Assembly (NCBI RefSeq): GCF_900105925.1
Contig: NZ_LT629791.1
Coordinates: forward strand, 3,755,278-3,819,277
Source of the DNA: Jiangella alkaliphila
Lineage (GTDB): Bacteria; Actinomycetota; Actinomycetes; Jiangellales; Jiangellaceae
Reading direction: 5' to 3'
Length of the DNA: 64,000 nucleotides
Part shown: positions 1 to 64,000 of the stretch, piece by piece
How positions within the stretch are numbered: position 1 is the stretch's first letter
Layout: the number at the start of each line of letters is the position of its first letter
Notes under the pieces: model-generated
The model's input: only the letters and a program-made list of their open reading frames with translations
Databases searched by the model: none
What the model was told of the DNA's origin: nothing
Translations under genes and position numbers: made by a program

Positions 1-354
1 CTCTACGCCGGGCTCCAGTCGATTCCGGACGAGTACTACGAGGCCGCTCAGCTCGACGGCGCCGGCGCCTGGCAGCGCTTCCGGTACGTGACGTTCCCCC
101 TGCTGAAGCCGGTCACCCTGTTCGTGCTCGTCGCGTCGAGCATCGCGGCGTGGGAGCTGTTCGCGGAGGTCCAGGTGCTGACCGACGGCGGGCCGGCCCG
201 GTCGACGCTCACCGCCGTCATGTACATCTTCGGGGCCTCGTTCGAGCAGTTCGACCTCGGCAAGGGCGCGGCCGCCTCCGTGCTCCTGGCGGCCGCGATC
301 ATCGTCAGCACCGCTGTCGCGAGCCGCTTCTTGAGGAGTGACGCCCGTGCGTAG
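1..354 (+). CDS. Sugar-type ABC transporter permease (5' part missing)
   Basis: C-terminal 117 residues of an inner-membrane permease of the MalF/UgpA type; the gene begins before the window. The reading frame is open from base 1 and carries the EAA loop (EAAQLDGAGAWQRF, then FPLLKP) that docks on the ATPase subunit, followed by two hydrophobic helices. It ends with a stop at 352-354, 17 bases inside the next gene, so the two permeases are translationally coupled. The substrate-binding protein and ATPase are not in view. The family is clear from the EAA motif and from pairing with a MalG-type partner. The substrate is unknown; the downstream enzymes suggest a sugar acid or related carbon source. 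Confidence 0.9.
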   Translation, partial: LYAGLQSIPDEYYEAAQLDGAGAWQRFRYVTFPLLKPVTLFVLVASSIAAWELFAEVQVLTDGGPARSTLTAVMYIFGASFEQFDLGKGAAASVLLAAAIIVSTAVASRFLRSDARA

Positions 355-1183
355 GGGATCGGTGGCGCAACGGCTGGGACGGGGCGCCGTCGTCGGGCTC
401 ATCGTGGTCGTGGCGGCGTTTCCGCTGTACTGGCTGCTCATCTCGTCGCTCAAACCGAGCACCCGGCTCGGCGAGGTCGCGCTGATCCCGTCCAGCGTGA
501 CGCTCGAGAACTACGCCGCCGCCTTCGACACGCAGATCCCGCGATGGATGCTCAACACGTTCGGCATCGCGCTGCTCACGACGCTGCTGGGCGTGGCCGT
601 CGCCGCGCTGGCCGGGTTCGGGTTCGCCCGCTACCGGTTCCGCGGGCGCTCGGTGTTGTTCGGCATGGTCCTGGCGAGCCTGGCGATCCCCGAGTACGCC
701 CTGGTGCTGCCGCAGTTCACGATCATGCGGCAGTTCGGCCTGCTCAACACCTGGGCGGCGGTGATCCTGCCGCTCGCGGCCAACGCGCTCGTCCTCTTCC
801 TCCTGCGGCAGTACTTCTCCCAGCTGCCCGAGGAGCTGTTCGACGCGGCCCGGCTGGACGGGAGCGGCGAGTTCCGGCTGTTCTGGACCATCGCTGTGCC
901 CCTGGTCCGCCCGGGTCTCGGCGCGGCCGGCCTGCTGCTGTTCCTGAACGCGTGGAACGCGTATCTGCTCCCGCTGGTCATGCTCACGAACTCCGACCAG
1001 TTCACCATGCCGATCGGGCTCGCCTTCCTGCACTCACAGCTCAACTTCGGCATCGTCGAGCAGTCGCCATGGGGCGCCATCACGGCCGGCACGGTCATCT
1101 CGATCGTGCCGCTCATCCTCTGCCTGCTCGTCATGCAGCGACAGTTCATCGGAAGCCTCACCGCCGGCGCGGTGAAGGCATGA
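338..1183 (+). CDS. Sugar-type ABC transporter permease (MalG-like)
   Basis: 281-residue inner-membrane permease, the partner of the preceding MalF-like protein. It shows about six hydrophobic helices, starting with one at residues 20-40. The EAA loop lies near residues 167-190 (FDAARLDGSGEFRLFW, then PLVRP). The length is normal for MalG-like proteins. It starts at a GTG overlapping the end of the upstream permease, after a GAGGAG-like sequence. The stop is followed after 22 bases by the DapA-like gene, so transport and catabolism are probably one transcript. This family imports mono- and oligosaccharides or polyols; the particular substrate cannot be read from the permease. Confidence 0.93.
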   Translation: MTPVRRGSVAQRLGRGAVVGLIVVVAAFPLYWLLISSLKPSTRLGEVALIPSSVTLENYAAAFDTQIPRWMLNTFGIALLTTLLGVAVAALAGFGFARYRFRGRSVLFGMVLASLAIPEYALVLPQFTIMRQFGLLNTWAAVILPLAANALVLFLLRQYFSQLPEELFDAARLDGSGEFRLFWTIAVPLVRPGLGAAGLLLFLNAWNAYLLPLVMLTNSDQFTMPIGLAFLHSQLNFGIVEQSPWGAITAGTVISIVPLILCLLVMQRQFIGSLTAGAVKA

Positions 1184-1205
1184 CCGCATCGATCAGAAGG
1201 GCATC

Positions 1206-2108
1206 ATGAAACCGCACCTGTCGGGGATGATCCCCCCGGTCGTGTCGCCCCTGACCGCCGAGCACCGGCCCGACACCGGCGCCGTCGAACGTCTGGCGGC
1301 TCATGTCGTCGGCGGCGGCGCCACCGGCGTCTTCGTCCTCGGATCCTGTGGCGAGGGCCCGACCCTGGAACCCGACGTCGCCACGGCGATCACGCGGGCC
1401 TACGTCGACGCGGTGGCCGGCTCCGTTCCGGTGCTCGCCGGCATCGGCGAGGCGAGCACCGAGCGAGCCGTCCGGGCGGCGATGGAGCACGAGCAGGCCG
1501 GCGTCGACGTGCTCGTGGTGATGGCGCCCATGTACTTCAACACCGAGACCGACGACGCTGTGGTCCGCCACGTCACCGCGATCGCCGAGGCCACGCGCCT
1601 GCCGCTCGTCGTCTACAACATCCCGCACCTGACCCACCACCCGATCACGCCTCGGGCGCTGCGGGAGGTCGCCGCCATCGACGCGGTCGTCGCGCTCAAG
1701 GAGTCGTCCGGCGACTGGGACACCTACAGCGCACTCGCCGAGACGGCGCGCTCCACCGGGCTCCAGGTGTTCCAGGGCGCCGAGGCACTGATCGCCCGCA
1801 GCCTCGCCTCCGGGGCGGACGGCGCGGTACCCGGGATCGCCAACGTGGTCCCCGGCCTGGCCGCGGAGCTCGTTCGCGCGGGCCTCGCCGGTGACACCGT
1901 TCTGGCAGCGGACCTGCAGCGACGGCTCGACGACGTCTGCGCGCTGTACCGGTCCGGGTTCTGGCTCAGTTCCCTCAAGTCGGCACTGGCCGAACTCGGG
2001 ATCACCGGCCCGACGGCCGGCCGGGCGCTCGCGCCGCTCGACGGCGACGGGTTGAGCGAGGTCCGCCGCGTGTTGACGGTGGCCGGCCTGATCGGGGCGC
2101 CGGCATGA
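1206..2108 (+). CDS. Dihydrodipicolinate synthase/N-acetylneuraminate lyase family protein
   Basis: 300-residue class I aldolase-type TIM barrel. Family hallmarks are visible: GSCGE at residues 46-50 for carboxylate binding, the proton-shuttle tyrosine Y137 in YNIP, and the Schiff-base lysine K165 in ALKES. Members split or condense pyruvate with aldehydes (DapA, NanA, 2-keto-3-deoxy sugar acid aldolases) or dehydrate sugar acids. Being one of many paralogues and sitting behind a sugar importer, it is more likely a catabolic aldolase or dehydratase than the lysine-pathway DapA. The start ATG is preceded by AGAAGGG. Its stop overlaps the next gene by 4 bases. The substrate is not predictable here. 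Confidence 0.88.
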   Translation: MKPHLSGMIPPVVSPLTAEHRPDTGAVERLAAHVVGGGATGVFVLGSCGEGPTLEPDVATAITRAYVDAVAGSVPVLAGIGEASTERAVRAAMEHEQAGVDVLVVMAPMYFNTETDDAVVRHVTAIAEATRLPLVVYNIPHLTHHPITPRALREVAAIDAVVALKESSGDWDTYSALAETARSTGLQVFQGAEALIARSLASGADGAVPGIANVVPGLAAELVRAGLAGDTVLAADLQRRLDDVCALYRSGFWLSSLKSALAELGITGPTAGRALAPLDGDGLSEVRRVLTVAGLIGAPA

Positions 2109-3742
2109 CGCTCGTCGAGGCCGACGTGCTGGTCGTGGGTGGCGGGGTCGGAGGCGTCGCTGCCGCCCTCGCCGCCGCGGACGCCGGGGCCACGGTCATC
2201 CTCACCGAGGCGACCCGATGGATCGGCGGCCAGTTCACCTCGCAGGCGGTGCCGCCGGACGAACATCCGTGGATCGAGCAGTTCGGCGCGACCGCGACCT
2301 ACCGCCGGTTCCGTGACGAGGTCCGCCGGCACTATCGCAGGTGGTACCCGCTGTCCGCGTCGGCGCGGTCGGCGCTGTACCTGAACCCGGGGAACGGTGC
2401 GGTGAGCGCGCTGTGCTACGAGCCCCGGGTCGCGCTTGCCATCCTGCAGGCGATGCTCGCGCCGCACCAGCGATCGGACCGGCTGGCCGTCCGCACCGAG
2501 CTCACGCCATGGCAGGTCCACCGCGACGGGAGCAGGATCACCGCCGTCGGCTTCCGCTCCGCCGACGGATCGGAGGAGTGGCTCACCGGGCGCTACGTCC
2601 TCGACGCGACCGAGACCGGGGAGTTGCTCGCGCTGGCGGGGATCCCCTACGTCACCGGCACCGAGTCCGCCGCCGAGACCGGCGAGCCCGACGCTCCCGG
2701 CGTCGGAGACCCGCAGATGATGCAGGGCTTCACCGTCTGCTTCGCCATGGACCACGTCGCCGGCGAGAACCACGTGATCGACCGGCCCGCGCAGTACGAC
2801 CGGTGGACGGGCGCGGACGCACCTGTGCGCCCCGCGCCGCAGATCGGCTGGCCGGCGCCGTCCGCGGACCCGGCCGAACGCATGCGCCGTGTGCTCCGGC
2901 CGAACCCCGCTCCGGCCACGGACCCGGCGGTCATCGTCTCGGCCAGTCACCAGGGGCGGTTCGGCGACAACGGCGACTATAGCCCGATCGAGGACATCTG
3001 GCGCTTCCGCAGGCTCGTGGCCCGCGGCAACTTCGACCCGGCGCCGCCCAGCGACATCACGCTGATCAACTGCTCCGCGAACGACTACATCGCCGGCTCG
3101 ATCGTCGACGTGGAGCCCGAGGTCGCGGCCGCGCACCTGGAAGGAGCGCGACAGCTCAGCCTCAGCTTCCTCTACTGGCTGCAGACCGAGGCGCCGCGGG
3201 CCGACGGCGGCACCGGCTTCCCGGGGCTGCGCCCGCGCGGCGACGTGACGGGCACCCCGGACGGCCTGGCCATGGCGCCGTACATCCGCGAGGGCCGGCG
3301 CCTGCGCGCGCTCGAAACCATCACACAGAACGACATCGCGGCATCGGTTCGGGGTGCGGCCGGCGCACGGGAGTACGACGACAGCGTCGGCGTCGGAAGC
3401 TACAAGATCGATCTGCACCCGTCGACGCACGGCGGTGAGCGGAAGTACGACGCCGCCTGGCCGTTCCAGATCCCGCTGGGCGCGCTGCTGTCGCCGGACG
3501 CCGACAATCTCGTCGCCGCCGCCAAGAACATCGGGACGACGCACATCACGAACGGTTGTTATCGCGTCCACCCGGTGGAATGGAGCGTCGGCGAAGCGGC
3601 CGGGGCGCTGGCCGCCTACTGCCTCGCCAGCGGTGCCGAGCCGATCGGCGTCCGGCAGTCCCCGGCACGCCGCACCGAGTTCCAGCGAACGCTCGTCGCA
3701 CGCGGGGTGGACCTTGCCTGGCCCCGCGTCGCCCCGTACTGA
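2105..3742 (+). CDS. FAD-dependent oxidoreductase (first of a pair)
   Basis: 545-residue flavoprotein. The N-terminal dinucleotide fold is explicit (VVGGGVGGVAAALAAADAG, residues 10-28), followed by a glycine-rich IGGQFTSQ segment typical of the FAD_oxidored (PF12831) group. Near the C-terminus, VAAAKNIGTTHITNGCYRVH and WSVGEAAGALAAY form the usual second FAD-contact region. No signal peptide is seen, so it is presumably cytoplasmic. It is joined to the DapA-like gene by an ATGA overlap. A second, related oxidoreductase follows 14 bases later. The pair probably oxidises the imported compound or a derivative; the reaction is unknown. Confidence 0.85.
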   Translation: MTLVEADVLVVGGGVGGVAAALAAADAGATVILTEATRWIGGQFTSQAVPPDEHPWIEQFGATATYRRFRDEVRRHYRRWYPLSASARSALYLNPGNGAVSALCYEPRVALAILQAMLAPHQRSDRLAVRTELTPWQVHRDGSRITAVGFRSADGSEEWLTGRYVLDATETGELLALAGIPYVTGTESAAETGEPDAPGVGDPQMMQGFTVCFAMDHVAGENHVIDRPAQYDRWTGADAPVRPAPQIGWPAPSADPAERMRRVLRPNPAPATDPAVIVSASHQGRFGDNGDYSPIEDIWRFRRLVARGNFDPAPPSDITLINCSANDYIAGSIVDVEPEVAAAHLEGARQLSLSFLYWLQTEAPRADGGTGFPGLRPRGDVTGTPDGLAMAPYIREGRRLRALETITQNDIAASVRGAAGAREYDDSVGVGSYKIDLHPSTHGGERKYDAAWPFQIPLGALLSPDADNLVAAAKNIGTTHITNGCYRVHPVEWSVGEAAGALAAYCLASGAEPIGVRQSPARRTEFQRTLVARGVDLAWPRVAPY

Positions 3743-3756
3743 TGCGAGGTTGGTAG

Positions 3757-5229
3757 ATGCGCAGCGATGAATGGAACGTCGTGGTCGTCGGGGGCGGGGC
3801 GGCGGGGATCGCCGCCGCGCTCGCCGCCGGCCGCATGGGAGCGCGGACCCTCCTCGTGGAGCGGGCCGGCTTCGTCGGCGGAGTGTCGGCGACGCTTCCC
3901 TGGCTGGGATTCCACGATCAGCGCTACCAGCGAGTCGTTCGGGGCCTGGCCGGCGAGTTCGTCGAGACCCTCGCTCGCTCCGGCCACGCCTCGCCGATCA
4001 CTCTCGACCCGAAGTGCGGCTCGCTCGCCGCCGTACATTCGCACTACTGGAAGATCCTCGCTCTCCGGCTGCTGCGCGAGGCCGGTGTCACGGTCCTCAT
4101 GCACGCGGTGTTCGTCGACACCGTCAGATCCCATGACCGGATCACCGGCATCGTCGTCGAGTCCAAGTCCGGCCGCGAGACGATCACGGGACAGGTGGTG
4201 ATCGACTGTTCGGGCGACGGCGACGTCGCCGCACGTGGGGGAGTCGCGTGGGAGAAGGGCCGGACGGGCGACGGCCTGGTGCAGGCGCCGACTCTGGTGT
4301 TCCGGCTCGGCGGCATCGACGACGACGCCTTCCGCAAAGCCTGCCAGGACCCCGCCTTCAACTATCGCGAGTGGCTCGCCCCTTACCCGAGACTGTTCGC
4401 CCAGATGGCGGAGAAGCTCGAGACTGTCGACACGTACGTTCTCGGTGGCTTCGCCGGCGTGGTGGAGCAGGCACGTCGCGCCGGCGACCTGAACGTGCCG
4501 CAGACCCGGATCGTCGGCGTGAAACTCCACACGCGTGAGACACCGAACGAGCTGAGCGTCGTGATGACACGAGTCCTCGGCCTCGACCCGACCGACGTCG
4601 ACTCGCTCAGCGAGGCGTACGCGCGGGTCTACGAGCAGGTCCCCGAACTCATCCGGTTCTTCCGGACCTACGTGCCCGGGTGCGAGCGGGCGCATCTCGT
4701 CGAGATCGCGCCCATGCTGGGGATCCGTGAGTCACGGCGGATCATGGGCGACTACGTACTGGCGGCGGACGACCTCATCTCCGGGGCGCGACACGACGAC
4801 GACGTCGCCATGGGCGGCTACCACATCGACATCCACCGGCCGAGCGGAAGCTGGGTCAGCTCCACGAATGTCCGGGCGTACGGCATCCCGCTCCGGTCGC
4901 TCATCGCGCGTGGCGTGGACGGCCTCATGATGGCCGGCAAGTGCATCTCGGCCACGCACGAAGCGATCGCGTCGTCGCGGGTCATCCCGATCTGCATCGC
5001 CGAGGGACAAGCCGCAGGCACGGCCGCCGCCCTGGCGTCGCTGCCGGGCCGCGATGTCCGCTCCGTCCCAGTAGCCGAGCTGCAGTCGGTCCTCGTCGAT
5101 GCCGGCGCCGAACTCGGACTGGACGAGCTCGAGCGTCATCCCGACGCCGACTCGTGGCCCGAGCTTCCGTTCGAGGAAACCAAGGTCGCACCCGACGCGG
5201 TGATCGCGGACAGCGCTTGGCTCACCTGA
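3757..5229 (+). CDS. FAD-dependent oxidoreductase (second of a pair)
   Basis: 490-residue flavoprotein of the same FAD_oxidored group as its neighbour but clearly diverged. The Rossmann motif is VVGGGAAGIAAALAAGRMG (residues 7-25), followed by the FVGGVSA loop. A DCSGDGDVAARGG segment at about residue 150 is typical of this family and lies near the flavin. The C-terminal part has LMMAGKCISATHEAIASSR and EGQAAGTAAALA. It is the last gene of the operon and converges on the helicase gene with 33 bases between. Two such enzymes in tandem could form a hetero-oligomer or act at successive steps; nothing in the sequence decides between these. Confidence 0.85.
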   Translation: MRSDEWNVVVVGGGAAGIAAALAAGRMGARTLLVERAGFVGGVSATLPWLGFHDQRYQRVVRGLAGEFVETLARSGHASPITLDPKCGSLAAVHSHYWKILALRLLREAGVTVLMHAVFVDTVRSHDRITGIVVESKSGRETITGQVVIDCSGDGDVAARGGVAWEKGRTGDGLVQAPTLVFRLGGIDDDAFRKACQDPAFNYREWLAPYPRLFAQMAEKLETVDTYVLGGFAGVVEQARRAGDLNVPQTRIVGVKLHTRETPNELSVVMTRVLGLDPTDVDSLSEAYARVYEQVPELIRFFRTYVPGCERAHLVEIAPMLGIRESRRIMGDYVLAADDLISGARHDDDVAMGGYHIDIHRPSGSWVSSTNVRAYGIPLRSLIARGVDGLMMAGKCISATHEAIASSRVIPICIAEGQAAGTAAALASLPGRDVRSVPVAELQSVLVDAGAELGLDELERHPDADSWPELPFEETKVAPDAVIADSAWLT

Positions 5230-5262
5230 GCAGACCCGAGCGCCGTACCGAGGCGTCGGCCG

Positions 5263-8103
5263 TCACCGCCACGCCACGCGCAGCGCCGTCGTCGCCGCGA
5301 AGGGGTCCTGGCCGCGGTGGGTGAGGAGGATCCCCTCGCCCTCGGGCGTGGCGGTGCGCACGGGATCGCCGGCACTTACCCAGCGGTTCCAGGCGGCGGC
5401 GAAGGCGCGCACCCGGCGCACGTTCACGCCCAGGACCGACGGCACCGCGTGATAGACCACCGGGTTCGGCGGCGCGTCGCCCGCAAGCCAATCGCGGCCG
5501 GCGCGGCGCAGCGCCTCGGGACGCTCCGGGATGGTTTCGACGATGTAGCGCGGCACCACGTACCGGGGTGAGACCAGCGGAGCGAGCAGCTCGTCGAGCG
5601 CGGCGACGAACACGGCGGACGTCTCGGCGCTCGTCCCGGTGAGGACGAGACGGTACGTCCCGTCGCGCTCGGCGGCGGCGGTCACCGCGGCGGCGCCGGC
5701 CCCCGACAGGCCTGCCTCGTGCAGGGCGTCGGCGACGGCGCACGCGAAGTCGAACGGGTCCGGCCCGGCTGCCAGCCCGGCGAGGTCCCGTCCGGCGCGC
5801 AGCCGGCCGGCGCGTACGCGGCGTACGCGCACCCCGCCGGCGGCCGCACCGAGCGTCAGCGTCACCGCAGCGGGCCACCACAGTGCCGCCACCGCCAACA
5901 CGGCCGTCAGCAGTGCTGTCAGCGCGGCCGCAGCCCACCAGTGATTCGACCGTCCGTACGTCTGAGCCGGCAGGTGGCCGTCCCGGCCGGCGCCGTGCGG
6001 GGCCGGGACCAGGGCGGGCGGGCGACGGCCGGGCTTCGGCCCGGGGCCGGGTCGCGCAGACTCGCCGAGCCGCGGCGTCACCCGGATGGTGTGCACCAGC
6101 TCGTCGCGGTACGGCGTGCCGACCTGCCACAGCGCCCGCACCCGCTCCCGGTCCTCGGCGCGGGTCAGCATCAGGGCGTTCTCGGCGGCGAACTCCGCGA
6201 CCGGCGGAGGCGCGAACGGCGAGAGCCGGGGGTCGACGTGGCCGACCCCGGCGGCGATCTCGCCGGAGTCGGTGACGGCGAAGTAGCCGTCGTGCTTGCG
6301 GACGAACCGGTCCCAGCTGTTCGTGCCGCCGGGATGGTCCTCGGAGATGCACACGACGGTCCAGGTGTGGGCGACCTTCTCGGGCCAGTCCGGGTCGGTG
6401 CGCAGCGCCCGGCCGCGGGTCTGCACCACCGCGGTCGGGGTCGTGGCGGTCGTGAGGTCGACGAGCGTGTTGACGCCCTTGGCGTTCCAGCCCTCGCCGA
6501 GCAGGGCCCGCGTGCCGACCAGCGCCCGCGTCGCACCGGTCTCGTAGAAGCGGGTGACCAGCGGCACCCAGTGCCGCGACCGCCACCGGCCGGTGACGTC
6601 GACCATCCCTGTGGCACGTTCCGGGAGGTCGTCCAGGTCGAGGCCGGGCGCCTGCTCACGGACGAACGACACCAGCTCGCGCGCCGTGGCGACGTCGGCC
6701 GCCACCGCACGCCCGGTGACCAGGACCGGGCGTAGAGCAGCAGTGCGTGGGTCGGACAGCAGCCGGGCGAGCACGAGCCGCGCCGACCCCGCGTCGGCGT
6801 CGATGACGCCGCGCAGGCGGGCCGGCAGGGTGGCCGCGGCCCGCTCGTGGTCGCACAGCACCAGCGCGCGCAGCCGGTCACCCAGGTTCGCCGTCTCAGC
6901 GGCCAGGATCTCCACCGTGGCGTCAGTGGTCGCCTCACTCCGGGCCAGCACTCGGTCGACGGGGGAGCGGCCACGGCGGATGCCCCGCTTGGTCAGCTGG
7001 TACCCGATCCCCGGCAGGGCGCCCTTGATCGCGTCGACGGCTGCTCGATCGCGTGGGTCGTCCGAGGTCAGCAGGCCCGCGGTCACCCAGTCGTGCAGCA
7101 GCGTCACCCAGTCGTGTGCAGTCGGATCGTGCCGGTGCTCCTCGCGGACGACGGCGCCGTCGGGAAGCGCGAGCAGCCCGGCGTGGTGGAAGCGCAGCGC
7201 GGCCGCCGCTACGTCCGGCGCGTCTCCCTCGAGACGCGACCACGCGAGCGGTGGCGCCTGGCCGGCGCCGGTCCGCCGCGTCACGAATCGCTCGTCCAGC
7301 CAGTTCAGCAGGCCGACGCTGGCGAAGTCCGGTGCGAGCAGGTCGTTCTGGAGCTCCGCGAACCGCTCGGCCTCCGCGGCCAGCCACTGCGACTCCGTCG
7401 GTGACGGCGACGTGAACCAGGCCAGCTCGGCGAACGGTGCGAGGTGCCCCTCCCGCACGACCGACGGGATCGACGTGCTGTACAGCGGCGCCCCGAACAG
7501 CCGGTCGACCAGCTTCGCCTGCTCGGCGGTCAGCGTGCTCGGCGGCGTCCCCGTCAGTCCGATGACGTGCGCCTTGGGCAGGTCGTCGAGCAGTTCGGCC
7601 AGCAGCCGGCCCCAGACCTCGAGCAGATGGTGGCATTCGTCGAGGATGAGGGTGATCGGCCCGGCCGTCTCCAGCGCCTGGACCAGTGCGCGGCCGTTCT
7701 CGTGCAGGCGCCCGCGCAGGCGTCCGCCCGTCCGCCCGTGCCCCTCCTCGTCGACCTCCGCGTCCGGGTCGAAGGTGGCCAGCGCCTGATACGTCAGCGC
7801 CGTCACAGGACGGTCCAGGCCACGGTCGGTCCCCGCCGGGATGTGCGCCGGGGTGAACTCGCGCCACGCCGCGACCCACTGTCCCTGGATGGCCGTGTTC
7901 GGCCCGAACACGACGATCGGCCGGCCCAGGCGCCGGGCCGCCTCCAGGCCGACGAGGGTCTTGCCGGCGCCGGGCGGCAACACCACCCACGCCCGCTGCC
8001 GCCCCACCGCGAACGCCTCGCCCAGCGCGTCGAGGGCGAGCCGCTGGTGGCGCCGGAACGGCCGCGGATACCCGGCCGCCGCCCACCCCACCTCGTCGCG
8101 CAT
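5263..8103 (-). CDS. SF2 DEAD/DEAH-type helicase with C-terminal hydrophobic hairpin
   Basis: 946-residue superfamily 2 ATPase. Residues 43-50 hold Walker A (PPGAGKTL), about residue 155 motif II as DECHH, then LTGTPPS (motif III). About residue 590 is the VQTRGRALR motif VI that closes the second RecA lobe. This resembles the ATPase half of type III restriction and XPB-like helicases; no nuclease domain is recognised. Residues 722-755 form a strongly hydrophobic stretch interrupted by WWP, like a membrane hairpin, followed by about 175 residues I cannot assign. It is encoded 21 bases upstream of the ABC1 kinase stop. A role in DNA repair or defence is possible but unproven. Confidence 0.8.
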   Translation of the reverse strand: MRDEVGWAAAGYPRPFRRHQRLALDALGEAFAVGRQRAWVVLPPGAGKTLVGLEAARRLGRPIVVFGPNTAIQGQWVAAWREFTPAHIPAGTDRGLDRPVTALTYQALATFDPDAEVDEEGHGRTGGRLRGRLHENGRALVQALETAGPITLILDECHHLLEVWGRLLAELLDDLPKAHVIGLTGTPPSTLTAEQAKLVDRLFGAPLYSTSIPSVVREGHLAPFAELAWFTSPSPTESQWLAAEAERFAELQNDLLAPDFASVGLLNWLDERFVTRRTGAGQAPPLAWSRLEGDAPDVAAAALRFHHAGLLALPDGAVVREEHRHDPTAHDWVTLLHDWVTAGLLTSDDPRDRAAVDAIKGALPGIGYQLTKRGIRRGRSPVDRVLARSEATTDATVEILAAETANLGDRLRALVLCDHERAAATLPARLRGVIDADAGSARLVLARLLSDPRTAALRPVLVTGRAVAADVATARELVSFVREQAPGLDLDDLPERATGMVDVTGRWRSRHWVPLVTRFYETGATRALVGTRALLGEGWNAKGVNTLVDLTTATTPTAVVQTRGRALRTDPDWPEKVAHTWTVVCISEDHPGGTNSWDRFVRKHDGYFAVTDSGEIAAGVGHVDPRLSPFAPPPVAEFAAENALMLTRAEDRERVRALWQVGTPYRDELVHTIRVTPRLGESARPGPGPKPGRRPPALVPAPHGAGRDGHLPAQTYGRSNHWWAAAALTALLTAVLAVAALWWPAAVTLTLGAAAGGVRVRRVRAGRLRAGRDLAGLAAGPDPFDFACAVADALHEAGLSGAGAAAVTAAAERDGTYRLVLTGTSAETSAVFVAALDELLAPLVSPRYVVPRYIVETIPERPEALRRAGRDWLAGDAPPNPVVYHAVPSVLGVNVRRVRAFAAAWNRWVSAGDPVRTATPEGEGILLTHRGQDPFAATTALRVAWR

Positions 8104-8124
8104 CGGCTCATCATGCCGTTCTCG

Positions 8125-10044
8125 TCAGCGGCGCAGGATCGAGGTGAGGACGCGGAGGGTCAGGACGCCGCCGAGCAGGAGGAGGCTGTAGGCGACGAGC
8201 TCCAGCAGGCGTAGCGACGTGGTGAGCTGTGGACCGTCCTCGATGCTCAACAGGATGGCGCCGACGACGCCGGCGGCGGTGGCGAGCACGGTGAGCAGGG
8301 ATTGGTGGACGAGCGAGGTGATGAACGCGCGGTCCTGGCGGTCGGCGATCACCCTGGTGCCGCTGGAGAAGCGGCCGTGTTCGAGTGCGCTGGTGAGCCG
8401 GTCGAGCCGGCGGGGCAGGCGTCGCGCGAGGGGGAGGAGCTTGGCGGCCTCCGCCATCGCCAGGCTGCGCAGGGAGTCCGGGTGCATCGCGTGTTGCAGG
8501 TGCTCGCCCGCGAACGCCCGGCATTCCGCCACGATGTCGAAACCGGGCGCCAGCTGGGCGAGCGTCCCCTCGACGGTCGCGAGCGCACGGAAGACCGCGG
8601 CCAGCTCGGGCGGCACGGCGACCCCGTACTTCGTCACGAGCCGGAACAGGTCGGAGAACATCGTCACGTCGACGGTGAGCCCGGGACCCAGGTGCCGGGC
8701 CATGAAGCGGCCGATCGCTCGTTCCAGCCCGGCCTCGTCGACCTCCTCGGGGCGCTCGACGATCTCGATCAGCGAGTCGGTGAGCAGCGTCGCGTCGGAG
8801 GTCTCGATCGCCAGCAGCATGCGTTGGAACGCCGACCGGACGCTCGGGTCGAGCCGGCCGACCGAGCCGAAGTCGAGCAGGCCGAGCCGCCCGTCGCGCA
8901 GGAGCAGCAGGTTGCCGGGATGGGGATCGGCGAGGAACACCCCGTCGAGCATGATCTGCGTGAGCAGGGCCCGAAGCAGCCGCCGGGCGAGCTCGTCCCG
9001 ATCCATTCCCCGCTCGACGATGATCGTTTCCGCCTGGTTCAGGGGCAGGCCGTCGAGGTAGTCGAGGACCAGAACCTTCGACGTGCAGAGCGCGCGATGC
9101 GTCGGAGCGATCACGACGTCGTCGCTGCGGTGGGTGGCGAGCACGCTGGCGATGTTGCGTGCCTCGATCTTGAAGTCGAGCTCCTCCCACAGGGCCTCGG
9201 CGAACCCGTCGGCGAGCTCGCGCAGGCCGATCGACCTCGCCCAGTCGGCCCGCCGCTCCAGCATGCTGGCGATGCGCAGCGTGATGTCCAGGTCGCTGTC
9301 GACGATGGGACCGATCCCGGGCCGCTGCACCTTGACGACCACCTGTTCGCCGGTGTGCAGCCGGGCCCGATGGACCTGGCTGATCGAGGCGGCGGCGAGC
9401 GGCGTGCGGTCCAGCTCGGCGAACACCTCGTCGACCGGCCGCCCGTACTCCTCCTCGAGCAGGGCTTCGACGCCCTCGTACGGGATCGGCGCGACGTGGC
9501 TCTGCAGCCGGCCGAGCTCCTGGGTGAACTGCGGCGGCAGCAGGTCGTGCCGGGTGGAGAGGATCTGGCCGAACTTGACGAACGCGACGCCGGCCTCCTC
9601 GAGCGCGCGGCCGAGGCGCCGGGCGAGCTCGGCGCGTTGGCCGGGCAACGGCGCCTTGCGCGAGCTGGTGTAGCCGCCGAGGCCGTGACGGGCGGCGATG
9701 CGGCTGACCTGGAGGTAGCGGCGGACCCGCCGCTGCCATTGACGAAACCCGCGGTACCAGCGCAGCGGGCGCAGCCTCGACCCGGCGGGTGCGACGAGCT
9801 CGCCGGCGAGGAGGACGCCCATCGCGGCGAGCACGCCGATGCCGATCCACAGCACGACGAACGGCCAGCCCTCGCCGCTGACGCGTTGCCCGAGCGCGAA
9901 CGCCGACGCGCCGACGCCGGCGGCGCCGGCGAGGATCAGCCGCACGGGGCCGGCCCGCAGCTCCAGCATCCGGCGGGCGGCGAAGGAGAGCAGCACGATC
10001 CAGAGGGTGACGAAGCCCGCGACCACGAGCGCGCCGACGTTCAC
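8125..10044 (-). CDS. ABC1/UbiB/AarF-family atypical kinase
   Basis: 639-residue membrane-associated member of the ABC1 (ADCK/UbiB) kinase-like family. Two or three hydrophobic helices fill residues 1-90. The ABC1 core follows: KFGQILSTRHDLLP carries the family KxGQ motif, then AAASISQVHRA, VVVKVQRPG with the ATP-site lysine, DPHPGNLL, and LDFGSVG as the metal-binding DFG. Two helices close the C-terminus. Relatives support quinone biosynthesis or lipid homeostasis; the actinobacterial substrate is unknown. The GTG start lies inside a GTGA overlap with a 35-codon upstream ORF, so translation may be coupled to that remnant. Confidence 0.88.
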   Translation of the reverse strand: MNVGALVVAGFVTLWIVLLSFAARRMLELRAGPVRLILAGAAGVGASAFALGQRVSGEGWPFVVLWIGIGVLAAMGVLLAGELVAPAGSRLRPLRWYRGFRQWQRRVRRYLQVSRIAARHGLGGYTSSRKAPLPGQRAELARRLGRALEEAGVAFVKFGQILSTRHDLLPPQFTQELGRLQSHVAPIPYEGVEALLEEEYGRPVDEVFAELDRTPLAAASISQVHRARLHTGEQVVVKVQRPGIGPIVDSDLDITLRIASMLERRADWARSIGLRELADGFAEALWEELDFKIEARNIASVLATHRSDDVVIAPTHRALCTSKVLVLDYLDGLPLNQAETIIVERGMDRDELARRLLRALLTQIMLDGVFLADPHPGNLLLLRDGRLGLLDFGSVGRLDPSVRSAFQRMLLAIETSDATLLTDSLIEIVERPEEVDEAGLERAIGRFMARHLGPGLTVDVTMFSDLFRLVTKYGVAVPPELAAVFRALATVEGTLAQLAPGFDIVAECRAFAGEHLQHAMHPDSLRSLAMAEAAKLLPLARRLPRRLDRLTSALEHGRFSSGTRVIADRQDRAFITSLVHQSLLTVLATAAGVVGAILLSIEDGPQLTTSLRLLELVAYSLLLLGGVLTLRVLTSILRR

Positions 10045-10148
10045 GGCCGTCCCGCGTCCTGGCGCCCGTGCCGTCCCGCGAACGCGGGAACGAGCGCGGC
10101 GCCGGTCGTTCCGGTGGCTTCGATGATCAGCACGTTGGTCGGTGCCAT
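10041..10148 (-). pseudogene. 35-codon remnant of a Rossmann-fold (NmrA/atypical SDR-like) gene
   Basis: A short ORF with ATG start at 10146-10148 after a GGGAG site; its TGA overlaps the GTG start of the ABC1 kinase. It encodes MAPTNVLIIEATGTTGAALV followed by PAF and an arginine-rich tail. This closely resembles the extreme N-terminus of NAD(P)-binding NmrA/SDR-like proteins, whose signature is GATGTTG; here the first glycine is glutamate. Only the first beta-alpha unit is present, so it cannot bind a cofactor as such. I read it as a decayed gene start now serving, at most, as a leader for the kinase gene. It is too short for routine gene finders. Confidence 0.55.
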
Positions 10149-10251
10149 GGGCTCCCTCACTCAGGTGTCGGCCCGGCCGCGCTCTCGCACTACTAGCGAG
10201 ACTCGCATCGCGGCTGCCCGAACCGCGTGCTTCTAGCCGGGACGCGTCATC

Positions 10252-10417
10252 CTAGTGTCCTGCGCCGGAAATCCGCGGTCGAAGTTGGTGTCCAGGTGGA
10301 TGCCTCGCAAGGCGCCGGAGGAGGTCGATGCGGTGCCATCGGACGACGACGGCAACGCCGCGAGGCGCCGCATGGGCGCCAAATCCGGCCGCAGGGATTT
10401 CCGGCGCAGGACACTAG
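10252..10417. repeat. 166-bp MITE-like element with perfect 23-bp terminal inverted repeats
   Basis: Bases 10252-10274 and 10395-10417 are perfect inverted repeats of 23 bp beginning CTAGTGTCCTGCGCC. The 120 bp between them hold no convincing gene. Both ends read CTAG, so the target duplication may be TA or CTAG, as left by some IS630-type elements. It fills most of the 10149-10426 gap between the SARP gene and the ABC1/remnant pair. The rest of that gap (10149-10251) holds the remnant's Shine-Dalgarno and otherwise nothing I recognise. No transposase is nearby, so a non-autonomous miniature element or a large hairpin are both possible. Confidence 0.65.
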
Positions 10418-10426
10418 CGGCTGTGG

Positions 10427-11980
10427 TCAGGATTCGAGGAAGTCCTGGATCGCTGTGACCACCGCGGACAGGTCGGCGGCGTCCGGGAGGTGGTAGGGGC
10501 CGTCCAGGGGGACGAGGTGGGCGTGCGGCAATGCGGTGGCCAGCTGGTGGGCACCGGCGAAGGGGACGACGCGGTCGTGGTTGTAGTGCAGCACCAGGGC
10601 AGGGGCGGTGATCCGGGGGAGCAGCTCGGAGACGTCGATCTCGTAGACGGCTTCCAGATAGCCGGCGGCCACCTCGCGGGGTGCCGAGTCGCGCAGGACC
10701 TGGGCGAAGTGGAAGGCGGCGGCGTCGGAGGCGCCCGGGCGGTAGAGGTCGGCCATCAGGCGAGAGCCCAGGCCCCAGTGGGCGCGGACCATGTCGACCA
10801 GGGTGCGGTTGAGGTCGGTGTGGGTGAACACGGACGGCCCGCTGGCGTACGTGCCGAAGAAGATCAGCCGGTCGACCAGCTCCGGGTGGCGGGCGGCGCA
10901 GGCGATCGCCACCGGGCCCGCCTGCGACATGGCCAGCAGGCTCGCCCGGCCGCCGGTCCGGCGGATCACGGCGGCCAGTTCGGCGACGCTGGGCTCCAGG
11001 CCGTAGTCGCCGGGGACGCCGCCGCGGGACAGCCCCGTGCCGTACCGGTCGTACAAGGTCAGGCGGGTGCGTCCGGCCAGGCGCTGCAGGAGGGACGAGC
11101 GCGGGTCGCGGCCGGAGGCGGTCACCTCGATGGAGGAGACCCAGGCGGGCAGCGCGATCAGTGGCGGGCCGGCGCCGATCTCGGCGTACGCGATCGTCCG
11201 GTCACCGGCGGAGGTGTAACGGGCCTGCAGGCCGGCCAGCGGTGGCGGGTCGGCGGGTGCGCCGGGGACCTCGTGCCGGAGAATCTCCAGCTCCAGCCGC
11301 CGTATCGGCTCCGACGGCTCCAGGCCGAGCTCGTCGGCCAGGTGGTCCTTGTAGGCCTGGTAGCTCCGCAGGGCGTCGGCATGGCGGCCGAGCTCGTACA
11401 GCGCGCGCATCAGCAGGGCGCGGCCGCGTTCCCGCAGCGGGTGCTCGGCCACGAACGGCTCCAGGGACGGGAGTGCCTCGGCCGGCCGGTCGCACTCCAG
11501 CAGCGCGGCGGCCCTGGCCTCGGCCGCCGCCAGCCGCGCCTCGGTCAGGCGGATCGCCGCCAGCCTGGCCACGTCGGTGTCGGCGAACTCGGCGAAGGCG
11601 GTGCCGCGCCACAGCCCGAGGGCGTCGTCGAGCAGGCTGACGGTCTCGGCCGGCGGCGCCTGCCGCGCCTGGTCCACCAGGGCCTCGAACCGGACGGCGT
11701 CGATCTCCACCGTGTCCGGACGCAGTGCGTAGCCCGGGGGACGGGTGACCAGCACGTCCGGGCCGAGCATCCGGCGCAGCCGGGAGACCAGGCTGTGCAG
11801 CGCGCTCGCCGGCTCGGCGGGTTGCGCATCGCCCCACAGCAGGTCCGCCAGCCGATCGGCCGAGACGACCTCACCAGGCCGAGCCAGCAGCGCCGCCAGC
11901 AGGGCGCGCTGACGGTTGCTGAGCGGAAGCGGCTCGTCCGCCTCGACGGCCTCGACAGACCCGAGCACCCAGAACCTCAT
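10427..11980 (-). CDS. SARP/AfsR-type transcriptional regulator fused to an alpha/beta hydrolase
   Basis: 517 residues in two parts. Residues 1-95 are an OmpR-like winged helix (LSNRQRALLAALLARPGEVV, then LWGDAQPAEPASALHSLVSR). Residues 96-240 are a bacterial transcriptional activation (BTAD) helical domain ending in DELGLEPSEPIRRLE. After a short linker comes an alpha/beta hydrolase of about 260 residues: nucleophile elbow LLAMSQAGPVAIA (AxSxA rather than GxSxG), acid in HYNHDRVVP, histidine in GPYHLP. Typical SARPs stop after BTAD or carry NB-ARC. The hydrolase may be a small-molecule sensor or a real enzyme. It lies 18 bases after the methyltransferase gene, in a probable three-gene operon. 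Confidence 0.85.
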   Translation of the reverse strand: MRFWVLGSVEAVEADEPLPLSNRQRALLAALLARPGEVVSADRLADLLWGDAQPAEPASALHSLVSRLRRMLGPDVLVTRPPGYALRPDTVEIDAVRFEALVDQARQAPPAETVSLLDDALGLWRGTAFAEFADTDVARLAAIRLTEARLAAAEARAAALLECDRPAEALPSLEPFVAEHPLRERGRALLMRALYELGRHADALRSYQAYKDHLADELGLEPSEPIRRLELEILRHEVPGAPADPPPLAGLQARYTSAGDRTIAYAEIGAGPPLIALPAWVSSIEVTASGRDPRSSLLQRLAGRTRLTLYDRYGTGLSRGGVPGDYGLEPSVAELAAVIRRTGGRASLLAMSQAGPVAIACAARHPELVDRLIFFGTYASGPSVFTHTDLNRTLVDMVRAHWGLGSRLMADLYRPGASDAAAFHFAQVLRDSAPREVAAGYLEAVYEIDVSELLPRITAPALVLHYNHDRVVPFAGAHQLATALPHAHLVPLDGPYHLPDAADLSAVVTAIQDFLES

Positions 11981-11998
11981 GCGCCGCGACGATAGCCG

Positions 11999-12649
11999 CT
12001 AGCGAATGGCCGTGCCGGCGATCTGGGGGTTGATCGGCAGGAACGCCGATCGCATGCTGTAGCGCTGTAGCTCCACGGACGTGAAGCCGGCGTCGCGGAT
12101 GGCGCGCTCGGTGTCGCGGCGGACGTCGCAGCCCTCGAAGAGCCAGTGCCAGGGCCTGGCGGCCAGCCGTTGCAGGCGCCCGTAGCCGCCGTCAGCCCGT
12201 ACGTGCTCGAGGAACAGCAGCCGCCCGCCGGGGCGCAGCACCCGCCACGCCTCCTCCACGGCCGCGACCGGGTCGGGCACGGTGCACAGCACCAGCGTGC
12301 TCACCACGGCGTCGACGCAGGCGTCAGGCAGCGCGATCCGTTCGGCGCTCCCGGCGCGGAGCTCCAGGTCGATGACGTGGCGACGGGCGGCGGCCCGCAG
12401 CGGGCCGTGCATGTGGACGTTCGGCTCGATGGCCACGAGCCGGGTGCCGGGCCGGTAGTAGCGCAGGTTGGCGCCGGTCCCGGGGCCGATCTCCACGACC
12501 TGGTCGGGCAGGTCCGCGAACAGGACCCGCTTCCGCGCGCCGACGAGCAGGTGGGCGTAGCGGTCGACGGCGCGCAGCGTGGCGGCGTTCAGGCGCCCCC
12601 GGATCGGGTTGCTCAGGCGGTGCCCGGTGCTCGTGTCCGGCTCGCTCAT
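11999..12649 (-). CDS. Class I SAM-dependent methyltransferase
   Basis: 216-residue methyltransferase, cytoplasmic. The SAM-binding motif I is VVEIGPGTGANLRYY (about residues 51-65), motif II acid in VAIEPN, and the post-motif LRPGGRLLFLEH is clear. It resembles the UbiE/phospholipid methyltransferase-like group with the 'GPGTG' glycine loop. An open frame continues upstream to 13075, but that part is the shadow of the hydrolase gene. The ATG at 12647-12649 overlaps the hydrolase stop (ATGA), which fixes the start and shows coupling. Substrate unknown; its neighbours (a hydrolase and a SARP regulator) hint at a small-molecule pathway. Confidence 0.85.
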   Translation of the reverse strand: MSEPDTSTGHRLSNPIRGRLNAATLRAVDRYAHLLVGARKRVLFADLPDQVVEIGPGTGANLRYYRPGTRLVAIEPNVHMHGPLRAAARRHVIDLELRAGSAERIALPDACVDAVVSTLVLCTVPDPVAAVEEAWRVLRPGGRLLFLEHVRADGGYGRLQRLAARPWHWLFEGCDVRRDTERAIRDAGFTSVELQRYSMRSAFLPINPQIAGTAIR

Positions 12650-13539
12650 GCTGCCGCTCCCTCGGTCTCGATGCCGGTGGCGAACTCGCTGATCAGCGCG
12701 TTCACCTCGGCGGCCCGGGTGACCTGCGGGCAGTGCCCCGCTCCCGGCAACGGACTGAGGACGGCGTCCAGCGCCCCGGCGAGCACGGCCGACCAGGCGG
12801 CCGGCACGACGGCGTCCCGGTCGCCGTGGATCACCAGGACCGGGCAGGTGACCTGCCCCGCCAGTCCGCGCAGCTTGGCGGCCTGGCCGGCGGCCGACCG
12901 GCCCGAGCGCGCGGTGACACCGGCGGCGAGCACCTCCGGGGTGGCGTCCAGCGCCATCCGGACACCGTCCTCGCGAGCCTCGGCGGTGGCTTCGTCGCCC
13001 AGAGCCGTGTCGACGAACCACCGGGCGAAGCCGGGGTAGTCGCGCCGCCAGGCGTGCCGGTTGTAGCGCGCCCACCCGTCGTCGTCCGGTAGCTCCTCGT
13101 CGAAGGTCGCGATGGCGCGCACCAGGGGAGCGCGCTCGTCACCGGTGAGATCGACCCCCGCGGAGATCAGCACCAGCCCGGCGACCCGGTCCGGATGCAG
13201 CGCGGCGGTCAGGTAGGCGACCAGCCCGCCCAGGGAGTTGCCGACGAGCACGGCCCGGCCGGCTCCGGCCGCGTCCAGCACCGCGAGCGCGTCGGCCACC
13301 AGCTCGCTGACCTGATAGCGCTCCGGTTCGGCCGGCCGGTCCGACCGGCCGCTGCCCCTGGCATCGAACGACAGGCAGCGGAACCGATCGCCCAGCACGT
13401 CACGCTGGGCCGCCCACAGCCCGCTGCCGGCGATCATCCACGCCGGCAGGAAGAGCAAGGCGGGCGCACCCTGCCCCACCTGCTCGTACGCGATCCCCAC
13501 ACCATCGCGCTCCACCCGGCCCAGCTCTGGTCGCAGCAT
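12646..13539 (-). CDS. Alpha/beta-fold hydrolase
   Basis: 297-residue serine hydrolase-like protein. The nucleophile elbow is GNSLGG (canonical GxSxG). The catalytic acid is probably in HGDRDAVVP and the histidine in GAGHCPQ. The oxyanion region is FLPAWMIAGSGLW, and DARGSGRSDRP follows beta-4, all as in epoxide hydrolase or lactonase relatives. Two adjacent ATGs (13540-13542 and 13537-13539) follow a GAGGAG site; I chose the second for its five-base spacing. It is first in the minus-strand operon with the methyltransferase and SARP-hydrolase, and divergent from the MMPL transporter. The reaction is unknown. Confidence 0.85.
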   Translation of the reverse strand: MLRPELGRVERDGVGIAYEQVGQGAPALLFLPAWMIAGSGLWAAQRDVLGDRFRCLSFDARGSGRSDRPAEPERYQVSELVADALAVLDAAGAGRAVLVGNSLGGLVAYLTAALHPDRVAGLVLISAGVDLTGDERAPLVRAIATFDEELPDDDGWARYNRHAWRRDYPGFARWFVDTALGDEATAEAREDGVRMALDATPEVLAAGVTARSGRSAAGQAAKLRGLAGQVTCPVLVIHGDRDAVVPAAWSAVLAGALDAVLSPLPGAGHCPQVTRAAEVNALISEFATGIETEGAAA

Positions 13540-13780
13540 CATGTCTCCTCGGCGGTGCTCGCTCGAAACGGCTGCCACCAAGGTCCCCGCCCCGCCTGTC
13601 GCGCCACTGTCATCCGGCTTGCCGCCGGCTGCCGAGCCGATCCCTGAGGCCGTTGTCAGTGAAAAACCCTGAAGACACTGTCGGTGGGGCGCGATACCGT
13701 CCTGGCGACCACGATGAGTTTTGGCACTACCGCCGGTCTGACTCCAACGACCGACACTCGGACCTCAAGGGGGGAAGATC

Positions 13781-15892
13781 ATGACACGCTCACTCACCGG
13801 GCGCCTGACCGGGCGCTTCGGCAAATGGGTCGTGCTCGCCGTCTGGCTGGTGCTCGCCGCCGTCGGCGGGAGCCTCGCCGGTCAGCTGACCGACGTCGAA
13901 GAGAACGACACCGTCGAATGGCTGCCGAGCAGCGCCGAGTCGACCGCCGCGTTCAAGGAACAGGCCGACTTCGCCTCCACCGATGCCGTCCCCGCGGTCG
14001 TCGTCTACGTCCGCGACGGCGGCGTCACCGACGCCGACATGGCCAAGGCGATGGCCGACGCCGAAGAGTTCCAGAACTTCGAGGCCCTCGACGGCGAGGT
14101 CCAGGGCCCCATTCCGTCCGAGGACGGCGAGGCGCTCGAACTGATCGTCCCCCTCAACATGGGCGACGACTGGGAGGCGGCGCCGGACCTGCTGGAAGAG
14201 GTGCGCGATCAGGCCACGGGCGAAGCCGGTGACCTGCAGGTGGAGGTCGCCGGGCCGCTCGCGATGGTGGCCGACCAGGCCGAGTCGTTCAGCGATCTGG
14301 ACGGCAATCTCCTGATCGCCGCGGTCGCCGTCGTGATCGTGATCCTGCTGCTGACCTACCGCAGCCCGATCCTGTGGATCCTGCCGTTGCTCTGCGCCGG
14401 AGTCGCGGTGACGTGCGCGCAGGGCGTGGTCTATCTGCTCGCCAGGTACGCCGATCTGACCGTCAACGCGCAGAGCGCGAGCATCCTCGCGATCCTCGTC
14501 CTCGCGGCCAGCATCGACTACGCGCTGCTGCTCGTCGCCCGCTACCGCGAGGAGCTGCGCCGGCACGACGACCGGCACGAGGCGATGAGCGTCGCCCTGC
14601 ACCGGGCCGGCCCGGCCGTCATGGCCAGCGCCGGCACCGTCGTGCTCGGCATGCTCTGCCTGGTGGTCGCCGAGATGAACTCGACGGCCGGCATGGGCCC
14701 CGTCCTCGCTGTCGGTGTCGCCGTCGGCATGGCGGCGATGCTGACGCTGTTCCCTGCCGTCCTGGTGATCTTCGGGCGCTGGATCTTCTGGCCGCGGCGG
14801 CCGCACGTCGGCAGCGACGAGCCCACGACCCGCGGCTTCTGGGCCAAGGTCGGCAACTCGATCCGCCCCCGGCCCCGGCTGGTCTGGGTGACCACCAGCG
14901 TGATCCTCGGTGCGTTGGCGCTGGGCATCACCCAGCTCAACGCCAACGGCCTCACCTTGGAGGAGGGCTTCACCAGCGAGCCCGACTTCGCGCAGGCGGA
15001 GCAGGTTCTCGGTGAGCACTTCGACGTCGGCGCCGGCGACCCGGTCACGGTGATCGCGAACGCGGACCAGATCGACGCCGTGTCGTCGGCCCTGGAGGAC
15101 AACGCGGCCATCGGCTCCGTCAGCGAGCCGGTCGTCGTCGGCGACCGGGCCTACGTCGAGGGCACCCTCACGCTCCAGCCCTACAGCGACGAGGCGGGCG
15201 ACGCCATCGACGACATCCGTTCCGCGGTGCACGGCATCGAGGGCAGCGACGCGGTCGTCGGCGGTTCAGCCGCCATCAACGTCGATCTGCAGGAGGCGTC
15301 GGCGCGCGACAACGTCGTCGTCATCCCGCTGGTGCTCGCGGTGGTGCTGCTGATCCTGGTCCTCCTGCTCCGCTCGCTGACCGCGCCACTGGTGCTGATC
15401 GGCACGGTGATCCTGTCGTTCGCCGCGGCGCTCGGGGTGAGCGGGTTCGTGTTCGAGAACGTGTTCGGCTTCGCGGGCACCGACTCGTCGTTCCCGCTGT
15501 TCGCGTTCGTGTTCCTCGTCGCCTTGGGCATCGACTACAACATCTTCCTGATGACCCGGGTGCGTGAGGAGGCCATCAAGGTCGGCACCCGGCGCGGTGC
15601 CCTGATCGGCCTGGCCGCGACCGGCGGCGTCATCACGTCGGCGGGCGCGGTGCTGGCGGGGACGTTCGCGGTGTTCCTGGCGATGCCGCTGGTGTTCCTG
15701 GCCGAGATCGGGTTCGTGGTGGCGTTCGGCGTCCTGCTCGACACGCTCATCGTGCGGGCGGTGCTGGTCACCGCGCTCAACCTCGACATCGGCCGGCACA
15801 TGTGGTGGCCCAGCAAGCTCGCGAAGGTGGAGGACTCCGACGAGACTCAGGCGCCTCCAGGAGAGCGCACCCTCACCGAAGCACGTCCCTGA
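13781..15892 (+). CDS. MMPL-family RND-like membrane transporter
   Basis: 703-residue transporter of the MMPL/RND superfamily. Architecture is the usual duplicated one: a first helix at residues 17-35, a soluble loop to about 175, five helices (to about 330), a second soluble loop, then a second five-helix bundle from about 510 to 665. Conserved membrane motifs include LAASIDYALLLVARYREE and LVALGIDYNIFLMTRVREE; the buried aspartates followed by tyrosine are the proton-relay signature. Such proteins export lipids, pigments or drugs. The start has a strong AAGGGGGGAAG site. It is divergent from the hydrolase/methyltransferase/SARP operon and may export its product; that link is an inference. 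Confidence 0.9.
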   Translation: MTRSLTGRLTGRFGKWVVLAVWLVLAAVGGSLAGQLTDVEENDTVEWLPSSAESTAAFKEQADFASTDAVPAVVVYVRDGGVTDADMAKAMADAEEFQNFEALDGEVQGPIPSEDGEALELIVPLNMGDDWEAAPDLLEEVRDQATGEAGDLQVEVAGPLAMVADQAESFSDLDGNLLIAAVAVVIVILLLTYRSPILWILPLLCAGVAVTCAQGVVYLLARYADLTVNAQSASILAILVLAASIDYALLLVARYREELRRHDDRHEAMSVALHRAGPAVMASAGTVVLGMLCLVVAEMNSTAGMGPVLAVGVAVGMAAMLTLFPAVLVIFGRWIFWPRRPHVGSDEPTTRGFWAKVGNSIRPRPRLVWVTTSVILGALALGITQLNANGLTLEEGFTSEPDFAQAEQVLGEHFDVGAGDPVTVIANADQIDAVSSALEDNAAIGSVSEPVVVGDRAYVEGTLTLQPYSDEAGDAIDDIRSAVHGIEGSDAVVGGSAAINVDLQEASARDNVVVIPLVLAVVLLILVLLLRSLTAPLVLIGTVILSFAAALGVSGFVFENVFGFAGTDSSFPLFAFVFLVALGIDYNIFLMTRVREEAIKVGTRRGALIGLAATGGVITSAGAVLAGTFAVFLAMPLVFLAEIGFVVAFGVLLDTLIVRAVLVTALNLDIGRHMWWPSKLAKVEDSDETQAPPGERTLTEARP

Positions 15893-15902
15893 GACCAGGC
15901 CG

Positions 15903-15944
15903 GCTCCCGCTTCCCCACGCGGCTCTGCGCGGGGAAGCGGGAGC
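15903..15944 (+). terminator. Hairpin terminator after the MMPL gene
   Basis: Perfect 14-bp stem (GCTCCCGCTTCCCC at 15903-15916 with its complement at 15931-15944) and a 14-base loop, 10 bases after the MMPL stop. No U-tract follows, as is common in high-GC actinobacteria. Confidence 0.7.
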
Positions 15945-15974
15945 GGCCGGTCCACAACGGGTCTGCAACATCGG

Positions 15975-16004
15975 TTGACACCTGCTCTTACCGGCGAGTA
16001 AGAA
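15975..16004 (+). promoter_or_regulatory. Promoter-like site with palindromic operator ahead of the ABC/CoA-ligase operon
   Basis: TTGACA at 15975-15980 is a consensus -35; a weak TAAGAA at 15999-16004 lies 18 bases downstream as a possible -10. Between them, 15986-16003 is an imperfect palindrome (TCTTAC-CGGCGA-GTAAGA) with six-base perfect outer arms. This placement would let a dimeric repressor, for example of the TetR class, block RNA polymerase. No TetR gene is adjacent, so the regulator is unidentified. Confidence 0.5.
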
Positions 16005-16068
16005 CTCGCATACAGTCCGCCGGCCGCGCTGAACGCGCAGCTGACGTGGACGGAGGTGAGAGCGACCG

Positions 16069-16850
<782 letters not shown>

Positions 16851-16854
<4 letters not shown>

Positions 16855-17636
16855 GCGCACCCGCGACCGCTCGGCCCCTGCTGGAGGTGTCCGGCCTCAC
16901 GCTGCGCTTCGGCGGGATGACGGCCGTCGACGCCGTGGACTTCGCCGTCGCACCGGGCGAGCTGTTCGCGATCATCGGGCCCAACGGCGCCGGCAAGACG
17001 TCGATCTTCAACTGCCTGTCCGGGGTCTACCGGCCGCAGCAGGGCTCGATCCGCTTCGACGGCGAGGACCTGCGCGGCCGGCGGCCGGACGCCGTCGCCC
17101 GGCTCGGAATCGCGCGCACGTTCCAGAACATCGAGCTGTTCGAGAACCTCACCGTGCTCGACAACCTGATGCTCGGGCGCCACCAGCACCTCGACTACGG
17201 ACCACTCGCCGGGCTCGTGTACGCCGGCAAGGCCAGGCGGGCGGAGCTGACGAACCGCCGGGTGGTCGAGGAGATCATCGACTTCCTCGAGATCGAGTCG
17301 ATCCGCCGCAGCCTGGTGGGGATGCTGCCGTACGGGCTGAAGAAGCGGGTCGAACTGGGCCGCGCGCTGGCCATGGAACCGCGGCTGCTGCTCCTCGACG
17401 AACCGGTGGCCGGCATGAACCTCGAGGAGACCGAGGACATGGCCCGGTTCATCCTCGACATCCGCACCGAGCTCGGCGTCACCATGGTGATGGTCGAGCA
17501 CGACATGGGTCTGGTGATGGACATCGCCGACCGCGTGCTGGTCCTCGACTTCGGGCAGCGCATCGCGCTGGGCGAGCCGGCGGGGGTCCAGCGGGACCCG
17601 GCGGTGATCGAGGCGTACCTGGGTGCGCCACCATGA
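16851..17636 (+). CDS. Branched-chain-type ABC transporter ATP-binding protein (LivG-like)
   Basis: 261-residue partner ATPase. Walker A is GPNGAGKTS (about residues 44-52), the Q-loop region is IARTFQNIELF, and Walker B is LLLDEPVAGMN, the last being typical of LivG. The signature is degenerate (MLPYGLKKRVELGRAL in place of LSGGQ), as usual in this subfamily. The ATG at 16851 overlaps the LivF-like stop (ATGA), so I prefer it to an in-frame GTG nine bases earlier. It forms an ATPase heterodimer with the preceding protein to power the LivH/LivM-type permeases encoded downstream. Confidence 0.92.
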
Positions 17637-19537
17637 CGACGACCGAACCGGCGAGGCTGCGCGACTGGGACACGATCCCGGCCCGCATCGCCGAGCGCGC
17701 CGCCCAGCACCCGGACCGCGTGTGCCTGCGGGAGAAGCGCCTCGGCATCTGGCAGGACATCTCGTGGCGCGAGTACTGGGCGAACTGCCGGCTGGCCGGC
17801 CACGCGCTGGCGGCGCTCGGCGTCGAGCCCGGCGACCGGGTGGCGATCCAATCGGAGAACCGGCCGGAGTGGCTCTACGTCGACGTCGGCGCCGTGGCCA
17901 TCCGCGCGATCACCGTCGGCCTGTACTCCACCAACCCCGCGCCGGAGATCGCCTATCTGCTGCGCGACTCCGGCGCGACGGTGCTCGTGGCGGAGGACCA
18001 GGAGCAGGTCGACAAGGCCCTCGAGGTCGAGGCGCAGTGTCCCGACCTGCGGTGGATCGTCTACCTCGAGCCGCGCGGCGTGCGCGCGTACGACCACCCG
18101 AAGCTGCTGGGCTGGACGGAGTTCCTGGACCGCGGGCGCGACCACGCCGCCGCGCAGCCGGAGCTGCTGGCCCGGGCCGGTGCGGCGGCGCAGGCGGACG
18201 ACGTCGTCACCCTCATGTACACCTCCGGCACCACGGGTCCGCCCAAGGGCGCGATGCTCACCGTCCGCAACGTCGACTTCGCGACCCGGACGCTGATCCT
18301 CGGCGGCGGGCTCTACGACCCGGCGCCCACGGAGGACGACGTCGTGCTCTCCTACCTGCCGCTGTGCCACGTCGTCGAGCGAGCCGCCACGGAATGGGGC
18401 AACGCGGCCGCCGGCACCACCATCCACTTCGCCGAGTCGATCGACACCGTGCAGGCGAACCTGCGGGAGGTCCAGCCGACACTGTTCTTCGGCGTCCCGC
18501 GCATCTGGGAGAAGATCTACGCCGGCGTCGAGGTCCGGATGAACGCCGCCTCGCGGCTCAAGCGCGGGACGTACCGCTTCGCGATGCGGCTGGCCGCGCG
18601 CATCGGCGACGAGCTGGTCCGCACGGAGGGCAACCACACCGCGCGGACGCGGCTGCTCTACGCGCTGGGCTACCCGCTGCTGTTCCGGGCCCTGCGCGAC
18701 CGCATCGGCCTGCGCAAGGTGCGGGCGGCCAGTTCCGGAGCCGCGCCCATCTCGCCGGACGTGCTGCGGTTCTTCTTCGGCATCGGCGTGGTCATCTGCG
18801 AGGCGTACGGGATGACCGAGAACGCCGCCGTGGCGACGTCGAACCGCCGCGGCCGCGTCAAGCTGGGCACGGTCGGCGAGCCACACGCCGGCACCGAGCT
18901 GCGCCTGGACGAGCGCACGAACGAGATCCTGACCCGCCACCCGGGCAACTTCGCCGGCTACTGGCGCAAGCCCGGCGCGACCGCGGACGTGGTCGACGGC
19001 GACGGCTGGCTGCACACCGGTGACGTGGGCACGTGGGTCGACGGGAGCCACCTCAAGATCGTCGACCGGATCAAGGACGTCATCATCACCGCCGGCGGCA
19101 AGAACATCGCACCGTCGGAGCTGGAGAACGCGCTCAAGACGTCGCCGTACATCAAGGAGGCCGTGGTCGTCGGCGACCGGCGGGCCTACCTCACCGCGCT
19201 GATCGGCATCGAGCCGGACACCGTCGGCGACTGGGCCCAGCGCGCCCGCATCCCTCACACCACCTACCGGGACCTGGCGGAGAAGGAAGAGGTCCTCACC
19301 CTGGTCCAGGACGTGATCAAGCGGGCCAACGCCAAGGTCGCCCGGGTGGAGCAGATCCGCAAGTTCCGGGTCATCCCGAAGGAGCTCGATCACGACGACG
19401 GCGAGCTCACGGCGACGCAGAAGGTCAAGCGGGCAACGCTGCACGAGCGCTTCGCCGACCTCGTCGAGGACATGTACGCCAACCGCACGGACTTCCCCGG
19501 CGGCGATCTGGCGGAGGTCCACACGTGGACGAACTGA
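17633..19537 (+). CDS. AMP-dependent acyl-CoA ligase (long-chain fatty-acid-CoA ligase-like)
   Basis: 634-residue ANL-superfamily enzyme that adenylates a carboxylate and transfers it to CoA. The P-loop YTSGTTGPPKGAM is at about residues 197-209, the A5 motif EAYGMTEN at about 390, the hinge/ATP motif GWLHTGDVG near 460, and the IVDRIKDVIITAGGKNI loop before the C-terminal lid. Length and the central insertion match long-chain or aromatic-acid ligases of the FAA1/FadD15 type. It overlaps LivG (ATGA) and LivH, placing it physically inside an importer operon. The open frame to 16748 is only a shadow. It probably activates the imported acid. Confidence 0.9.
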   Translation: MTTTEPARLRDWDTIPARIAERAAQHPDRVCLREKRLGIWQDISWREYWANCRLAGHALAALGVEPGDRVAIQSENRPEWLYVDVGAVAIRAITVGLYSTNPAPEIAYLLRDSGATVLVAEDQEQVDKALEVEAQCPDLRWIVYLEPRGVRAYDHPKLLGWTEFLDRGRDHAAAQPELLARAGAAAQADDVVTLMYTSGTTGPPKGAMLTVRNVDFATRTLILGGGLYDPAPTEDDVVLSYLPLCHVVERAATEWGNAAAGTTIHFAESIDTVQANLREVQPTLFFGVPRIWEKIYAGVEVRMNAASRLKRGTYRFAMRLAARIGDELVRTEGNHTARTRLLYALGYPLLFRALRDRIGLRKVRAASSGAAPISPDVLRFFFGIGVVICEAYGMTENAAVATSNRRGRVKLGTVGEPHAGTELRLDERTNEILTRHPGNFAGYWRKPGATADVVDGDGWLHTGDVGTWVDGSHLKIVDRIKDVIITAGGKNIAPSELENALKTSPYIKEAVVVGDRRAYLTALIGIEPDTVGDWAQRARIPHTTYRDLAEKEEVLTLVQDVIKRANAKVARVEQIRKFRVIPKELDHDDGELTATQKVKRATLHERFADLVEDMYANRTDFPGGDLAEVHTWTN

Positions 19538-20421
19538 TCGCCTCGGTGGTGCGCGGGCTGGGCATCGGCAGCACCTATGCGCTACTCGCCGTCGGGTTCG
19601 TGATCATCTACCGGGCCACCAAGGTGATCAATTTCGCGCAACCGGCGCTGATGATCCTGGGCGGCTACTTCACGTCACTGTTCGCGACGCGGGCCGGGCT
19701 GCCGTTCCCGGTGGCAGTGCTGCTGGCGATGGTGGCGGTCGCCGCGGTCGGCGCACTCTGCGAGCGGGTGGCGCTTCGCCCGATGGTGGGCGAGCCGCCG
19801 TTCGCCGCGGCCATGGTCACCGTCGGGGTCTTCATCGTCCTGCTCATCGTGGCGTTCCGGCTGATCGGAACGCAGGTGCTGACCGTCGGCGATCCGTGGG
19901 GTCTCTCCCGGACCACCGTCCTCGGCGTCTCCGTCGCCCAGGTCGACATCGCCAAGTTCGTCATCTCGCTGGCCGCGATCGGCGTCGTGGGGCTGTTCCT
20001 GGCGCGGTCGCGGCTCGGCCTGGCCATGCGGGCGACGGCGCTGGACCAGGAGGTCGCTCTGGCGCAAGGCGTCGACGTGGGCCGGATCTTCGGGCTGTCG
20101 TGGGCCATCGCGGGCGCCATGGCGGCTCTGGCCGGCATGCTCATCGGCACCGCGTCCGGGGGCATCGAGGCCACGACGGCGCTGGTCGCGCTGAAGGCGC
20201 TGCCGGTGATCATCCTCGGTGGCCTCGACTCGATCAAGGGTTCGGTCTACGCGGGCCTGCTGATCGGCGTCGCCGAATCGCTGACCCGCACCTACCAGCC
20301 CGAGTACGCGCCGTTCCTCGGCGCGAACTTCGACGTGGTCGTGCCGTACGTGATCATGATCGTGGTGCTGATGATCAGGCCGTACGGACTGTTCGGCACG
20401 CCGGAGGTGCAGCGCGTATGA
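19525..20421 (+). CDS. Branched-chain-type ABC transporter permease (LivH-like)
   Basis: 298-residue integral membrane permease with about eight hydrophobic helices. LivH hallmarks are GSTYALLAVGFVIIYRATKV near the N-terminus and NFAQPALMILGGY, and the cytoplasmic loop has the family pattern GLAMRATALDQEVALAQGVD. The start is a GTG after GGAGGT at 19512-19517; it overlaps the ligase stop by 13 bases. A frame extending back to 19033 is a shadow of the ligase gene. It overlaps the LivM-like gene by ATGA. Confidence 0.9.
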   Translation: MDELIASVVRGLGIGSTYALLAVGFVIIYRATKVINFAQPALMILGGYFTSLFATRAGLPFPVAVLLAMVAVAAVGALCERVALRPMVGEPPFAAAMVTVGVFIVLLIVAFRLIGTQVLTVGDPWGLSRTTVLGVSVAQVDIAKFVISLAAIGVVGLFLARSRLGLAMRATALDQEVALAQGVDVGRIFGLSWAIAGAMAALAGMLIGTASGGIEATTALVALKALPVIILGGLDSIKGSVYAGLLIGVAESLTRTYQPEYAPFLGANFDVVVPYVIMIVVLMIRPYGLFGTPEVQRV

Positions 20422-21584
20422 GCCTGACCACCGATGGTGCGCGACGCCGCGGGCTCGGCCGCTCCGGCTCGGTGCGCGGGCGGCCGGCCCTCTACACCAG
20501 CTATGCCGCCGACCAGGCGATCTGGAACACCCCGGCCAAGCGGGTGTGGACGCTGGCACTGTTGGTGGTCGTCCTGGCGTTGCCCTTCTACCTGACCCGC
20601 GACGTGACCAGCCTGCTCACCACGGTGTTCGTCTACGCGATCGGTGGCATCGGGCTGAACCTCGTGACGGGGTACGCCGGCCAGGTCTCGCTCGGGCACG
20701 CGTTCTTCCTCGGGCTGGGCGCCTACACGGCCGCGGTCTTCGGCGGCGAAGCGACCGGGTCGGAGGTGGGACTCGGGCTGGACATGGCGATCTGGCTGCC
20801 CCTGGCCGGCATCGTCCCGGCCCTCGTGGGCCTCGCGGTCGCGCCGCTCGCCGCCCGGGTCCGCGGCCTGTACCTGGCGATCCTCACGCTGGGACTGGTG
20901 TTCATCGGGCAGCACATCTTCAACGAGGCGGACGCGATCACCGGCGGCGCGGGCATCGGGCGCGCCCCCGCCGAGCCGGTGCTGTTCGGCGTCGACCTGA
21001 CGACGCGGTTCGTGCTGTTCGGGACGCGGATCAACCGTGACATGGTCTATTACGTCCTCTGCCTCGTGGTGCTGCTGGTGCTGGCCGTGGCCGCACGCAA
21101 CCTCACCCGGTCGAAGTGGGGCCGGGCGTTCGCCGCCGTCCGAGACCGCGACATCGCCGCCGAGGTGATGGGCGTGTCACTGCTGCGGACCAAGACGCTG
21201 GCGTTCACCGTCTCGTCGTTCTACGCCGGCATCGCCGGTGCCCTGCTGTCAGTCGTCGTCGGCCGGATCAGCCCGAACACCTGGGACCTGTTCCTCTCCA
21301 TCGACTTCCTGGCCGTCGTCCTGATCGGCGGCGTCGCGACCATCACCGGATCGATCATGGGCGCCGCCTTCGTCGTCCTGCTGCCCCGGCTGGTCGACGA
21401 GCTCTCCGCCTACCTGCCGTTCATCTCCGGCAGCGCCGGCGAGGGCTTCCTGTCGGTGTTCCAGCTCCAGACCATGATCTTCGGCGCGTTGATCGTCGTG
21501 TTCCTCGCCCTCGAGCCGCGCGGGCTCTACGGCCTGTGGGTGCGGGTGCGCAATTACTGGAAGGCGTGGCCGTTCTCGTACTGA
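20418..21584 (+). CDS. Branched-chain-type ABC transporter permease (LivM-like)
   Basis: 388-residue permease. After a 60-residue cytoplasmic N-terminal extension come the LivM core motifs IGLNLVTGYAGQVSLGHAFFLGLGAYTAA and, in the coupling loop, WGRAFAAVRDRDIAAEVMGVS. About nine hydrophobic helices are visible. The N-terminal extension (with YTSYAADQAIWNTPAKRV) is commonly seen in LivM proteins from CoA-ligase-linked operons. The ATG at 20418 overlaps the LivH stop. It forms the membrane channel with LivH. The gene for the binding protein follows after 25 bases. Confidence 0.9.
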   Translation: MSLTTDGARRRGLGRSGSVRGRPALYTSYAADQAIWNTPAKRVWTLALLVVVLALPFYLTRDVTSLLTTVFVYAIGGIGLNLVTGYAGQVSLGHAFFLGLGAYTAAVFGGEATGSEVGLGLDMAIWLPLAGIVPALVGLAVAPLAARVRGLYLAILTLGLVFIGQHIFNEADAITGGAGIGRAPAEPVLFGVDLTTRFVLFGTRINRDMVYYVLCLVVLLVLAVAARNLTRSKWGRAFAAVRDRDIAAEVMGVSLLRTKTLAFTVSSFYAGIAGALLSVVVGRISPNTWDLFLSIDFLAVVLIGGVATITGSIMGAAFVVLLPRLVDELSAYLPFISGSAGEGFLSVFQLQTMIFGALIVVFLALEPRGLYGLWVRVRNYWKAWPFSY

Positions 21585-21609
21585 TCCACCAACCTGGAGG
21601 GAGAGCTCG

Positions 21610-22896
21610 ATGAGGAGCTTCAGAAGCGGCTGGATCGCCGCCGCATGTGGAGGGCTGGTGCTGGCGGCCGGCGGATGTGCGTCCGACGACGCCGAGACCG
21701 GCCCGGGCGTCTCGGACGACCCGTGTCCGGACGCGGTCAACGCCGACAACGGGTGCATCTACCTGGGCGTCCTGTCCGACCTGACGGAGGGCCCGTTCGC
21801 GGCGCTGGCGGTCCCGATCACCGACGGCCAGGAGGCGTTCTGGCAGCGGGTGAACGAGGAGGGCGGCATCGGCGGATACGACGTCGACATCACCGAGTTC
21901 ACCCGCGACACCCGATACGACCCGCAGGAGCACAGCGCCGCGTACCGGGAGATCGAGCCCGAGATCCTGGCGCTCGCCCAGACGCTGGGGACCGAGACCA
22001 CCGAGGCGATCCTCGGTGACATGGACTCCGACGACGTCATCGGCGCGCCGGCGTCCTGGTGGTCGGGCTGGAACTTCGAGGACAACGACAACGGCCTCAT
22101 CCTCGAGTCGGGCTACTCCTACTGCCTCGAGTCGCAGATCGGGCTCGACTGGTTCTCCGAGAACGTGGCACCGCCCACGTCCGTGCTGGCCGTGGGGTAT
22201 CCCGGCGACTACGGTGGCGACTCCGCCGCGGGGGTGGAGGCGTGGACGTCGGCAGCCGGCGCCGAGTTCGCCGGCTTCGTCGAGACGGCGCCGAACGCGA
22301 CGGTCGGCTCGCAGGACGCCGCCATCGGGCAGGTGCTCCAGTCCGGCGCCGACGTGGTCGTACTGGCCGTCGGGCCGGCCGAGACCGCCGAGATCGTCGG
22401 CGGTTCCGCCGCGAACGGCTTCACCGGGCAGTTCCTCGGCTCGGTCCCGACGTGGAACCCGGCCCTGCTCGACACGCCGGCGGCCCCCGCCCTCCAGGCC
22501 CTCTACACGAACGTCGCGCCGTGGGAGGACCTCGACGCCGACACCGAGGCGCACGCGGCCATCCGCGAGTCGCTCGGCGACGAGCTGCCGGCCAACCAGG
22601 GCTACATCTACGGCTGGATCTGGTCGTACCCCATCCGGGCCGCTCTCGAGGCCGCGGTGGAGGAGGACGACTTGACGCGCGAGGGGCTCAGGGCGGTCAC
22701 CGACGGCCTCGAGGTCGACTTCGAGGGCGCTCTTCCGGCGACGACGCTGGGCGGCGACCCGAACGAGAACGTCAACCGGACCGCCGTCATCAACAAGCCC
22801 GACCCGGAGGCTCCGCTGGGTCTGTCGTCGGTCGCGACGGAGGTGACCGGTCCCAGCGCCGACAGCTACGAATACGCGGCGGCCTGCTCCGGCTGA
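21610..22896 (+). CDS. ABC transporter substrate-binding lipoprotein (LivK-like)
   Basis: 428-residue lipoprotein with signal peptide and lipobox LAAGGC (lipidated cysteine at about residue 23), so it is tethered outside the membrane. The mature part opens with IYLGVLSDLTEGPFA and has the EGGIGGYDVDI element typical of type I periplasmic-binding folds, and continues through VLAVGYPGDYGGD and GADVVVLAVGPAETAEIV. It is the last gene of the transporter/CoA-ligase operon, with GGAGGGAG before the ATG. Ligand not predictable; the ligase upstream favours a carboxylic acid. Confidence 0.88.
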   Translation: MRSFRSGWIAAACGGLVLAAGGCASDDAETGPGVSDDPCPDAVNADNGCIYLGVLSDLTEGPFAALAVPITDGQEAFWQRVNEEGGIGGYDVDITEFTRDTRYDPQEHSAAYREIEPEILALAQTLGTETTEAILGDMDSDDVIGAPASWWSGWNFEDNDNGLILESGYSYCLESQIGLDWFSENVAPPTSVLAVGYPGDYGGDSAAGVEAWTSAAGAEFAGFVETAPNATVGSQDAAIGQVLQSGADVVVLAVGPAETAEIVGGSAANGFTGQFLGSVPTWNPALLDTPAAPALQALYTNVAPWEDLDADTEAHAAIRESLGDELPANQGYIYGWIWSYPIRAALEAAVEEDDLTREGLRAVTDGLEVDFEGALPATTLGGDPNENVNRTAVINKPDPEAPLGLSSVATEVTGPSADSYEYAAACSG

Positions 22897-22981
22897 CGCG
22901 GGGGACGGTGACGTCGTAGTCGCCGAGCAGGGGGAGGCCGCCGGCCGCGACTGGGGCCTTGCCCGGTCCCGGGGAGTGCGC

Positions 22982-22993
22982 GCAGTATATTGC
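22982..22993. promoter_or_regulatory. Near-palindromic site immediately before the GntR gene
   Basis: GCAGTATATTGC (one mismatched pair) abuts the ATG at 22994 and contains TATATT, the most AT-rich stretch nearby. GntR/FCD repressors often bind short palindromes over their own start regions, so autoregulation is plausible. Confidence 0.4.
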
Positions 22994-23662
22994 ATGCCCA
23001 TCCCGCGGAACGCGTCCACGATCGACCGCCGCCTGCTGCGCGACGACGTCTATGGACGGCTGCGCGACGCCATCGTCGACGGGGTGTTCGCGCCGGGGGA
23101 GCAGCTGCGCGACGTCGAGCTGGCGGCCTGGCTGGGCGTGAGCCGCACCCCCGTCCGCGAGGCGCTCCTGCGGCTGAGCGAGGCCGGGCTGGTCATCGCG
23201 CAGCCTGGGCGCTCGACGATGGTGAGCCCGCTGGACGTGCGCGACCTGCGCGACGCGCGCGATGTGGTCGCGGCGATGCACGAGGTGGCCGTGCGCGAGG
23301 CGGTCCCCGTGCTGACGCCGGCCGAGCTCGACACGATGCGCGCGGCCAACGAGCGGTTCCGCGCGGCGGTCGAGGCCGGTGACGTCGACACGGCCGTGCG
23401 AGCTGACGACGAGCTGCACGGCGTTCTCGTGGCCGCGGCCGGGAACCGCGCGCTGGCCGCCGTCCTCGAGCAGTTCACGCCGGTGCTGCGGCGGGCGGAG
23501 CGGCTGCGGTTCGCCTCGCTGGACGGTGCGGCGTCGGTCGCCCGGCACGAGCAGCTGATCCGGCTCTGCGCCGCTCGCGAAGCCGGCGAGGCGGCCGCCG
23601 TCGCCTTCGACATCTGGCATAGCCTGCCGGCCAGGAACGAGCCGGCAGGCGAGGGGACATGA
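22994..23662 (+). CDS. GntR-family transcriptional regulator with FCD domain
   Basis: 222-residue repressor-type protein. Residues 15-75 form the GntR winged helix: LRDDVYGRLRDAIVDGVFAPG, then LAAWLGVSRTPVREALLRLSEAGLV. Residues 85-210 are an all-helical FCD effector domain with the expected HEVAVREA and DDELHGVLVAAAGN helices (metal/ligand-site histidines and aspartate). I chose ATG 22994; GTG 22976 is possible. No Shine-Dalgarno precedes 22994, which fits a very short leader. The downstream flavoprotein gene starts one base after the stop, so the regulator probably controls that gene and itself. Confidence 0.85.
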   Translation: MPIPRNASTIDRRLLRDDVYGRLRDAIVDGVFAPGEQLRDVELAAWLGVSRTPVREALLRLSEAGLVIAQPGRSTMVSPLDVRDLRDARDVVAAMHEVAVREAVPVLTPAELDTMRAANERFRAAVEAGDVDTAVRADDELHGVLVAAAGNRALAAVLEQFTPVLRRAERLRFASLDGAASVARHEQLIRLCAAREAGEAAAVAFDIWHSLPARNEPAGEGT

Positions 23663-23663
23663 C

Positions 23664-25001
23664 GTGGTGGACTGGACGATCCTGCGCGACGACGTCGGCG
23701 GCGCGCTGCTCCTGCCGGGCGACCCGGGCTTCGACGACATCGTCCGGGCGCGGCCGTTCACCGCCCACGACGGCGTGCCGGCGCCGGCCGCCGTGGTCCG
23801 GTGCCGCGACGCCGCCGACGTGGCCGCCGCGGTCAGCTTCGCCCGCCGGCACGCGCTGCCGGTCGCGGTCCGCTCCGGTGGGCACTGCGCGGCCGGGCTG
23901 TCGTCGACGGCGGGTCTGGTCATCGACGTGTCGCCGATGGACGCGGTCGAGGTGGACGGCGACCGCGTCGTCGTCGGCGGCGGGGTCCGGCTGGCCGGGC
24001 TGGTCGAGGCGCTCGGCGCGCACGGGCGCGCGCTGCCGACCGGCACGTGCCCGACGGTCGGCGTCAGCGGCCTCACGCTCGGCGGCGGCTGGGGGATGCT
24101 CAGCCGTCAGCACGGGCTGACCTGCGACCAGCTCGTCCGGGCCGAGGTCGTGACGGCGGACGGCGCGGTGGTCGTCGCCGACGAGCACACCGAGCCGGAC
24201 CTGTTCTGGGCGCTGCGCGGCGGCGGGACCGGCGGCTTCGGCGTCGTCACCTCGATGGTCTTCCGGACCCTCCCGGCGCCGCGGATGACGAACTTCCAGT
24301 ACGCGTGGCCGCTCGAGGTGGCGCCGGAGCTGCTCGGCGCCTGGTTCGGCCGCATGATCGATGCGCCCGCCCGGCTGTGCGCCGAGGTCGGCGTCTACCC
24401 CGGCGAAGTGCGGCTGCACGGCGCGCTGGCCGGGACCGATGCCGAGACGCTCGAGCTGCTGGCCCGGCTGTGCCGCGGCCTGCCGGCGCCGGCCCGCGTC
24501 GAGCTGGCCGAGCTGTCCTACCTCGAGTCCGCCCGGCAGCTGGCCGGCGCGGTCGGCGTCGACGACGACGCGTCCCGGCACCTGTACGCGACCTCGGAGT
24601 TCTTCGACGACGCGCTGCCGGCCGAGGCCGTCGACGCCCTGCTGACGCGGTTCGCGTCCGGCCCGCCGGAGCGCGAGATCGGGTTCATGCCGTGGGGCGG
24701 CGGCGAGTACGACATCGCGCCCGACGCGACCGCGTTCCCGCACCGCCGGGCCCGCTACGCGGTCCACCACCTCGCGCTCACGCCGGACGCCGACGTCGAG
24801 GCCCGCGACTGGGTGGTGGCCATGCGCGACACCCTCCGCCCGTACGGCAACGGCGGCGTCTACGCGAACTTCGCCGACCTCGGCCTCGCGGACTGGGAAC
24901 GCGCCTACTACGGCGACAACGCCGGCCGGCTCCGCGAGGTCAAGCGCCGCTACGACCCCGGCGACGTGTTCCGCACCGCCCAGTCGGTCCGGCCCGCCTG
25001 A
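23664..25001 (+). CDS. Berberine-bridge-type FAD-linked oxidoreductase
   Basis: 445-residue flavoprotein of the VAO/BBE family. The FAD domain has RSGGHCAAGLSS, whose histidine is the usual 8-alpha covalent attachment site. GTCPTVGVSGLTLGGGWG has the cysteine that forms the second (6-S-cysteinyl) bond in bicovalent members. The C-terminal BBE segment is NFADLGL, then YYGDN and KRRYDPGDVFRTAQS. No signal peptide is seen. Such enzymes oxidise sugars, alkaloids or polyketides. It begins at GTG 23664, directly after the GntR gene. Its last 52 bases overlap the convergent YjbR-like gene. Substrate unknown. Confidence 0.88.
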   Translation: MVDWTILRDDVGGALLLPGDPGFDDIVRARPFTAHDGVPAPAAVVRCRDAADVAAAVSFARRHALPVAVRSGGHCAAGLSSTAGLVIDVSPMDAVEVDGDRVVVGGGVRLAGLVEALGAHGRALPTGTCPTVGVSGLTLGGGWGMLSRQHGLTCDQLVRAEVVTADGAVVVADEHTEPDLFWALRGGGTGGFGVVTSMVFRTLPAPRMTNFQYAWPLEVAPELLGAWFGRMIDAPARLCAEVGVYPGEVRLHGALAGTDAETLELLARLCRGLPAPARVELAELSYLESARQLAGAVGVDDDASRHLYATSEFFDDALPAEAVDALLTRFASGPPEREIGFMPWGGGEYDIAPDATAFPHRRARYAVHHLALTPDADVEARDWVVAMRDTLRPYGNGGVYANFADLGLADWERAYYGDNAGRLREVKRRYDPGDVFRTAQSVRPA

Positions 25002-25375
25002 CCGCCCTGCTCCCTGGGCCGGTCGGGGAACGGCAGCCGATCGCCCTGCCGCTGGACGAGGTCCTCGGGCGCCGTCAGACGCCAGGCCTCGAAGGTCAGC
25101 TCCACCAGCTCGTCGCGCTCGATGCCGTCGAGGTACACGACCACCCAGCCGAACGCGCCGGCGGTGAACTGGATTTCGAAAACGTCCGGCCGCTCGGCCA
25201 CCAGGGCGAGCTGCTCGGCGATGGTCTGCTTCAGTCCGACGGTCGACGTGGCCGGCCAGAGGTAGCCGAACGTCCGGCCGCCGACCCGGAACGTCGTCCA
25301 CCGCTCGGAGTCGGTGCCTGAGGCACCGGGCAGCCGCTCGATGATGGCGAGGAAGTCGGCGATCGGCACGGCCAT
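24950..25375 (-). CDS. MmcQ/YjbR-family protein
   Basis: 141-residue small cytoplasmic protein of the MmcQ/YjbR (CyaY-like fold) type. The core FLAIIERLPGASGTDSERWT, VGGRTFGYLWP and AWVVVYLDGI-like strands (here GWVVVYLDG), followed by DELVELTFEAWRLTAP, match the family's alternating sheet/helix pattern. The ATG at 25373-25375 follows GGGGG; the open frame beyond it is not conserved in character. The last ~17 codons run into the 3' end of the opposing flavoprotein gene and look unconstrained. Members are called DNA-binding on weak grounds; the real role is unknown. Confidence 0.75.
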   Translation of the reverse strand: MAVPIADFLAIIERLPGASGTDSERWTTFRVGGRTFGYLWPATSTVGLKQTIAEQLALVAERPDVFEIQFTAGAFGWVVVYLDGIERDELVELTFEAWRLTAPEDLVQRQGDRLPFPDRPREQGGQAGRTDWAVRNTSPGS

Positions 25376-25527
25376 GCCCCCATCGAAGCAGGTTCGCGCG
25401 GCGTCCGCGCGGCCGGACTGGTCCGGTCCGGGGCGGACTGCGGCACCGGTCGTGGGGTATCCAGACGAGGGCGGCCCGGCCCGGCGCAACGGTGCACCGG
25501 AGCCGGCGCCGCGCGAGGGGGCATGAC

Positions 25528-25830
25528 ATGAGGGATCTCGTCGCCGAGCTCGACCAGGCACTCGACGCGCTGCGGGTGGCCGACCGCCGTGCGGCGCTGC
25601 GGGCGCTGATGCCGTCGGTGGTCCGCTGGTACCAGGACTCACTGGAGCCCGGCGATCCGGCCCGGCCCGCCGACGTCGACCTGCTGCTCTGGGTGGAGGA
25701 GCTGTCGGCCGGGCTGATCGGCCCGCTCTGCGCCGCCGCCCAGGATGTCCGCCTCGCCGCCACGCAGGTCCGCCAGCCGCGGCGGATGGCGGGCCAGCGG
25801 CACACCCGGGCGGGCTCGCGGCAGCCGTAA
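25528..25830 (+). CDS. Small protein of unknown function
   Basis: 100 residues from an ATG with GAGGGG upstream. It is mostly helical, with LVAELDQALDALRVADRRAALRAL and DVDLLLWVEELSAGLIGPL, acidic in the middle and basic at the end (RQPRRMAGQRHTR). I recognise no family. GC3 pattern and composition look coding, and no opposing gene explains the frame. It stands alone between the divergent YjbR-like gene and the asparaginase gene. Confidence 0.5.
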   Translation: MRDLVAELDQALDALRVADRRAALRALMPSVVRWYQDSLEPGDPARPADVDLLLWVEELSAGLIGPLCAAAQDVRLAATQVRQPRRMAGQRHTRAGSRQP

Positions 25831-25919
25831 CGCGGCCGAAAATCTGGCGGTTCCTCCCGGTAACGGATCATTGATTCTTTATGGGCGTCCCTGGTCCTGT
25901 GAGCCGGAGGTGCCCTCAG

Positions 25920-27155
25920 ATGTCGTTCCACCGGAACGTCGCGGCGATGCGTGGTCGTGTCCCGCTGGCGGTCGCGGCCGCCGTCGCCTTGATGCTCGTG
26001 TTCCTGCCCGGCGCGGACGGCGCCCCGGCGCAGCCCGCGCAGACCGTGCCGAAGTCGGTCGTCCGCGCCGCCGCCGACGACCTGCCGACCGTCACCGTCG
26101 TCGCCACCGGCGGGACGATGGCCGGCCAGTCGGACACCCCGACCAGCTTCCAGCGCTACCGCGCCGGCACGCTGCTGATGGAGGACATGCTCGCCGAGGT
26201 GCCCAACCTCGACGAGGTGGCGAACGTCAACAGCCTGCAGTTCGGCAACAAGGGCTCTGGCGCGTACACGATCGCCGAGCTGTACGACCTGTCGCTGGCC
26301 GTCGACAACGCGCTGCGGACGTCCGACGCGGTGGTGGTGACGACCGGGACGGACACGATGGAGGAGATCGGCTACTTCCTCGACCTGACGGTGCGCAGCC
26401 CGAAGCCGGTCGTCATCACCGGCGCCATGCGGCCGTGGACGGTCATCGGGTCCGACGCGCAGGCCAACCTGTTCAACGCGATCGTGACGGCGGCCAGCGG
26501 CAAGACCTCGTGGTTCGGGACCGTCCTCATGCTCAACGACGAGATCCACGCCGTGCGCGACGTCACGAAGACGTCGGCCTACCGGATGGACACCTTCCAG
26601 ACGCCGGAGCTCGGCGTCCTCGGCTACGTCGACGACCTGAAGGTGCAGATCATGCGGATGCCGGCCCGGGCGCTGCGGGTGTTCGAGACCCGGGGGAGCG
26701 TGGTGACGACGGCGAACGCGCTGCGCAACTGGCGCACGCCGTTCGACCTGACGACGATCGAGAAGGCCGACCTGCCGCGGGTGGAGATCTTCTACAACGC
26801 CCAGGAGGCCGGCGGCGAGGCGATCGACGCGTGGGCGGCGGCCGGTGTCGAAGGGGTCGTGACCGCGGGGACGGGCGCCGGCGGCATCTCCGGCGCGGCG
26901 AGCCAGGCCCGCAACCGGGCCGTGCAGGCGGGCGTGATGTTCGCGTCGACCACCCGGACCGGGTCGGGCAGCGTGTACGGCGGCAGCGGCGCGGTCTTCC
27001 CTGCCGACTCGCTCAACGCGCCGCACGCGCGGATCCTGCTGATGATGGCGCTGGCCTTCAACGACGGCGTCAACGACGTGCGCGCCGACTTCGTCGAGTG
27101 GGCCAGCATGCCGGCCGACATCACGTCGGCGCTGCCGTCGCTGTCGACGTCGTAA
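25920..27155 (+). CDS. Secreted L-asparaginase-type amidohydrolase
   Basis: 411 residues. A signal peptide (residues 1-34, hydrophobic VPLAVAAAVALMLVFLP) implies export. The asparaginase fold shows both catalytic threonine elements: ATGGT with T66 as nucleophile, and GTDTMEE with T144-D145. The lysine of RDVTKT (K217) completes the set, and ITGAMRP is the family strand. This is the periplasmic high-affinity (type II) arrangement; glutaminase side activity cannot be judged. The ATG at 25920 has GGAGG nine bases upstream, preferred over the in-frame ATG at 25881. It ends at a strong hairpin shared with the convergent PHP gene. Confidence 0.88.
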   Translation: MSFHRNVAAMRGRVPLAVAAAVALMLVFLPGADGAPAQPAQTVPKSVVRAAADDLPTVTVVATGGTMAGQSDTPTSFQRYRAGTLLMEDMLAEVPNLDEVANVNSLQFGNKGSGAYTIAELYDLSLAVDNALRTSDAVVVTTGTDTMEEIGYFLDLTVRSPKPVVITGAMRPWTVIGSDAQANLFNAIVTAASGKTSWFGTVLMLNDEIHAVRDVTKTSAYRMDTFQTPELGVLGYVDDLKVQIMRMPARALRVFETRGSVVTTANALRNWRTPFDLTTIEKADLPRVEIFYNAQEAGGEAIDAWAAAGVEGVVTAGTGAGGISGAASQARNRAVQAGVMFASTTRTGSGSVYGGSGAVFPADSLNAPHARILLMMALAFNDGVNDVRADFVEWASMPADITSALPSLSTS

Positions 27156-27163
27156 GAACCGAA

Positions 27164-27200
27164 CGGCCCGGTCCCGCCCGAACGCGGCGGGACCGGGCCG
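27164..27200. terminator. Bidirectional hairpin terminator
   Basis: Perfect 15-bp stem (CGGCCCGGTCCCGCC at 27164-27178 with its complement at 27186-27200) and seven-base loop CGAACGC. It lies 8 bases after the asparaginase stop and 11 before the stop of the opposing PHP gene. Confidence 0.8.
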
Positions 27201-27211
27201 ATGCGGTGCGC

Positions 27212-28948
27212 TCAGCGCGTCGGCGCCACCCAGATGGGGTTGGTGTAGAACCAGAGGTCGATCCACGGGTCGGCGTTGCCGACGACGTCGAGGGCCGGGC
27301 CCTCGGGATCGATGGCGGCGCCGAGGAACCCGGGCTGCGAGCGGTTGCCGTCGGTGCCGCGCAGCCGGACGTAGAACGGGTCCTCGACCCGGCCGAGGTC
27401 GTGGACGATCTCGTAGCTGCCGGTCCGGCCCGAGGTGTCCCACTGCTGGACGACCGTGGTGTCGGGCGCGACGAACGTGTCGCGCTGGTCGTCGGCGTGG
27501 CCGGGGTCGACCGCGCCGCGGATGAGGTCGACGCGGTTGAGCGTCGGCACGAACTGCGACCAGTTGGGGACGTCCTGCGCGGTGATGCGCACGACCAGCT
27601 CGACCCGGGTGCCGCGGCGGGCCCGCAGCGTGGAACCGAGCGGGACGGCCGAGCCGCGGTCGCCGCGGATGCGGACCGTGACGTCGAGCTCCTTGACCAG
27701 TCGCCCGTGGTCGACCCAGACGCGGCCGTCGCGCAGGCCTCGCATGACGGCGAGGTAGTCGCGCTTCGACGCGCCGACGTGGGTGCGGGAGTACAGGCCG
27801 GGCCAGTAGTCGCCCGCGGTGAGGTTGACCCCGCCGCTGTAGACCGGAGCGTTGTAGCGGCCGTCGCGGTTGAACTGCTCGGCCGTGGAGCCGTCGGGCC
27901 GCCGGCTGGTGTCGCCCCAGTTGGTGTGGGAGTCGGAGTTGGCGCTGATGGACCATGGCTTGCCCTCGGCCAGCAGGCTGTCCCAGAGCCCGCCGACCGT
28001 GGACGTCATCCAGTCGAAGCCGCCCCACGTGCGGTAGCTCTCGAGCGGGTAGCCGGGGAACGAGTTGGCGTTGGGTCCGCCGGCGTAGAAGCCGCGGGCC
28101 GAGCCGGCGCCCACGCCCGCGGGCAGGCCGGCGGCCTGGTGGCCGGGCGCGCCCTCGAACCCGATGGCGATGCGGGGGTCGGCGTCGCGCCAGGCGCGGA
28201 TCTCGTGCGGGCTGTCGATGCCCTGCCGGGCCGGGTGGTTGGCCAGGAACAGCGCGTCGTCGACCCGGCGGCGGTCGACCTGGCGGCCCAGCCAGGTGAT
28301 GCCGGCCAGCGCCTGCGCCTCGTTGGCCGGGCTGCTGGGCGACGTGCCGTTGACCGAGCCGTCGTAGTCGGTCTCGAACTGCTTGAGGACCGCGACCTCG
28401 TTGCGGCCCGGCGCGACGAACACGGTGCCGTGCTCGGCGGACGGGATGTTCCACTCGAGGCCCTGGAAGACGAGGGTGTCGGGGAGCAGCTCGCGGGCCG
28501 CCCGGATGTCGGGGTTGACCAGCTCGACGCCGATGCGCGCGTGCGTGGCGCCGCCGTGGTCGGTGATGACCATCCAGTCGAGGCCGTAGGCGGCGCCGTG
28601 CTGGACCTGGTCGATGACGCGGTACATGGCGTCGGAGCTGTGCTGGGTGTGGATGTGGTGGTCGCCGGCCAGCCACGTGCGCACCGAGCCGCCGCTGGAG
28701 CCGGACCGCTCGTCGTCGCCGGAGGCCATGGCGGGCGTGACCCCGGCCATGCCGAGTGCGGTGGCGCCGCCGATGACGCCGGCCGACCGGAACAGGCCGC
28801 GGCGGGACAGCTGGGCGGGCGAGAGCTCGCCGTCGCCGATGGTGAGGTCGAGCGCGGCCGTGGTGTCGGCGTCGACCGGGTCGCTGAGGTCATGCGGGTG
28901 GTGATGGAACGCGTCGTGCTCGTGCGCGTGGTCATCGGTGTGACACAT
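27212..28948 (-). CDS. Tat-exported PHP-domain (CehA/McbA-type) metallohydrolase
   Basis: 578 residues. A histidine/aspartate-rich leader of about 45 residues precedes a twin-arginine signal (LSRRGLFRSAGVIGGATALG), predicting folded export. The PHP metal sites follow: GDHHIHTQHSSDA (first HxH), VITDHGGATHAR, and GLEWNIPSAEHG with a metal-binding glutamate. This matches CehA/McbA-type enzymes, of which some hydrolyse carbamates and others phosphoesters; the natural substrate here is unknown. The ATG follows GGGAGGGTGA. The unusual His-rich segment before the Tat motif may bind metal. Confidence 0.82.
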   Translation of the reverse strand: MCHTDDHAHEHDAFHHHPHDLSDPVDADTTAALDLTIGDGELSPAQLSRRGLFRSAGVIGGATALGMAGVTPAMASGDDERSGSSGGSVRTWLAGDHHIHTQHSSDAMYRVIDQVQHGAAYGLDWMVITDHGGATHARIGVELVNPDIRAARELLPDTLVFQGLEWNIPSAEHGTVFVAPGRNEVAVLKQFETDYDGSVNGTSPSSPANEAQALAGITWLGRQVDRRRVDDALFLANHPARQGIDSPHEIRAWRDADPRIAIGFEGAPGHQAAGLPAGVGAGSARGFYAGGPNANSFPGYPLESYRTWGGFDWMTSTVGGLWDSLLAEGKPWSISANSDSHTNWGDTSRRPDGSTAEQFNRDGRYNAPVYSGGVNLTAGDYWPGLYSRTHVGASKRDYLAVMRGLRDGRVWVDHGRLVKELDVTVRIRGDRGSAVPLGSTLRARRGTRVELVVRITAQDVPNWSQFVPTLNRVDLIRGAVDPGHADDQRDTFVAPDTTVVQQWDTSGRTGSYEIVHDLGRVEDPFYVRLRGTDGNRSQPGFLGAAIDPEGPALDVVGNADPWIDLWFYTNPIWVAPTR

Positions 28949-29050
28949 GGGTCACCCTCCCTGCCCGGATTGACTGATGGCGGGACTATCCCTCCAGCAA
29001 GTGACACTGAGGCGACAACTCGGGGCGAATGGGGCGAATTGTCGGCGGCC

Positions 29051-29090
29051 TACGGACCGCCGCCCCGGGGAGACGGGACGGCGGTCCGTA
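29051..29090 (-). terminator. Hairpin terminator of the DUF6907-like gene pair
   Basis: 12-bp perfect stem (TACGGACCGCCG at 29051-29062 with its complement at 29079-29090), extended by GGC/GCC across a one-base bulge. It begins 6 bases after the stop of the 29096-29371 gene. Confidence 0.7.
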
Positions 29091-29095
29091 GCCGT

Positions 29096-29371
29096 TCAGC
29101 GGACGGCGCGGGTTGCGGCCTCGAGGAGGGCCTGCGCGACCGCCTCGGCCTCGTCGGGTTTCAGCGTCACCGTGGCCGGTGGTGACCACCGGGTGGTGGC
29201 GGTGAGCTCGACGTGGAGGGGCTCACCGTCGGACTGGACGATGTTGACCCCGATGAGCCAGGTGCTGCGCCAGGCGACCAGGGAGGTGACGTACTGGCGG
29301 TGCTCGTCGTGGTCGCCGGCCTCGTTGCACCACTTGAGGACGCACTCGTCGTTGGAGGTGGTGGCGGTCAT
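29096..29371 (-). CDS. DUF6907-like small protein
   Basis: 91 residues. The N-terminal half has a WCNEAGDHDEHRQYV segment, the middle a beta-rich VNIVQSDGEPLHVELTAT, and the end a helix VTLKPDEAEAVAQALLEAAT. This WCxxH plus terminal L(T/K)PxEAxxLAxAL pattern matches short actinobacterial proteins annotated DUF6907, of unknown role. Its ATG overlaps the stop of the preceding gene (ATGA). No membrane segment or signal peptide. Confidence 0.75.
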   Translation of the reverse strand: MTATTSNDECVLKWCNEAGDHDEHRQYVTSLVAWRSTWLIGVNIVQSDGEPLHVELTATTRWSPPATVTLKPDEAEAVAQALLEAATRAVR

Positions 29372-29922
29372 CGGCCGACCTCGCTCTCGGTCGCGAAGAA
29401 CGTGCGGACGTGGTCGAGCTCGGCCTTGACGCTGCTGAGCTGCTCCACCGCCTCCCGGTAGCCGGACAGGTGCTGCTCGGCGGTGTCGACCGCGGCGGCG
29501 GCCCGGTCGAGCAGCTCGTTGCCGGTCTCGGCGACCAGGGCGCGCCCTGCCCGCCAGTCGAGCTTGCCGCGGAAGCCGATCACGAACCCGCCCAGCCGCT
29601 TGGACAGGGCGTCGAGCCGTTCGATGATCTGCTCGTCGGACATGCCGGGCAGGTACCGCTCGCGGGCGTCGGCGAGCAGAGCCGGGGTCCAGCCGGCCCG
29701 CTGCGCGGTGTCGGCGATGTCGGCCAGCTGCCGGGCCAGGATGCGGGCCTCGGGCGGGGTGAGGGAGACGTCGATGCGCTGACCGGCGTCGGTGGGTTCG
29801 AGGTGGATGTCGATGGCGGGTCCCTCGGTGTCGTGCCAGGCGATCATCTCGCCGACGTCGTCGCTGAGGAAGGCGGACCGGACGATGACGTCACGACGGT
29901 CCGCGGCTGGCGTGGTGGCCAC
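29368..29922 (-). CDS. Hypothetical protein with DUF6907-like N-terminus and helical C-terminus
   Basis: 184 residues. Residues 10-75 repeat the theme of the neighbouring small proteins (IAWHDTEGPAIDIHLEPTDA, then LTPPEARILARQLADIAD). The rest is helical, ending in a probable coiled coil (VDTAEQHLSGYREAVEQLSSVKAELDHVR). I chose GTG 29922 because GGAGGA stands four bases before it; an ATG four codons earlier would leave that site inside the gene. It is coupled to the following gene by ATGA. Function unknown; perhaps an oligomerising relative of the small proteins around it. Confidence 0.72.
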   Translation of the reverse strand: MATTPAADRRDVIVRSAFLSDDVGEMIAWHDTEGPAIDIHLEPTDAGQRIDVSLTPPEARILARQLADIADTAQRAGWTPALLADARERYLPGMSDEQIIERLDALSKRLGGFVIGFRGKLDWRAGRALVAETGNELLDRAAAAVDTAEQHLSGYREAVEQLSSVKAELDHVRTFFATESEVGR

Positions 29923-30211
29923 GGTGTCCTCCAATGGAGTCGCTCACGGGCTGACTGGGGGCCGGGGGAACCGTCGTGGCCATGCGGGAATGGGGACGGC
30001 GCCGCCCAGCAGCCGACCCCTTGACGGGGACGGCATGAAGATGCGCGTCGGGTCGCCGTGCCGTCCCACCTTGAGCGGCCGGTACGAGACTGTCCGGCCG
30101 GATGCCGCGCCTCGTGCTCGATAGCGTTGCCAGCCCTCTGGGGGAGGGGTGGGGTGCTATGGGGGTAATGGTAGGGGGTGGTGGGAGGGTGATGTCAAAC
30201 GGACGTTCGAC

Positions 30212-30499
30212 TCACCCGGGCAACGCACCGGGCCGCTCCAGCTCGTCGGCCAGGGCGGTGAGGGCGGCGGCCAGCTCGCGCACCTCGGCCGCGCTGAACC
30301 GCGGCGGCCGCCGGGCGTCGGACCTGATCAGCGACACGACGACCCCGGCGCCGTCGCCGCCGTCGCCGCCGTCCTGACGGGCGCCCTGCAGCCAGGCCGC
30401 CCCGCCGCCCGGGAGGTCGTGGAGACCGCCCAGACACACGCCGGCAGGGTCGTGCTCGACGCACCACGGGTGGCCGTCAGCGGGGTGTGGGGTGCTGAT
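30212..30499 (-). CDS. DUF6907-like small protein, probably with a non-standard ATC start
   Basis: 95 residues if started at the ATC at 30497-30499. The conserved head HPWCVEHDPAGVCLGG and tail FSAAEVRELAAALTALADELE match the family, with a Gly/Asp-rich linker between. The frame is closed upstream by TGA and has no ATG, GTG, TTG or CTG between that stop and a GTG at 30437-30439, which would cut off the WCVEH motif. GAGGAGG (30508-30514) stands eight bases before the ATC. So initiation at ATC, or an error in that base, is the simplest reading. Third member of the local family. Confidence 0.6.
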   Translation of the reverse strand: MSTPHPADGHPWCVEHDPAGVCLGGLHDLPGGGAAWLQGARQDGGDGGDGAGVVVSLIRSDARRPPRFSAAEVRELAAALTALADELERPGALPG

Positions 30500-30749
30500 G
30501 GGACGAGCCTCCTCGTGCGTGCCGTGCCCCCTTGGGGACGAGATTCACATCGGTGTCGCCGCGACGTCAACCGGAGAGCCGATCCGTTTCGGCGGCGGCG
30601 CCGCGGTGATCGATAGGGTTCGACCGGTGGAGGGCATGCACACCGGCGACGACTGGGGGCCGGAGGCTCCCACGAGTCGTCGGTCCAGGGCGGAAGTGGC
30701 CCGGAGAGAGTGAGAATGTCGTGCAAGGCCTGACACGTAAGGGTTGCTA

Positions 30750-31610
30750 GTGCTTCGTCTCGCTGCTGTCGTCGCCGCCCTCGAGCGGCTGTACCCGCCG
30801 GAGCTGGCCGAGTCGTGGGACGCCGTGGGGCTGGTGTGCGGCGACCCCGGCGCGGAGGTGCGGCGGGTCCTGTTCGTCGTCGACCCTGTCGCGGCCGTCG
30901 TGGACGAGGCGCTGACCTGGGAGGCCGACCTCGTCGTCACGCATCACCCGCTGTTCCTGCGCCCGGTGCACGGGGTGCCGGCGACGACGCCGAAGGGGCG
31001 GCTGGTGCACCGGCTGATCACCGGCGGCGTCGCGCTGCACACCGCGCACACCAACGCCGACCGCGCCGCGCCGGGCGTGAACGACGCGCTCGCGGCGGCG
31101 CTCGGCCTGCACGACACCCGCCCGCTGGTCCCCGCCGACGACGGCGACCCTGCGCGCGGCCTGGGCCGCGTCGGGCGGCTGCCGGGGCCCGAGCCGCTGG
31201 CCGCGTTCGTCCGGCGGGTCGGCGCGGCGCTCCCGGCGACGGCGGCCGGCGTGCGCGCCATGGGCGACCCTGACACCGTCGTCACGACGGTGGCGGTGTG
31301 CGGCGGCGCGGGCGACTCCCTGCTCGGCACCGTCCGGGCCGCGGGCGTCGACGCGTACGTGACGGCGGACCTGCGCCACCACCCGTCGTCCGAGGCGGGG
31401 GAGTCCGGCGGACCGGCGCTGGTCGACGTCGCGCACTGGGCCAGCGAGTGGCCGTGGCTGGCCGATGCCGCGGCGTTGCTGACGGCCGAGTTGTCCGGCG
31501 CAGGCGCTACGGTGGAGACTCGCGTCTCGACCACTCCGACCGATCCGTGGACACTGCATCGAACCGCCCGGGAATCCGGAGCCGACCTAGGAGCTCACGC
31601 TGAACGCTGA
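30750..31610 (+). CDS. Nif3-like dinuclear metal-centre protein
   Basis: 286 residues of the Nif3/YbgI/YqfO family, a widely conserved hexameric ring protein with two metals per subunit and unsettled function. Metal-binding motifs are [13 protein letters not shown] (HH), HTAHTNAD (H-x-x-x-N/D) and, near the end, the H-x-x-x-E type segment [16 protein letters not shown] 30750 follows AAGGG at six bases. It leads the conserved actinobacterial trio Nif3 / zinc-ribbon coiled coil / RNase H-phosphatase, with each junction overlapping. Confidence 0.88.
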
Positions 31611-32343
31611 CCCCGCCGTCCAGGTGCGGCTGCTCGACGTCCAGGCGGTCGACCAGCGCCTCGACCAGCTGGCCCACCGCCGCAAGACGCTGCCCGAGGC
31701 CGCGGAGCTCGAGACGCTCGCCGCCGAGCACAGCCGGCTGCGCGACGCCGAGGTCGTCGCCGCCACCGTCGTCGCCGACCTCGAGCGCGAGCAGAAGCGC
31801 GCCGACACCGAGGTCGAGCAGGTCCGGGCCCGCAAGGACCGCGACCAGAAGCGGCTCGACGCCGGCCAGGTGTCGTCGGCGAAGGAGCTCGAGAGCCTGC
31901 AGAGCGAGATCGCCTCGCTCAACCGCCGCCAGGGCGTGCTCGAGGACGCCGAGATCGAGATCATGGAGCGGCTCGAAGAGGCCCAGAACGAGTCCGCCGC
32001 GCTGGCCGCCGAGCGCGAGAGCGTCGGCAAGAAGGCGCAGGAGATCCAGGCCGCCCGCGACGCCGCGTGGTCGCAGATCGACCACGACACCACCGCCGGC
32101 CGCGACGAGCGTCAGACGCTGGCCGCCGGCATCCCGGCCGACCTGCTGGCGCTGTACGAGAAGATCCGCGCCGACCGCGGCGGCATCGGCGCGGCGGCGC
32201 TGCGCCAGCGTCGCTGCGAGGGCTGCATGATCCAGCTCGACGCCGCCGAGCTGGGCCGCATCCGCGGGCTGGCCCCCGACGTCGTGGTCCGGCACGAGGA
32301 GTGCCGGCGCATCCTGGTGCGCATGCCCGAGTCAGGGCTGTGA
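31600..32343 (+). CDS. Coiled-coil protein with C4 zinc ribbon (CT398-like), CTG start
   Basis: 247 residues. A long antiparallel coiled coil occupies residues 10-175 (charged heptads such as [20 protein letters not shown]), followed by a zinc-ribbon with CEGC and EEC-type cysteines ([10 protein letters not shown], then HEECRRILV). Relatives are proposed RNA-binding or chaperone-like factors; the role is not established. The family N-terminus [20 protein letters not shown] is encoded directly after a CTG at 31600-31602 that has AGGAG six bases upstream; the first GTG (31624) would remove conserved residues. The gene overlaps nif3-like by 11 bases. Confidence 0.85.
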
Positions 32344-33422
32344 CCGGCCGGCGGCTGATCGTCGAGGCCGACGGCGGGTCCCGCGGCAACCCGGGACCCG
32401 CCGCCTACGGCGCCCTCGTCCGCGACGCTACGACCGGCGAGGTGCTGGCCGAGGTCGCCGAGACCATCGGCGTCGCGACGAACAACGTCGCCGAGTACCG
32501 CGGCCTGCTGGCCGGGCTGCGCGCCGCCGGCGGCATCGACCCCGACGCCGTCGTGGAGGCCCGGCTCGACTCCAAGCTCGTCGTCGAGCAGCTGTCCGGC
32601 CGCTGGCAGATCAAGAACGCCGAGCTGCGGTCGCTGGCCGCCGAGGCCGGCGGCGTCTTCCCGACCGGCCGGGTCAGCTACACCTGGGTGCCGCGCGCCG
32701 AGAACGCGCATGCCGACCGGCTGGTCAACCAGGCGCTCGACGGCCGCCCGGCGCGGCCACCCGCCGACCCCGCCGCCCCGGCCACCAAGCTGACGGCGTG
32801 GAGCCCCGAGCTCGGCCCGCCCACCACGCTGCACATCGTGCGGCACGGCCAGACGCCGATGACGGCCGCCCGCCGGTTCAGCGGCGGCGGCGTGCCCGGC
32901 CCCAGCCTCGACGAGACCGGCCTCGAGCAGGCCGCCCGCGCGGCCGAGCTGCTGAGCACCCGCGGCGCCGTCGCCGTCGTCTGCTCGCCCATGGTGCGCA
33001 CCCGCGAGACCGCCGACGTCATCGGCCGGCGGCTCGGCCTGACGCCCACGGTCGACGAGGCCTGGCGCGAGGCCGACTTCGGCGAGTGGGACGGCCTGAC
33101 GCTGGCGGAGATCGGCGAACGCTATCCGGACGCTCTGGCCGCCTGGTACGGCGTGCCGGCGCTGCGGCCCCCGGGCGGCGAGTCGCTCGACGACGTCGTC
33201 CCGCGCGTCTCCGCCGCCCGCGACGCCCTGCTGGCCGCCTACCCGGGCCAGCCGGTCGTCGTCGTGACGCACTCCATCCCGATGCGGACCCTGACCCGCC
33301 TGGCCCTCGGTGCGCCGCCCGAGTCGCTGTTCCGGCTGCTGCCGTCGCCCGGCTCGGTCACCGAGCTGCAGTACTACGCCGACGGCAGCACCGCGCTGCC
33401 CTCGTTCGGCCACCGCCCCTGA
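32340..33422 (+). CDS. Bifunctional RNase H / CobC-type acid phosphatase
   Basis: 360 residues, a fusion characteristic of actinobacteria. Residues 1-135 are type I RNase H: EADGGSRGNPG, NNVAEYRGL, ARLDSKLVVEQ and NAHADRLVNQ supply the D-E-D-D metal ligands. Residues 160-355 are a histidine phosphatase: HIVRHGQTP with the phospho-histidine, SPMVRTRETAD, and VVTHSIPMR with the second histidine. It removes RNA from hybrids; the phosphatase half resembles alpha-ribazole phosphatase (CobC). GTG 32340 overlaps the previous stop (GTGA); the longer frame from 32067 is a shadow. Confidence 0.9.
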   Translation: MTGRRLIVEADGGSRGNPGPAAYGALVRDATTGEVLAEVAETIGVATNNVAEYRGLLAGLRAAGGIDPDAVVEARLDSKLVVEQLSGRWQIKNAELRSLAAEAGGVFPTGRVSYTWVPRAENAHADRLVNQALDGRPARPPADPAAPATKLTAWSPELGPPTTLHIVRHGQTPMTAARRFSGGGVPGPSLDETGLEQAARAAELLSTRGAVAVVCSPMVRTRETADVIGRRLGLTPTVDEAWREADFGEWDGLTLAEIGERYPDALAAWYGVPALRPPGGESLDDVVPRVSAARDALLAAYPGQPVVVVTHSIPMRTLTRLALGAPPESLFRLLPSPGSVTELQYYADGSTALPSFGHRP

Positions 33423-33425
33423 CCC

Positions 33426-33526
33426 GGTGGAGGGGGCGGAGGATGCGGAGCCGGCGTCAAGAGCGCATGCGGCATGCTTCACCGCCGCGAAGCGGAGCCG
33501 GCGCAGCATCCTCCGCCCACTCCACC
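33426..33526. repeat. Long inverted repeat between convergent genes
   Basis: Arms of 21 bp with one mismatch (33426-33446 and 33506-33526; core GGGCGGAGGATGC) enclose 59 bases that carry the 10-base direct repeat GGAGCCGGCG twice and a GCATGCGGCATGC motif. It lies 3 bases after the RNase H gene stop and 35 before the stop of the opposing dehydrogenase gene. It may act as a two-way terminator or be a miniature repeat element. Confidence 0.6.
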
Positions 33527-33560
33527 CCGCCGCGGCCAGCACGGTCCGTACGTCGTCCCC

Positions 33561-34808
33561 TCAGCGGGGCTGCCAGGTGCCTTGCGCCACCTGCGGCACG
33601 AAGCCGTCCAGGTCGACGGGGAAGCGCACGGTCTCGCCGGTCTCGGCGGACAGGTAGGCGGCCATCATCAGCTCGCTGACCTCGACACCGCGGGCGAGGC
33701 TCTCGCGGGGCTGCCGCCCGGCGAGGAAGTCCGCGGCCACGGCCCGGTTCTCCGTCGTGTACCCGTAGGTCAGCGCCTCGTCGGAGACGATCGGCAGCAG
33801 GCCCTGCTCGGCGCCCTGTTTCTCGACGAGGTCCTCGCCCTCGGGGGAGCGCAGCTCGCGGCTGAGGAACAGCTGCGCCTCGGTGCTGAGCGTGCTGGCG
33901 TTCATCGAGTACTCCGGCCCGAGCAGCTCGAACGTCAGCCGCAGGCCGGGGCCGACGTAGCTCCAGGACGTCGTGGCCTCGACGACGACCTCGTCGCCGT
34001 CGCCGTTGCGGAACGTGAGGGTGGCGTGGGCGTAGTCCTCGGCCGGCCGGCGGGTGTAGTCGACGGCGCCGCCGAAGCGCTCGGCCAGCTGGGCGGCGTG
34101 CTTCTTGCGCGACCACTTGAGCGACGCGATCCCTGCGCTGACGGACACCGGCGTCAGCCAGGTCGACACGTCGACGCCGGGTGGGGTGAGCAGGTAGCGG
34201 CCGGCCTCGATGGAGTGGCACATCATGTCGCTGAGGACGCCGCCGCCCTGCCGCGTCCCGTCCCAGAACCAGGCGGAGTGCGGCCCGCTGTGCTCCTCGG
34301 CGCAGCGGGCGAGGTACGGCGTCCCGGACAGCGCGGCGCCGCGCGCCCAGAGCAGCTCGTGGCCGCGGGTGACGGCCGGCGCGTACACCTGGTTCTCCAG
34401 GTAGGCGTGCAGCAGCCCGGCGCCCTCGACCAGCTCGTGGACGCGGCGCGCCTCGGCGAGGGTGCGCCCCAGCGGCTTCTCGACGGCGACGCCGGTGAGC
34501 GACGCTCGCCCGGACGCGACCTCGTCGGCGATCGCCTCGATGACCTCGAGCCGGGCGTGGTTGGGCGCGGTCACCCAGACAGCGTCGACGCGCGGGTCGC
34601 GGACCAGCTCGCGCACGTCGGTGTAGGCGGTGGCGTCGCCCACGCCGAGCTCGCGGCAGCGCTCGGCCAGCGCCCGCGCGCTCTCGCCGCCCGGGCTCTG
34701 GACGGCGACGACGTCCGCGTCGCGCACGCCGGTCCACGACGTGACGTGGAAGTTCGCCATGAAACCGGCGCCGACGATGCCGACCCCGAGCCGTTGCCTG
34801 TTCTCCAT
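33561..34808 (-). CDS. Gfo/Idh/MocA-family oxidoreductase
   Basis: 415 residues. The N-terminal NAD(P) domain has GVGIVGAGFMANFH (residues 8-21) and, after the nucleotide fold, the family motif AVEKPLGRTLAEA with the catalytic-region lysine of EKP. The C-terminal GFO/IDH beta-sheet domain follows, including the SYVGPGLRLTFELLG strand region. It acts on sugars or polyols such as inositol or glucose-type substrates. It is the last gene of the ribose-type importer operon, 13 bases after the permease, so it most likely oxidises the imported sugar. Confidence 0.88.
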   Translation of the reverse strand: MENRQRLGVGIVGAGFMANFHVTSWTGVRDADVVAVQSPGGESARALAERCRELGVGDATAYTDVRELVRDPRVDAVWVTAPNHARLEVIEAIADEVASGRASLTGVAVEKPLGRTLAEARRVHELVEGAGLLHAYLENQVYAPAVTRGHELLWARGAALSGTPYLARCAEEHSGPHSAWFWDGTRQGGGVLSDMMCHSIEAGRYLLTPPGVDVSTWLTPVSVSAGIASLKWSRKKHAAQLAERFGGAVDYTRRPAEDYAHATLTFRNGDGDEVVVEATTSWSYVGPGLRLTFELLGPEYSMNASTLSTEAQLFLSRELRSPEGEDLVEKQGAEQGLLPIVSDEALTYGYTTENRAVAADFLAGRQPRESLARGVEVSELMMAAYLSAETGETVRFPVDLDGFVPQVAQGTWQPR

Positions 34809-34821
34809 CGTGGAAGGACCC

Positions 34822-35805
34822 CTAACTCCGAAGGCGTCGCTGCCGCCCGTAGAGCGACAGCAGGACGAGCAGGACGACGCCGTTGACGACGGTGCGCCAG
34901 GCGCCGCCGATGTCCAGTGTGGTGAGCAGACCCTGCAGGACGGTCAGCACGATCGCGCCGACCGCGGTACCCGCGTACCCGCCGATGCCGCCGGCCAGCA
35001 GCGTCCCGCCGATGACGACGGCGGCGACGGACGGCAGCATGTACTGGTCGGCGAGGTCGAGGAACACCGACTCGGTGTACCCGAGCAGCAGAATGCCGGC
35101 CAGCCCGGCGAACGTCGCCGACAGCACGTAGGCCAGGATGAGCGTCCGGTTCACCCGCACCCCGGTCAGCGACGCGGCGGTGCGGTTGGCGCCGACGGCG
35201 AACAGGTTCCAGCCGAACGTGGTGCGGCGCAGCAGCCAGACGGCGAGCAGGCCGAGCAGCAGCCACAGGAACAGCAGCCCGGGCAGGTCGAAGATGACCC
35301 GGCCGTTCACCAGCGACGTCAGCGCCGGCGCCGCGCGGCCCTCGGCCTGCCCGCCGGTGTAGGCGAGGATCAGCCCCTGCACGACGCCGATCATGCCGAG
35401 CGTCATGACGAACGGCGGGATCCGCAGCAGCGTGACGCCCAGCCCGTTGACCAGCCCGATCGAGGCCGCGACCAGCAGCGACAGCGCCACGGCCGGGACG
35501 ATGTTCGCGTCGTCGCCGTCCATCACGCGCGACCCGATGATGGCCGAGAACGTCGCCACCTTGCCGACGGACAGGTCGACGCCGCCGCCACCGGCGAGGA
35601 TCACGATGGTCTGGCCGATCGCGATGACGCCGAGGAACGCCGCCACCCGCATGAGGTTGACCAGCTGTCCGTACCCGGCGAACCCGGGGGAGACGATCTC
35701 GCCGGCGATCACCAGGGCGACGGCGACCGCGCCGGCCAGCGCGACCGGCCCTGGCCGCCAGGACCCCAGCCCGCGCCGCGGCGGGTCCAGCACCGGTGTG
35801 CTCAT
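34822..35805 (-). CDS. Ribose-type ABC transporter permease (RbsC-like), second
   Basis: 327-residue membrane permease with about nine helices. The BPD_transp_2 signature is IGQTIVILAGGGGVDLSVGKVAT near residues 70-95, and the loop before the last helices has LGYTESVFLDLADQYMLPSVAAVVIGG. It overlaps the preceding permease gene by ATGA. Two distinct permeases indicate a heterodimeric channel, as in autoinducer-2 or rhamnose importers (LsrC/LsrD, RhaP/RhaQ) rather than the homodimeric ribose system. Confidence 0.9.
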   Translation of the reverse strand: MSTPVLDPPRRGLGSWRPGPVALAGAVAVALVIAGEIVSPGFAGYGQLVNLMRVAAFLGVIAIGQTIVILAGGGGVDLSVGKVATFSAIIGSRVMDGDDANIVPAVALSLLVAASIGLVNGLGVTLLRIPPFVMTLGMIGVVQGLILAYTGGQAEGRAAPALTSLVNGRVIFDLPGLLFLWLLLGLLAVWLLRRTTFGWNLFAVGANRTAASLTGVRVNRTLILAYVLSATFAGLAGILLLGYTESVFLDLADQYMLPSVAAVVIGGTLLAGGIGGYAGTAVGAIVLTVLQGLLTTLDIGGAWRTVVNGVVLLVLLSLYGRQRRLRS

Positions 35806-36764
35806 GCCGCCGGCCTCCTCTTCTGCAGCGCGGGGATGCCGGCCAGGGCCAGCGCCAGGATGATCACGGCGCCGTTGACCAGCTGCCGGTAGTCGGTGGG
35901 CACGTCGGCGAAGAAGATGATGTTCGTGACGAGCGCCAGGACGATCGCACCGAGGACCGACCCGCCCGCCCCGCCGCGGCCGCCCGTCAGCGCCGTCCCG
36001 CCGATCACGACGGCCGCCACCGACGCCAGCGTCAGCTCGTTGCCGACGAACGGGTCGCCGGACCCGGTGTTGGCCAGGATCGCCAGTGCCGACAGCGCCG
36101 CGAACAGCCCGCCCAGCACGTACGCCCAGACCCGCGTCCGCGCGACCGGCACCAGCGACGCGTACGCCGCGTCCGCGTCACCGCCGACCGCGTACACGTG
36201 CCGCAGCACGCGGTGCCGCCGCAGCACCCACCACACCAGCGCCAGCGCGACGATCAGCAGCAGCGCCACCGGCACGCCCAGCACCGAGTCCCGGTAGGCC
36301 GTCGTGACCTCGAACGGCACCGACCCGCCCGGCGTCGGCAGCACGACCAGCGCCAGCCCGCTGTACACGAAGCTGGTGGCGAACGTCGCGACGATCGGCT
36401 GCAGCCGCAGCAGCGCCACGACCAGCCCGTTCAGCGCGCCGCAGGCCAGCCCGACGCCGAGCGCGGCGGCGACGGCCAGCGGGTACCGGTCCATCGACCC
36501 GTCGACGATCTGGACGGCGACGACGCTGGCCAGCGTCACCTGCGCGCCCAGCGAGAGGTCGAGGCCGCCGCTGAGCACGACGATGGTCTGCCCGACGGCG
36601 ATCGCCACCAGCGGCACGAACGTCGCGAAGTTCGACGTCAGCGCGTAGCTGTCCCAGAAGTTCGGCTGCAGCGCGGAGTTGACGACGACCGCGACGGCCA
36701 GCATCGCGACGGTCGCCAGGCCCGACAGCTGGACCCCGCGCACGCGGTCGAGGACCCCCGTCAC
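35802..36764 (-). CDS. Ribose-type ABC transporter permease (RbsC-like), first
   Basis: 320-residue permease with the same fold: VGQTIVVLSGGLDLSLGAQVTLASVV near residue 55 and GNELTLASVAAVVIGGTALTGG later. The GTG at 36762-36764 overlaps the stop of the ATPase gene (GTGA), which sets the start; a frame reaching back to 37040 is a shadow of that gene. With its downstream partner it forms the membrane pore of the importer. No unusual insertion is seen. Confidence 0.9.
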   Translation of the reverse strand: MTGVLDRVRGVQLSGLATVAMLAVAVVVNSALQPNFWDSYALTSNFATFVPLVAIAVGQTIVVLSGGLDLSLGAQVTLASVVAVQIVDGSMDRYPLAVAAALGVGLACGALNGLVVALLRLQPIVATFATSFVYSGLALVVLPTPGGSVPFEVTTAYRDSVLGVPVALLLIVALALVWWVLRRHRVLRHVYAVGGDADAAYASLVPVARTRVWAYVLGGLFAALSALAILANTGSGDPFVGNELTLASVAAVVIGGTALTGGRGGAGGSVLGAIVLALVTNIIFFADVPTDYRQLVNGAVIILALALAGIPALQKRRPAA

Positions 36765-38317
36765 AGCGACTCCCCGGGGGCCAGCCGCAGCGCGCTGGAG
36801 ACCAGGCGGCTCTCCGAGATCGCCTCGGAGCTCAGCTCCTCGGCGACGGCGCCCTCGAACAGCACCAGCACGCGGTCGCTGAGCTCGGTCAGCTCGCGGT
36901 TGTCGCTGGAGTTGAGGATGACGACGGCGCCGTCGGCGGCCAGGCCGCGGATGATCGCGTAGATCTCCTCCTTGGCAGCGACGTCGACGCCCTTGGTCGG
37001 GTCGTCGAGCAGCACGACCCGCGGCCGGTCCAGCAGCCACTTGCCGATGACGACCTTCTGCTGGTTGCCGCCGGACAGCGTCGACACCGGGTCGGCCAGC
37101 GAGCCGATCTTGATCCGCAGCCGTTCCACCATCGACGTGGCGGCGCGGCGCTCGGCGGCGGACCGGAGCGCGAACCGCGCCGTCGCACGGCGGTGCATGC
37201 TGGCCAGCGAGAGGTTCTCCTGAATCGGCCGGACGGCGAACATGCCCTGCCGGCCGCGGTCGCCGGGCACCAGCGCGACGCCGGCCCGCGACGCCTTCGC
37301 CGGCGACCCGAGCGGCAGCGGCTGGCCGTCCAGCAGCGCCTCGCCGGCGCCGACGTGCGCGCCGCCGAACAGCGCGAGCAGCAGGTCCGACTGGCCCTGC
37401 CCCTGCAGGCCGCCCAGGCCCAGCACCTCGCCGGAGCGGACCGTGAAGCTCACGTCGCGCAGCCGGTCGGTCGTGAGCCCGCGCACCTCGAGCGTGGTGG
37501 CGGACGGGGCGCCGGCCGCGGGGCCGGACGTGGCCACTGCTGCGGTAGCGGCCACGTCCGGGCGCGGCGCCTGGTGCGGCGCGTCGCCGACCATGAGCCG
37601 GACCAGCTCGTCCTCGTCGGTGGCGGCCAGTTCGACGGTGCCGACGGTGCGGCCGTTGCGCAGGACGGTGGCGCGGTCGCAGAGCGCGAACACCTCGTCC
37701 AGCCGGTGCGACGTGAACACCACCAGCACACCGTCGGCGCGCAGCTGGCGGACCACGTCGAACAGCACCTCGACCTGCTCCTTGTGCAGCGACGCCGTGG
37801 CCTCGTCGAGCACCAGGATCCGCGGACCGCGGGCCAGCGCCTTGGCGACCTCGACGATCTGCCGCTCGCCGGGGCCGAGCGCGCCGGCCGGCCGGTCCAG
37901 CGGCAGCCGTCCGGAGAACGCGGCGGCGAACCGCTCCAGCGCGGCGCCGGCGCGGTCGCGTGCGGCCCGCTGGTCGAGGAACCCGAGCCGGCGGACCGGC
38001 TCCAGCCCGAGCACGACGTTCTGCGTCACCGTGAGGTCGCCGACGACGCTGAGCTGCTGGTACACCGCGGCGACGCCGAGCGCGTGAGCGTCGCGCGGGC
38101 CGCCGATGCGCGCCTCGGCACCGTCGATCCGGATCGTCCCGGCGTCCGGGACGACGGTGCCGGCCAGCGTCTTGTCCAGCGTGCTCTTGCCGGAGCCGTT
38201 CGGGCCGAGCAGGGCGTGCACCTCGCCGCGCACGGCGGTGAGGCCGGCCCCGTCCAGCGCCTGGACGCCGCCGTACCGCTTGCGTACGCCGGTCATCTCC
38301 AGCAGGGGCGTCGTCAC
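36761..38317 (-). CDS. Ribose-type ABC transporter double ATP-binding protein (RbsA-like)
   Basis: 518 residues with two ATPase domains in one chain. The first has Walker A GPNGSGKST (about residues 38-46), a degenerate signature LGPGERQIVEVAKAL and Walker B ILVLDEATASL. In the second, from about residue 260, the Walker A region is replaced by GLGGLQGQGQSDLLLALFG, as usual in RbsA. It keeps LSGGNQQKVVIGKWLL and VLLDDPTKGVD. So hydrolysis is probably asymmetric. GTG 38317 overlaps the binding-protein stop. A linker rich in Ala/Pro (about residues 245-265) separates the halves. Confidence 0.92.
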   Translation of the reverse strand: MTTPLLEMTGVRKRYGGVQALDGAGLTAVRGEVHALLGPNGSGKSTLDKTLAGTVVPDAGTIRIDGAEARIGGPRDAHALGVAAVYQQLSVVGDLTVTQNVVLGLEPVRRLGFLDQRAARDRAGAALERFAAAFSGRLPLDRPAGALGPGERQIVEVAKALARGPRILVLDEATASLHKEQVEVLFDVVRQLRADGVLVVFTSHRLDEVFALCDRATVLRNGRTVGTVELAATDEDELVRLMVGDAPHQAPRPDVAATAAVATSGPAAGAPSATTLEVRGLTTDRLRDVSFTVRSGEVLGLGGLQGQGQSDLLLALFGGAHVGAGEALLDGQPLPLGSPAKASRAGVALVPGDRGRQGMFAVRPIQENLSLASMHRRATARFALRSAAERRAATSMVERLRIKIGSLADPVSTLSGGNQQKVVIGKWLLDRPRVVLLDDPTKGVDVAAKEEIYAIIRGLAADGAVVILNSSDNRELTELSDRVLVLFEGAVAEELSSEAISESRLVSSALRLAPGESL

Positions 38318-39390
38318 TCGAAGAATTCCGCGGCCTCGTCGCGAGTCAGCGAACCGTCCAGGCTGTACGCGTCGCTCTCGGCGCTGGCCTCGCCCCAGTA
38401 CTGGTCGAAGGTGGTCTCGTCGACGGTGTAGGGGATCGGGATGGTGACGGTGTTGCCGTCGAGGCTGCCGGACGCGAACGCCTCGCCCTCGAGCACGTTG
38501 ATGGCCATGTGCAGCGCGGACACGGCGCCGCCTGGCGGGTTCACGACGCCGATGCTCTGGAACCCGTTGGTGCGGGCCTCGCCCCACAGCCGCATGAAGC
38601 CGACACGGGCCTCGCCGCTGATGGTGATCTGGTCCAGCCGGCCGGCCGCGTCGACGGCGCGGAACACGCCCTCGGCCATGCCGTCCTGCGTCCAGACGCC
38701 GTCGACCTCGGGGTAGGTGGCCAGCAGGTTCGTCATGACCTGCTGCCCGGTGGCCTGGTCCCAGTTGCCGTCGGCGACGGTGAGGACGTTGACGCCGGCG
38801 CCGTTGAAGACCTCCTCGGCGGCGCCCCAGCGCATCTCGTTGGCCGGGTGCCCGGCGATGCCGTTGACCACGACGACGTTGCCGCCCTCGCCGACCTGCT
38901 CGGCCAGCCACTCCGCGGAGATGCGGGCCCACTCGGCCTGGTCGATGACGACGTTCGTGACGTCCTCGGACGTGACCGCCTGGTCGATGGCGAACACCTC
39001 GATGCCCTGCCCGGTCGCCTCGCGGAACACGGCGTCCAGGGCGGTCTCGGAGTTCGGGTTGACGATGATGGCGTCGACGCCGCGGTTGATGAGGTTGCGG
39101 ATCTGCTGGATCTGGCCGTTGACGTCGGTGTCGGCGCTCTCGACGACCAGCTCGTCGACGACGCCCTCCTCCTCGTACTCGGCGAACGCCGCCTCCAGGC
39201 CCTCGACCATCTGCGTGCGCCACTCGCTGCCGACGAAGCCGTTGGACAGGCCGATCGTGTACGGCTGGTCGCCGCCACCCTCCCCGCCGCCGCCTCCGTT
39301 GCCGCCGTCGTCGTCCGAGCAGGCCGCCAGGAGCAGGACGACGGTGCCGGCCACGGCTCCCGCGCGCCACCCTCGACTCGGTCTCGGCAT
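38314..39390 (-). CDS. Ribose-type ABC transporter substrate-binding lipoprotein
   Basis: 358 residues with signal peptide and lipobox LLAAC (cysteine at about residue 24), followed by an acidic/glycine linker. The mature type I binding fold begins YTIGLSNGFVGSEWR and contains IRNLINRGVDAIIVNPNS, ADGNWDQATGQQVM and WTQDGMAEGVFRAVDAAG, all typical of sugar-binding proteins of the RbsB class. I chose the ATG at 39388-39390, which has AAGGG upstream and directly precedes the signal peptide; an ATG 11 codons earlier lacks a clear ribosome site. First gene of a five-gene operon. The sugar is unknown. Confidence 0.88.
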   Translation of the reverse strand: MPRPSRGWRAGAVAGTVVLLLAACSDDDGGNGGGGGEGGGDQPYTIGLSNGFVGSEWRTQMVEGLEAAFAEYEEEGVVDELVVESADTDVNGQIQQIRNLINRGVDAIIVNPNSETALDAVFREATGQGIEVFAIDQAVTSEDVTNVVIDQAEWARISAEWLAEQVGEGGNVVVVNGIAGHPANEMRWGAAEEVFNGAGVNVLTVADGNWDQATGQQVMTNLLATYPEVDGVWTQDGMAEGVFRAVDAAGRLDQITISGEARVGFMRLWGEARTNGFQSIGVVNPPGGAVSALHMAINVLEGEAFASGSLDGNTVTIPIPYTVDETTFDQYWGEASAESDAYSLDGSLTRDEAAEFFE

Positions 39391-39534
39391 CAGGACCACA
39401 CCCTTTCTCCGGCGACTTTTCATCCATGACGAGTGATAAGTGGGTTCATGCTGCCGTACGCCACTGCGGTCCGTCTAGCGTTCTGGGTCACGTTTCCACC
39501 ACGAACGGCCGGACGCGCCGCCCGACTCCCCCAA

Positions 39535-39606
39535 GTTGATCTTGGAGGTGTTCTGCCATCAATCGGGCATTCCGGGCGGTGCTTGCCGAAGAACTCCAAG
39601 ATCAAC
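39535..39606. repeat. Inverted repeat with 13-bp arms GTTGATCTTGGAG
   Basis: Perfect arms at 39535-39547 and 39594-39606; a further partly paired TTCT/AGAA region lies inside. It sits 12 bases after the ROK regulator stop and upstream of the binding-protein gene, so it is suited to end the regulator transcript. The remainder of 39391-39618 holds the importer operon promoter region, in which I recognise no clear site. Confidence 0.55.
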
Positions 39607-39618
39607 GTGGACGTGGGG

Positions 39619-40824
39619 TCAGCGGGTGGCTTGGACGTAGGCGGAGTCGCTGACCAGGCGGGCGGCCAGCTCGGCGGCGCCGATGATCACGGCGTCGTCG
39701 CCCAGCTCGGACGCGGCCAGCCGGGGGACGTGCGGGATGCGGCCGACCAGGCGGTCGCGCAGGCCGGGGGTGATGAGGTCGGCGGCGCCGCCCATCTCGC
39801 CGCCGACGATGACCAGCTCGGGGTCGAGGACGGTGCACAGGTTGGCGACCGCCAGGGCCACGTAGTCCAGCGTCTCCTCCAGCAGCGCCCGCGCCTCGAC
39901 GCTGCCGTCCCTGACCAGGTCGAACACGTCGGCGGCGGTGAGCGGGCGGCCACCGGGTGCGGCGATGCCGCGTTCGCGCGCCTGACGGGTGAGCCCGGCC
40001 GAGCCGACCCGGCTCTCGAGGTCGCCGAACCCGGGGAACAGCCGGGCCAGCGACGTGCGGTCCAGCAGCATGTAGCCGATCTCGCCGGCCGCCGCCCGCG
40101 AGCCGCGGTGCAGGCGGCCGCCGGTGACGATGCCGGTGCCGATGCCGGTCCCGAGCACGACGGCGACGAGGTCCTGCACGCCCCGCCCGGCGCCGCGGTG
40201 GTGCTCGCCGACGGCCAGCACGTTCGCGTCGTTCTCGACGACGACCGGCAGGCCGGTGCGGTCACGCAGCAGCGACCCGACCGGCACCTCGCGCCAGTCC
40301 AGCGCGGGCGCCCAGGTCACCCGTCCGTCGGCGCCGGCGACACCCGGGACGGCGACCCCGATCGCCTGGCTGGGCTGGCCCCGCCCGTCGGCGGCGGCAC
40401 CCAGTTCGGTGACGACCGACAGCGCCTCCTCGAGCCGGATGGTGGCGCGGTCGGCCGCGTGCAGCACGTCCGGGACGACGGGCCGCTGCACCCGGTGGAC
40501 GATGGCGCCGTCGAAGTCGACCAGCGCGCCCTCGGTGCGGGTGGCGCCGACGTGCAGGACCGACACGAGATTGGCGCGGCCGCTGTAGCGCAGCAGGATC
40601 GACGGCCGCCCGCCGGTCGACGGCTGGTGGCCGTCGGTGACGACCAGGCCTCGGCGCAGCAGGTGGCCGGCCAGCCGGTTCACCGTCGCGGCGCTGAGAC
40701 CGGTGCGCGCGCCGATCTCCTGCCGCGACAGCGGTCCGTGCTGGCGCAGCGCGTCGAGGATCGCGGTCTGGTTCACCCGCGAGACGGTCTCGGCGTTGGC
40801 CGTCGAGGAGGTCCGACCGGACAT
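39619..40824 (-). CDS. ROK-family transcriptional regulator (NagC/XylR-like)
   Basis: 401 residues. Residues 15-70 are a winged helix (NQTAILDALRQHGPLSRQEIGARTGLSAATVNRLAGHLL), followed by a ROK sugar-kinase-like domain. That domain has the ATP-site-like VVLGTGIGTGIVTGG and the acid of VVENDANVLAVGEHH; the zinc-motif cysteines of true kinases are missing, as in repressors. It lies just upstream of, and in line with, the importer operon and divergent from a ROK kinase, with a perfect palindrome between. It probably senses the imported sugar and represses both units. ATG preceded by GGGGGAG. Confidence 0.88.
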   Translation of the reverse strand: MSGRTSSTANAETVSRVNQTAILDALRQHGPLSRQEIGARTGLSAATVNRLAGHLLRRGLVVTDGHQPSTGGRPSILLRYSGRANLVSVLHVGATRTEGALVDFDGAIVHRVQRPVVPDVLHAADRATIRLEEALSVVTELGAAADGRGQPSQAIGVAVPGVAGADGRVTWAPALDWREVPVGSLLRDRTGLPVVVENDANVLAVGEHHRGAGRGVQDLVAVVLGTGIGTGIVTGGRLHRGSRAAAGEIGYMLLDRTSLARLFPGFGDLESRVGSAGLTRQARERGIAAPGGRPLTAADVFDLVRDGSVEARALLEETLDYVALAVANLCTVLDPELVIVGGEMGGAADLITPGLRDRLVGRIPHVPRLAASELGDDAVIIGAAELAARLVSDSAYVQATR

Positions 40825-40846
40825 GGCTGCTCCCCCTGGAGTTTTC

Positions 40847-40859
40847 TATCAGGCTGATA
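40847..40859. promoter_or_regulatory. Perfect palindrome TATCAGGCTGATA in the ROK/ROK divergent region
   Basis: A 13-bp perfect palindrome (TATCAG-G-CTGATA) in the most AT-rich part of the 78-bp divergent gap. Position and symmetry suit an operator for the adjacent ROK repressor, controlling itself and the kinase gene. Confidence 0.55.
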
Positions 40860-40902
40860 CTGTACCCATTCCCCAGCCCGCTCGAGACTGGAGACGCCGC
40901 CC

Positions 40903-41925
40903 GTGGTGATGCCCGGAACCGACCGTACCGGCCTGGCCGGCCCGCTGCGCCGCGCCCTCGCCGACGCCGGCTGGCTGCCGTCGAGCGACGCCGCGCCGAC
41001 CCCGTCCGGCTGGTCCGGAGCGGACGACGGCGACGGGGGAGCGGCGCCGGTGGTGGGCGTCGACCTGGGTGGCACCAAGCTGCACGCGGTGCTCTACGAC
41101 CCGTCTCGGCAGCGGCTGCTGGACCGCGTCGAGCGCACCGATCCGCGCGGCGGCACGGCTGTGACCAGCCAGATCGCTCGTCTCGTCGAGTCGCTGACGG
41201 CGGCCGCGGGCCTCGCCGGCCGGCCGCCGCGGGTGGCGGTCGGCTGCCCGGGCGCGCCCGACCCGGTCACCGGCGCGGTCGGCCACGCGCCGAACATCCC
41301 GGGCTGGGACCGCATGGACGTGCCGGCCGACCTCGAGGTCCGGCTGGGCGCCCGCCCGCTGGTGCACAACGACGCGAACCTGGCCGCGTGGGGCGAGCAC
41401 GCCTGGCTGCCCGGCGGCGGTGACCTCGCGTTCGTCGCCGTCGGGACGGGGGTCGGGCTCGGCCTGGTGCTGGGCGGGCGGATGTACGCGGGCAGCCGCG
41501 GGCTGGCCGGCGAGGTGGCCGACCTGCCGTTCGGATCGGACCCGTTCGACCCGGCCAACCTCGTGCACGGACCGCTGGAACAGCAGGTCAGCGGCGGTGG
41601 CGTCGAACGTCGCTACCTGGAGCTGGCCGGCCGGCGGCGGCCCGCGCCGGAGGTGTTCGCCGCCGCGGCCGACGGCGACCGGGCGGCCGCGCAGGTGCTC
41701 GACGAGCTCGGGCGGCTGCTGGCGCTGGCCGTGCGGGCGGTACGGGCGATCGTCGACCCGGCGACGTTCGTGCTCGGCGGCGGCATCGGATCCCGGCCGG
41801 AGACGCTGACCGCGACCCGCCGCTGGCTCGCCGTCACCGAAGGCGAGTCGTTGCAGGTCAGAACCAGCACGTTCGGCAACCGTGCGGCCCTGGCCGGCGC
41901 GCTGGCGGCCGCCGCCGTCGCCTAG
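40903..41925 (+). CDS. ROK-family sugar kinase
   Basis: 340 residues. An extra N-terminal segment of about 45 residues precedes the phosphate-binding VVGVDLGGTKLHAVLYD. Then come GCPGAPDPVTG, NIPGWDRMDV, the catalytic-base aspartate in HNDANLAAWGEH and the adenosine motif VAVGTGVGLGLVLGGR. The ROK zinc-finger cysteines are absent, as in some actinobacterial members, so kinase activity is likely but not certain. GTG 40903 has GGAG nine bases upstream; GTG 40906 and ATG 40909 are alternatives. Divergent from the ROK regulator; probably phosphorylates the sugar brought in by the neighbouring importer. Confidence 0.82.
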   Translation: MVMPGTDRTGLAGPLRRALADAGWLPSSDAAPTPSGWSGADDGDGGAAPVVGVDLGGTKLHAVLYDPSRQRLLDRVERTDPRGGTAVTSQIARLVESLTAAAGLAGRPPRVAVGCPGAPDPVTGAVGHAPNIPGWDRMDVPADLEVRLGARPLVHNDANLAAWGEHAWLPGGGDLAFVAVGTGVGLGLVLGGRMYAGSRGLAGEVADLPFGSDPFDPANLVHGPLEQQVSGGGVERRYLELAGRRRPAPEVFAAAADGDRAAAQVLDELGRLLALAVRAVRAIVDPATFVLGGGIGSRPETLTATRRWLAVTEGESLQVRTSTFGNRAALAGALAAAAVA

Positions 41926-42088
41926 TTTCACATCAGCAAGATGAGAAAGTTGCCGTAAATCTCCGATTCGGGGTTCCGATGACGATCTGTCACGGGTACC
42001 TTCACAGAGATCAGCGATCTGCTCGGCGTTTTGCTCAGCCTGAGTAGATGCATCCCTCGGCACGCCCTCGACCCCCGAAGGAGTGGCC

Positions 42089-44257
42089 ATGGCCAGGACG
42101 ACGGCAGGACGATTCGCGACGGCGGGAGCGCTGGCGGTGGTGACCGCCGGCGCCCTGATCGGCCCCTCGGCGGCGGCACCCGAACCGGAAGCCGTCGCGG
42201 CCGCGGAGGACGCGTGCCCGGGCGGCTGGTCCACCGAGACCACCGTGTGGTTCGGCCCGCCGCGCATCGACACCGAGATCCCGAACCCGGGCCGCGACGA
42301 CGGCTGCACGCTGCTGGACCGCGTCTGGGCGGAGGAGCCGTTCGCCACCCACGGCGAGTTCGTCGGCACCGTCGCCCGTGCGACCCGCGAGTTCAGCGAC
42401 CTGGGCCTGCTCGACGCCCAGCAGGCCGCGACCATCCGCTCCGCCGCCGCGCGCTCGGCCGTCGGCGGCCCGCACGACGACTCGATCCCGAACACCTGCA
42501 CCGACCGCGTCGCGCTGACGTTCGACGACGGCCCGTCTTTCTACCGCGACCAGACGCTGGCGATCCTGCGCGAGAAGCAGGTCACCGCGACGTTCTTCGA
42601 CGCCGGGATGCGCATCGCCGCGAACCCGCAGCTGCCGGCGTTCGAGCGGCTCGAGGGCCACCTGGTGCTGAACCACACGTGGGAGCACCCGAACCTCAAC
42701 CAGGTGACGATCCCGCGGCTGCGCGACGAGATGCGCAAGACCGAGGAGGCCCTGGACGCGGCCGGCGTCGAGCGGCCGTTCCTCGGTATGCGCCCACCGT
42801 TCCTCGCGGCGAACGCGTCGGTGCGGGCCGAGTTGGCGCGGCTCGGCTTCACCGTCATCAGCGGCGACATCGACGCGGCGGACTGGGAGCCGGACCGGCC
42901 GGCGGAGCAGCTGCGCGCCGACATCGCCGAGGGCATCGCCGACGGACGGCGCAACATCTTCCTGCACGACGGGCCGATCGACACCGTCGCCGGGCCGGAG
43001 CTGATGAAGGCGCTGCCGCTGATCATCGACGACATCCGGGCGGCCGGGCTGTGCTTCGGCACGTTCGACAGCACCGGCGCGATCGTCGCCGACCGGTACG
43101 TGTCCAGCGGCGAGCCGATCCCGTCGGTCGAGAACGCGGTGCCGTACCTGCCGCTGCTGTTCGGCGGTGGGCTGCCGCCGGAGCCGTACGAGATCATCGT
43201 CCCGACTCCTTTGGGGACGGCGTCGGCTGCGGCCGCCGTCGCTCCCGCCGCCGCGGACGAGTGCCCGAACGGCTGGTCGCCGCGGGAGTCGGTGTGGTTC
43301 GGCCCGCCGCGGGTCGAGACCGGCGTCGCCAACCCGGAGGGCCCGGACGGCTGCACGCTGCTGGACCGCGTCTGGGCCGGCGAGCCGTTCGCGACGCACG
43401 GCGAGTTCGTCGCCGCCGCCCGAGCCGCCGCCGACGAGTTCGTCGCCTCGGGGGAGCTGTCGCGTCAGGACCGCGCCCGGGTCGTGGCGGCCGCCGCCCG
43501 CACGCACGTCGGCGGCCCGCGCGACACGTCCGTCCCGAACACCTGCGACAACCGGCTGGCCATCCAGTTCGACGACGGCCCGTCGCATTTCCGCACCGAG
43601 ACGCTGCGGATCCTGCGCGAGAAGCAGGTGACCGGCGTGTTCATGGACACCGGCACGCGGGTCCTGGCCAACCCGCAGTTCGCCCGGTTCCAGCTGGCCG
43701 AGGGGCACGAGCTGCTCAACCACACCTTCAGCCACGCCAACCTCAACCAGACCCTCGCGGCCGGCGGGCCGGACGCCGTCCGCAAGGAGATCCTCGACGC
43801 CGAGGCCGCGTTCGCCTCCGTCGGCGCGCCGATCTCGTTCAAGGGCATCCGGCCGCCGTTCGGATCGGCGAACGCGCAGGTCAGGCAGATCATCGCGGAG
43901 CTCGGCTACACCGCCTACATGACCCGCATCGGCACCGACGACTGGGTGCCGGAGCGCACGGCGCAGCAGATCAGCGACGCGATCGTCGCGCAGTTGCGCT
44001 CGGGCGCGATCATCTCGCTGCACGACGGCCCGTACGACACACCGGCGGGCACGGGGACGAACGGAGGACTGGCGCTGCTCATCGACGCCGCGCGGGAGCT
44101 GGGCTACTGCTTCGGCACGGTCGACGCGAGTGGCGAGGTCGTGGCGGACCGGCTGATCCCGACCGGCGACCCGATCCCGGTGGTCGTCAACCCGGTGCCG
44201 TACGCGCCGCTGGTCTTCCCGGGTGAGCCGCCGGAGCCGTACGTCATCCTGTCCTGA
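42089..44257 (+). CDS. Secreted protein with two tandem polysaccharide deacetylase (NodB) domains
   Basis: 722 residues. An N-terminal signal peptide ends near an APEPEAVAAAE segment. Two homologous units follow (about residues 45-365 and 390-720), each beginning CP(G/N)GW..VWFGPPR and containing a TLLDRVWA..PFATHGEF helix region and a NodB domain. Motif 1 is TFDDGP (144-149) and QFDDGP (493-498); metal motif NHTWEH and NHTFSH; RPPF in both; DIDAADW and GTDDW; LHDG in both. All catalytic positions persist in both copies. It probably deacetylates cell-wall or environmental glycan. ATG 42089 has AAGGAG five bases upstream. Confidence 0.88.
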   Translation: MARTTAGRFATAGALAVVTAGALIGPSAAAPEPEAVAAAEDACPGGWSTETTVWFGPPRIDTEIPNPGRDDGCTLLDRVWAEEPFATHGEFVGTVARATREFSDLGLLDAQQAATIRSAAARSAVGGPHDDSIPNTCTDRVALTFDDGPSFYRDQTLAILREKQVTATFFDAGMRIAANPQLPAFERLEGHLVLNHTWEHPNLNQVTIPRLRDEMRKTEEALDAAGVERPFLGMRPPFLAANASVRAELARLGFTVISGDIDAADWEPDRPAEQLRADIAEGIADGRRNIFLHDGPIDTVAGPELMKALPLIIDDIRAAGLCFGTFDSTGAIVADRYVSSGEPIPSVENAVPYLPLLFGGGLPPEPYEIIVPTPLGTASAAAAVAPAAADECPNGWSPRESVWFGPPRVETGVANPEGPDGCTLLDRVWAGEPFATHGEFVAAARAAADEFVASGELSRQDRARVVAAAARTHVGGPRDTSVPNTCDNRLAIQFDDGPSHFRTETLRILREKQVTGVFMDTGTRVLANPQFARFQLAEGHELLNHTFSHANLNQTLAAGGPDAVRKEILDAEAAFASVGAPISFKGIRPPFGSANAQVRQIIAELGYTAYMTRIGTDDWVPERTAQQISDAIVAQLRSGAIISLHDGPYDTPAGTGTNGGLALLIDAARELGYCFGTVDASGEVVADRLIPTGDPIPVVVNPVPYAPLVFPGEPPEPYVILS

Positions 44258-44261
44258 CGCT

Positions 44262-45059
44262 TCAGGAGGTCGCGACCTCGGTCACCACGACGTCGACGGT
44301 GGCCGGGCGGCCGGGGCCGGACGGCGGGGTCAGCTCCGCCGTCCAGCCCAGCCGCGTCAGAACCGTGACCAGCCGTTTCGGGGTGGCGACCCGTGCGCCG
44401 TCCTGCAGCAGCCGCCGCACGATGCGGCCCTTCGTCGCCTTGTTGTGGTGGCTGACGACGGTGCGCCGGCCGTCGTGCTCGTGCAGGACGCGGACGACGA
44501 CGGTGCGCGCGGCGACGTCGGCCGGCGGCCGCCAGAACCCCGCGTACGTGCTGGACCGCAGGTCGACGACCAGTTCGTCGCCGGCCGCCGCGGGCAGGCT
44601 CTTGCCCAGCGGCCGGCGCCAGAACGCGGCCAGCGGGCCGACGCCGGGCAGGCTCACGCCGCCGCCCAGCCGGTACGCCGGGATGACGTCCGACGGCCGC
44701 AGCAGCCCCCACAGCCCGCTGGTGATCAGCACCGACTCGTCGGCCCGCCGGGCCGTGCCGCCGCGCAGCGACCGCAGGCCGAGCGCGTCGTACAGCACGC
44801 CGGAGTACACCTCGCGGGCCGGCGCGGCCGGCGCCTGCGGCAGCACGGCGTTGCGCTCGACGTCGGCGGCCTGCGTCGGGCCGAGCCCGAGCGCCGTCGC
44901 CGCGGCCTCGGGCGACGTGCGGCAGAGCCGGACCAGCGCGGCCAGCAGGTCTACGCGGTCGCCGGTCAGCTCGGGGAACGACAACGCGTCCAGGTCGACC
45001 GCGGCTTCGCCGTCGCCCGGCGCGGTCTTGCCCTCCGACGGCGGCAGCAGGATCAGCAC
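44262..45059 (-). CDS. yaaA: YaaA-family peroxide-stress protein
   Basis: 265 residues, full length for the YaaA/DUF328 family. It opens with the invariant LILLPPSEGKT, and later has VYSGVLYDALGL, LITSGLWGLLRPSDVIPAYRL and VVSHHNKATKGRIVRRLL, all family signatures. E. coli YaaA limits free iron and DNA damage during peroxide stress and has a DNA-binding cavity. The start is GTG; the gene converges on the deacetylase with 4 bases between and is divergent from a methyltransferase with a 33-base gap. Confidence 0.88.
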   Translation of the reverse strand: MLILLPPSEGKTAPGDGEAAVDLDALSFPELTGDRVDLLAALVRLCRTSPEAAATALGLGPTQAADVERNAVLPQAPAAPAREVYSGVLYDALGLRSLRGGTARRADESVLITSGLWGLLRPSDVIPAYRLGGGVSLPGVGPLAAFWRRPLGKSLPAAAGDELVVDLRSSTYAGFWRPPADVAARTVVVRVLHEHDGRRTVVSHHNKATKGRIVRRLLQDGARVATPKRLVTVLTRLGWTAELTPPSGPGRPATVDVVVTEVATS

Positions 45060-45092
45060 TCCAGGAGCCTAACCGCCGGGCTTTCGTACGGT

Positions 45093-45923
45093 ATGACGAT
45101 GGCGTCGTACACACACGGCCACCACGAGAGCGTGCTGCGCTCGCACACGTGGCGCACGGTCGCGAACTCGGCGGCCTACCTCCGCGACCGGCTGACGCCC
45201 GGGACCGACGTGCTCGACGTGGGCTGCGGCCCGGGGACGATCACGACGGAGTTCGCGTCGCTCGTGGCGCCCGGCCGGGTGGTCGGTCTGGACGCGTCGG
45301 CCGAGGTCATCGCGGCGGCGCGCGCGGGAGCCGGCGACGCCACCGTCGAGTTCGTCACCGGCGACGCCGCCGCGCTGCCGTTCGACGCGGCGGCGTTCGA
45401 CGTCGTCCATGCGCACCAGCTGCTGCAGCACGTCGCCGACCCCGTCGCCGTCCTGCGGGAGCTGGCCCGGGTGGCCCGGCCGGACGGCGTCGTGGCGGCC
45501 CGCGACTCCGACTACGCCGGCATGTTCTGGTACCCGCGGCTGCCCGGATTGTCCGAATGGCTGGAGCTGTACCGCACGCTGGCCCTCGGCAACGGCGGCG
45601 AGCCCGACGCGGGCCGGCGGCTGCTCGCGTGGGCGCACGAGGCCGGCCTGTCCGACGTCACCGCGACCGCGAGTGTCTGGTGCTTCACCACCCCGGCGGA
45701 CCGCGCGTGGTGGGGCGGTCTGTGGGCCGACCGGGTCACGTCCTCGGCGCTCGCCGAGCAGGCCGTCGCCCGCGGCCTGGCGAGCACGTCCGATCTCGAC
45801 CGGCTGGCCGCCGCTTGGCGCGAGTGGGCCGGTCACGACGACGGCTGGTTCGTCGTTCCGCACGGTGAAATCGTGGCCCGGGTCACCGGGTTCCAGTTCG
45901 TGCCATCGGCCTCGCACCACTAG
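45093..45923 (+). CDS. Class I SAM-dependent methyltransferase
   Basis: 276 residues. Motif I is VLDVGCGPGTITTEF (about residues 45-59), followed by VVGLDAS (motif II acid), FVTGDAAALPFDAAAFDVVHAHQLLQHV and the post-motif ARVARPDGVVAARDSDY. This is the Methyltransf_11/25 pattern of small-molecule methyltransferases (UbiE-like). ATG 45093 or 45099; a frame back to 44223 is only the shadow of yaaA. It ends 9 bases before the glycyl-tRNA synthetase start. Substrate unknown. Confidence 0.82.
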   Translation: MTMASYTHGHHESVLRSHTWRTVANSAAYLRDRLTPGTDVLDVGCGPGTITTEFASLVAPGRVVGLDASAEVIAAARAGAGDATVEFVTGDAAALPFDAAAFDVVHAHQLLQHVADPVAVLRELARVARPDGVVAARDSDYAGMFWYPRLPGLSEWLELYRTLALGNGGEPDAGRRLLAWAHEAGLSDVTATASVWCFTTPADRAWWGGLWADRVTSSALAEQAVARGLASTSDLDRLAAAWREWAGHDDGWFVVPHGEIVARVTGFQFVPSASHH

Positions 45924-45932
45924 GCTTTCCCG

Positions 45933-48941
<3,009 letters not shown>

Positions 48942-48962
48942 CGCGCCGCCTCACGCCCGCAT

Positions 48963-49000
48963 TGTCACCTGATCAACTTCGCGAAGATGATCAGGTGACA
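48963..49000. terminator. 38-base near-perfect palindrome after glyQS
   Basis: TGTCACCTGATCA (48963-48975) pairs with 48988-49000; inside, CTTCGCGAAG (48977-48986) is itself a palindrome, with one A-A mismatch between. It starts 21 bases after the stop and should form a long hairpin. The same CACCTGATC core recurs twice in the next 310 bases. Confidence 0.7.
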
Positions 49001-49022
49001 CAGCGCGCGGGTGGGTGGCTGG

Positions 49023-49074
49023 TTCGTCACCTGATCATCTCCAGCATGCGGACAGAAAACGATCAGGTGACGAA
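49023..49074. repeat. Second GTCACCTGATC inverted repeat
   Basis: Arms TTCGTCACCTGATC (49023-49036) and its perfect complement (49061-49074) with a 24-base loop. Part of the 48942-49293 intergenic stretch, which holds no convincing gene and is made almost wholly of this repeat family plus the structured element after it. Confidence 0.65.
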
Positions 49075-49308
49075 GTGACGGGGAAACGAGCCTGTTGCTG
49101 AATGAGGCTCCGTCCAGGCGAGGTGGGGGGAACAACGCGAAAACGGGCTGAAAATAGGCCCAAGTGGAGGGCCCTTGATCAAATGGCGAAAGCCCACCTC
49201 GCTGACCAGCGCCTTTGCAGCGGCCAAGTTGCCCCGTGGATGAACATCGTTCTCATCTTTCAAAAAGCAACAGGCTCAAACGCGGCGACTTCGTCACCTG
49301 ATCGTTTT
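49056..49308. repeat. Structured element inside a 21-bp inverted repeat (MITE-like or RNA element)
   Basis: Outer perfect 21-bp arms lie at 49056-49076 and 49288-49308 (CTTCGTCACCTGATCGTTTT-type). Nested inside are GAGCCTGTTGCT at 49088-49099 with its complement at 49266-49277, then GCGAGGTGGG at 49118-49127 with CCCACCTCGC at 49193-49202, and local GGGCC hairpins. The 190-bp core is visibly poorer in GC than its surroundings. A 66-codon frame (49063-49263, minus, TTG start) spans it, but no ribosome site is seen, and base pairing explains the pattern better. It is inserted between glyQS and the MBL gene, whose last codons lie in the right arm. Confidence 0.6.
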
Positions 49309-50079
49309 GCTCAGCGCGGCGCGCTGGGCGCGGTGGTCGCGGACCAGCCAGCCCTGCGTCAGCCGCGGGTCGTCGTCGCCGCGGCCGGCGGCGAGTTCGT
49401 CGAGGTAGCGGCGGTCGGCGGCGAGGCGGCGGCGCAGCTCCGCGCCGTCGCCCACGTGGCCGTGACCTGGCACGACGTACCGCACGTCGCCGGCGAGGGA
49501 GTCGAGCAGGTCCAGCGCGTGGTGGTAGTCGCCGAGCGGGTCGGCGGCGTCGAGGTCCAGCAGCGGCACCTCCACGTCCGAGCACAGGTCCCCGGCGACC
49601 AGCACGCCGGCGCCTCCGACGACCAGTGCGGCGTGCCCGCGCGCGTGCGCCCGATGCTCGACGACGTCCACCCGCGGGCCGCGCCACGGGACGACAACGC
49701 CATCCCGGGGCAAGGCAGCGAGCCGGGCGAACCGGTCGCCGTCCGTTTCCGGTGCCTCGACGAGGGCCTCGGCCAGGTCGCGGTCGCGCCCTGCCGCCGA
49801 AGCGGCCACGCAGGCCGCCGTCGCGAAGCGGGGCACGTCGTCGCCGAGGGAGCGGCTCCACAGGACGTGGTCCCAGTGCGGGTGCGTCGCGAACCCGGCC
49901 ACGGCGTGCAGCCGGCGGGAAGCCAAAGCGGCGGCGAGGTCGGACAGCTCGGCCGGCGTGACGCCCGGATCGACCACCAAGCAGCCGCCCTCGGCGCCGA
50001 TCACCACGGTGGTCGTACTGATGCAGAACGCGTGGGTGGCGACCAGGACGTCCCCGGTCACCTCGGCGAGGCCGGCCAT
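49294..50079 (-). CDS. MBL-fold metallo-hydrolase
   Basis: 261 residues. The zinc signature is THPHWDHVLW (HxHxDH), followed by a histidine in HARGHAALVVGG, the bridging aspartate in VAGDLCSDVEVPLLD and the last histidine in VVPGHGHVGD. This is the beta-lactamase-like hydrolase fold (glyoxalase II, lactonases and so on); substrate unknown. ATG at 50077-50079; the longer frame to 50268 runs into the divergent binding-protein gene. Its C-terminus (after RDHRAQRAALS) is encoded by the right arm of the CACCTGATC repeat, so the original end may have been altered. Confidence 0.82.
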   Translation of the reverse strand: MAGLAEVTGDVLVATHAFCISTTTVVIGAEGGCLVVDPGVTPAELSDLAAALASRRLHAVAGFATHPHWDHVLWSRSLGDDVPRFATAACVAASAAGRDRDLAEALVEAPETDGDRFARLAALPRDGVVVPWRGPRVDVVEHRAHARGHAALVVGGAGVLVAGDLCSDVEVPLLDLDAADPLGDYHHALDLLDSLAGDVRYVVPGHGHVGDGAELRRRLAADRRYLDELAAGRGDDDPRLTQGWLVRDHRAQRAALSKTIR

Positions 50080-50110
50080 CCCACGACGGTACCCGGTGCG
50101 CGGCAGTCGG

Positions 50111-50129
50111 TCAGGTAAGCCTATCCTTT
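50111..50129 (+). promoter_or_regulatory. IdeR/DmdR-type iron box
   Basis: TCAGGTAAGCCTATCCTTT matches the 19-bp consensus TTAGGTTAGSCTAACCTAA at 15 positions. It ends five bases before the ATG of the siderophore-binding lipoprotein, which would be repressed when iron is plentiful. Confidence 0.72.
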
Positions 50130-50134
50130 GGCTC

Positions 50135-51184
50135 ATGTCGTTCACCGCCGCGGGCCGCCGGCTCGCCCTTGCTCTGACGGTTCCGCTCCTGCTCCTCGCC
50201 GCGTGCGGGGGTGACGACGGCGACGACGGCAGCACCGCGACCGGCGAGCCGGACGCCACCAGCGACACGGCGACCGGGGAGTTCCCCGCCTCCGTCGAGC
50301 ACCGCTACGGCAGCACCGAGCTGTCCGAGGCGCCGGAGCGGGTCATCACGCTGGGCTTCAGCGACCAGGATGCCGTGCTGGCCTTCGGCGTCGCGCCGAT
50401 CGCCGTCACCGACTGGTACGGCGACTACGACCACGCCACCTGGCCGTGGGCCGAGGACGAGCTGGGCGACGCCGAGCCCCTCGTCATGAACGAGGGCGCG
50501 TTCACCGGCATGCAGGCGTTCGACTACGAGACCATCGCCGACCTGGAGCCCGACCTCATCATCGGCCTGTACACCGGCATGACGCAGGAGGAGTACGACA
50601 CGCTGTCGGTCATCGCGCCGACGGTCGCGTCGTCGCCGGACTACCCCGAGTACGGCATGCCGTGGCAGGAGACCGCCCGCATGGTCGGGCAGATCCTCGG
50701 CCAGGCCGACCGTGCCGAGGAGCTGATCGCCGACGTCGACGCGCAGTTCGCCGAGGCGGCCGCGGCGAACCCGGAGTTCGAGGGCGTCGAGATGGTCGTC
50801 GCGGAGCTGTTCGAGCCCGGCTCGTCGTTCGTCCGCAGCGCCACCGACCCGCGCACCGTCTTCATGACGCAGCTCGGCTTCGTGCTCCCCGCCGACCTCG
50901 CCGAGCTGGCCGGTGACCTCGACGGCGCGCCCGTCAGCGACGAGCTGATGACCCAGCTCGACCGCGAGCTGCTGGTCTGGAACATCGGCCACGAGCCCGA
51001 CCTGCGCGCGCAGATCGAGGAGAAGCCGCTCTACGACCAGCTCCAGGTCGTGCAGGACGGCCGGGTGCTCTACATCGAGGACCCGCTGGTGGCGGGCGCT
51101 CTGACGTGGTCGACGGTGCTCAGCCTGCCCTACGCGCTGGAGCACCTGGTGCCGCAGCTGGCCGAGACGATGGGCGCGGCCTAA
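50135..51184 (+). CDS. Iron-siderophore ABC transporter binding lipoprotein
   Basis: 349 residues with signal peptide and lipobox LLAAC (cysteine about residue 23), then an acidic linker. The FepB/FhuD-type (class III) fold opens with APERVITLGFSDQDAVLAFGVAPIAV, then TIADLEPDLIIGLYTGMTQEEYDTLSVIAPTVA and a long connecting helix. It captures ferric siderophores outside the cell. The iron box overlaps its leader. No permease or ATPase gene is adjacent, so it must use components encoded elsewhere. Its TAA stop lies in the CTAAG duplicated by the following insertion sequence, which left the gene intact. Confidence 0.88.
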   Translation: MSFTAAGRRLALALTVPLLLLAACGGDDGDDGSTATGEPDATSDTATGEFPASVEHRYGSTELSEAPERVITLGFSDQDAVLAFGVAPIAVTDWYGDYDHATWPWAEDELGDAEPLVMNEGAFTGMQAFDYETIADLEPDLIIGLYTGMTQEEYDTLSVIAPTVASSPDYPEYGMPWQETARMVGQILGQADRAEELIADVDAQFAEAAAANPEFEGVEMVVAELFEPGSSFVRSATDPRTVFMTQLGFVLPADLAELAGDLDGAPVSDELMTQLDRELLVWNIGHEPDLRAQIEEKPLYDQLQVVQDGRVLYIEDPLVAGALTWSTVLSLPYALEHLVPQLAETMGAA

Positions 51185-51332
51185 GCCTCGATCCGTGGAA
51201 GGGCTATCGGGTGATCTTCGCTCCTGACTGTTGATCTTGATCGGGGTCGTGGGCAGGGCTGGTCGGCTGGTCTGCCCAGCTCTTCCACGTGTCGGTGTCC
51301 GGTCGGGGCCCGGTGCGGGCGGTGGTCGACGG

Positions 51333-52739
51333 TCAGGCCGCCGCGGCGGGTGGCCCGGTGGCGAGCACGTGGTTCCAGAGGCGGGTCCACTGCTGGGCCC
51401 AGGGCCAGTGCGTGGGCAGGTGCAACACGCGGCGGCGTTGCGGGCGGGCCAGCCGGGCGGGCACGGTGACGATCTGTCGGCGCAGTGTCGCGCCGCGCGC
51501 GACGGCATGCCGCGGACTGGTCAGGGTGCCGGCGGCGCGGAGCAGGTTGTGGGTCATCGCGGCGCAGGTCGCCCAGGCGGCGTTCGCGGCGAACCGGCCA
51601 GACGGCAGGTGGGCCAGCGGCCCGTCGATGAGGTCGGCGAACACGGTCTCGATGATCGCGTGCGCGCGGTGGGTGATGTCCGCGTCGGCGGTCGGTTCGG
51701 TGTTGTCGGTGAAGAACGGGTGGTGCCGCCAGACCGGGAACAGTTCATCGGTCTTGGCGCGGTCGCGGACCCGGCGCACGATCAGCCGGGCGGTGACCTG
51801 GTGCTTCTTGGCCTTGGAGCCGAACGCGGTGAACGGTACTTCGGCGACGTGGGCGTCGGAGATCAACTGCCCGGTGTCCGGGTCGACGACCGCGCCGGGG
51901 TAGTGCACCGGTGTCCACGCGTCGGCGGGGATGGTCGCGATCGCCCTGCTCACCGCACGGTTCTTGGTCAGCGCCACGGAGAACCGGGCCCCCGCCCTCA
52001 CGCAGGCGCCGACGACGACGCTGTTGCCGTAGGCCGAATCACCGCGGACCAGGATCTCACCCGCCGCGCCGGCGGCGCGGGCGGTCCGGATCGCCTCGGC
52101 GACCATCGTCGCCGCGCCCTTCCCGGAACCGGCCCGCCCGGCCCGTAGCCGGATCCCGGCCACCACCGGCGCACCGTGCTCGGTACTGATGCTGGTGGCC
52201 AGCGGCGACAGGCCCTTGCGGAGCACCTGCCGCCCGGCGATCTTGGTGTGCCCGAAGCTGGCGCCCTGCTTGGCGTGCCCGTAGACCGGGCGCAGCAGCG
52301 AATCGATGTCGACGAACGCCCGAGTCCCGATCCCGGGCAACAGCCCCGTCGTCGTGACGAGGCCGACCAGATGCGCCCGCGCGACCGAGGCCAACTGCAG
52401 GGCATGGCCATGGGTGAACTCCCGCAGGAACTGCCCCAGCGTGGCCGGCGCATACACGCCGCCGAACAACCGGCCCATCCCGCCGGAACGGACCACGTCC
52501 AGATCGTCGATGCAGTCCGCGCCGGCAGCCATCCCCGCCACGATCGAGGTGATCTTGCCCGCCGGGTTCACGCCGGCCGACTTCACCCTCACCGAGCCGA
52601 CCGCGACCTTGGACGAGATCAGCTCGGACAGGCCAGCCTGCTCGGCCAAGGCCATCACCGGCACCAGCCCCGCGCACGACACGAGATTCTCGTCATCGAA
52701 CCTCGGCATCGCCTTCGACCAGACGTGAGATAGTCGCAC
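51333..52739 (-). CDS. IS1380-family transposase, copy 1
   Basis: 468-residue DDE transposase. Candidate catalytic acids are D144 or D146 in AFVDIDSLLRP, D234 in VRGDSAYGNS, and E364 in HRAHAIIETVFADL, spaced as in IS1380. The N-terminal 110 residues look DNA-binding; the C-terminus is basic (RARPQRRR-like). Translation should start at GTG 52739 after GGAAGG, but that ribosome site lies in the arm of a hairpin (52744-52752 with 52801-52809 being the paired arms), which would damp expression from outside promoters. Complete and apparently functional. Confidence 0.92.
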   Translation of the reverse strand: MRLSHVWSKAMPRFDDENLVSCAGLVPVMALAEQAGLSELISSKVAVGSVRVKSAGVNPAGKITSIVAGMAAGADCIDDLDVVRSGGMGRLFGGVYAPATLGQFLREFTHGHALQLASVARAHLVGLVTTTGLLPGIGTRAFVDIDSLLRPVYGHAKQGASFGHTKIAGRQVLRKGLSPLATSISTEHGAPVVAGIRLRAGRAGSGKGAATMVAEAIRTARAAGAAGEILVRGDSAYGNSVVVGACVRAGARFSVALTKNRAVSRAIATIPADAWTPVHYPGAVVDPDTGQLISDAHVAEVPFTAFGSKAKKHQVTARLIVRRVRDRAKTDELFPVWRHHPFFTDNTEPTADADITHRAHAIIETVFADLIDGPLAHLPSGRFAANAAWATCAAMTHNLLRAAGTLTSPRHAVARGATLRRQIVTVPARLARPQRRRVLHLPTHWPWAQQWTRLWNHVLATGPPAAAA

Positions 52740-52743
52740 CGAG

Positions 52744-52809
52744 AGTGCCTTCCGCAGCAGTGGCGATCAGGACCTAGACAATCCAGATCCTCCCTGCACA
52801 GAAGGCACT
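52744..52809 (-). promoter_or_regulatory. Hairpin masking the transposase ribosome-binding site (copy 1)
   Basis: AGTGCCTTC (52744-52752) and GAAGGCACT (52801-52809) are perfect 9-bp inverted repeats, extended by CGCAG/CTGC. On the transposase strand the proximal arm contains GGAAGG, eight bases before the GTG start. Transcripts reading in from outside would fold it shut, as known for IS10 and IS50. The same structure recurs at 62692-62757 in copy 2. Confidence 0.6.
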
Positions 52810-52858
52810 TTCTTCGTCACCACACCGAACGACCAGCCAGCCAGTCCACGGATCGAGG

Positions 52859-53245
52859 CTAAGCCGTCGGGGCCGGGGTGGCCCCGATGTCGTGGACATG
52901 GTGCGGGTCGTCCTCGCGCGGGTGCTCGCCGTGGGCGTGGTCGGCGTGGAACAGCGCCTGCTCGAGCAGCTGGCGCACGTGGGTGTCGGCCGCGTGGTAG
53001 AACACGAACGTGCCGTCGCGGCGGCTGAGCACCAGCCCCGACAGCCGCAGCTTGGCCAGGTGCTGGCTGACGGCGCTCGGGCTCGCGTCGACCAGCTCCG
53101 CCAGATGGTTCACCGACGACTCGCCCTGCAAGAGCGCCCACATCAGCTTCAGCCGGGTGGGGTCGGAGAGCATGCGCAGCGCGCCGGCCGCCCGCTCGAC
53201 CTGGTCGGCGCCGGGCATGTGGAAGCCGTCGATGGTCTCGTGCAC
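52859..53245 (-). CDS. ArsR/SmtB-family metal sensor (alpha-5 zinc site)
   Basis: 128 residues. The winged helix shows LSDPTRLKLMWALLQGESSVNHLAELVDASPSAVSQHLAKLRLSGLV in family order. The last helix holds D87, H89, H100 and H103 in exactly the DxH(x10)Hxx H spacing of the alpha-5 site of CzrA/SmtB, which binds zinc or cobalt; cysteine sites of arsenic or cadmium sensors are absent. A His-rich tail follows. GTG start chosen; ATG nine codons on is possible. Divergent from a CDF exporter with an inverted repeat between. Its TAG stop lies in the CTAAG target of the adjacent IS. Confidence 0.88.
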   Translation of the reverse strand: MHETIDGFHMPGADQVERAAGALRMLSDPTRLKLMWALLQGESSVNHLAELVDASPSAVSQHLAKLRLSGLVLSRRDGTFVFYHAADTHVRQLLEQALFHADHAHGEHPREDDPHHVHDIGATPAPTA

Positions 53246-53272
53246 GAGGGGAGTCTACTCCGCGCACTTGCT

Positions 53273-53294
53273 TATCTGCGTAGGTGCGCAGATA
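53273..53294. promoter_or_regulatory. ArsR-type operator between the sensor and CDF genes
   Basis: TATCTGCG-TAGGTG-CGCAGATA, a perfect 8-6-8 inverted repeat, in the divergent gap. The size and spacing suit an SmtB/CzrA-type dimer, repressing both genes until zinc or cobalt binds. Confidence 0.68.
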
Positions 53295-53304
53295 TGCTGA
53301 TGGT

Positions 53305-54405
53305 GTGCGGAGAGAGCAGCGAGGGACGGGCCATGGGCACGGCGACGGACACGGCCATGGGCATGGGCACGGGGACGGGGACGGCGGCGGCGCGGGGCGG
53401 GGGAGTGCGGGCCGCGGCGGCCGGCTCGCGCGGCTGCGGCACGCGCTGACCCCGCACTCGCACGACGCGACGGAGGCGATCCAGAGCGCCGAGGAGGCCA
53501 GCGGCGCCGGCATCCGGGCGGCGTGGATCGGGCTGGCCGGCATGATGGCGACGGCCGCGCTGCAGCTGGTCATCGTCGCCGTGAGCGGGTCGGTCGGGTT
53601 GCTGGCCGACACCGTGCACAACCTGGGGCACGCGATCACCACGATCCCGCTGCTCATCGCGTTCCGCCTGGGCCGGCGGGCGCCGACCCGCCGCTACCCG
53701 TACGGCTTCCGGCGCGCCGAGGACCTCTCCGGCGTGCTGATCGCGCTGGTCATCGCGGCGTCGGCGGCGCTGATCATCGTCGAGTCGGTGCGCGCGCTGG
53801 TCGAGCCGCGCGAGCTGACCAACCTCGGCTGGGTGCTCGCGGCCGCGCTGATCGGCGCCGCCGGCAACGAGGCCGTCGCCGTCTACCGCATCCGCATCGG
53901 CCGCCGCATCGGGTCGGCCGCGCTGGTCGCCGAGGGCCACCACGCCCGCGCCGACGGCCTCACGTCGCTGGTCGTCGTGGTCGGTGTCGCGGGGGTGTGG
54001 CTCGGGTTCCCGCGGGCGGACGCCCTGGTCGGGCTGGTCGTCGGGCTGGCGATCGTGTGGATCCTGGCCGGCTCCTGCCGGACGATCTTCCGCCGGCTCA
54101 TGGACGGCGTCGACGACGGCACCGTCGAGGCGATCGAGTCGGTCGCGGCCCGGGTCGACGGCGTCCACGGCGTCGGGCGGGTGCGGGCGCGGTGGACCGG
54201 CCACCGTTTGGAGGCCGACGTCGACGTCAACGTCGACGGCGCCGCCACCGTCGCCGAGGGGCACCGCATCGCCGAGATCGTCCACCACGCCCTGCTGCAC
54301 CGCGTCCGGCACCTCGGCCACGTCGTCGTGCACATCAACCCGGCCTACGACGGCGTCGTCCCCGAGCACGCGCACGAGCTGACCGCCCACCACGCGGGCG
54401 GCTGA
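53305..54405 (+). CDS. Cation diffusion facilitator (zinc/cobalt exporter)
   Basis: 366 residues. A histidine/glycine/aspartate-rich N-terminal tail (alternating HG and DG over about 20 residues) is followed by six helices from about residue 65. Membrane metal-site motifs are LLADTVHNLGHA in helix 2 and EGHHARADGLTS in helix 5 (HxxxD); the C-terminal ferredoxin-like domain has the VHINPAYD end. It exports divalent metal using the proton gradient. I chose GTG 53305, which clears the operator at 53273-53294; GTG 53284 lies inside it. Regulated by the divergent alpha-5 ArsR sensor. Confidence 0.88.
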   Translation: MRREQRGTGHGHGDGHGHGHGHGDGDGGGAGRGSAGRGGRLARLRHALTPHSHDATEAIQSAEEASGAGIRAAWIGLAGMMATAALQLVIVAVSGSVGLLADTVHNLGHAITTIPLLIAFRLGRRAPTRRYPYGFRRAEDLSGVLIALVIAASAALIIVESVRALVEPRELTNLGWVLAAALIGAAGNEAVAVYRIRIGRRIGSAALVAEGHHARADGLTSLVVVVGVAGVWLGFPRADALVGLVVGLAIVWILAGSCRTIFRRLMDGVDDGTVEAIESVAARVDGVHGVGRVRARWTGHRLEADVDVNVDGAATVAEGHRIAEIVHHALLHRVRHLGHVVVHINPAYDGVVPEHAHELTAHHAGG

Positions 54406-54414
54406 CCCCGGCCG

Positions 54415-55047
54415 TCAGCGCGGCACGGCGGCCCAGAACAGCTCGTGCCCGCTGTCGCCCTCGGGGACGAACTCCTGCCGCTCGACGGTGAATCCGGCGG
54501 CCGCGAGCCACTCCCGGTACGTCGCGGCGTCGGCGTGGCTCCACCACATCGTGGCGCCGCCGCCGAGCCAGTCCTCCTCGGCGCCGGTCCAGGCGTCGTG
54601 GCCGGTGGTGGCGACGAACAGGCCGCCGGGCCGCAGCCAGCCGGCGATCCGCTCCAGCAGCGGCGGCTGCTCCTCCAGCGGGATGTGGATCAGCGCGTAC
54701 AGGCACACGACCGCGTCGAAGCTCCCCGCCGGCAGGTCGACGGTGGTCGCGTCGGCCGCAAGGAACGTCGCGCCGGGCACCAGCGCGCGGGCGCGGGCGA
54801 TCTGCACCTCGCTGAGGTCGACGCCCGTGACGGCGAACCCGGCGGCGGCGAGGTCGCGGGCGACCGGGACGCCGTTGCCGCAGCCCAGGTCAAGGACGCT
54901 TGCGTGGGCCGGCAGCCGGCCGGTCAGCTCGGCGACCCACGCCCGATGGGTCTCGGGGGCGGCGTCGTCGGCGCGGTAATGGCGTGAGGCGGCGTCGTAG
55001 CCGCGCCGGACGATCTCCTTGGGGTCGGTGTCACGCTGGTCGGTCAC
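54415..55047 (-). CDS. Class I SAM-dependent methyltransferase
   Basis: 210 residues. Motif I is VLDLGCGNGVPVARDLA (about residues 46-62), then VTGVDLSEVQIARAR, FLAADATTVDLPAGSFDAVVCLYALIHI and LRPGGLFVATTG. It fits the Methyltransf_25 group with a short helical N-terminus (VRRGYDAASRHYRADD). It converges on the CDF gene with 9 bases between and is divergent from the Excalibur protein gene. Substrate unknown. Confidence 0.82.
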   Translation of the reverse strand: MTDQRDTDPKEIVRRGYDAASRHYRADDAAPETHRAWVAELTGRLPAHASVLDLGCGNGVPVARDLAAAGFAVTGVDLSEVQIARARALVPGATFLAADATTVDLPAGSFDAVVCLYALIHIPLEEQPPLLERIAGWLRPGGLFVATTGHDAWTGAEEDWLGGGATMWWSHADAATYREWLAAAGFTVERQEFVPEGDSGHELFWAAVPR

Positions 55048-55150
55048 GATCGGTTACGCTACTCCGTCGATCTTCATGAGAATCGCGGCGAATCGCCCGA
55101 AAGCGCTTCCGGGGTGAGCAAGATCGCGCTAGCGTCCGGGCCTTTGGATG

Positions 55151-55166
55151 GGCCGTACCTACGGCC
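55151..55166. promoter_or_regulatory. Perfect inverted repeat GGCCGTA-CC-TACGGCC
   Basis: Seven-base arms around CC, 31 bases before the TTG start of the Excalibur protein gene; AT steps on both flanks extend the symmetry. Candidate operator or leader hairpin; the binding factor is unknown. Confidence 0.4.
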
Positions 55167-55197
55167 TATGTATCCGAAGATCCGAAGGGGGGCGACC

Positions 55198-55941
55198 TTG
55201 CGAAAGGTCACCATAGCGATACTGGCCGGACTGGCCCTACTGCTCGGTGCCACGGCACCGGCCTGGGCCGAGGACGGTGCGACCGTCGAGACGACGGTCG
55301 AGACCAAGGACGCGGCCGACTGTGCCGCCTACGCCGATTCCGAGGCCTGGTGCGACCCGGCGTCGGACGAGAACTACAACTGTAACGAGGCGAGCATCCC
55401 GGTCGAGTACTGGCCGATCTTCCTGGTGGACACTGGGCATGACCCGTTTGGCCTCGATGACGACAACGACGGGATCGGTTGCGAGGGTGGTCCCGACGGC
55501 GACGCGGGCGGAGCGCCTGAGGAACCGCCGGCCGAGGAACCGCCGGCGGATGAGCTGGGCCCGTGCGCCCACTACGCCGACTCCGCCGCGTGGTGCAGCG
55601 ACACCCACGGGGACTACAACTGCCCTGACATCGACGACGTCCACAAGCCGATCGAGCTGTTCGACGCCGAGCTGGACCCGTTCCATCTGGACCGGGACGC
55701 CGACGCGCTCGGCTGCGAGGTCGGTGAGGACGACGACGGCAGCTCCGGCGACGACGACGGCAACGCCGACGACGGTGCCGGTGACGACGACGGCGGCGCC
55801 GGCGGGGCGGGCGCCGGCGGCGACGGCGAGGAGCTGCCGAACACCGGCACCGGCGACCTGGGGCCGCTCTGGCTCGCGGCCTTCGCCTTCCTGGCCGCCG
55901 GTGCGCTGCTGGTGATCCGCCGGACGGCGACCCAGCGGTAG
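55198..55941 (+). CDS. LPxTG-anchored surface protein with two Excalibur-type calcium motifs
   Basis: 247 residues from a TTG that follows AAGGGGGG by six bases and opens a clean signal peptide (RKVTIAILAGLALLLGATA). Two repeats each hold an AAYADSEAWC/AHYADSAAWC segment, a NYNC/DYNC cysteine, and an Excalibur-like acidic DxDxDG-type loop ending in a cysteine (DDDNDGIGCEG; DRDADALGCEV), expected to bind calcium outside the cell. An acidic/glycine spacer leads to LPNTG at 213-217, a hydrophobic helix and RRTATQR, a sortase sorting signal. ATG 55168 is an alternative start. Probably cell-wall linked; partner unknown. Confidence 0.8.
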   Translation: MRKVTIAILAGLALLLGATAPAWAEDGATVETTVETKDAADCAAYADSEAWCDPASDENYNCNEASIPVEYWPIFLVDTGHDPFGLDDDNDGIGCEGGPDGDAGGAPEEPPAEEPPADELGPCAHYADSAAWCSDTHGDYNCPDIDDVHKPIELFDAELDPFHLDRDADALGCEVGEDDDGSSGDDDGNADDGAGDDDGGAGGAGAGGDGEELPNTGTGDLGPLWLAAFAFLAAGALLVIRRTATQR

Positions 55942-55948
55942 GGCACGA

Positions 55949-55988
55949 CGGGTGGTCCGGCGCAGCCACAGTGGCGCCGGACCACCCG
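55949..55988. terminator. Bidirectional hairpin terminator
   Basis: Perfect 15-bp stem (CGGGTGGTCCGGCGC at 55949-55963 with its complement at 55974-55988) and 10-base loop, between the convergent Excalibur and Cas2-fold-like genes. Confidence 0.8.
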
Positions 55989-55999
55989 CCGTCATGCCG

Positions 56000-56290
56000 T
56001 CAGGTCTGGCCGGGACGGTCGAGGTTGTCCCGCAGCCAGTCGCCGCACTCGCGGGTGAAGCCGACCCACGACGCCGGCGCCCCCGTCACGTCGACCACCA
56101 GGAGCTCGTCGTCGGGGTGCATGTGCAGCCAGAGCGAGTCGCGGACCTGGGTGATGCTCATTCGGGTCTCGACCAGCCACGTCGAGTCGAGGCAGTGCCA
56201 GTACGCGCCGAACCCCTCGAGCGCGTCCAGAAGATGGTCATAACTGTGTCCCGGCGTGTGTGCGTCGTAGCTGACCAGCATCATCGCCAT
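56000..56290 (-). CDS. Small SinR/GhoS-like protein (Cas2-type fold suspected)
   Basis: 96 residues. The pattern MAMMLVSYDAHTPGHSYDHLLDALEGFG, WHCLDSTWLVET, then LWLHMHPDDELLVVDVTGAPASW is a beta-alpha-beta-beta-alpha-beta arrangement. It resembles short proteins annotated SinR-like or GhoS-like, which share the ferredoxin fold of Cas2/VapD ribonucleases. No cas gene or array is nearby, so a CRISPR role is not implied. The ATG at 56288-56290 has GGAGG ten bases upstream; the longer frame reaching 56419 enters rnpB and is not coding. Role unknown; RNase or toxin-antitoxin activity is possible. Confidence 0.65.
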   Translation of the reverse strand: MAMMLVSYDAHTPGHSYDHLLDALEGFGAYWHCLDSTWLVETRMSITQVRDSLWLHMHPDDELLVVDVTGAPASWVGFTRECGDWLRDNLDRPGQT

Positions 56291-56360
56291 GTGCAGCGGT
56301 CCTCCACCTGATCGGGCAACGAAGCGGGGCAGGCTACTCAACGGGTCGGACAGTACGGGG

Positions 56361-56734
56361 GACGAGCCGGCCTGTAAGCCGGATTCTGTGGTTCCCGGCG
56401 GACCGGGACCGGCGACCATCCATCTACGGCCACCGTTGCCGGTGGTCTCCAGCGATCTACCCGGGAGCTCGGGCGGGCCGCCCTCGAACGCTCCCTGTCT
56501 GACCTTGCTCCGGGTGGGGTTTACCGAGCCGCCCCAGTCACCTGGGGCGCTGGTGGTCTCTTACACCACCGTTTCACCCTTACCGCCCGCGCGAACGCGG
56601 GAGGCGGTTTGCTTTCTGTGGCACTGTCCCGCGGGTCACCCCGGGTGGGCGTTACCCACCACCCTGCCCTGTGGAGTCCGGACTTTCCTCGGCGGGACCT
56701 GACGGCCCCGACGCGGCCGCCCGGCCGGCTCGTC
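56361..56734 (-). ncRNA. rnpB: RNase P RNA, bacterial class A
   Basis: About 374 nt catalytic RNA that trims tRNA 5' leaders. Ends are set by the 12-bp terminal helix GACGAGCCGGCC (5' end, at 56734) with GGCCGGCTCGTC (3' end, at 56361). The conserved core reads GAGGAAAGTCCGGACTCCAC just after the 5' helix, then ACAGGGCAGGGTGGTGGGTAA, GGGTGACCCGCGGGACAGTG and CCACAGAAAGCAAACCGCC. Near the 3' end is AGAATCCGGCTTACAGGCCGG. ORFs predicted across it are spurious. It lies between the small SinR-like gene and ppgK, all on the minus strand. Confidence 0.96.
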
Positions 56735-56753
56735 CTCCGGCGCCAGGATAGCG

Positions 56754-57509
56754 CTAAGCAGCACGTTCGGCGGCAAGCAGCGCCGCGCCGATGATGCCGC
56801 CGTCGTTCTTCAGCCCGGCCGGCACGATCGGCGTCTCGAGGTCGAGCAGCGGCAGGAACTTGTCGGCCTTCTTGCTGACACCGCCGCCGACGACGAACAG
56901 GTCGGGGGAGAAGATGAACTCGAGGTGGGCGTAGAACTCCTGTAGCCGCTCGGCCCAGTCCTCCCAGGAGAGGTCCTTCTCTTCGCGGACGGACGCGGCG
57001 GCGAACTTCTCCGCCTCCTTGTGGTGCGCGAGATAGAGGTGGCCGAACTCGGTGTTGGGCAGCAGGACGCCGTCGTGCAGGACGGCGCTGCCGATGCCGG
57101 TGCCGAGGGTGGTGACGATGATGACGCCGTCCTGGTCGGCGGCGGCGCCGAAGCGGTCCTCGGCGACCCCGGCGGAGTCGGCGTCGTTGACCACGGTGAC
57201 GGGCTGTCCGGTGCGCTCGGTCAGCTCCTTCTCGAGGTTCACCCCGATCCACGACTTGTCGACGTTCGCGGCCGAGCCGATGACGCCGCGCTTGACGATG
57301 CCGGGGAACGTGCAGCCGAACGGCCCGGTCCAGCCGAACTCCTGGAGGACCTCGAGCGCCACCGCGATGACGTTGGCGGGCGTCGACTCCTCGGGGGTGT
57401 CGACGCGGACGCGCTCGGCGGCGAACTCGCCCTTGCCGAGGTCGACCGGTGCTCCCTTGATGCCGCTGCCGCCGATGTCGATGCCGAAACCCTGCGTCGT
57501 CGAGGTCAC
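56754..57509 (-). CDS. ppgK: Polyphosphate glucokinase
   Basis: 251 residues, normal PPGK length. ROK phosphate loop GFGIDIGGSGIKGAPVD at the N-terminus, the glucose site FGCTFPGIVKRG, the catalytic-base region VVNDADSAGVAE and IIVTTLGTGIGSAV for nucleotide or polyphosphate; the LPNTEFGHLYL segment is specific to PPGKs (LEGHL/EFGHL). It phosphorylates glucose using polyphosphate, preferred over ATP, in many actinobacteria. Divergent from the subtilase gene. Confidence 0.93.
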   Translation of the reverse strand: MTSTTQGFGIDIGGSGIKGAPVDLGKGEFAAERVRVDTPEESTPANVIAVALEVLQEFGWTGPFGCTFPGIVKRGVIGSAANVDKSWIGVNLEKELTERTGQPVTVVNDADSAGVAEDRFGAAADQDGVIIVTTLGTGIGSAVLHDGVLLPNTEFGHLYLAHHKEAEKFAAASVREEKDLSWEDWAERLQEFYAHLEFIFSPDLFVVGGGVSKKADKFLPLLDLETPIVPAGLKNDGGIIGAALLAAERAA

Positions 57510-57603
57510 GTCATCAAGCTTCGCCGATGAACGCGCTCGGGGCCAGCGGACCTGTCACGCCCGGCTTTACAACCTCCCGTTCGTCCGTTTCCGTGTGGTA
57601 GGC

Positions 57604-60600
57604 GTGACGACAGGACGAGAACGGCCGACGAACGGACGACGACCGGCGCGGGCGGTGCTCGGCGCCGCGCTGGCCATGGTGCTGACGGCGGGCGCGAGCA
57701 CCGCTGAGCCCCCACCGCCGGCTCCGCCCGAGGCACCCGGGGCGGTGGCCGGCGGCGGTGGCCGGCTGATCACCCTCGTGACCGGCGACCGGGTGCTGGT
57801 CGGCGCCGGCGAGCCGGGACGCGAGAGCGTGACCATGGTCCCCGGGCCCGACAGCCCGTCAGACGCGGTACAGGTCCGCCGCACCGCCGAAGGCACGTAC
57901 GTCGTGCCGGCCGCGGCGCAGCCGCTCCTCGCCGCGGGTACGCTCGACCCCGCGCTGTTCGACGTCACCGGGCTGGTCGCCCAGGGCTACGGCGACGAGG
58001 ACCGGGCGACGCTGCCGCTCATCGTGCAGTACTCCGGCGCGAGGACGGCCGCGCGTGAGCTGCCGGGCGCGACCGTCACCACCGCCCTGGACGGCATCGA
58101 CGCCGTCGCCGTCGAGCAGGACAGGGACGCCGCGGCGCGGCTCTGGTCGATGTTCGCGCAGGCGGACGGCGCGCGCGGCGCCGGGGCCGCGATCTCGCAC
58201 GTCTGGCTCGACGGCACGGTCCGGGCGAGCCTCGACGAGAGTGTCCCCCAGATCGGCGCCCCGCAGGCATGGGAGGACGGGTACGCCGGCGCCGGAGCCG
58301 TCATCGCGGTCCTCGACACCGGTGTCGACGCCACCCACCCTGACCTGGCCGGCCAGGTCGTCGCGGAACGGAACTTCTCGATGTCTGCCGACGCCGTGGA
58401 CCGGGACGGGCACGGCACGCACGTCGCCTCGACCGCCGCGGGCACCGGCGCGGCCTCGAACGGGAGCTTCCGGGGCGTCGCGCCCGAGGCGAAGCTCATC
58501 TCGGGCAAGGTCCTCGACGACTACGGCTTCGGGCAGGTGTCCGACCTCATCGCCGGCATGGAGTGGGCCGTGGAACAGGGTGCGGACGTCGTCAACGTCA
58601 GCCTCGGGACGGAGCCGACCGACGGCCAGGACCCCGCGTCACTCGCCGTCGACCGGCTGACGGAGGAGTCGGGCGCGCTCTTCGTGATCGCGGCGGGGAA
58701 CTTCGGCGACGGCCCCGAGACGGTCACGAGCCCGGCGGCGGCCGACGCCGCACTCGCGGTCGGCGCCGTGGACGGCGACGATGTCCTCGCGCCGTTCTCC
58801 AGCCGCGGCCCGCGGCTCGCCGACGGCGCCATCAAGCCGGAGATCACCGCCCCCGGCGTAGCGATCACGGCGGCGCGGTCGACCACCATCGACGACGGCG
58901 GCGGCGACGACGAGACGTACCGGTCGATGAGCGGGACGTCCATGGCGACGCCGCACGTCGCCGGCGCGGCAGCGATCCTCGCTGGGCAGTACCCGGACTG
59001 GTCGGCGGCGCAGCTGCGCGCGGTCCTGATGTCGACCGCCGCACCCGCCTCGGACGTCAGCATCTACGAGCAGGGCGCCGGCCGGGTCGACGTCGCCGAG
59101 GCTGCGACCGTGAGCGTCGTGCCGTCGGCGGGTGAGCTGGAGTTCGGCCATCACCGCTGGCCGCACGGCGACGTCGAGCCGGTCACCCGCGAGGTCACCT
59201 ATACGAACCTCTCCGACGCGCCCGTGACGCTGGACGTCGCCGTCACCGCGACGGTGGCCGGGCCGCCGCTCGCGGACTCGGTCACCGTCACGCCGTCCGA
59301 GCTGACGATCCCCGCCGGCGGCACCGCGACTGCCGCCGTCACCGCCGACGTCGCCGCCCTCGGCCCCGGCACCTACGAGGCCGCTGTCGTCGCCACCGAC
59401 CCGGCGACGCAGCGTTCTGTCCGCATTCCCGCCGGTTGGTACGCCGAGCCGGAGACGTACGACGTCACGGTGCGGATGGTGGACCGTAGCGGCGCGCCGG
59501 CGTCCGGCGAGGTCGATGTCGTCGAGATCGAGCAGGGCAACTGGGCGGTCGAACCGGTGCCGGACGGGACGGCGACCCTCCGGCTGCCGCCGGGTACGTA
59601 CTCGTTCGGCACGTTCCTCCGTCGCGCGGCCGAGGACGACCGGGTGACGGAGTACACGCTGGTCACCGAGCCTGAGGTCGTGGTGACGGGTGCCACGGAG
59701 GTCGTCCTCGACGCCCAGGGCGCGGAGCCGGTCCACACGACGGTCCGCGGCGCGGAGGACGCGACGGCACGGTGGAGCATGATCGGGTACGGCCGCGGCC
59801 GCTCCGCGGACGGGCGCGTGCTGTTGTCGGCGCTCAAGGTCATCGGCGCCGCCGTCGCGCTCTTCGCTGTGCCGACCGAGCCCGTGACGTCCGGCGAGTT
59901 CTCCTTCGATACCGGCGCCCGGCTGGAGGAGCCGCCGGTCCGGGCCGAGGTGCCGGGCGCGTCCGCCGAGATCGATACGGACTACTACGGGTTCTCCCCG
60001 CGCATCGACGGGACGCTCCGGCTGCCCGTCGTCGACGTGGGCGCGGCCACCGCCGGCGAGCTGCGCGAGACGTCCGTCGACGGCGCGATCGCCCTGGCCG
60101 TCCGGGACCCCGGGCGAGAGAACGGCGAGCAGGCGGCCGAGCTCGAGCGGGCCGGCGCAAGAGTGGTGTTGTTCTACGACCAGGACAACGCGGGCCTGCA
60201 GGTCGACCTGTTGTACCCGGAGGTCGAGATTCCGGTCATCGGCACCAGCCGGGCCGCCGCGGCGCGGCTGCGCGAGCTCCTGGCGGACAGCCCGGTGGAG
60301 CTCGAGCTCACCAGCTCGGCCGTCACGCCGTACGTCTACGACCTGCTCGTCCCGGTCCGCGGGCGGATCCCCGAGCAGCCGCGGTGGCAGTTCCGCCGGT
60401 CCGATCTCGCGACCATCGCCGTCAGGTTTGACGCGCACACGCCGACGGACGTGATGTCGGAGGCGCGTAGCGGCTGGTCGCCGTCGGGCAACTCCATGGG
60501 CGGCTGGATGGTGCCGCACGTGACCGCGCCGTCGGAGCGCACCGACTACGTGCTGGCGAACCAGGTGGAGTGGTCGCAGTCGGTCCTGTCACACAACGAG

Positions 60601-61347
60601 TACCCCCTGGGGCCGTTCTGGGACGAGATCGGCCGGACGTACCGGCCCCGGCAGCGCGACGACGTCCGGTGGATGAGCCCGGTGGCCACCCACTCGCTGC
60701 CCGACCGTGAGTCGGCCAACGTCGGCGTCAACCGGTACGGCGACACCGTCGAGGCGGTGATCAGCGGGTTCGTGCACGACCCCGGTCACGTGCAGATCAT
60801 GGGCTTCGGGCTGGAGGAGTACGCGCTGCGGCTGTACCGCGACGACGAGCTGCTGGGGGAGTCGCCCGACCAGTTCGGCTGGTTCGACGTCCCGGCCGGG
60901 CCTGGCACGTTCCGTCTCGAGCTGGACGGACGGTTGGATCAGCCCTGGTGGCGCTACTCCACCCGGGTGAGCTCGGCGTGGACGTTCCACTCGGCCGGCG
61001 ACGACGGCGACGGGGAGCGGCTGCCGCTGCTGCTCGCCGACTACGACGTGCCCGGCGCGGACGCGCTGAGCACGGTGCCGGTGGACGAGCCGATCCGGGT
61101 CGACGTCGGCCTGCGGCACCAGTTCGGCACGCCCGACGTCGAGATCGACGAGGTCGGGCTGGACGTCTCGTTCGACGACGGCGAGTCGTGGACGCCGGCG
61201 CGGCTGCGGGGCGGGGACGGCCGCTACCGGGCGACCTTCGGGGCGGACGGCGCCGCGGGCGGCGCGGTGACGTTGCGGCTCACCGCGACCGACGTGGACG
61301 GCAACCGGCTGGAGCAGACCGTCGTGCGGGCGTTCGGGCTGCGCTGA
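57604..61347 (+). CDS. Large secreted subtilisin-like (S8) serine peptidase
   Basis: 1,247 residues. An N-terminal signal peptide (hydrophobic AVLGAALAMVLTAGAS) and a prodomain of about 190 residues precede the S8 domain. The triad is D238 (AVLDTGVDATHPDL), H270 (DGHGTHVAS) and S446 (GTSMATPHVAGAA), with oxyanion N366 (IAAGNFG). After it come immunoglobulin-like beta repeats and, around residues 815-880, a PA-like segment (AIALAVRDPGREN, GARVVLFYDQDNAG); the last domain is beta-rich. GTG 57604 is preferred to GTG 57595; a frame reaching 57052 is the ppgK shadow. No sorting signal, so probably released. Substrate unknown. Confidence 0.88.
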   Translation: MTTGRERPTNGRRPARAVLGAALAMVLTAGASTAEPPPPAPPEAPGAVAGGGGRLITLVTGDRVLVGAGEPGRESVTMVPGPDSPSDAVQVRRTAEGTYVVPAAAQPLLAAGTLDPALFDVTGLVAQGYGDEDRATLPLIVQYSGARTAARELPGATVTTALDGIDAVAVEQDRDAAARLWSMFAQADGARGAGAAISHVWLDGTVRASLDESVPQIGAPQAWEDGYAGAGAVIAVLDTGVDATHPDLAGQVVAERNFSMSADAVDRDGHGTHVASTAAGTGAASNGSFRGVAPEAKLISGKVLDDYGFGQVSDLIAGMEWAVEQGADVVNVSLGTEPTDGQDPASLAVDRLTEESGALFVIAAGNFGDGPETVTSPAAADAALAVGAVDGDDVLAPFSSRGPRLADGAIKPEITAPGVAITAARSTTIDDGGGDDETYRSMSGTSMATPHVAGAAAILAGQYPDWSAAQLRAVLMSTAAPASDVSIYEQGAGRVDVAEAATVSVVPSAGELEFGHHRWPHGDVEPVTREVTYTNLSDAPVTLDVAVTATVAGPPLADSVTVTPSELTIPAGGTATAAVTADVAALGPGTYEAAVVATDPATQRSVRIPAGWYAEPETYDVTVRMVDRSGAPASGEVDVVEIEQGNWAVEPVPDGTATLRLPPGTYSFGTFLRRAAEDDRVTEYTLVTEPEVVVTGATEVVLDAQGAEPVHTTVRGAEDATARWSMIGYGRGRSADGRVLLSALKVIGAAVALFAVPTEPVTSGEFSFDTGARLEEPPVRAEVPGASAEIDTDYYGFSPRIDGTLRLPVVDVGAATAGELRETSVDGAIALAVRDPGRENGEQAAELERAGARVVLFYDQDNAGLQVDLLYPEVEIPVIGTSRAAAARLRELLADSPVELELTSSAVTPYVYDLLVPVRGRIPEQPRWQFRRSDLATIAVRFDAHTPTDVMSEARSGWSPSGNSMGGWMVPHVTAPSERTDYVLANQVEWSQSVLSHNEYPLGPFWDEIGRTYRPRQRDDVRWMSPVATHSLPDRESANVGVNRYGDTVEAVISGFVHDPGHVQIMGFGLEEYALRLYRDDELLGESPDQFGWFDVPAGPGTFRLELDGRLDQPWWRYSTRVSSAWTFHSAGDDGDGERLPLLLADYDVPGADALSTVPVDEPIRVDVGLRHQFGTPDVEIDEVGLDVSFDDGESWTPARLRGGDGRYRATFGADGAAGGAVTLRLTATDVDGNRLEQTVVRAFGLR

Positions 61348-61372
61348 CGGGCGCCGGGGCGGCGCCGGGACC

Positions 61373-62221
61373 TCAGGGGAGCGTGAGGATCTCGGCGCCG
61401 GTCTCGGTGACCAGCAGCGTGTGCTCGAACTGCGCCGACCGCCGGCCGTCGCGCGTGACGACCGTCCAGCCGTCGTCCCACATGGTCCACTCGTGGGTGC
61501 CGAGGTTCAGCATCGGCTCGATGGTGAACACCATGCCCGGCTCGATGATCGTCGTCGACCCCGGGTCGTCGTAGTGCGGCACGACCAGCCCGGAGTGGAA
61601 CGACTCGCCGACCCCGTGGCCCGTGAACTCGCGCACGACCCCGTAGTCGAACCGCTTGGCGTACGACTCGATGACCCGCCCGATGACGTTGATGGCGCGG
61701 CCCGGCTTCACCGCCTTGATCGCGCGGTTCAGCGCCTCGTGCGTCCGCTCGACCAGCAGCCGCGTCTCGTCGTCGACGTCGCCGGCCAGGAAGGTCGCGT
61801 TGTTGTCGCCGTGCACGCCGTCGATATAGGCGGTGATGTCGATGTTCACGATGTCGCCGTCGCGGACCACCGTCGAGTCGGGGATGCCATGGCAGATGAC
61901 CTCGTTGACGCTCGTGCAAAGCGACTTCGGGAACCCCCGGTACCCGAGGGTCGACGGGTACGCGCCGCGCTCGACCAGGAACTCGTGCCCGATGACGTCG
62001 AGCTCGTCGGTGGTGATGCCCGGCTCGACGTGCTTGCCGACCTCGGCGAGCGCCTGGGCGGCCAGCTGGGCGGCGACGCGGATGCGCTCGACGGTGGCGG
62101 CGTCCTTGACCTCGGAGCCGGTGAACGGGGCCGGGCGGGTCTTGCCGACGTACTCCGGGCGCGCGATGGACGGCGGGACGGGGCGTTCGGCCGACACGAT
62201 GCCGGGGACGACGGGCGACAT
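61373..62221 (-). CDS. map: Methionine aminopeptidase, type I
   Basis: 282 residues, cytoplasmic enzyme removing initiator methionine. All five metal ligands are visible: the two aspartates of [21 protein letters not shown], the histidine of [12 protein letters not shown], the glutamate of [12 protein letters not shown] and that of [14 protein letters not shown]. The substrate histidine lies in [10 protein letters not shown]. An N-terminal extension of about 40 residues with proline-rich [18 protein letters not shown] is typical of actinobacterial MapB-like forms. Convergent with the subtilase (25 bases) and divergent from a short ORF. Confidence 0.94.
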
Positions 62222-62236
62222 GGTGTGAAAGTCTAG

Positions 62237-62299
62237 GCTGAGGTGCGCTTCTCAGGCGAAGCCTGGGATGTTCAGCTGAGGTGCGCTTCTGCGGCGAAG
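62237..62299. repeat. Direct repeat (25 bp, two mismatches, 38-bp period)
   Basis: GCTGAGGTGCGCTTCT-type units at 62237-62261 and 62275-62299 lie between map and the small SPOR-like gene. They may duplicate an upstream control region; the second copy ends at the ribosome site of the small gene. Confidence 0.6.
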
Positions 62300-62308
62300 G
62301 GAGTCATC

Positions 62309-62494
62309 GTGGCCGACGGACCCTGGTACTGGTGCCTGGTGCATTCCACGGTCGAGCCGGTCGACGGCTGCCCCAACGACCGGCGCCTCGGGCCGTACGA
62401 GACGCGCGCCGAGGCCGAGGACGCGCTGGCCCGGGCGCACGAACGCACCGCCCAGCAGGACGCCCTCGACCGCGACTGGAACGACGACGAGTAG
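62309..62494 (+). CDS. Small conserved SPOR-repeat-like protein
   Basis: 61 residues from a GTG with GAAGGGA upstream. The sequence ADGPWYWCLVHSTVEP, then DRRLGPYETRAEAEDALARAHERT, resembles short actinobacterial proteins annotated SPOR domain-containing (the LGPYxTRAEAExAL motif is typical). Acidic end. Cytoplasmic by composition. A longer frame from 62243 runs through the direct repeats and is less likely. Next to map; role unknown. Confidence 0.75.
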   Translation: MADGPWYWCLVHSTVEPVDGCPNDRRLGPYETRAEAEDALARAHERTAQQDALDRDWNDDE

Positions 62495-62546
62495 TCGTCA
62501 GTGCGCCGGGGTTGCCTTAGTTGGCCGTCCCCCTGCTGCCCATGGT

Positions 62547-62642
62547 CTTAGCCGCGAGGGTGCGCCTCAAGTCCGCGCCCGCTGTGGTGAATGTTCGTGG
62601 GTGGTGGGGGCTTGGACTTGACCCGCACCCTCGCGGTCTAAG
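62547..62642. repeat. Hairpin-forming repeat with ~28-bp arms, flanking IS copy 2
   Basis: Arms 62547-62574 and 62614-62642 pair with two mismatches and one extra base (core CCGCGAGGGTGCG). Ends read CTTAG/CTAAG. The last five bases are the CTAAG directly preceding the insertion sequence, so the IS landed at the edge of this palindrome. It may be a terminator of the small gene or a MITE. Confidence 0.6.
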
Positions 62643-64000
62643 CCTCGATCCGTGGACTGGCTGGCTGGTCGTTCGGTGTGGTGACGAAGAAAGTGCCTTC
62701 TGTGCAGGGAGGATCTGGATTGTCTAGGTCCTGATCGCCACTGCTGCGGAAGGCACTCTCGGTGCGACTATCTCACGTCTGGTCGAAGGCGATGCCGAGG
62801 TTCGATGACGAGAATCTCGTGTCGTGCGCGGGGCTGGTGCCGGTGATGGCCTTGGCCGAGCAGGCTGGCCTGTCCGAGCTGATCTCGTCCAAGGTCGCGG
62901 TCGGCTCGGTGAGGGTGAAGTCGGCCGGCGTGAACCCGGCGGGCAAGATCACCTCGATCGTGGCGGGGATGGCTGCCGGCGCGGACTGCATCGACGATCT
63001 GGACGTGGTCCGTTCCGGCGGGATGGGCCGGTTGTTCGGCGGCGTGTATGCGCCGGCCACGCTGGGGCAGTTCCTGCGGGAGTTCACCCATGGCCATGCC
63101 CTGCAGTTGGCCTCGGTCGCGCGGGCGCATCTGGTCGGCCTCGTCACGACGACGGGGCTGTTGCCCGGGATCGGGACTCGGGCGTTCGTCGACATCGATT
63201 CGCTGCTGCGCCCGGTCTACGGGCACGCCAAGCAGGGCGCCAGCTTCGGGCACACCAAGATCGCCGGGCGGCAGGTGCTCCGCAAGGGCCTGTCGCCGCT
63301 GGCCACCAGCATCAGTACCGAGCACGGTGCGCCGGTGGTGGCCGGGATCCGGCTACGGGCCGGGCGGGCCGGTTCCGGGAAGGGCGCGGCGACGATGGTC
63401 GCCGAGGCGATCCGGACCGCCCGCGCCGCCGGCGCGGCGGGTGAGATCCTGGTCCGCGGTGATTCGGCCTACGGCAACAGCGTCGTCGTCGGCGCCTGCG
63501 TGAGGGCGGGGGCCCGGTTCTCCGTGGCGCTGACCAAGAACCGTGCGGTGAGCAGGGCGATCGCGACCATCCCCGCCGACGCGTGGACACCGGTGCACTA
63601 CCCCGGCGCGGTCGTCGACCCGGACACCGGGCAGTTGATCTCCGACGCCCACGTCGCCGAAGTACCGTTCACCGCGTTCGGCTCCAAGGCCAAGAAGCAC
63701 CAGGTCACCGCCCGGCTGATCGTGCGCCGGGTCCGCGACCGCGCCAAGACCGATGAACTGTTCCCGGTCTGGCGGCACCACCCGTTCTTCACCGACAACA
63801 CCGAACCGACCGCCGACGCGGACATCACCCACCGCGCGCACGCGATCATCGAGACCGTGTTCGCCGACCTCATCGACGGGCCGCTGGCCCACCTGCCGTC
63901 TGGCCGGTTCGCCGCGAACGCCGCCTGGGCGACCTGCGCCGCGATGACCCACAACCTGCTCCGCGCCGCCGGCACCCTGACCAGTCCGCGGCATGCCGTC
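62643..64000 (+). mobile_element. IS1380-family insertion sequence, copy 2 (cut by window end)
   Basis: First 1,358 bp of the same 1,673-bp element as at 51186-52858, in opposite orientation. It starts with terminal repeat CCTCGATCCGTGGA (62643-62656), preceded by CTAAG at 62638-62642 as at copy 1. Sequence is identical to copy 1 in the long coding segments compared. The missing end lies beyond the window. Confidence 0.9.
62762..64000 (+). CDS. IS1380-family transposase, copy 2 (3' end outside window)
   Basis: 413 codons of the 468-codon transposase, from the same GTG start (MRLSHVWSKAMPRFDDENLV) and open to the last base; by comparison with copy 1 it should stop about 168 bases further on. 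D144/D146, D234 and E364 are all within the visible part. The ribosome site GGAAGG sits in the arm of the 62692-62757 hairpin. No disabling change seen. Confidence 0.92.
   Translation, partial: MRLSHVWSKAMPRFDDENLVSCAGLVPVMALAEQAGLSELISSKVAVGSVRVKSAGVNPAGKITSIVAGMAAGADCIDDLDVVRSGGMGRLFGGVYAPATLGQFLREFTHGHALQLASVARAHLVGLVTTTGLLPGIGTRAFVDIDSLLRPVYGHAKQGASFGHTKIAGRQVLRKGLSPLATSISTEHGAPVVAGIRLRAGRAGSGKGAATMVAEAIRTARAAGAAGEILVRGDSAYGNSVVVGACVRAGARFSVALTKNRAVSRAIATIPADAWTPVHYPGAVVDPDTGQLISDAHVAEVPFTAFGSKAKKHQVTARLIVRRVRDRAKTDELFPVWRHHPFFTDNTEPTADADITHRAHAIIETVFADLIDGPLAHLPSGRFAANAAWATCAAMTHNLLRAAGTLTSPRHAV

Follow-up and report, generated by a model that had tools for sequence, protein, structure and literature searches.

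A small Jiangella gene with a conserved ATC codon as its probable translation start

A small gene located on the minus strand of the window (the whole stretch of 64,000 nucleotides of Jiangella alkaliphila DNA analyzed in this work) is, with a probability that we estimate at roughly four in five, genuinely initiated at an AUC codon. This reading is drawn from the comparison of related genomes, in which the codon and a ribosome-binding site ahead of it are both retained, and the gene is a well-supported new example of a conserved non-standard start outside infC. The gene and the elements relevant for its initiation are the following:

30212–30499, minus strand: coding sequence of a small, weakly DUF6907-like protein; open frame of 95 codons and a stop, with ATC as the first codon
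30497–30499, minus strand: predicted start codon ATC; ATC in 12/12 Jiangella genomes, aligned with GTG in 2/2 sister genomes
30508–30514, minus strand: ribosome-binding site GAGGAGG, identified in the sequence, 8 nt ahead of ATC
30545–30547, minus strand: in-frame TGA closing the frame upstream, 48 nt before ATC and at equal distance in 8/12 genomes
30437–30439, minus strand: GTG, first ordinary start codon of the frame, 20 codons past ATC; GTG in 3/12 Jiangella genomes and rejected as start

The original prediction had proposed that the gene starts at ATC, with a GAGGAGG site eight bases ahead of the codon and a TGA closing the frame further up. Both elements were located in the sequence (30514–30508 and 30547–30545, respectively), and the proposed start itself was supported by the presence of ATC, together with a ribosome-binding site, in all 12 Jiangella genomes. 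The spacer between GAGGAGG and ATC (30499–30497) reads CTCGTCCC on the minus strand, and the 3′ end of the 16S rRNA of the window genome (G000, a single contig of 7.72 Mb) is CACCTCCTTTCT, which pairs with the GAGGAGG site. From the TGA down to the GTG at 30439, the frame contains no ATG, GTG, or TTG, which are the codons referred to here as ordinary starts. The coding signal obtained with a codon model begins at the ATC, with a score of 22.7 for the forward frame vs 7.4 or less for the other five frames, and a value of −3.2 for the upstream sequence.

Orthologues of the gene were identified in 12/12 Jiangella genomes (one genome per species) through a genus search, in 14/22 genomes through a family search, and in 14 of 393 genomes of the class, the query of the last search being 13 of the 14 proteins in aligned form. 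The 14 genomes were the same in the family and class searches, and all of them belong either to Jiangella or to its sister lineage, represented by Haloactinopolyspora alba and a metagenome-assembled genome. No distant members outside these two groups were found among the 393 class genomes, and a scan of named genomes resulted in 9 loci from the same groups. Rows dropped from the counts were L023, which is a second piece of the gene of G004, and the weak matches L022, L024, and L025 (E values from 0.0003 to 0.007). The truncated copy of Jiangella aurantiaca (L017) was included when start codons were counted, and it forms no part of the protein alignment or of the codon counts. In this copy (L017:36–224, minus strand) the ATC is kept and the frame is apparently lost after ca. 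35 codons, near the contig end; the copy may be genuinely broken, or the assembly may simply stop there.

The aligned start codon was ATC in the 12 Jiangella genomes and GTG in both sister-lineage orthologues; the alignment of relatives, recommended in the original prediction as a check for ATG at the same place, revealed no ATG. A sequencing error masking a true ATG would need to be present in each of 12 Jiangella genomes, all from different species, and it is effectively excluded by these data. A purine-rich ribosome-binding site was found 7–10 nt before ATC in the 12 genomes, as AGGAGG or GGAGG in 10 of them and as GAGGAAGG in the other two. In eight genomes, the TGA located 48 nt upstream is followed by no ATG, GTG, or TTG until at least 20 codons past ATC, and in five of these eight the first ordinary start lies at least 35 codons down. 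The frame is open further up in the remaining four, among them G001, which has an ATG 27 nt before ATC. No ordinary start codon is common to all 12 Jiangella genomes, and from 16 codons before to 11 codons after this position, ATC is the sole one-base relative of ATG that is fixed in place in all of them. The gene shares two traits with genes of the infC/sigR type, namely a genus-wide non-standard start conserved in orthologues together with its ribosome-binding site, and the absence of a usable ATG, GTG, or TTG across relatives.

Initiation at the later GTG (30439), the first ordinary start in the frame of the window, would result in a protein of 75 residues. The use of this codon by homologues had been pointed out beforehand as an observation contrary to an ATC start; the codon turned out to be GTG in 3/12 Jiangella genomes only. 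Furthermore, the motif WCVEH had been described as lying upstream of this GTG, and the corresponding invariant residues W12, C13, E15, and H16 do precede it in the 13 aligned proteins. On these grounds the later GTG was rejected, and we consider a start at this codon extremely improbable.

It has to be considered that translation might begin further upstream, with the ribosome reaching the gene by frameshift from another frame or by reading through the TGA. Seven of the 12 genomes do contain a GTG 49 nt and a TTG 71 nt upstream, placed in the two other frames and open past ATC, and four more have an ordinary start elsewhere in the 90 nt upstream, likewise out of frame. On the other hand, none of these codons is common to all genomes: their place or frame differs in G001, G002, G003, and G011, and G006 is devoid of any other-frame start within 90 nt. 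In addition, upstream indels shift the frames between genomes, and a separate ribosome-binding site, correctly spaced from ATC, is present in 12/12 cases. Taken together, these observations make an upstream origin very unlikely.

The behavior of other codons in the 11 Jiangella genes of full length served as a comparison for the invariance of the ATC, whose third base is C in 12/12 Jiangella genomes. Within the genes, the third base was uniform in 0/14 fourfold-degenerate columns encoding a single amino acid, and 7/42 columns with C as third base in the window genome were C throughout. Four of the five twofold-degenerate columns for invariant residues also retained their codon, and for this reason the fact that C never became T at the start is unremarkable. 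Since third-base invariance is not unique to the start codon, what matters is that the C-to-G change that would give ATG, common at fourfold columns, was never observed at the start codon. The most direct reading of this codon comparison would be that ATC is maintained by selection. The presence of ATC with its ribosome-binding site in 12/12 genomes is not due to chance.

The distribution of start codons was also examined on a tree, rooted at midpoint, of the protein encoded by the gene adjacent to the small gene:

30744–31610, plus strand: divergent gene, which we take to be NIF3-like; beside the small gene in 13/13 related loci tested

In this tree, a supported branch (98/95) separates the 12 genomes with ATC from the rest. 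The ATC and GTG labels cluster equally well in 32 of 500 label shuffles, because only two genomes carry GTG. G003 and G006 branch first among the ATC genomes, and both have kept ATC and GGAGG even though their upstream region differs and their second codons are TGC and GCC.

The intact proteins of the genus have 84–134 residues, with a length of about 90. Seventeen residues are invariant in the 13 aligned proteins, from which the J. aurantiaca copy was left out; they include W12, C13, E15, H16, D17, P18, G20, C22, L23, and G24, which form the segment WCxEHDPxGxCLG. The C-x2-H-x5-C spacing in this segment could possibly bind a metal. The constraint on the protein is moderate, with a median pairwise dN/dS of 0.56 (55 pairs, highest value 1.08). 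This value, the variable length of the gene, and the J. aurantiaca copy that seems to lose its frame near the contig end would be in line with a gene in decay, whose start was lost in the ancestor of the genus and whose frame is no longer translated. However, the full frame is kept in 11/12 genomes, 17 residues have remained invariant, the ribosome-binding site is present in 12/12, and the codon signal starts at ATC, all of which argues against decay and makes it an improbable explanation.

The description of the gene product as DUF6907-like, with a family motif, was upheld in part. Profile similarity was observed, albeit weak, whereas an established match was not, since none of the 13 members scanned reached the cut-off of 26 bits for Pfam DUF6907 (PF21848). 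The window protein scored 12.0 bits, L018 19.5 bits, and the best member (L012) 20.7 bits, and 7/13 members matched the profile at E ≤ 1. The best stretches are placed mostly in the C-terminal half (strand-helix), and the WCxEHDP segment falls outside the best stretch in most matches. The DUF6907 assignment is thus considered tentative. An AlphaFold2 model of the protein (mean pLDDT 71.6, pTM 0.60) predicted four strands and a C-terminal helix, and a fold comparison of this model with the PDB gave nothing usable (best match E 1.5). Literature searches on DUF6907 and on Jiangella in combination with start codons found no publications.

A link to IF3 is suggested by the start of infC. This gene begins with ATC AGC in 21/21 family genomes with a match (22 searched; infC loci L143–L163), and the ATC AGC lies behind AGGAGG in the 5/5 Jiangella genomes searched for IF3_N. 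The small gene starts with the same two codons in 10/12 Jiangella genomes. The pattern composed of GGAGG, 4–9 bases, and ATCAGCRC has eight occurrences in the whole window genome, and a control pattern has one. Two of the eight sites are gene starts, those of infC and of the small gene, and the other six were judged by eye, according to codon-position composition and reading frames, to be inside other genes.

The mechanism that we propose for the small gene is as follows. The strong ribosome-binding site would position the 30S subunit at AUC, and fMet-tRNA would pair with this codon through the first two bases, the third base being mismatched. AUC would be a weak start, normally discriminated against by IF3, and translation from it would be of low yield. 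The genus may have kept this weak start because it limits the small protein to low amounts, and synthesis of the protein would probably rise when IF3 activity drops, as for infC and for sigR of Streptomyces. From the analogy with these two genes, control of the small gene by IF3 appears slightly more probable than not.

A constitutively weak AUC start, with expression kept low by selection and with the level of IF3 being uninformative, would fit all the evidence on ATC conservation equally well. The AUC start is common to both interpretations, and the likelihood of this one overlaps with that assigned above to the start. Against it, the ATC (in 10/12 genomes as ATC AGC) matches the start of the IF3-controlled infC, and repression of such starts by IF3 has been published (PMC5472188); we regard the constitutive start as a serious possibility, although at less than even odds. 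With regard to IF3 control, Feeney and colleagues report in the same work an ATC start for infC of Streptomyces and a repression of non-canonical starts by IF3. They demonstrated this repression for the GTC-started sigR, and the GTC is present in 32/34 Streptomyces (PMC5472188). The mechanism is therefore established in related bacteria, and we infer its extension to the small gene. In M. smegmatis, initiation at ATC is described as low and above background, given a ribosome-binding site (PMC4633059). More IF3 lowered the products from weak third-base pairs according to the accessible text of PMC10158994, in which a natural AUC/CAU pair is not quoted. One ATC is listed among upstream start sites of E. 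coli in the available section of PMC13245402, and the section available of PMC11497404 contains nothing on AUC.

The small gene resembles infC of Streptomyces and Jiangella in the ATC start, the strong ribosome-binding site, and the genus-wide conservation, to which the AGC second codon is added in 10/12 genomes. In E. coli, the start codon of infC is ATT. Unlike infC, which is essential and self-regulating, the small gene encodes an unrelated protein and would be a target, not a regulator. The resemblance to sigR of Streptomyces lies in being an actinobacterial gene other than infC with a genus-wide conserved non-standard start behind a strong ribosome-binding site; sigR differs in that its start is GTC instead of ATC, it encodes a sigma factor, and its control by IF3 was shown by experiment. 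Apart from infC, genes with conserved non-standard starts have seldom been described, and sigR was the one found for actinobacteria in the publications as far as they were accessible. Within the same limits, infC was the only conserved gene with an ATC start that the literature search found, which does not prove that others are absent. Gene finders restricted to ATG, GTG, and TTG miss or truncate genes of this kind. With ATC present genus-wide in the small gene vs GTG in the sister lineage, and infC likewise starting with ATC, the number of IF3-controlled genes becomes directly testable.

Other non-standard starts were surveyed in 61 stretches amounting to 1.259 Mb, including the window, which represent 16% of the genome. 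The survey criteria were a spaced ribosome-binding site, a coding signal downstream only, and no ordinary start nearby. Stricter settings missed both infC and the small gene, and the counts given here come from a relaxed version. Hits per sites were 93/492 for ATG, 70/934 for GTG, 3/136 for TTG, 5/538 (0.9%) for ATC, and 1/20 for ATT; other codons reached up to ca. 2%, and the rare codons AAA (1/23) and TTT (1/30) also gave single hits. No enrichment of ATC over background was observed in this relaxed survey. Since the single ATT hit is matched by those of AAA and TTT, the count alone proves nothing, and it is the comparison of relatives that carries the case. The five ATC hits were infC, the small gene, L086, L094, and L109, the last three being judged by eye to be probably false. 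At position 5327 of L094, GAGGAGG is placed directly before ATC CGC, and a GTG located ca. 15 codons later seems by eye the likelier start.

The ATT hit corresponds to an O-methyltransferase gene (Methyltransf_3, 112 bits):

L081:14728–15378 (G000:C1:2714728–2715378), minus strand: O-methyltransferase, with ATT TCC ACG behind AGGAGG

The first ordinary start of this gene lies 50 codons past ATT. Its aligned start in the family is ATT or ATC in 20/22 genomes (12 ATT and 8 ATC) and ATG in G003 and G006. Among 19 further loci of the class, ATC was found by eye in seven, the rest having ordinary starts, CTG, or unclear starts. These data suggest that the small gene belongs to a small set of ATC/ATT-started genes. 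As a tentative proposal, the family might keep infC, the small gene, the O-methyltransferase gene, and probably others as an AUC/AUU translational regulon read by IF3, whose membership would be gained or lost by single-base changes in the start codon.

The region surrounding the small gene contains the following additional features:

29368–29922, minus strand: orfB, next gene downstream, uncharacterized; conserved neighbor with an ordinary GTG start and GGAGG
29096–29371, minus strand: orfC, third gene, uncharacterized; overlaps the end of orfB
30541–30570, minus strand: conserved block TTGACG-18-GAATCT, candidate promoter recognized by eye

Both orfB and orfC follow the small gene in 10/11 related Jiangella loci, the contig ending in the eleventh (L017), and the flanks of 1.5 and 3 kb inspected at the two sister-lineage loci contained neither. 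The GTG start of orfB with its GGAGG was detected in 7/12 genomes, the remainder being missed by the motif used in the script. Matches of orfB and orfC to DUF6907 were not significant (E values of 0.65 and 0.44).

Regarding RNA structure, the predicted folding of the start region did not exceed that of shuffled sequences in 4/4 sequences (z from +0.7 to +1.3). A hairpin in the start region of the window, whose loop contains the ribosome-binding site, was rejected as a candidate: it was no better than shuffles, and inspection by eye indicated that the sequence disallows it in some genomes.

A scan for strict consensus promoters and terminators found none in this region. By eye, TTGACG-18-GANNCT was recognized upstream of the gene in 10/12 Jiangella genomes. 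The TTGACG-18-GAATCT block, located at the place expected for a promoter, is probably one, and transcription from this position would leave an untranslated leader of ca. 35 nt. At 30541–30580 of the window (minus strand), ahead of the gene, lies a conserved block, CTCCGGTTGACG...GTGTGA or ATGTGA, that is shared by 10/12 Jiangella genomes. The palindrome ACACCGGTGT is found within this 30541–30580 block in three species, where it constitutes a possible operator.

Follow-up and report, generated by a model that had tools for sequence, protein, structure and literature searches.

An IS1380-family insertion sequence of Jiangella alkaliphila that very probably targets and duplicates the pentamer CTWAG

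Described relatives

Insertion sequences (IS) of the IS1380 family contain a single open reading frame (ORF) within about 1.6-1.9 kb, are bounded by short terminal inverted repeats starting CC, and duplicate 4-5 bp of their target. IS1247, for example, is 1672 bp long, with 16/13 inverted repeats and a 5-bp direct repeat (PMC3281130). The element analysed here resembles the family members IS1247, ISPme1, and ISEcp1 in transposase profile and 5-bp duplication, and at about 1.67 kb it is as long as IS1247; its distinguishing trait is a strict target, CTWAG (W being A or T).

Parallels for such a target are found in other families. Extragenic palindromes are targeted by elements of the IS3, IS110, IS4, IS256, and IS5 families, IS1380 not being among them (PMC1525189). 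The REP-targeting elements IS1397, ISKpn1, IS621, ISPpu9/10, and ISRm22 likewise insert recurrently into intergenic palindromic repeats, whereas here the pentamer seems to be enough and relatives elsewhere need no repeat. Some IS5-family elements have short palindromic targets of the TNA or CTAG type. The piggyBac and IS1380 transposases are distantly related, with IS1380 as the outgroup (PMC10140906); piggyBac also has a fixed short palindromic target, but this is the 4-bp TTAA in eukaryotes rather than a 5-bp CTWAG. The kind of system is already known; its target is sharply defined here. Literature searches found no paper combining IS1380 with CTAAG, nor one combining CTTAG, insertion sequence, and target site; ISfinder may record the target.

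The window copy and its empty site

The window, that is, the whole 64,000-nucleotide stretch of DNA that was analysed, comes from a closed genome of 7.7 Mb. Copy 1 of the element lies within it between two convergent genes:

49958-51184, + strand: iron-siderophore periplasmic binding protein gene (Peripla_BP_2); codon usage places its start near 50135
51181-51185: left target duplication CTAAG, which includes the TAA that ends the siderophore-binding-protein gene
51186-52858, - strand: IS1380-family IS copy 1, 1673 bp; the genome has 10 further complete copies identical to it
51186-51199, + strand: left terminal inverted repeat CCTCGATCCGTGGA
51333-52739, - strand: transposase ORF, 468 aa as the longest ORF; the start may be 52709
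52845-52858, - strand: right terminal inverted repeat CCTCGATCCGTGGA
52859-52863: right target duplication CTAAG, on whose complement the ArsR gene ends with TAG
52859-53245, - strand: ArsR/SmtB-family regulator gene, stop TAG at 52861-52859

The transposase matches the IS1380 profile NF033539 over residues 13-445 with 314 bits (cut-off 180), and Pfam DDE_Tnp_1_4 with 92.5 bits. The family hallmarks are present: a single ORF, a length of 1673 bp, and 14-bp perfect ends. As a result of the insertion, the transposase gene is directly downstream of the ArsR gene and codirectional with it (the two together span 51333-53245); it could be transcribed from the ArsR promoter.

The stop codon of the binding-protein gene is the TAA at 51182-51184. 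When the flanks are joined and one CTAAG is removed, the reconstructed empty site reads ...GCGGCCTAAGCCGTC..., and a single pentamer holds both stops; there is a 4-nt overlap between the coding ends, and the two stop triplets have TA in common. A preliminary description of this DNA had proposed just such an overlap of the TAA with the opposite-strand ArsR TAG, and had added that the 5-bp duplication restores both stops, leaving the siderophore-binding and ArsR proteins unchanged. The reconstruction agrees on each point. A search of the binding-protein gene end against plasmids returned distant homologues only.

Relatives within the genus preserve a comparable arrangement. No near-identical copy of the element was found in 11 other genomes of the genus, and both genes were readable in four of these IS-free relatives. 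In three (L100, L101, and L103) the stops are TAG and TAG, overlapping in CTAG, as the proposed empty site anticipated; in the fourth (L104) they are 159 nt apart. Such 4-nt overlaps are ordinary among convergent genes: of the 217 convergent pairs counted in 1.6 Mb sampled from the window genome, 15 have one, and three of these 15 are on CTWAG.

A pentameric target

The window also contains the beginning of a second copy:

62638-62642: target duplication CTAAG of copy 2, the right shoulder of a hairpin repeat
62643-64000, + strand: IS copy 2, extending past the window end; the same pentamer stands at its far end in the genome

All 11 complete identical copies in the genome have identical CTWAG on both sides. 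Read in one IS orientation, six copies have CTAAG and five have CTTAG; these are reverse complements of each other, and the target is one symmetric word for which insertion orientation is irrelevant. With no more than 74 CTWAG in the 1.6 Mb sampled, this recurrence is beyond chance. When two diverged IS1380 groups (85% and about 69% identical) are added to the identical copies, a perfect 5-bp CTWAG duplication is present at 22 of 23 delimited sites in the window genome. The exception, B1, has the flanks GTTAG and CTTAG.

Elements of this kind also form tandem arrays, as would follow if each insertion left two usable CTWAG targets. Two identical copies lie head to tail with one common CTAAG (genome 6350849-6354199); an element of group B stands beside one of group A with a single CTWAG between them (4102240-4107007); and group C elements flank an IS5 element on both sides, with a single CTWAG between neighbours (5868876-5873176).

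A scan of species genomes identified relatives of the element in Actinopolymorpha, Tamaricihabitans, Mycolicibacterium, Mycobacterium, Micromonospora, Streptomyces, Ruania, and others. Identical CTWAG duplications occur at 23 of 36 related sites in these other actinobacteria. Complete foreign copies provide 28 identical duplications: 12 CTTAG, 11 CTAAG, two CTGAG, and one each of TTTAG, CTTAA, and CTCAG. Some foreign copies have unequal flanks. In a logo of 30 sites, which were preselected for CTNAG so that it informs on the flanks and the centre only, no information appears outside the pentamer, and 26 sites have A or T at the centre; an extended consensus was sought and rejected, none being found. 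The centres favour W even though, in the window genome, CTSAG outnumbers CTWAG 20 to 1 (1489 against 74 in the 1.6-Mb sample). With CTWAG shared by relatives in other genera, the target belongs to this IS1380 branch and is not peculiar to one genome.

From the CTAAG preceding copy 2, the preliminary description had suggested that the element selects this pentamer. The same pentamer also follows copy 2, outside the window, and the suggestion holds at the 22 sites, but the true word is broader: CTWAG, with occasional CTSAG, TTTAG, or CTTAA in relatives. The expectation that other copies would share these flanks stood in the main, and failed for the few degenerate targets.

About 30 related copies, in several subgroups, populate the genome of Actinopolymorpha pittospori (NZ_JADBEM010000001.1). 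Nearly all are at CTNAG, and they are mostly intergenic and dispersed. The Actinopolymorpha insertion sites have no similarity to each other, and no repeat is targeted there.

The hairpin repeat as a landing site

Copy 2 interrupts a repeated hairpin:

62520-62642, + strand: hairpin repeat, left part, interrupted by copy 2; CTTAG shoulder 62547-62551, CTAAG shoulder 62638-62642

The repeat is about 190 nt long, and 10 of the 12 genomes from the genus carry it. Its order is outer arm, CTTAG, stem, loop, stem, CTAAG, outer arm, and in the consensus fold CTTAG and CTAAG form a paired stem shoulder. Of 34 base pairs, 9 have changed on both strands of the stem with pairing preserved (13 sequences, which may represent fewer independent events). 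An Rfam search with the repeat gave sub-threshold matches only, nothing near the gathering score. Most of the repeats form inverted pairs several hundred bases apart, and the sequence between the members of a pair, a few hundred bp long, is variable and itself partly palindromic. Uninterrupted repeats have a single CTWAG per shoulder; across the genome the pentamer is retained at about 67 shoulders on the left and 43 on the right.

The repeat takes 15 of the 23 IS1380 sites; for groups A and B alone the count is 7 of 12. By comparison, 12 of the 74 sampled CTWAG are in the repeat (Fisher p = 1.6e-5). The 1.6-Mb sample underestimates this share, giving an extrapolated 58 repeat CTWAG genome-wide against about 110; with the estimated 110 of 409 (about 27%), binomial p = 1.4e-4, and the excess persists when the repeat is given 35% of CTWAG sites (p = 0.003).

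An element of a different transposase family behaves similarly. All six insertions of the IS5-family element IS-D (NF033580) are at CTWAG of the hairpin repeat, one of them at genome 5870541-5871511. A 69% relative of IS-D is also flanked by CTWAG, with two of three copies in the repeat. IS-D probably duplicates 3 bp within the pentamer instead of 5; the ends of IS-D, GAGGGCGTCTG, together with a duplicated TNA would presumably fit the IS1031-group pattern. Pooling IS1380 and IS5 gives a binomial value of 4e-7 for the hairpin excess.

Within the limits of these counts, the excess over the CTWAG share of the repeat is real, and as a pattern of standing copies it would fit attraction or tolerance alike. 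Tolerance is the reading to which we give fair credence: insertion would occur at any CTWAG and persist where harmless. The pentamer is enough in other genomes, and the hairpin repeat is intergenic and multicopy. Survival of this kind would, however, be expected to spare insertions in the roughly 70% of CTWAG that are intergenic outside the repeat, and it leaves the excess at a 35% share to be accommodated.

Attraction would mean that the hairpin itself is recognised, by shape or by sequence beyond the pentamer, and so serves both IS1380 and IS5 elements as an active landing pad. The use of both shoulders, and the concentration of IS1380 and all IS-D sites in a repeat with about 27% of CTWAG, speak for it; the dispersed, unique, repeat-free sites of the Actinopolymorpha relatives and the logo's silence beyond CTNAG speak against it, and neutrality of the repeat could produce the same excess. 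Hairpin recognition is possible but doubtful. More tentative still, and in our judgement unlikely, is the idea that the paired CTTAG/CTAAG shoulders aid landing through their structure and that two unrelated transposase families, IS1380 and IS5, exploit them independently, the repeat being a shared safe harbour that draws transposons away from genes.

Stop codons and gene ends

Every CTWAG includes TAA and TAG on opposite strands, and copy 1 sits exactly on two stops. The preliminary description had supposed that placement at gene ends would be the general outcome. The null distribution of the pentamer was taken from 80 stretches of 20 kb, hand-chosen at round coordinates and shifted when near known IS copies; genes were called with a home-made codon-usage gene finder, whose starts are uncertain and whose ends are less so. 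Among the 74 CTWAG in this 1.6-Mb sample, 61 are intergenic (82%), 7 are on stops (9.5%), and 6 are inside CDS (8%), whereas 87% of random positions are inside CDS and 0.2% on stops. A single ribosomal RNA region holds 11 of the 74, and 3 lie on two stops at once. The scarcity of CTWAG in genes would most simply reflect the rare codons or stop that it presents in every frame of a GC-rich genome.

An element that recognised stop codons or convergent 3' ends, using the pentamer as a two-strand stop, could account for copy 1 and for the 3 of 36 foreign sites on stops. That reading is very improbable: with the single own site among 23, the total is 4 of 59, against 7 of 74 for CTWAG at large (no enrichment, p = 0.66), most sites are intergenic and off stops, and one own site and several foreign sites are inside CDS. 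The supposition of a general placement at gene ends is not supported. Given the pentamer rule, chance can also account for copy 1 itself, because 3 of 74 CTWAG are on doubly shared stops; about 0.9 such insertions are expected in 23, and one is observed. On these counts, gene-end placement is a by-product of the pentamer rule, with no search for gene ends.

Proposed mechanism

Read directly from the genomes, the target, its duplication, the empty site, the distributions, and the arrays are the footing for a model in which the transposase itself would read the pentamer. This transposase, assigned to the DDE class by domain profile, would cut the near-palindromic CTWAG with a 5-bp stagger and thereby duplicate it. 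The near absence of CTWAG from coding frames, presumably a matter of codon usage, would send the element to intergenic DNA and sometimes to stops, copy 1 being such a case. Most insertions in this genome fall in the genus-wide hairpin repeat with its CTTAG and CTAAG stem shoulders, probably at little cost to the host. All of the evidence consists of standing insertions, and selection against other sites could have sharpened the apparent specificity.

The notion that CTWAG is part of the element, in longer terminal repeats and with no target duplication, draws on its presence on both sides of all 11 identical copies, but is rejected as barely credible: the centre is A in some and T in others of copies that are identical throughout the element itself, the two flanks of any one copy always agree, and uninterrupted hairpins have one CTWAG per shoulder. 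It is highly probable that the IS1380 element targets and duplicates CTWAG, and that its intergenic and occasional stop landings follow from the distribution of that word.

Implications

An insertion sequence can spare its host without reading genes if its target is a short word of which coding DNA already has few copies. CTWAG provides a testable target for the actinobacterial branch of a family that mobilises resistance genes elsewhere, and the hairpin repeat of this genus is a landing site for two IS families.
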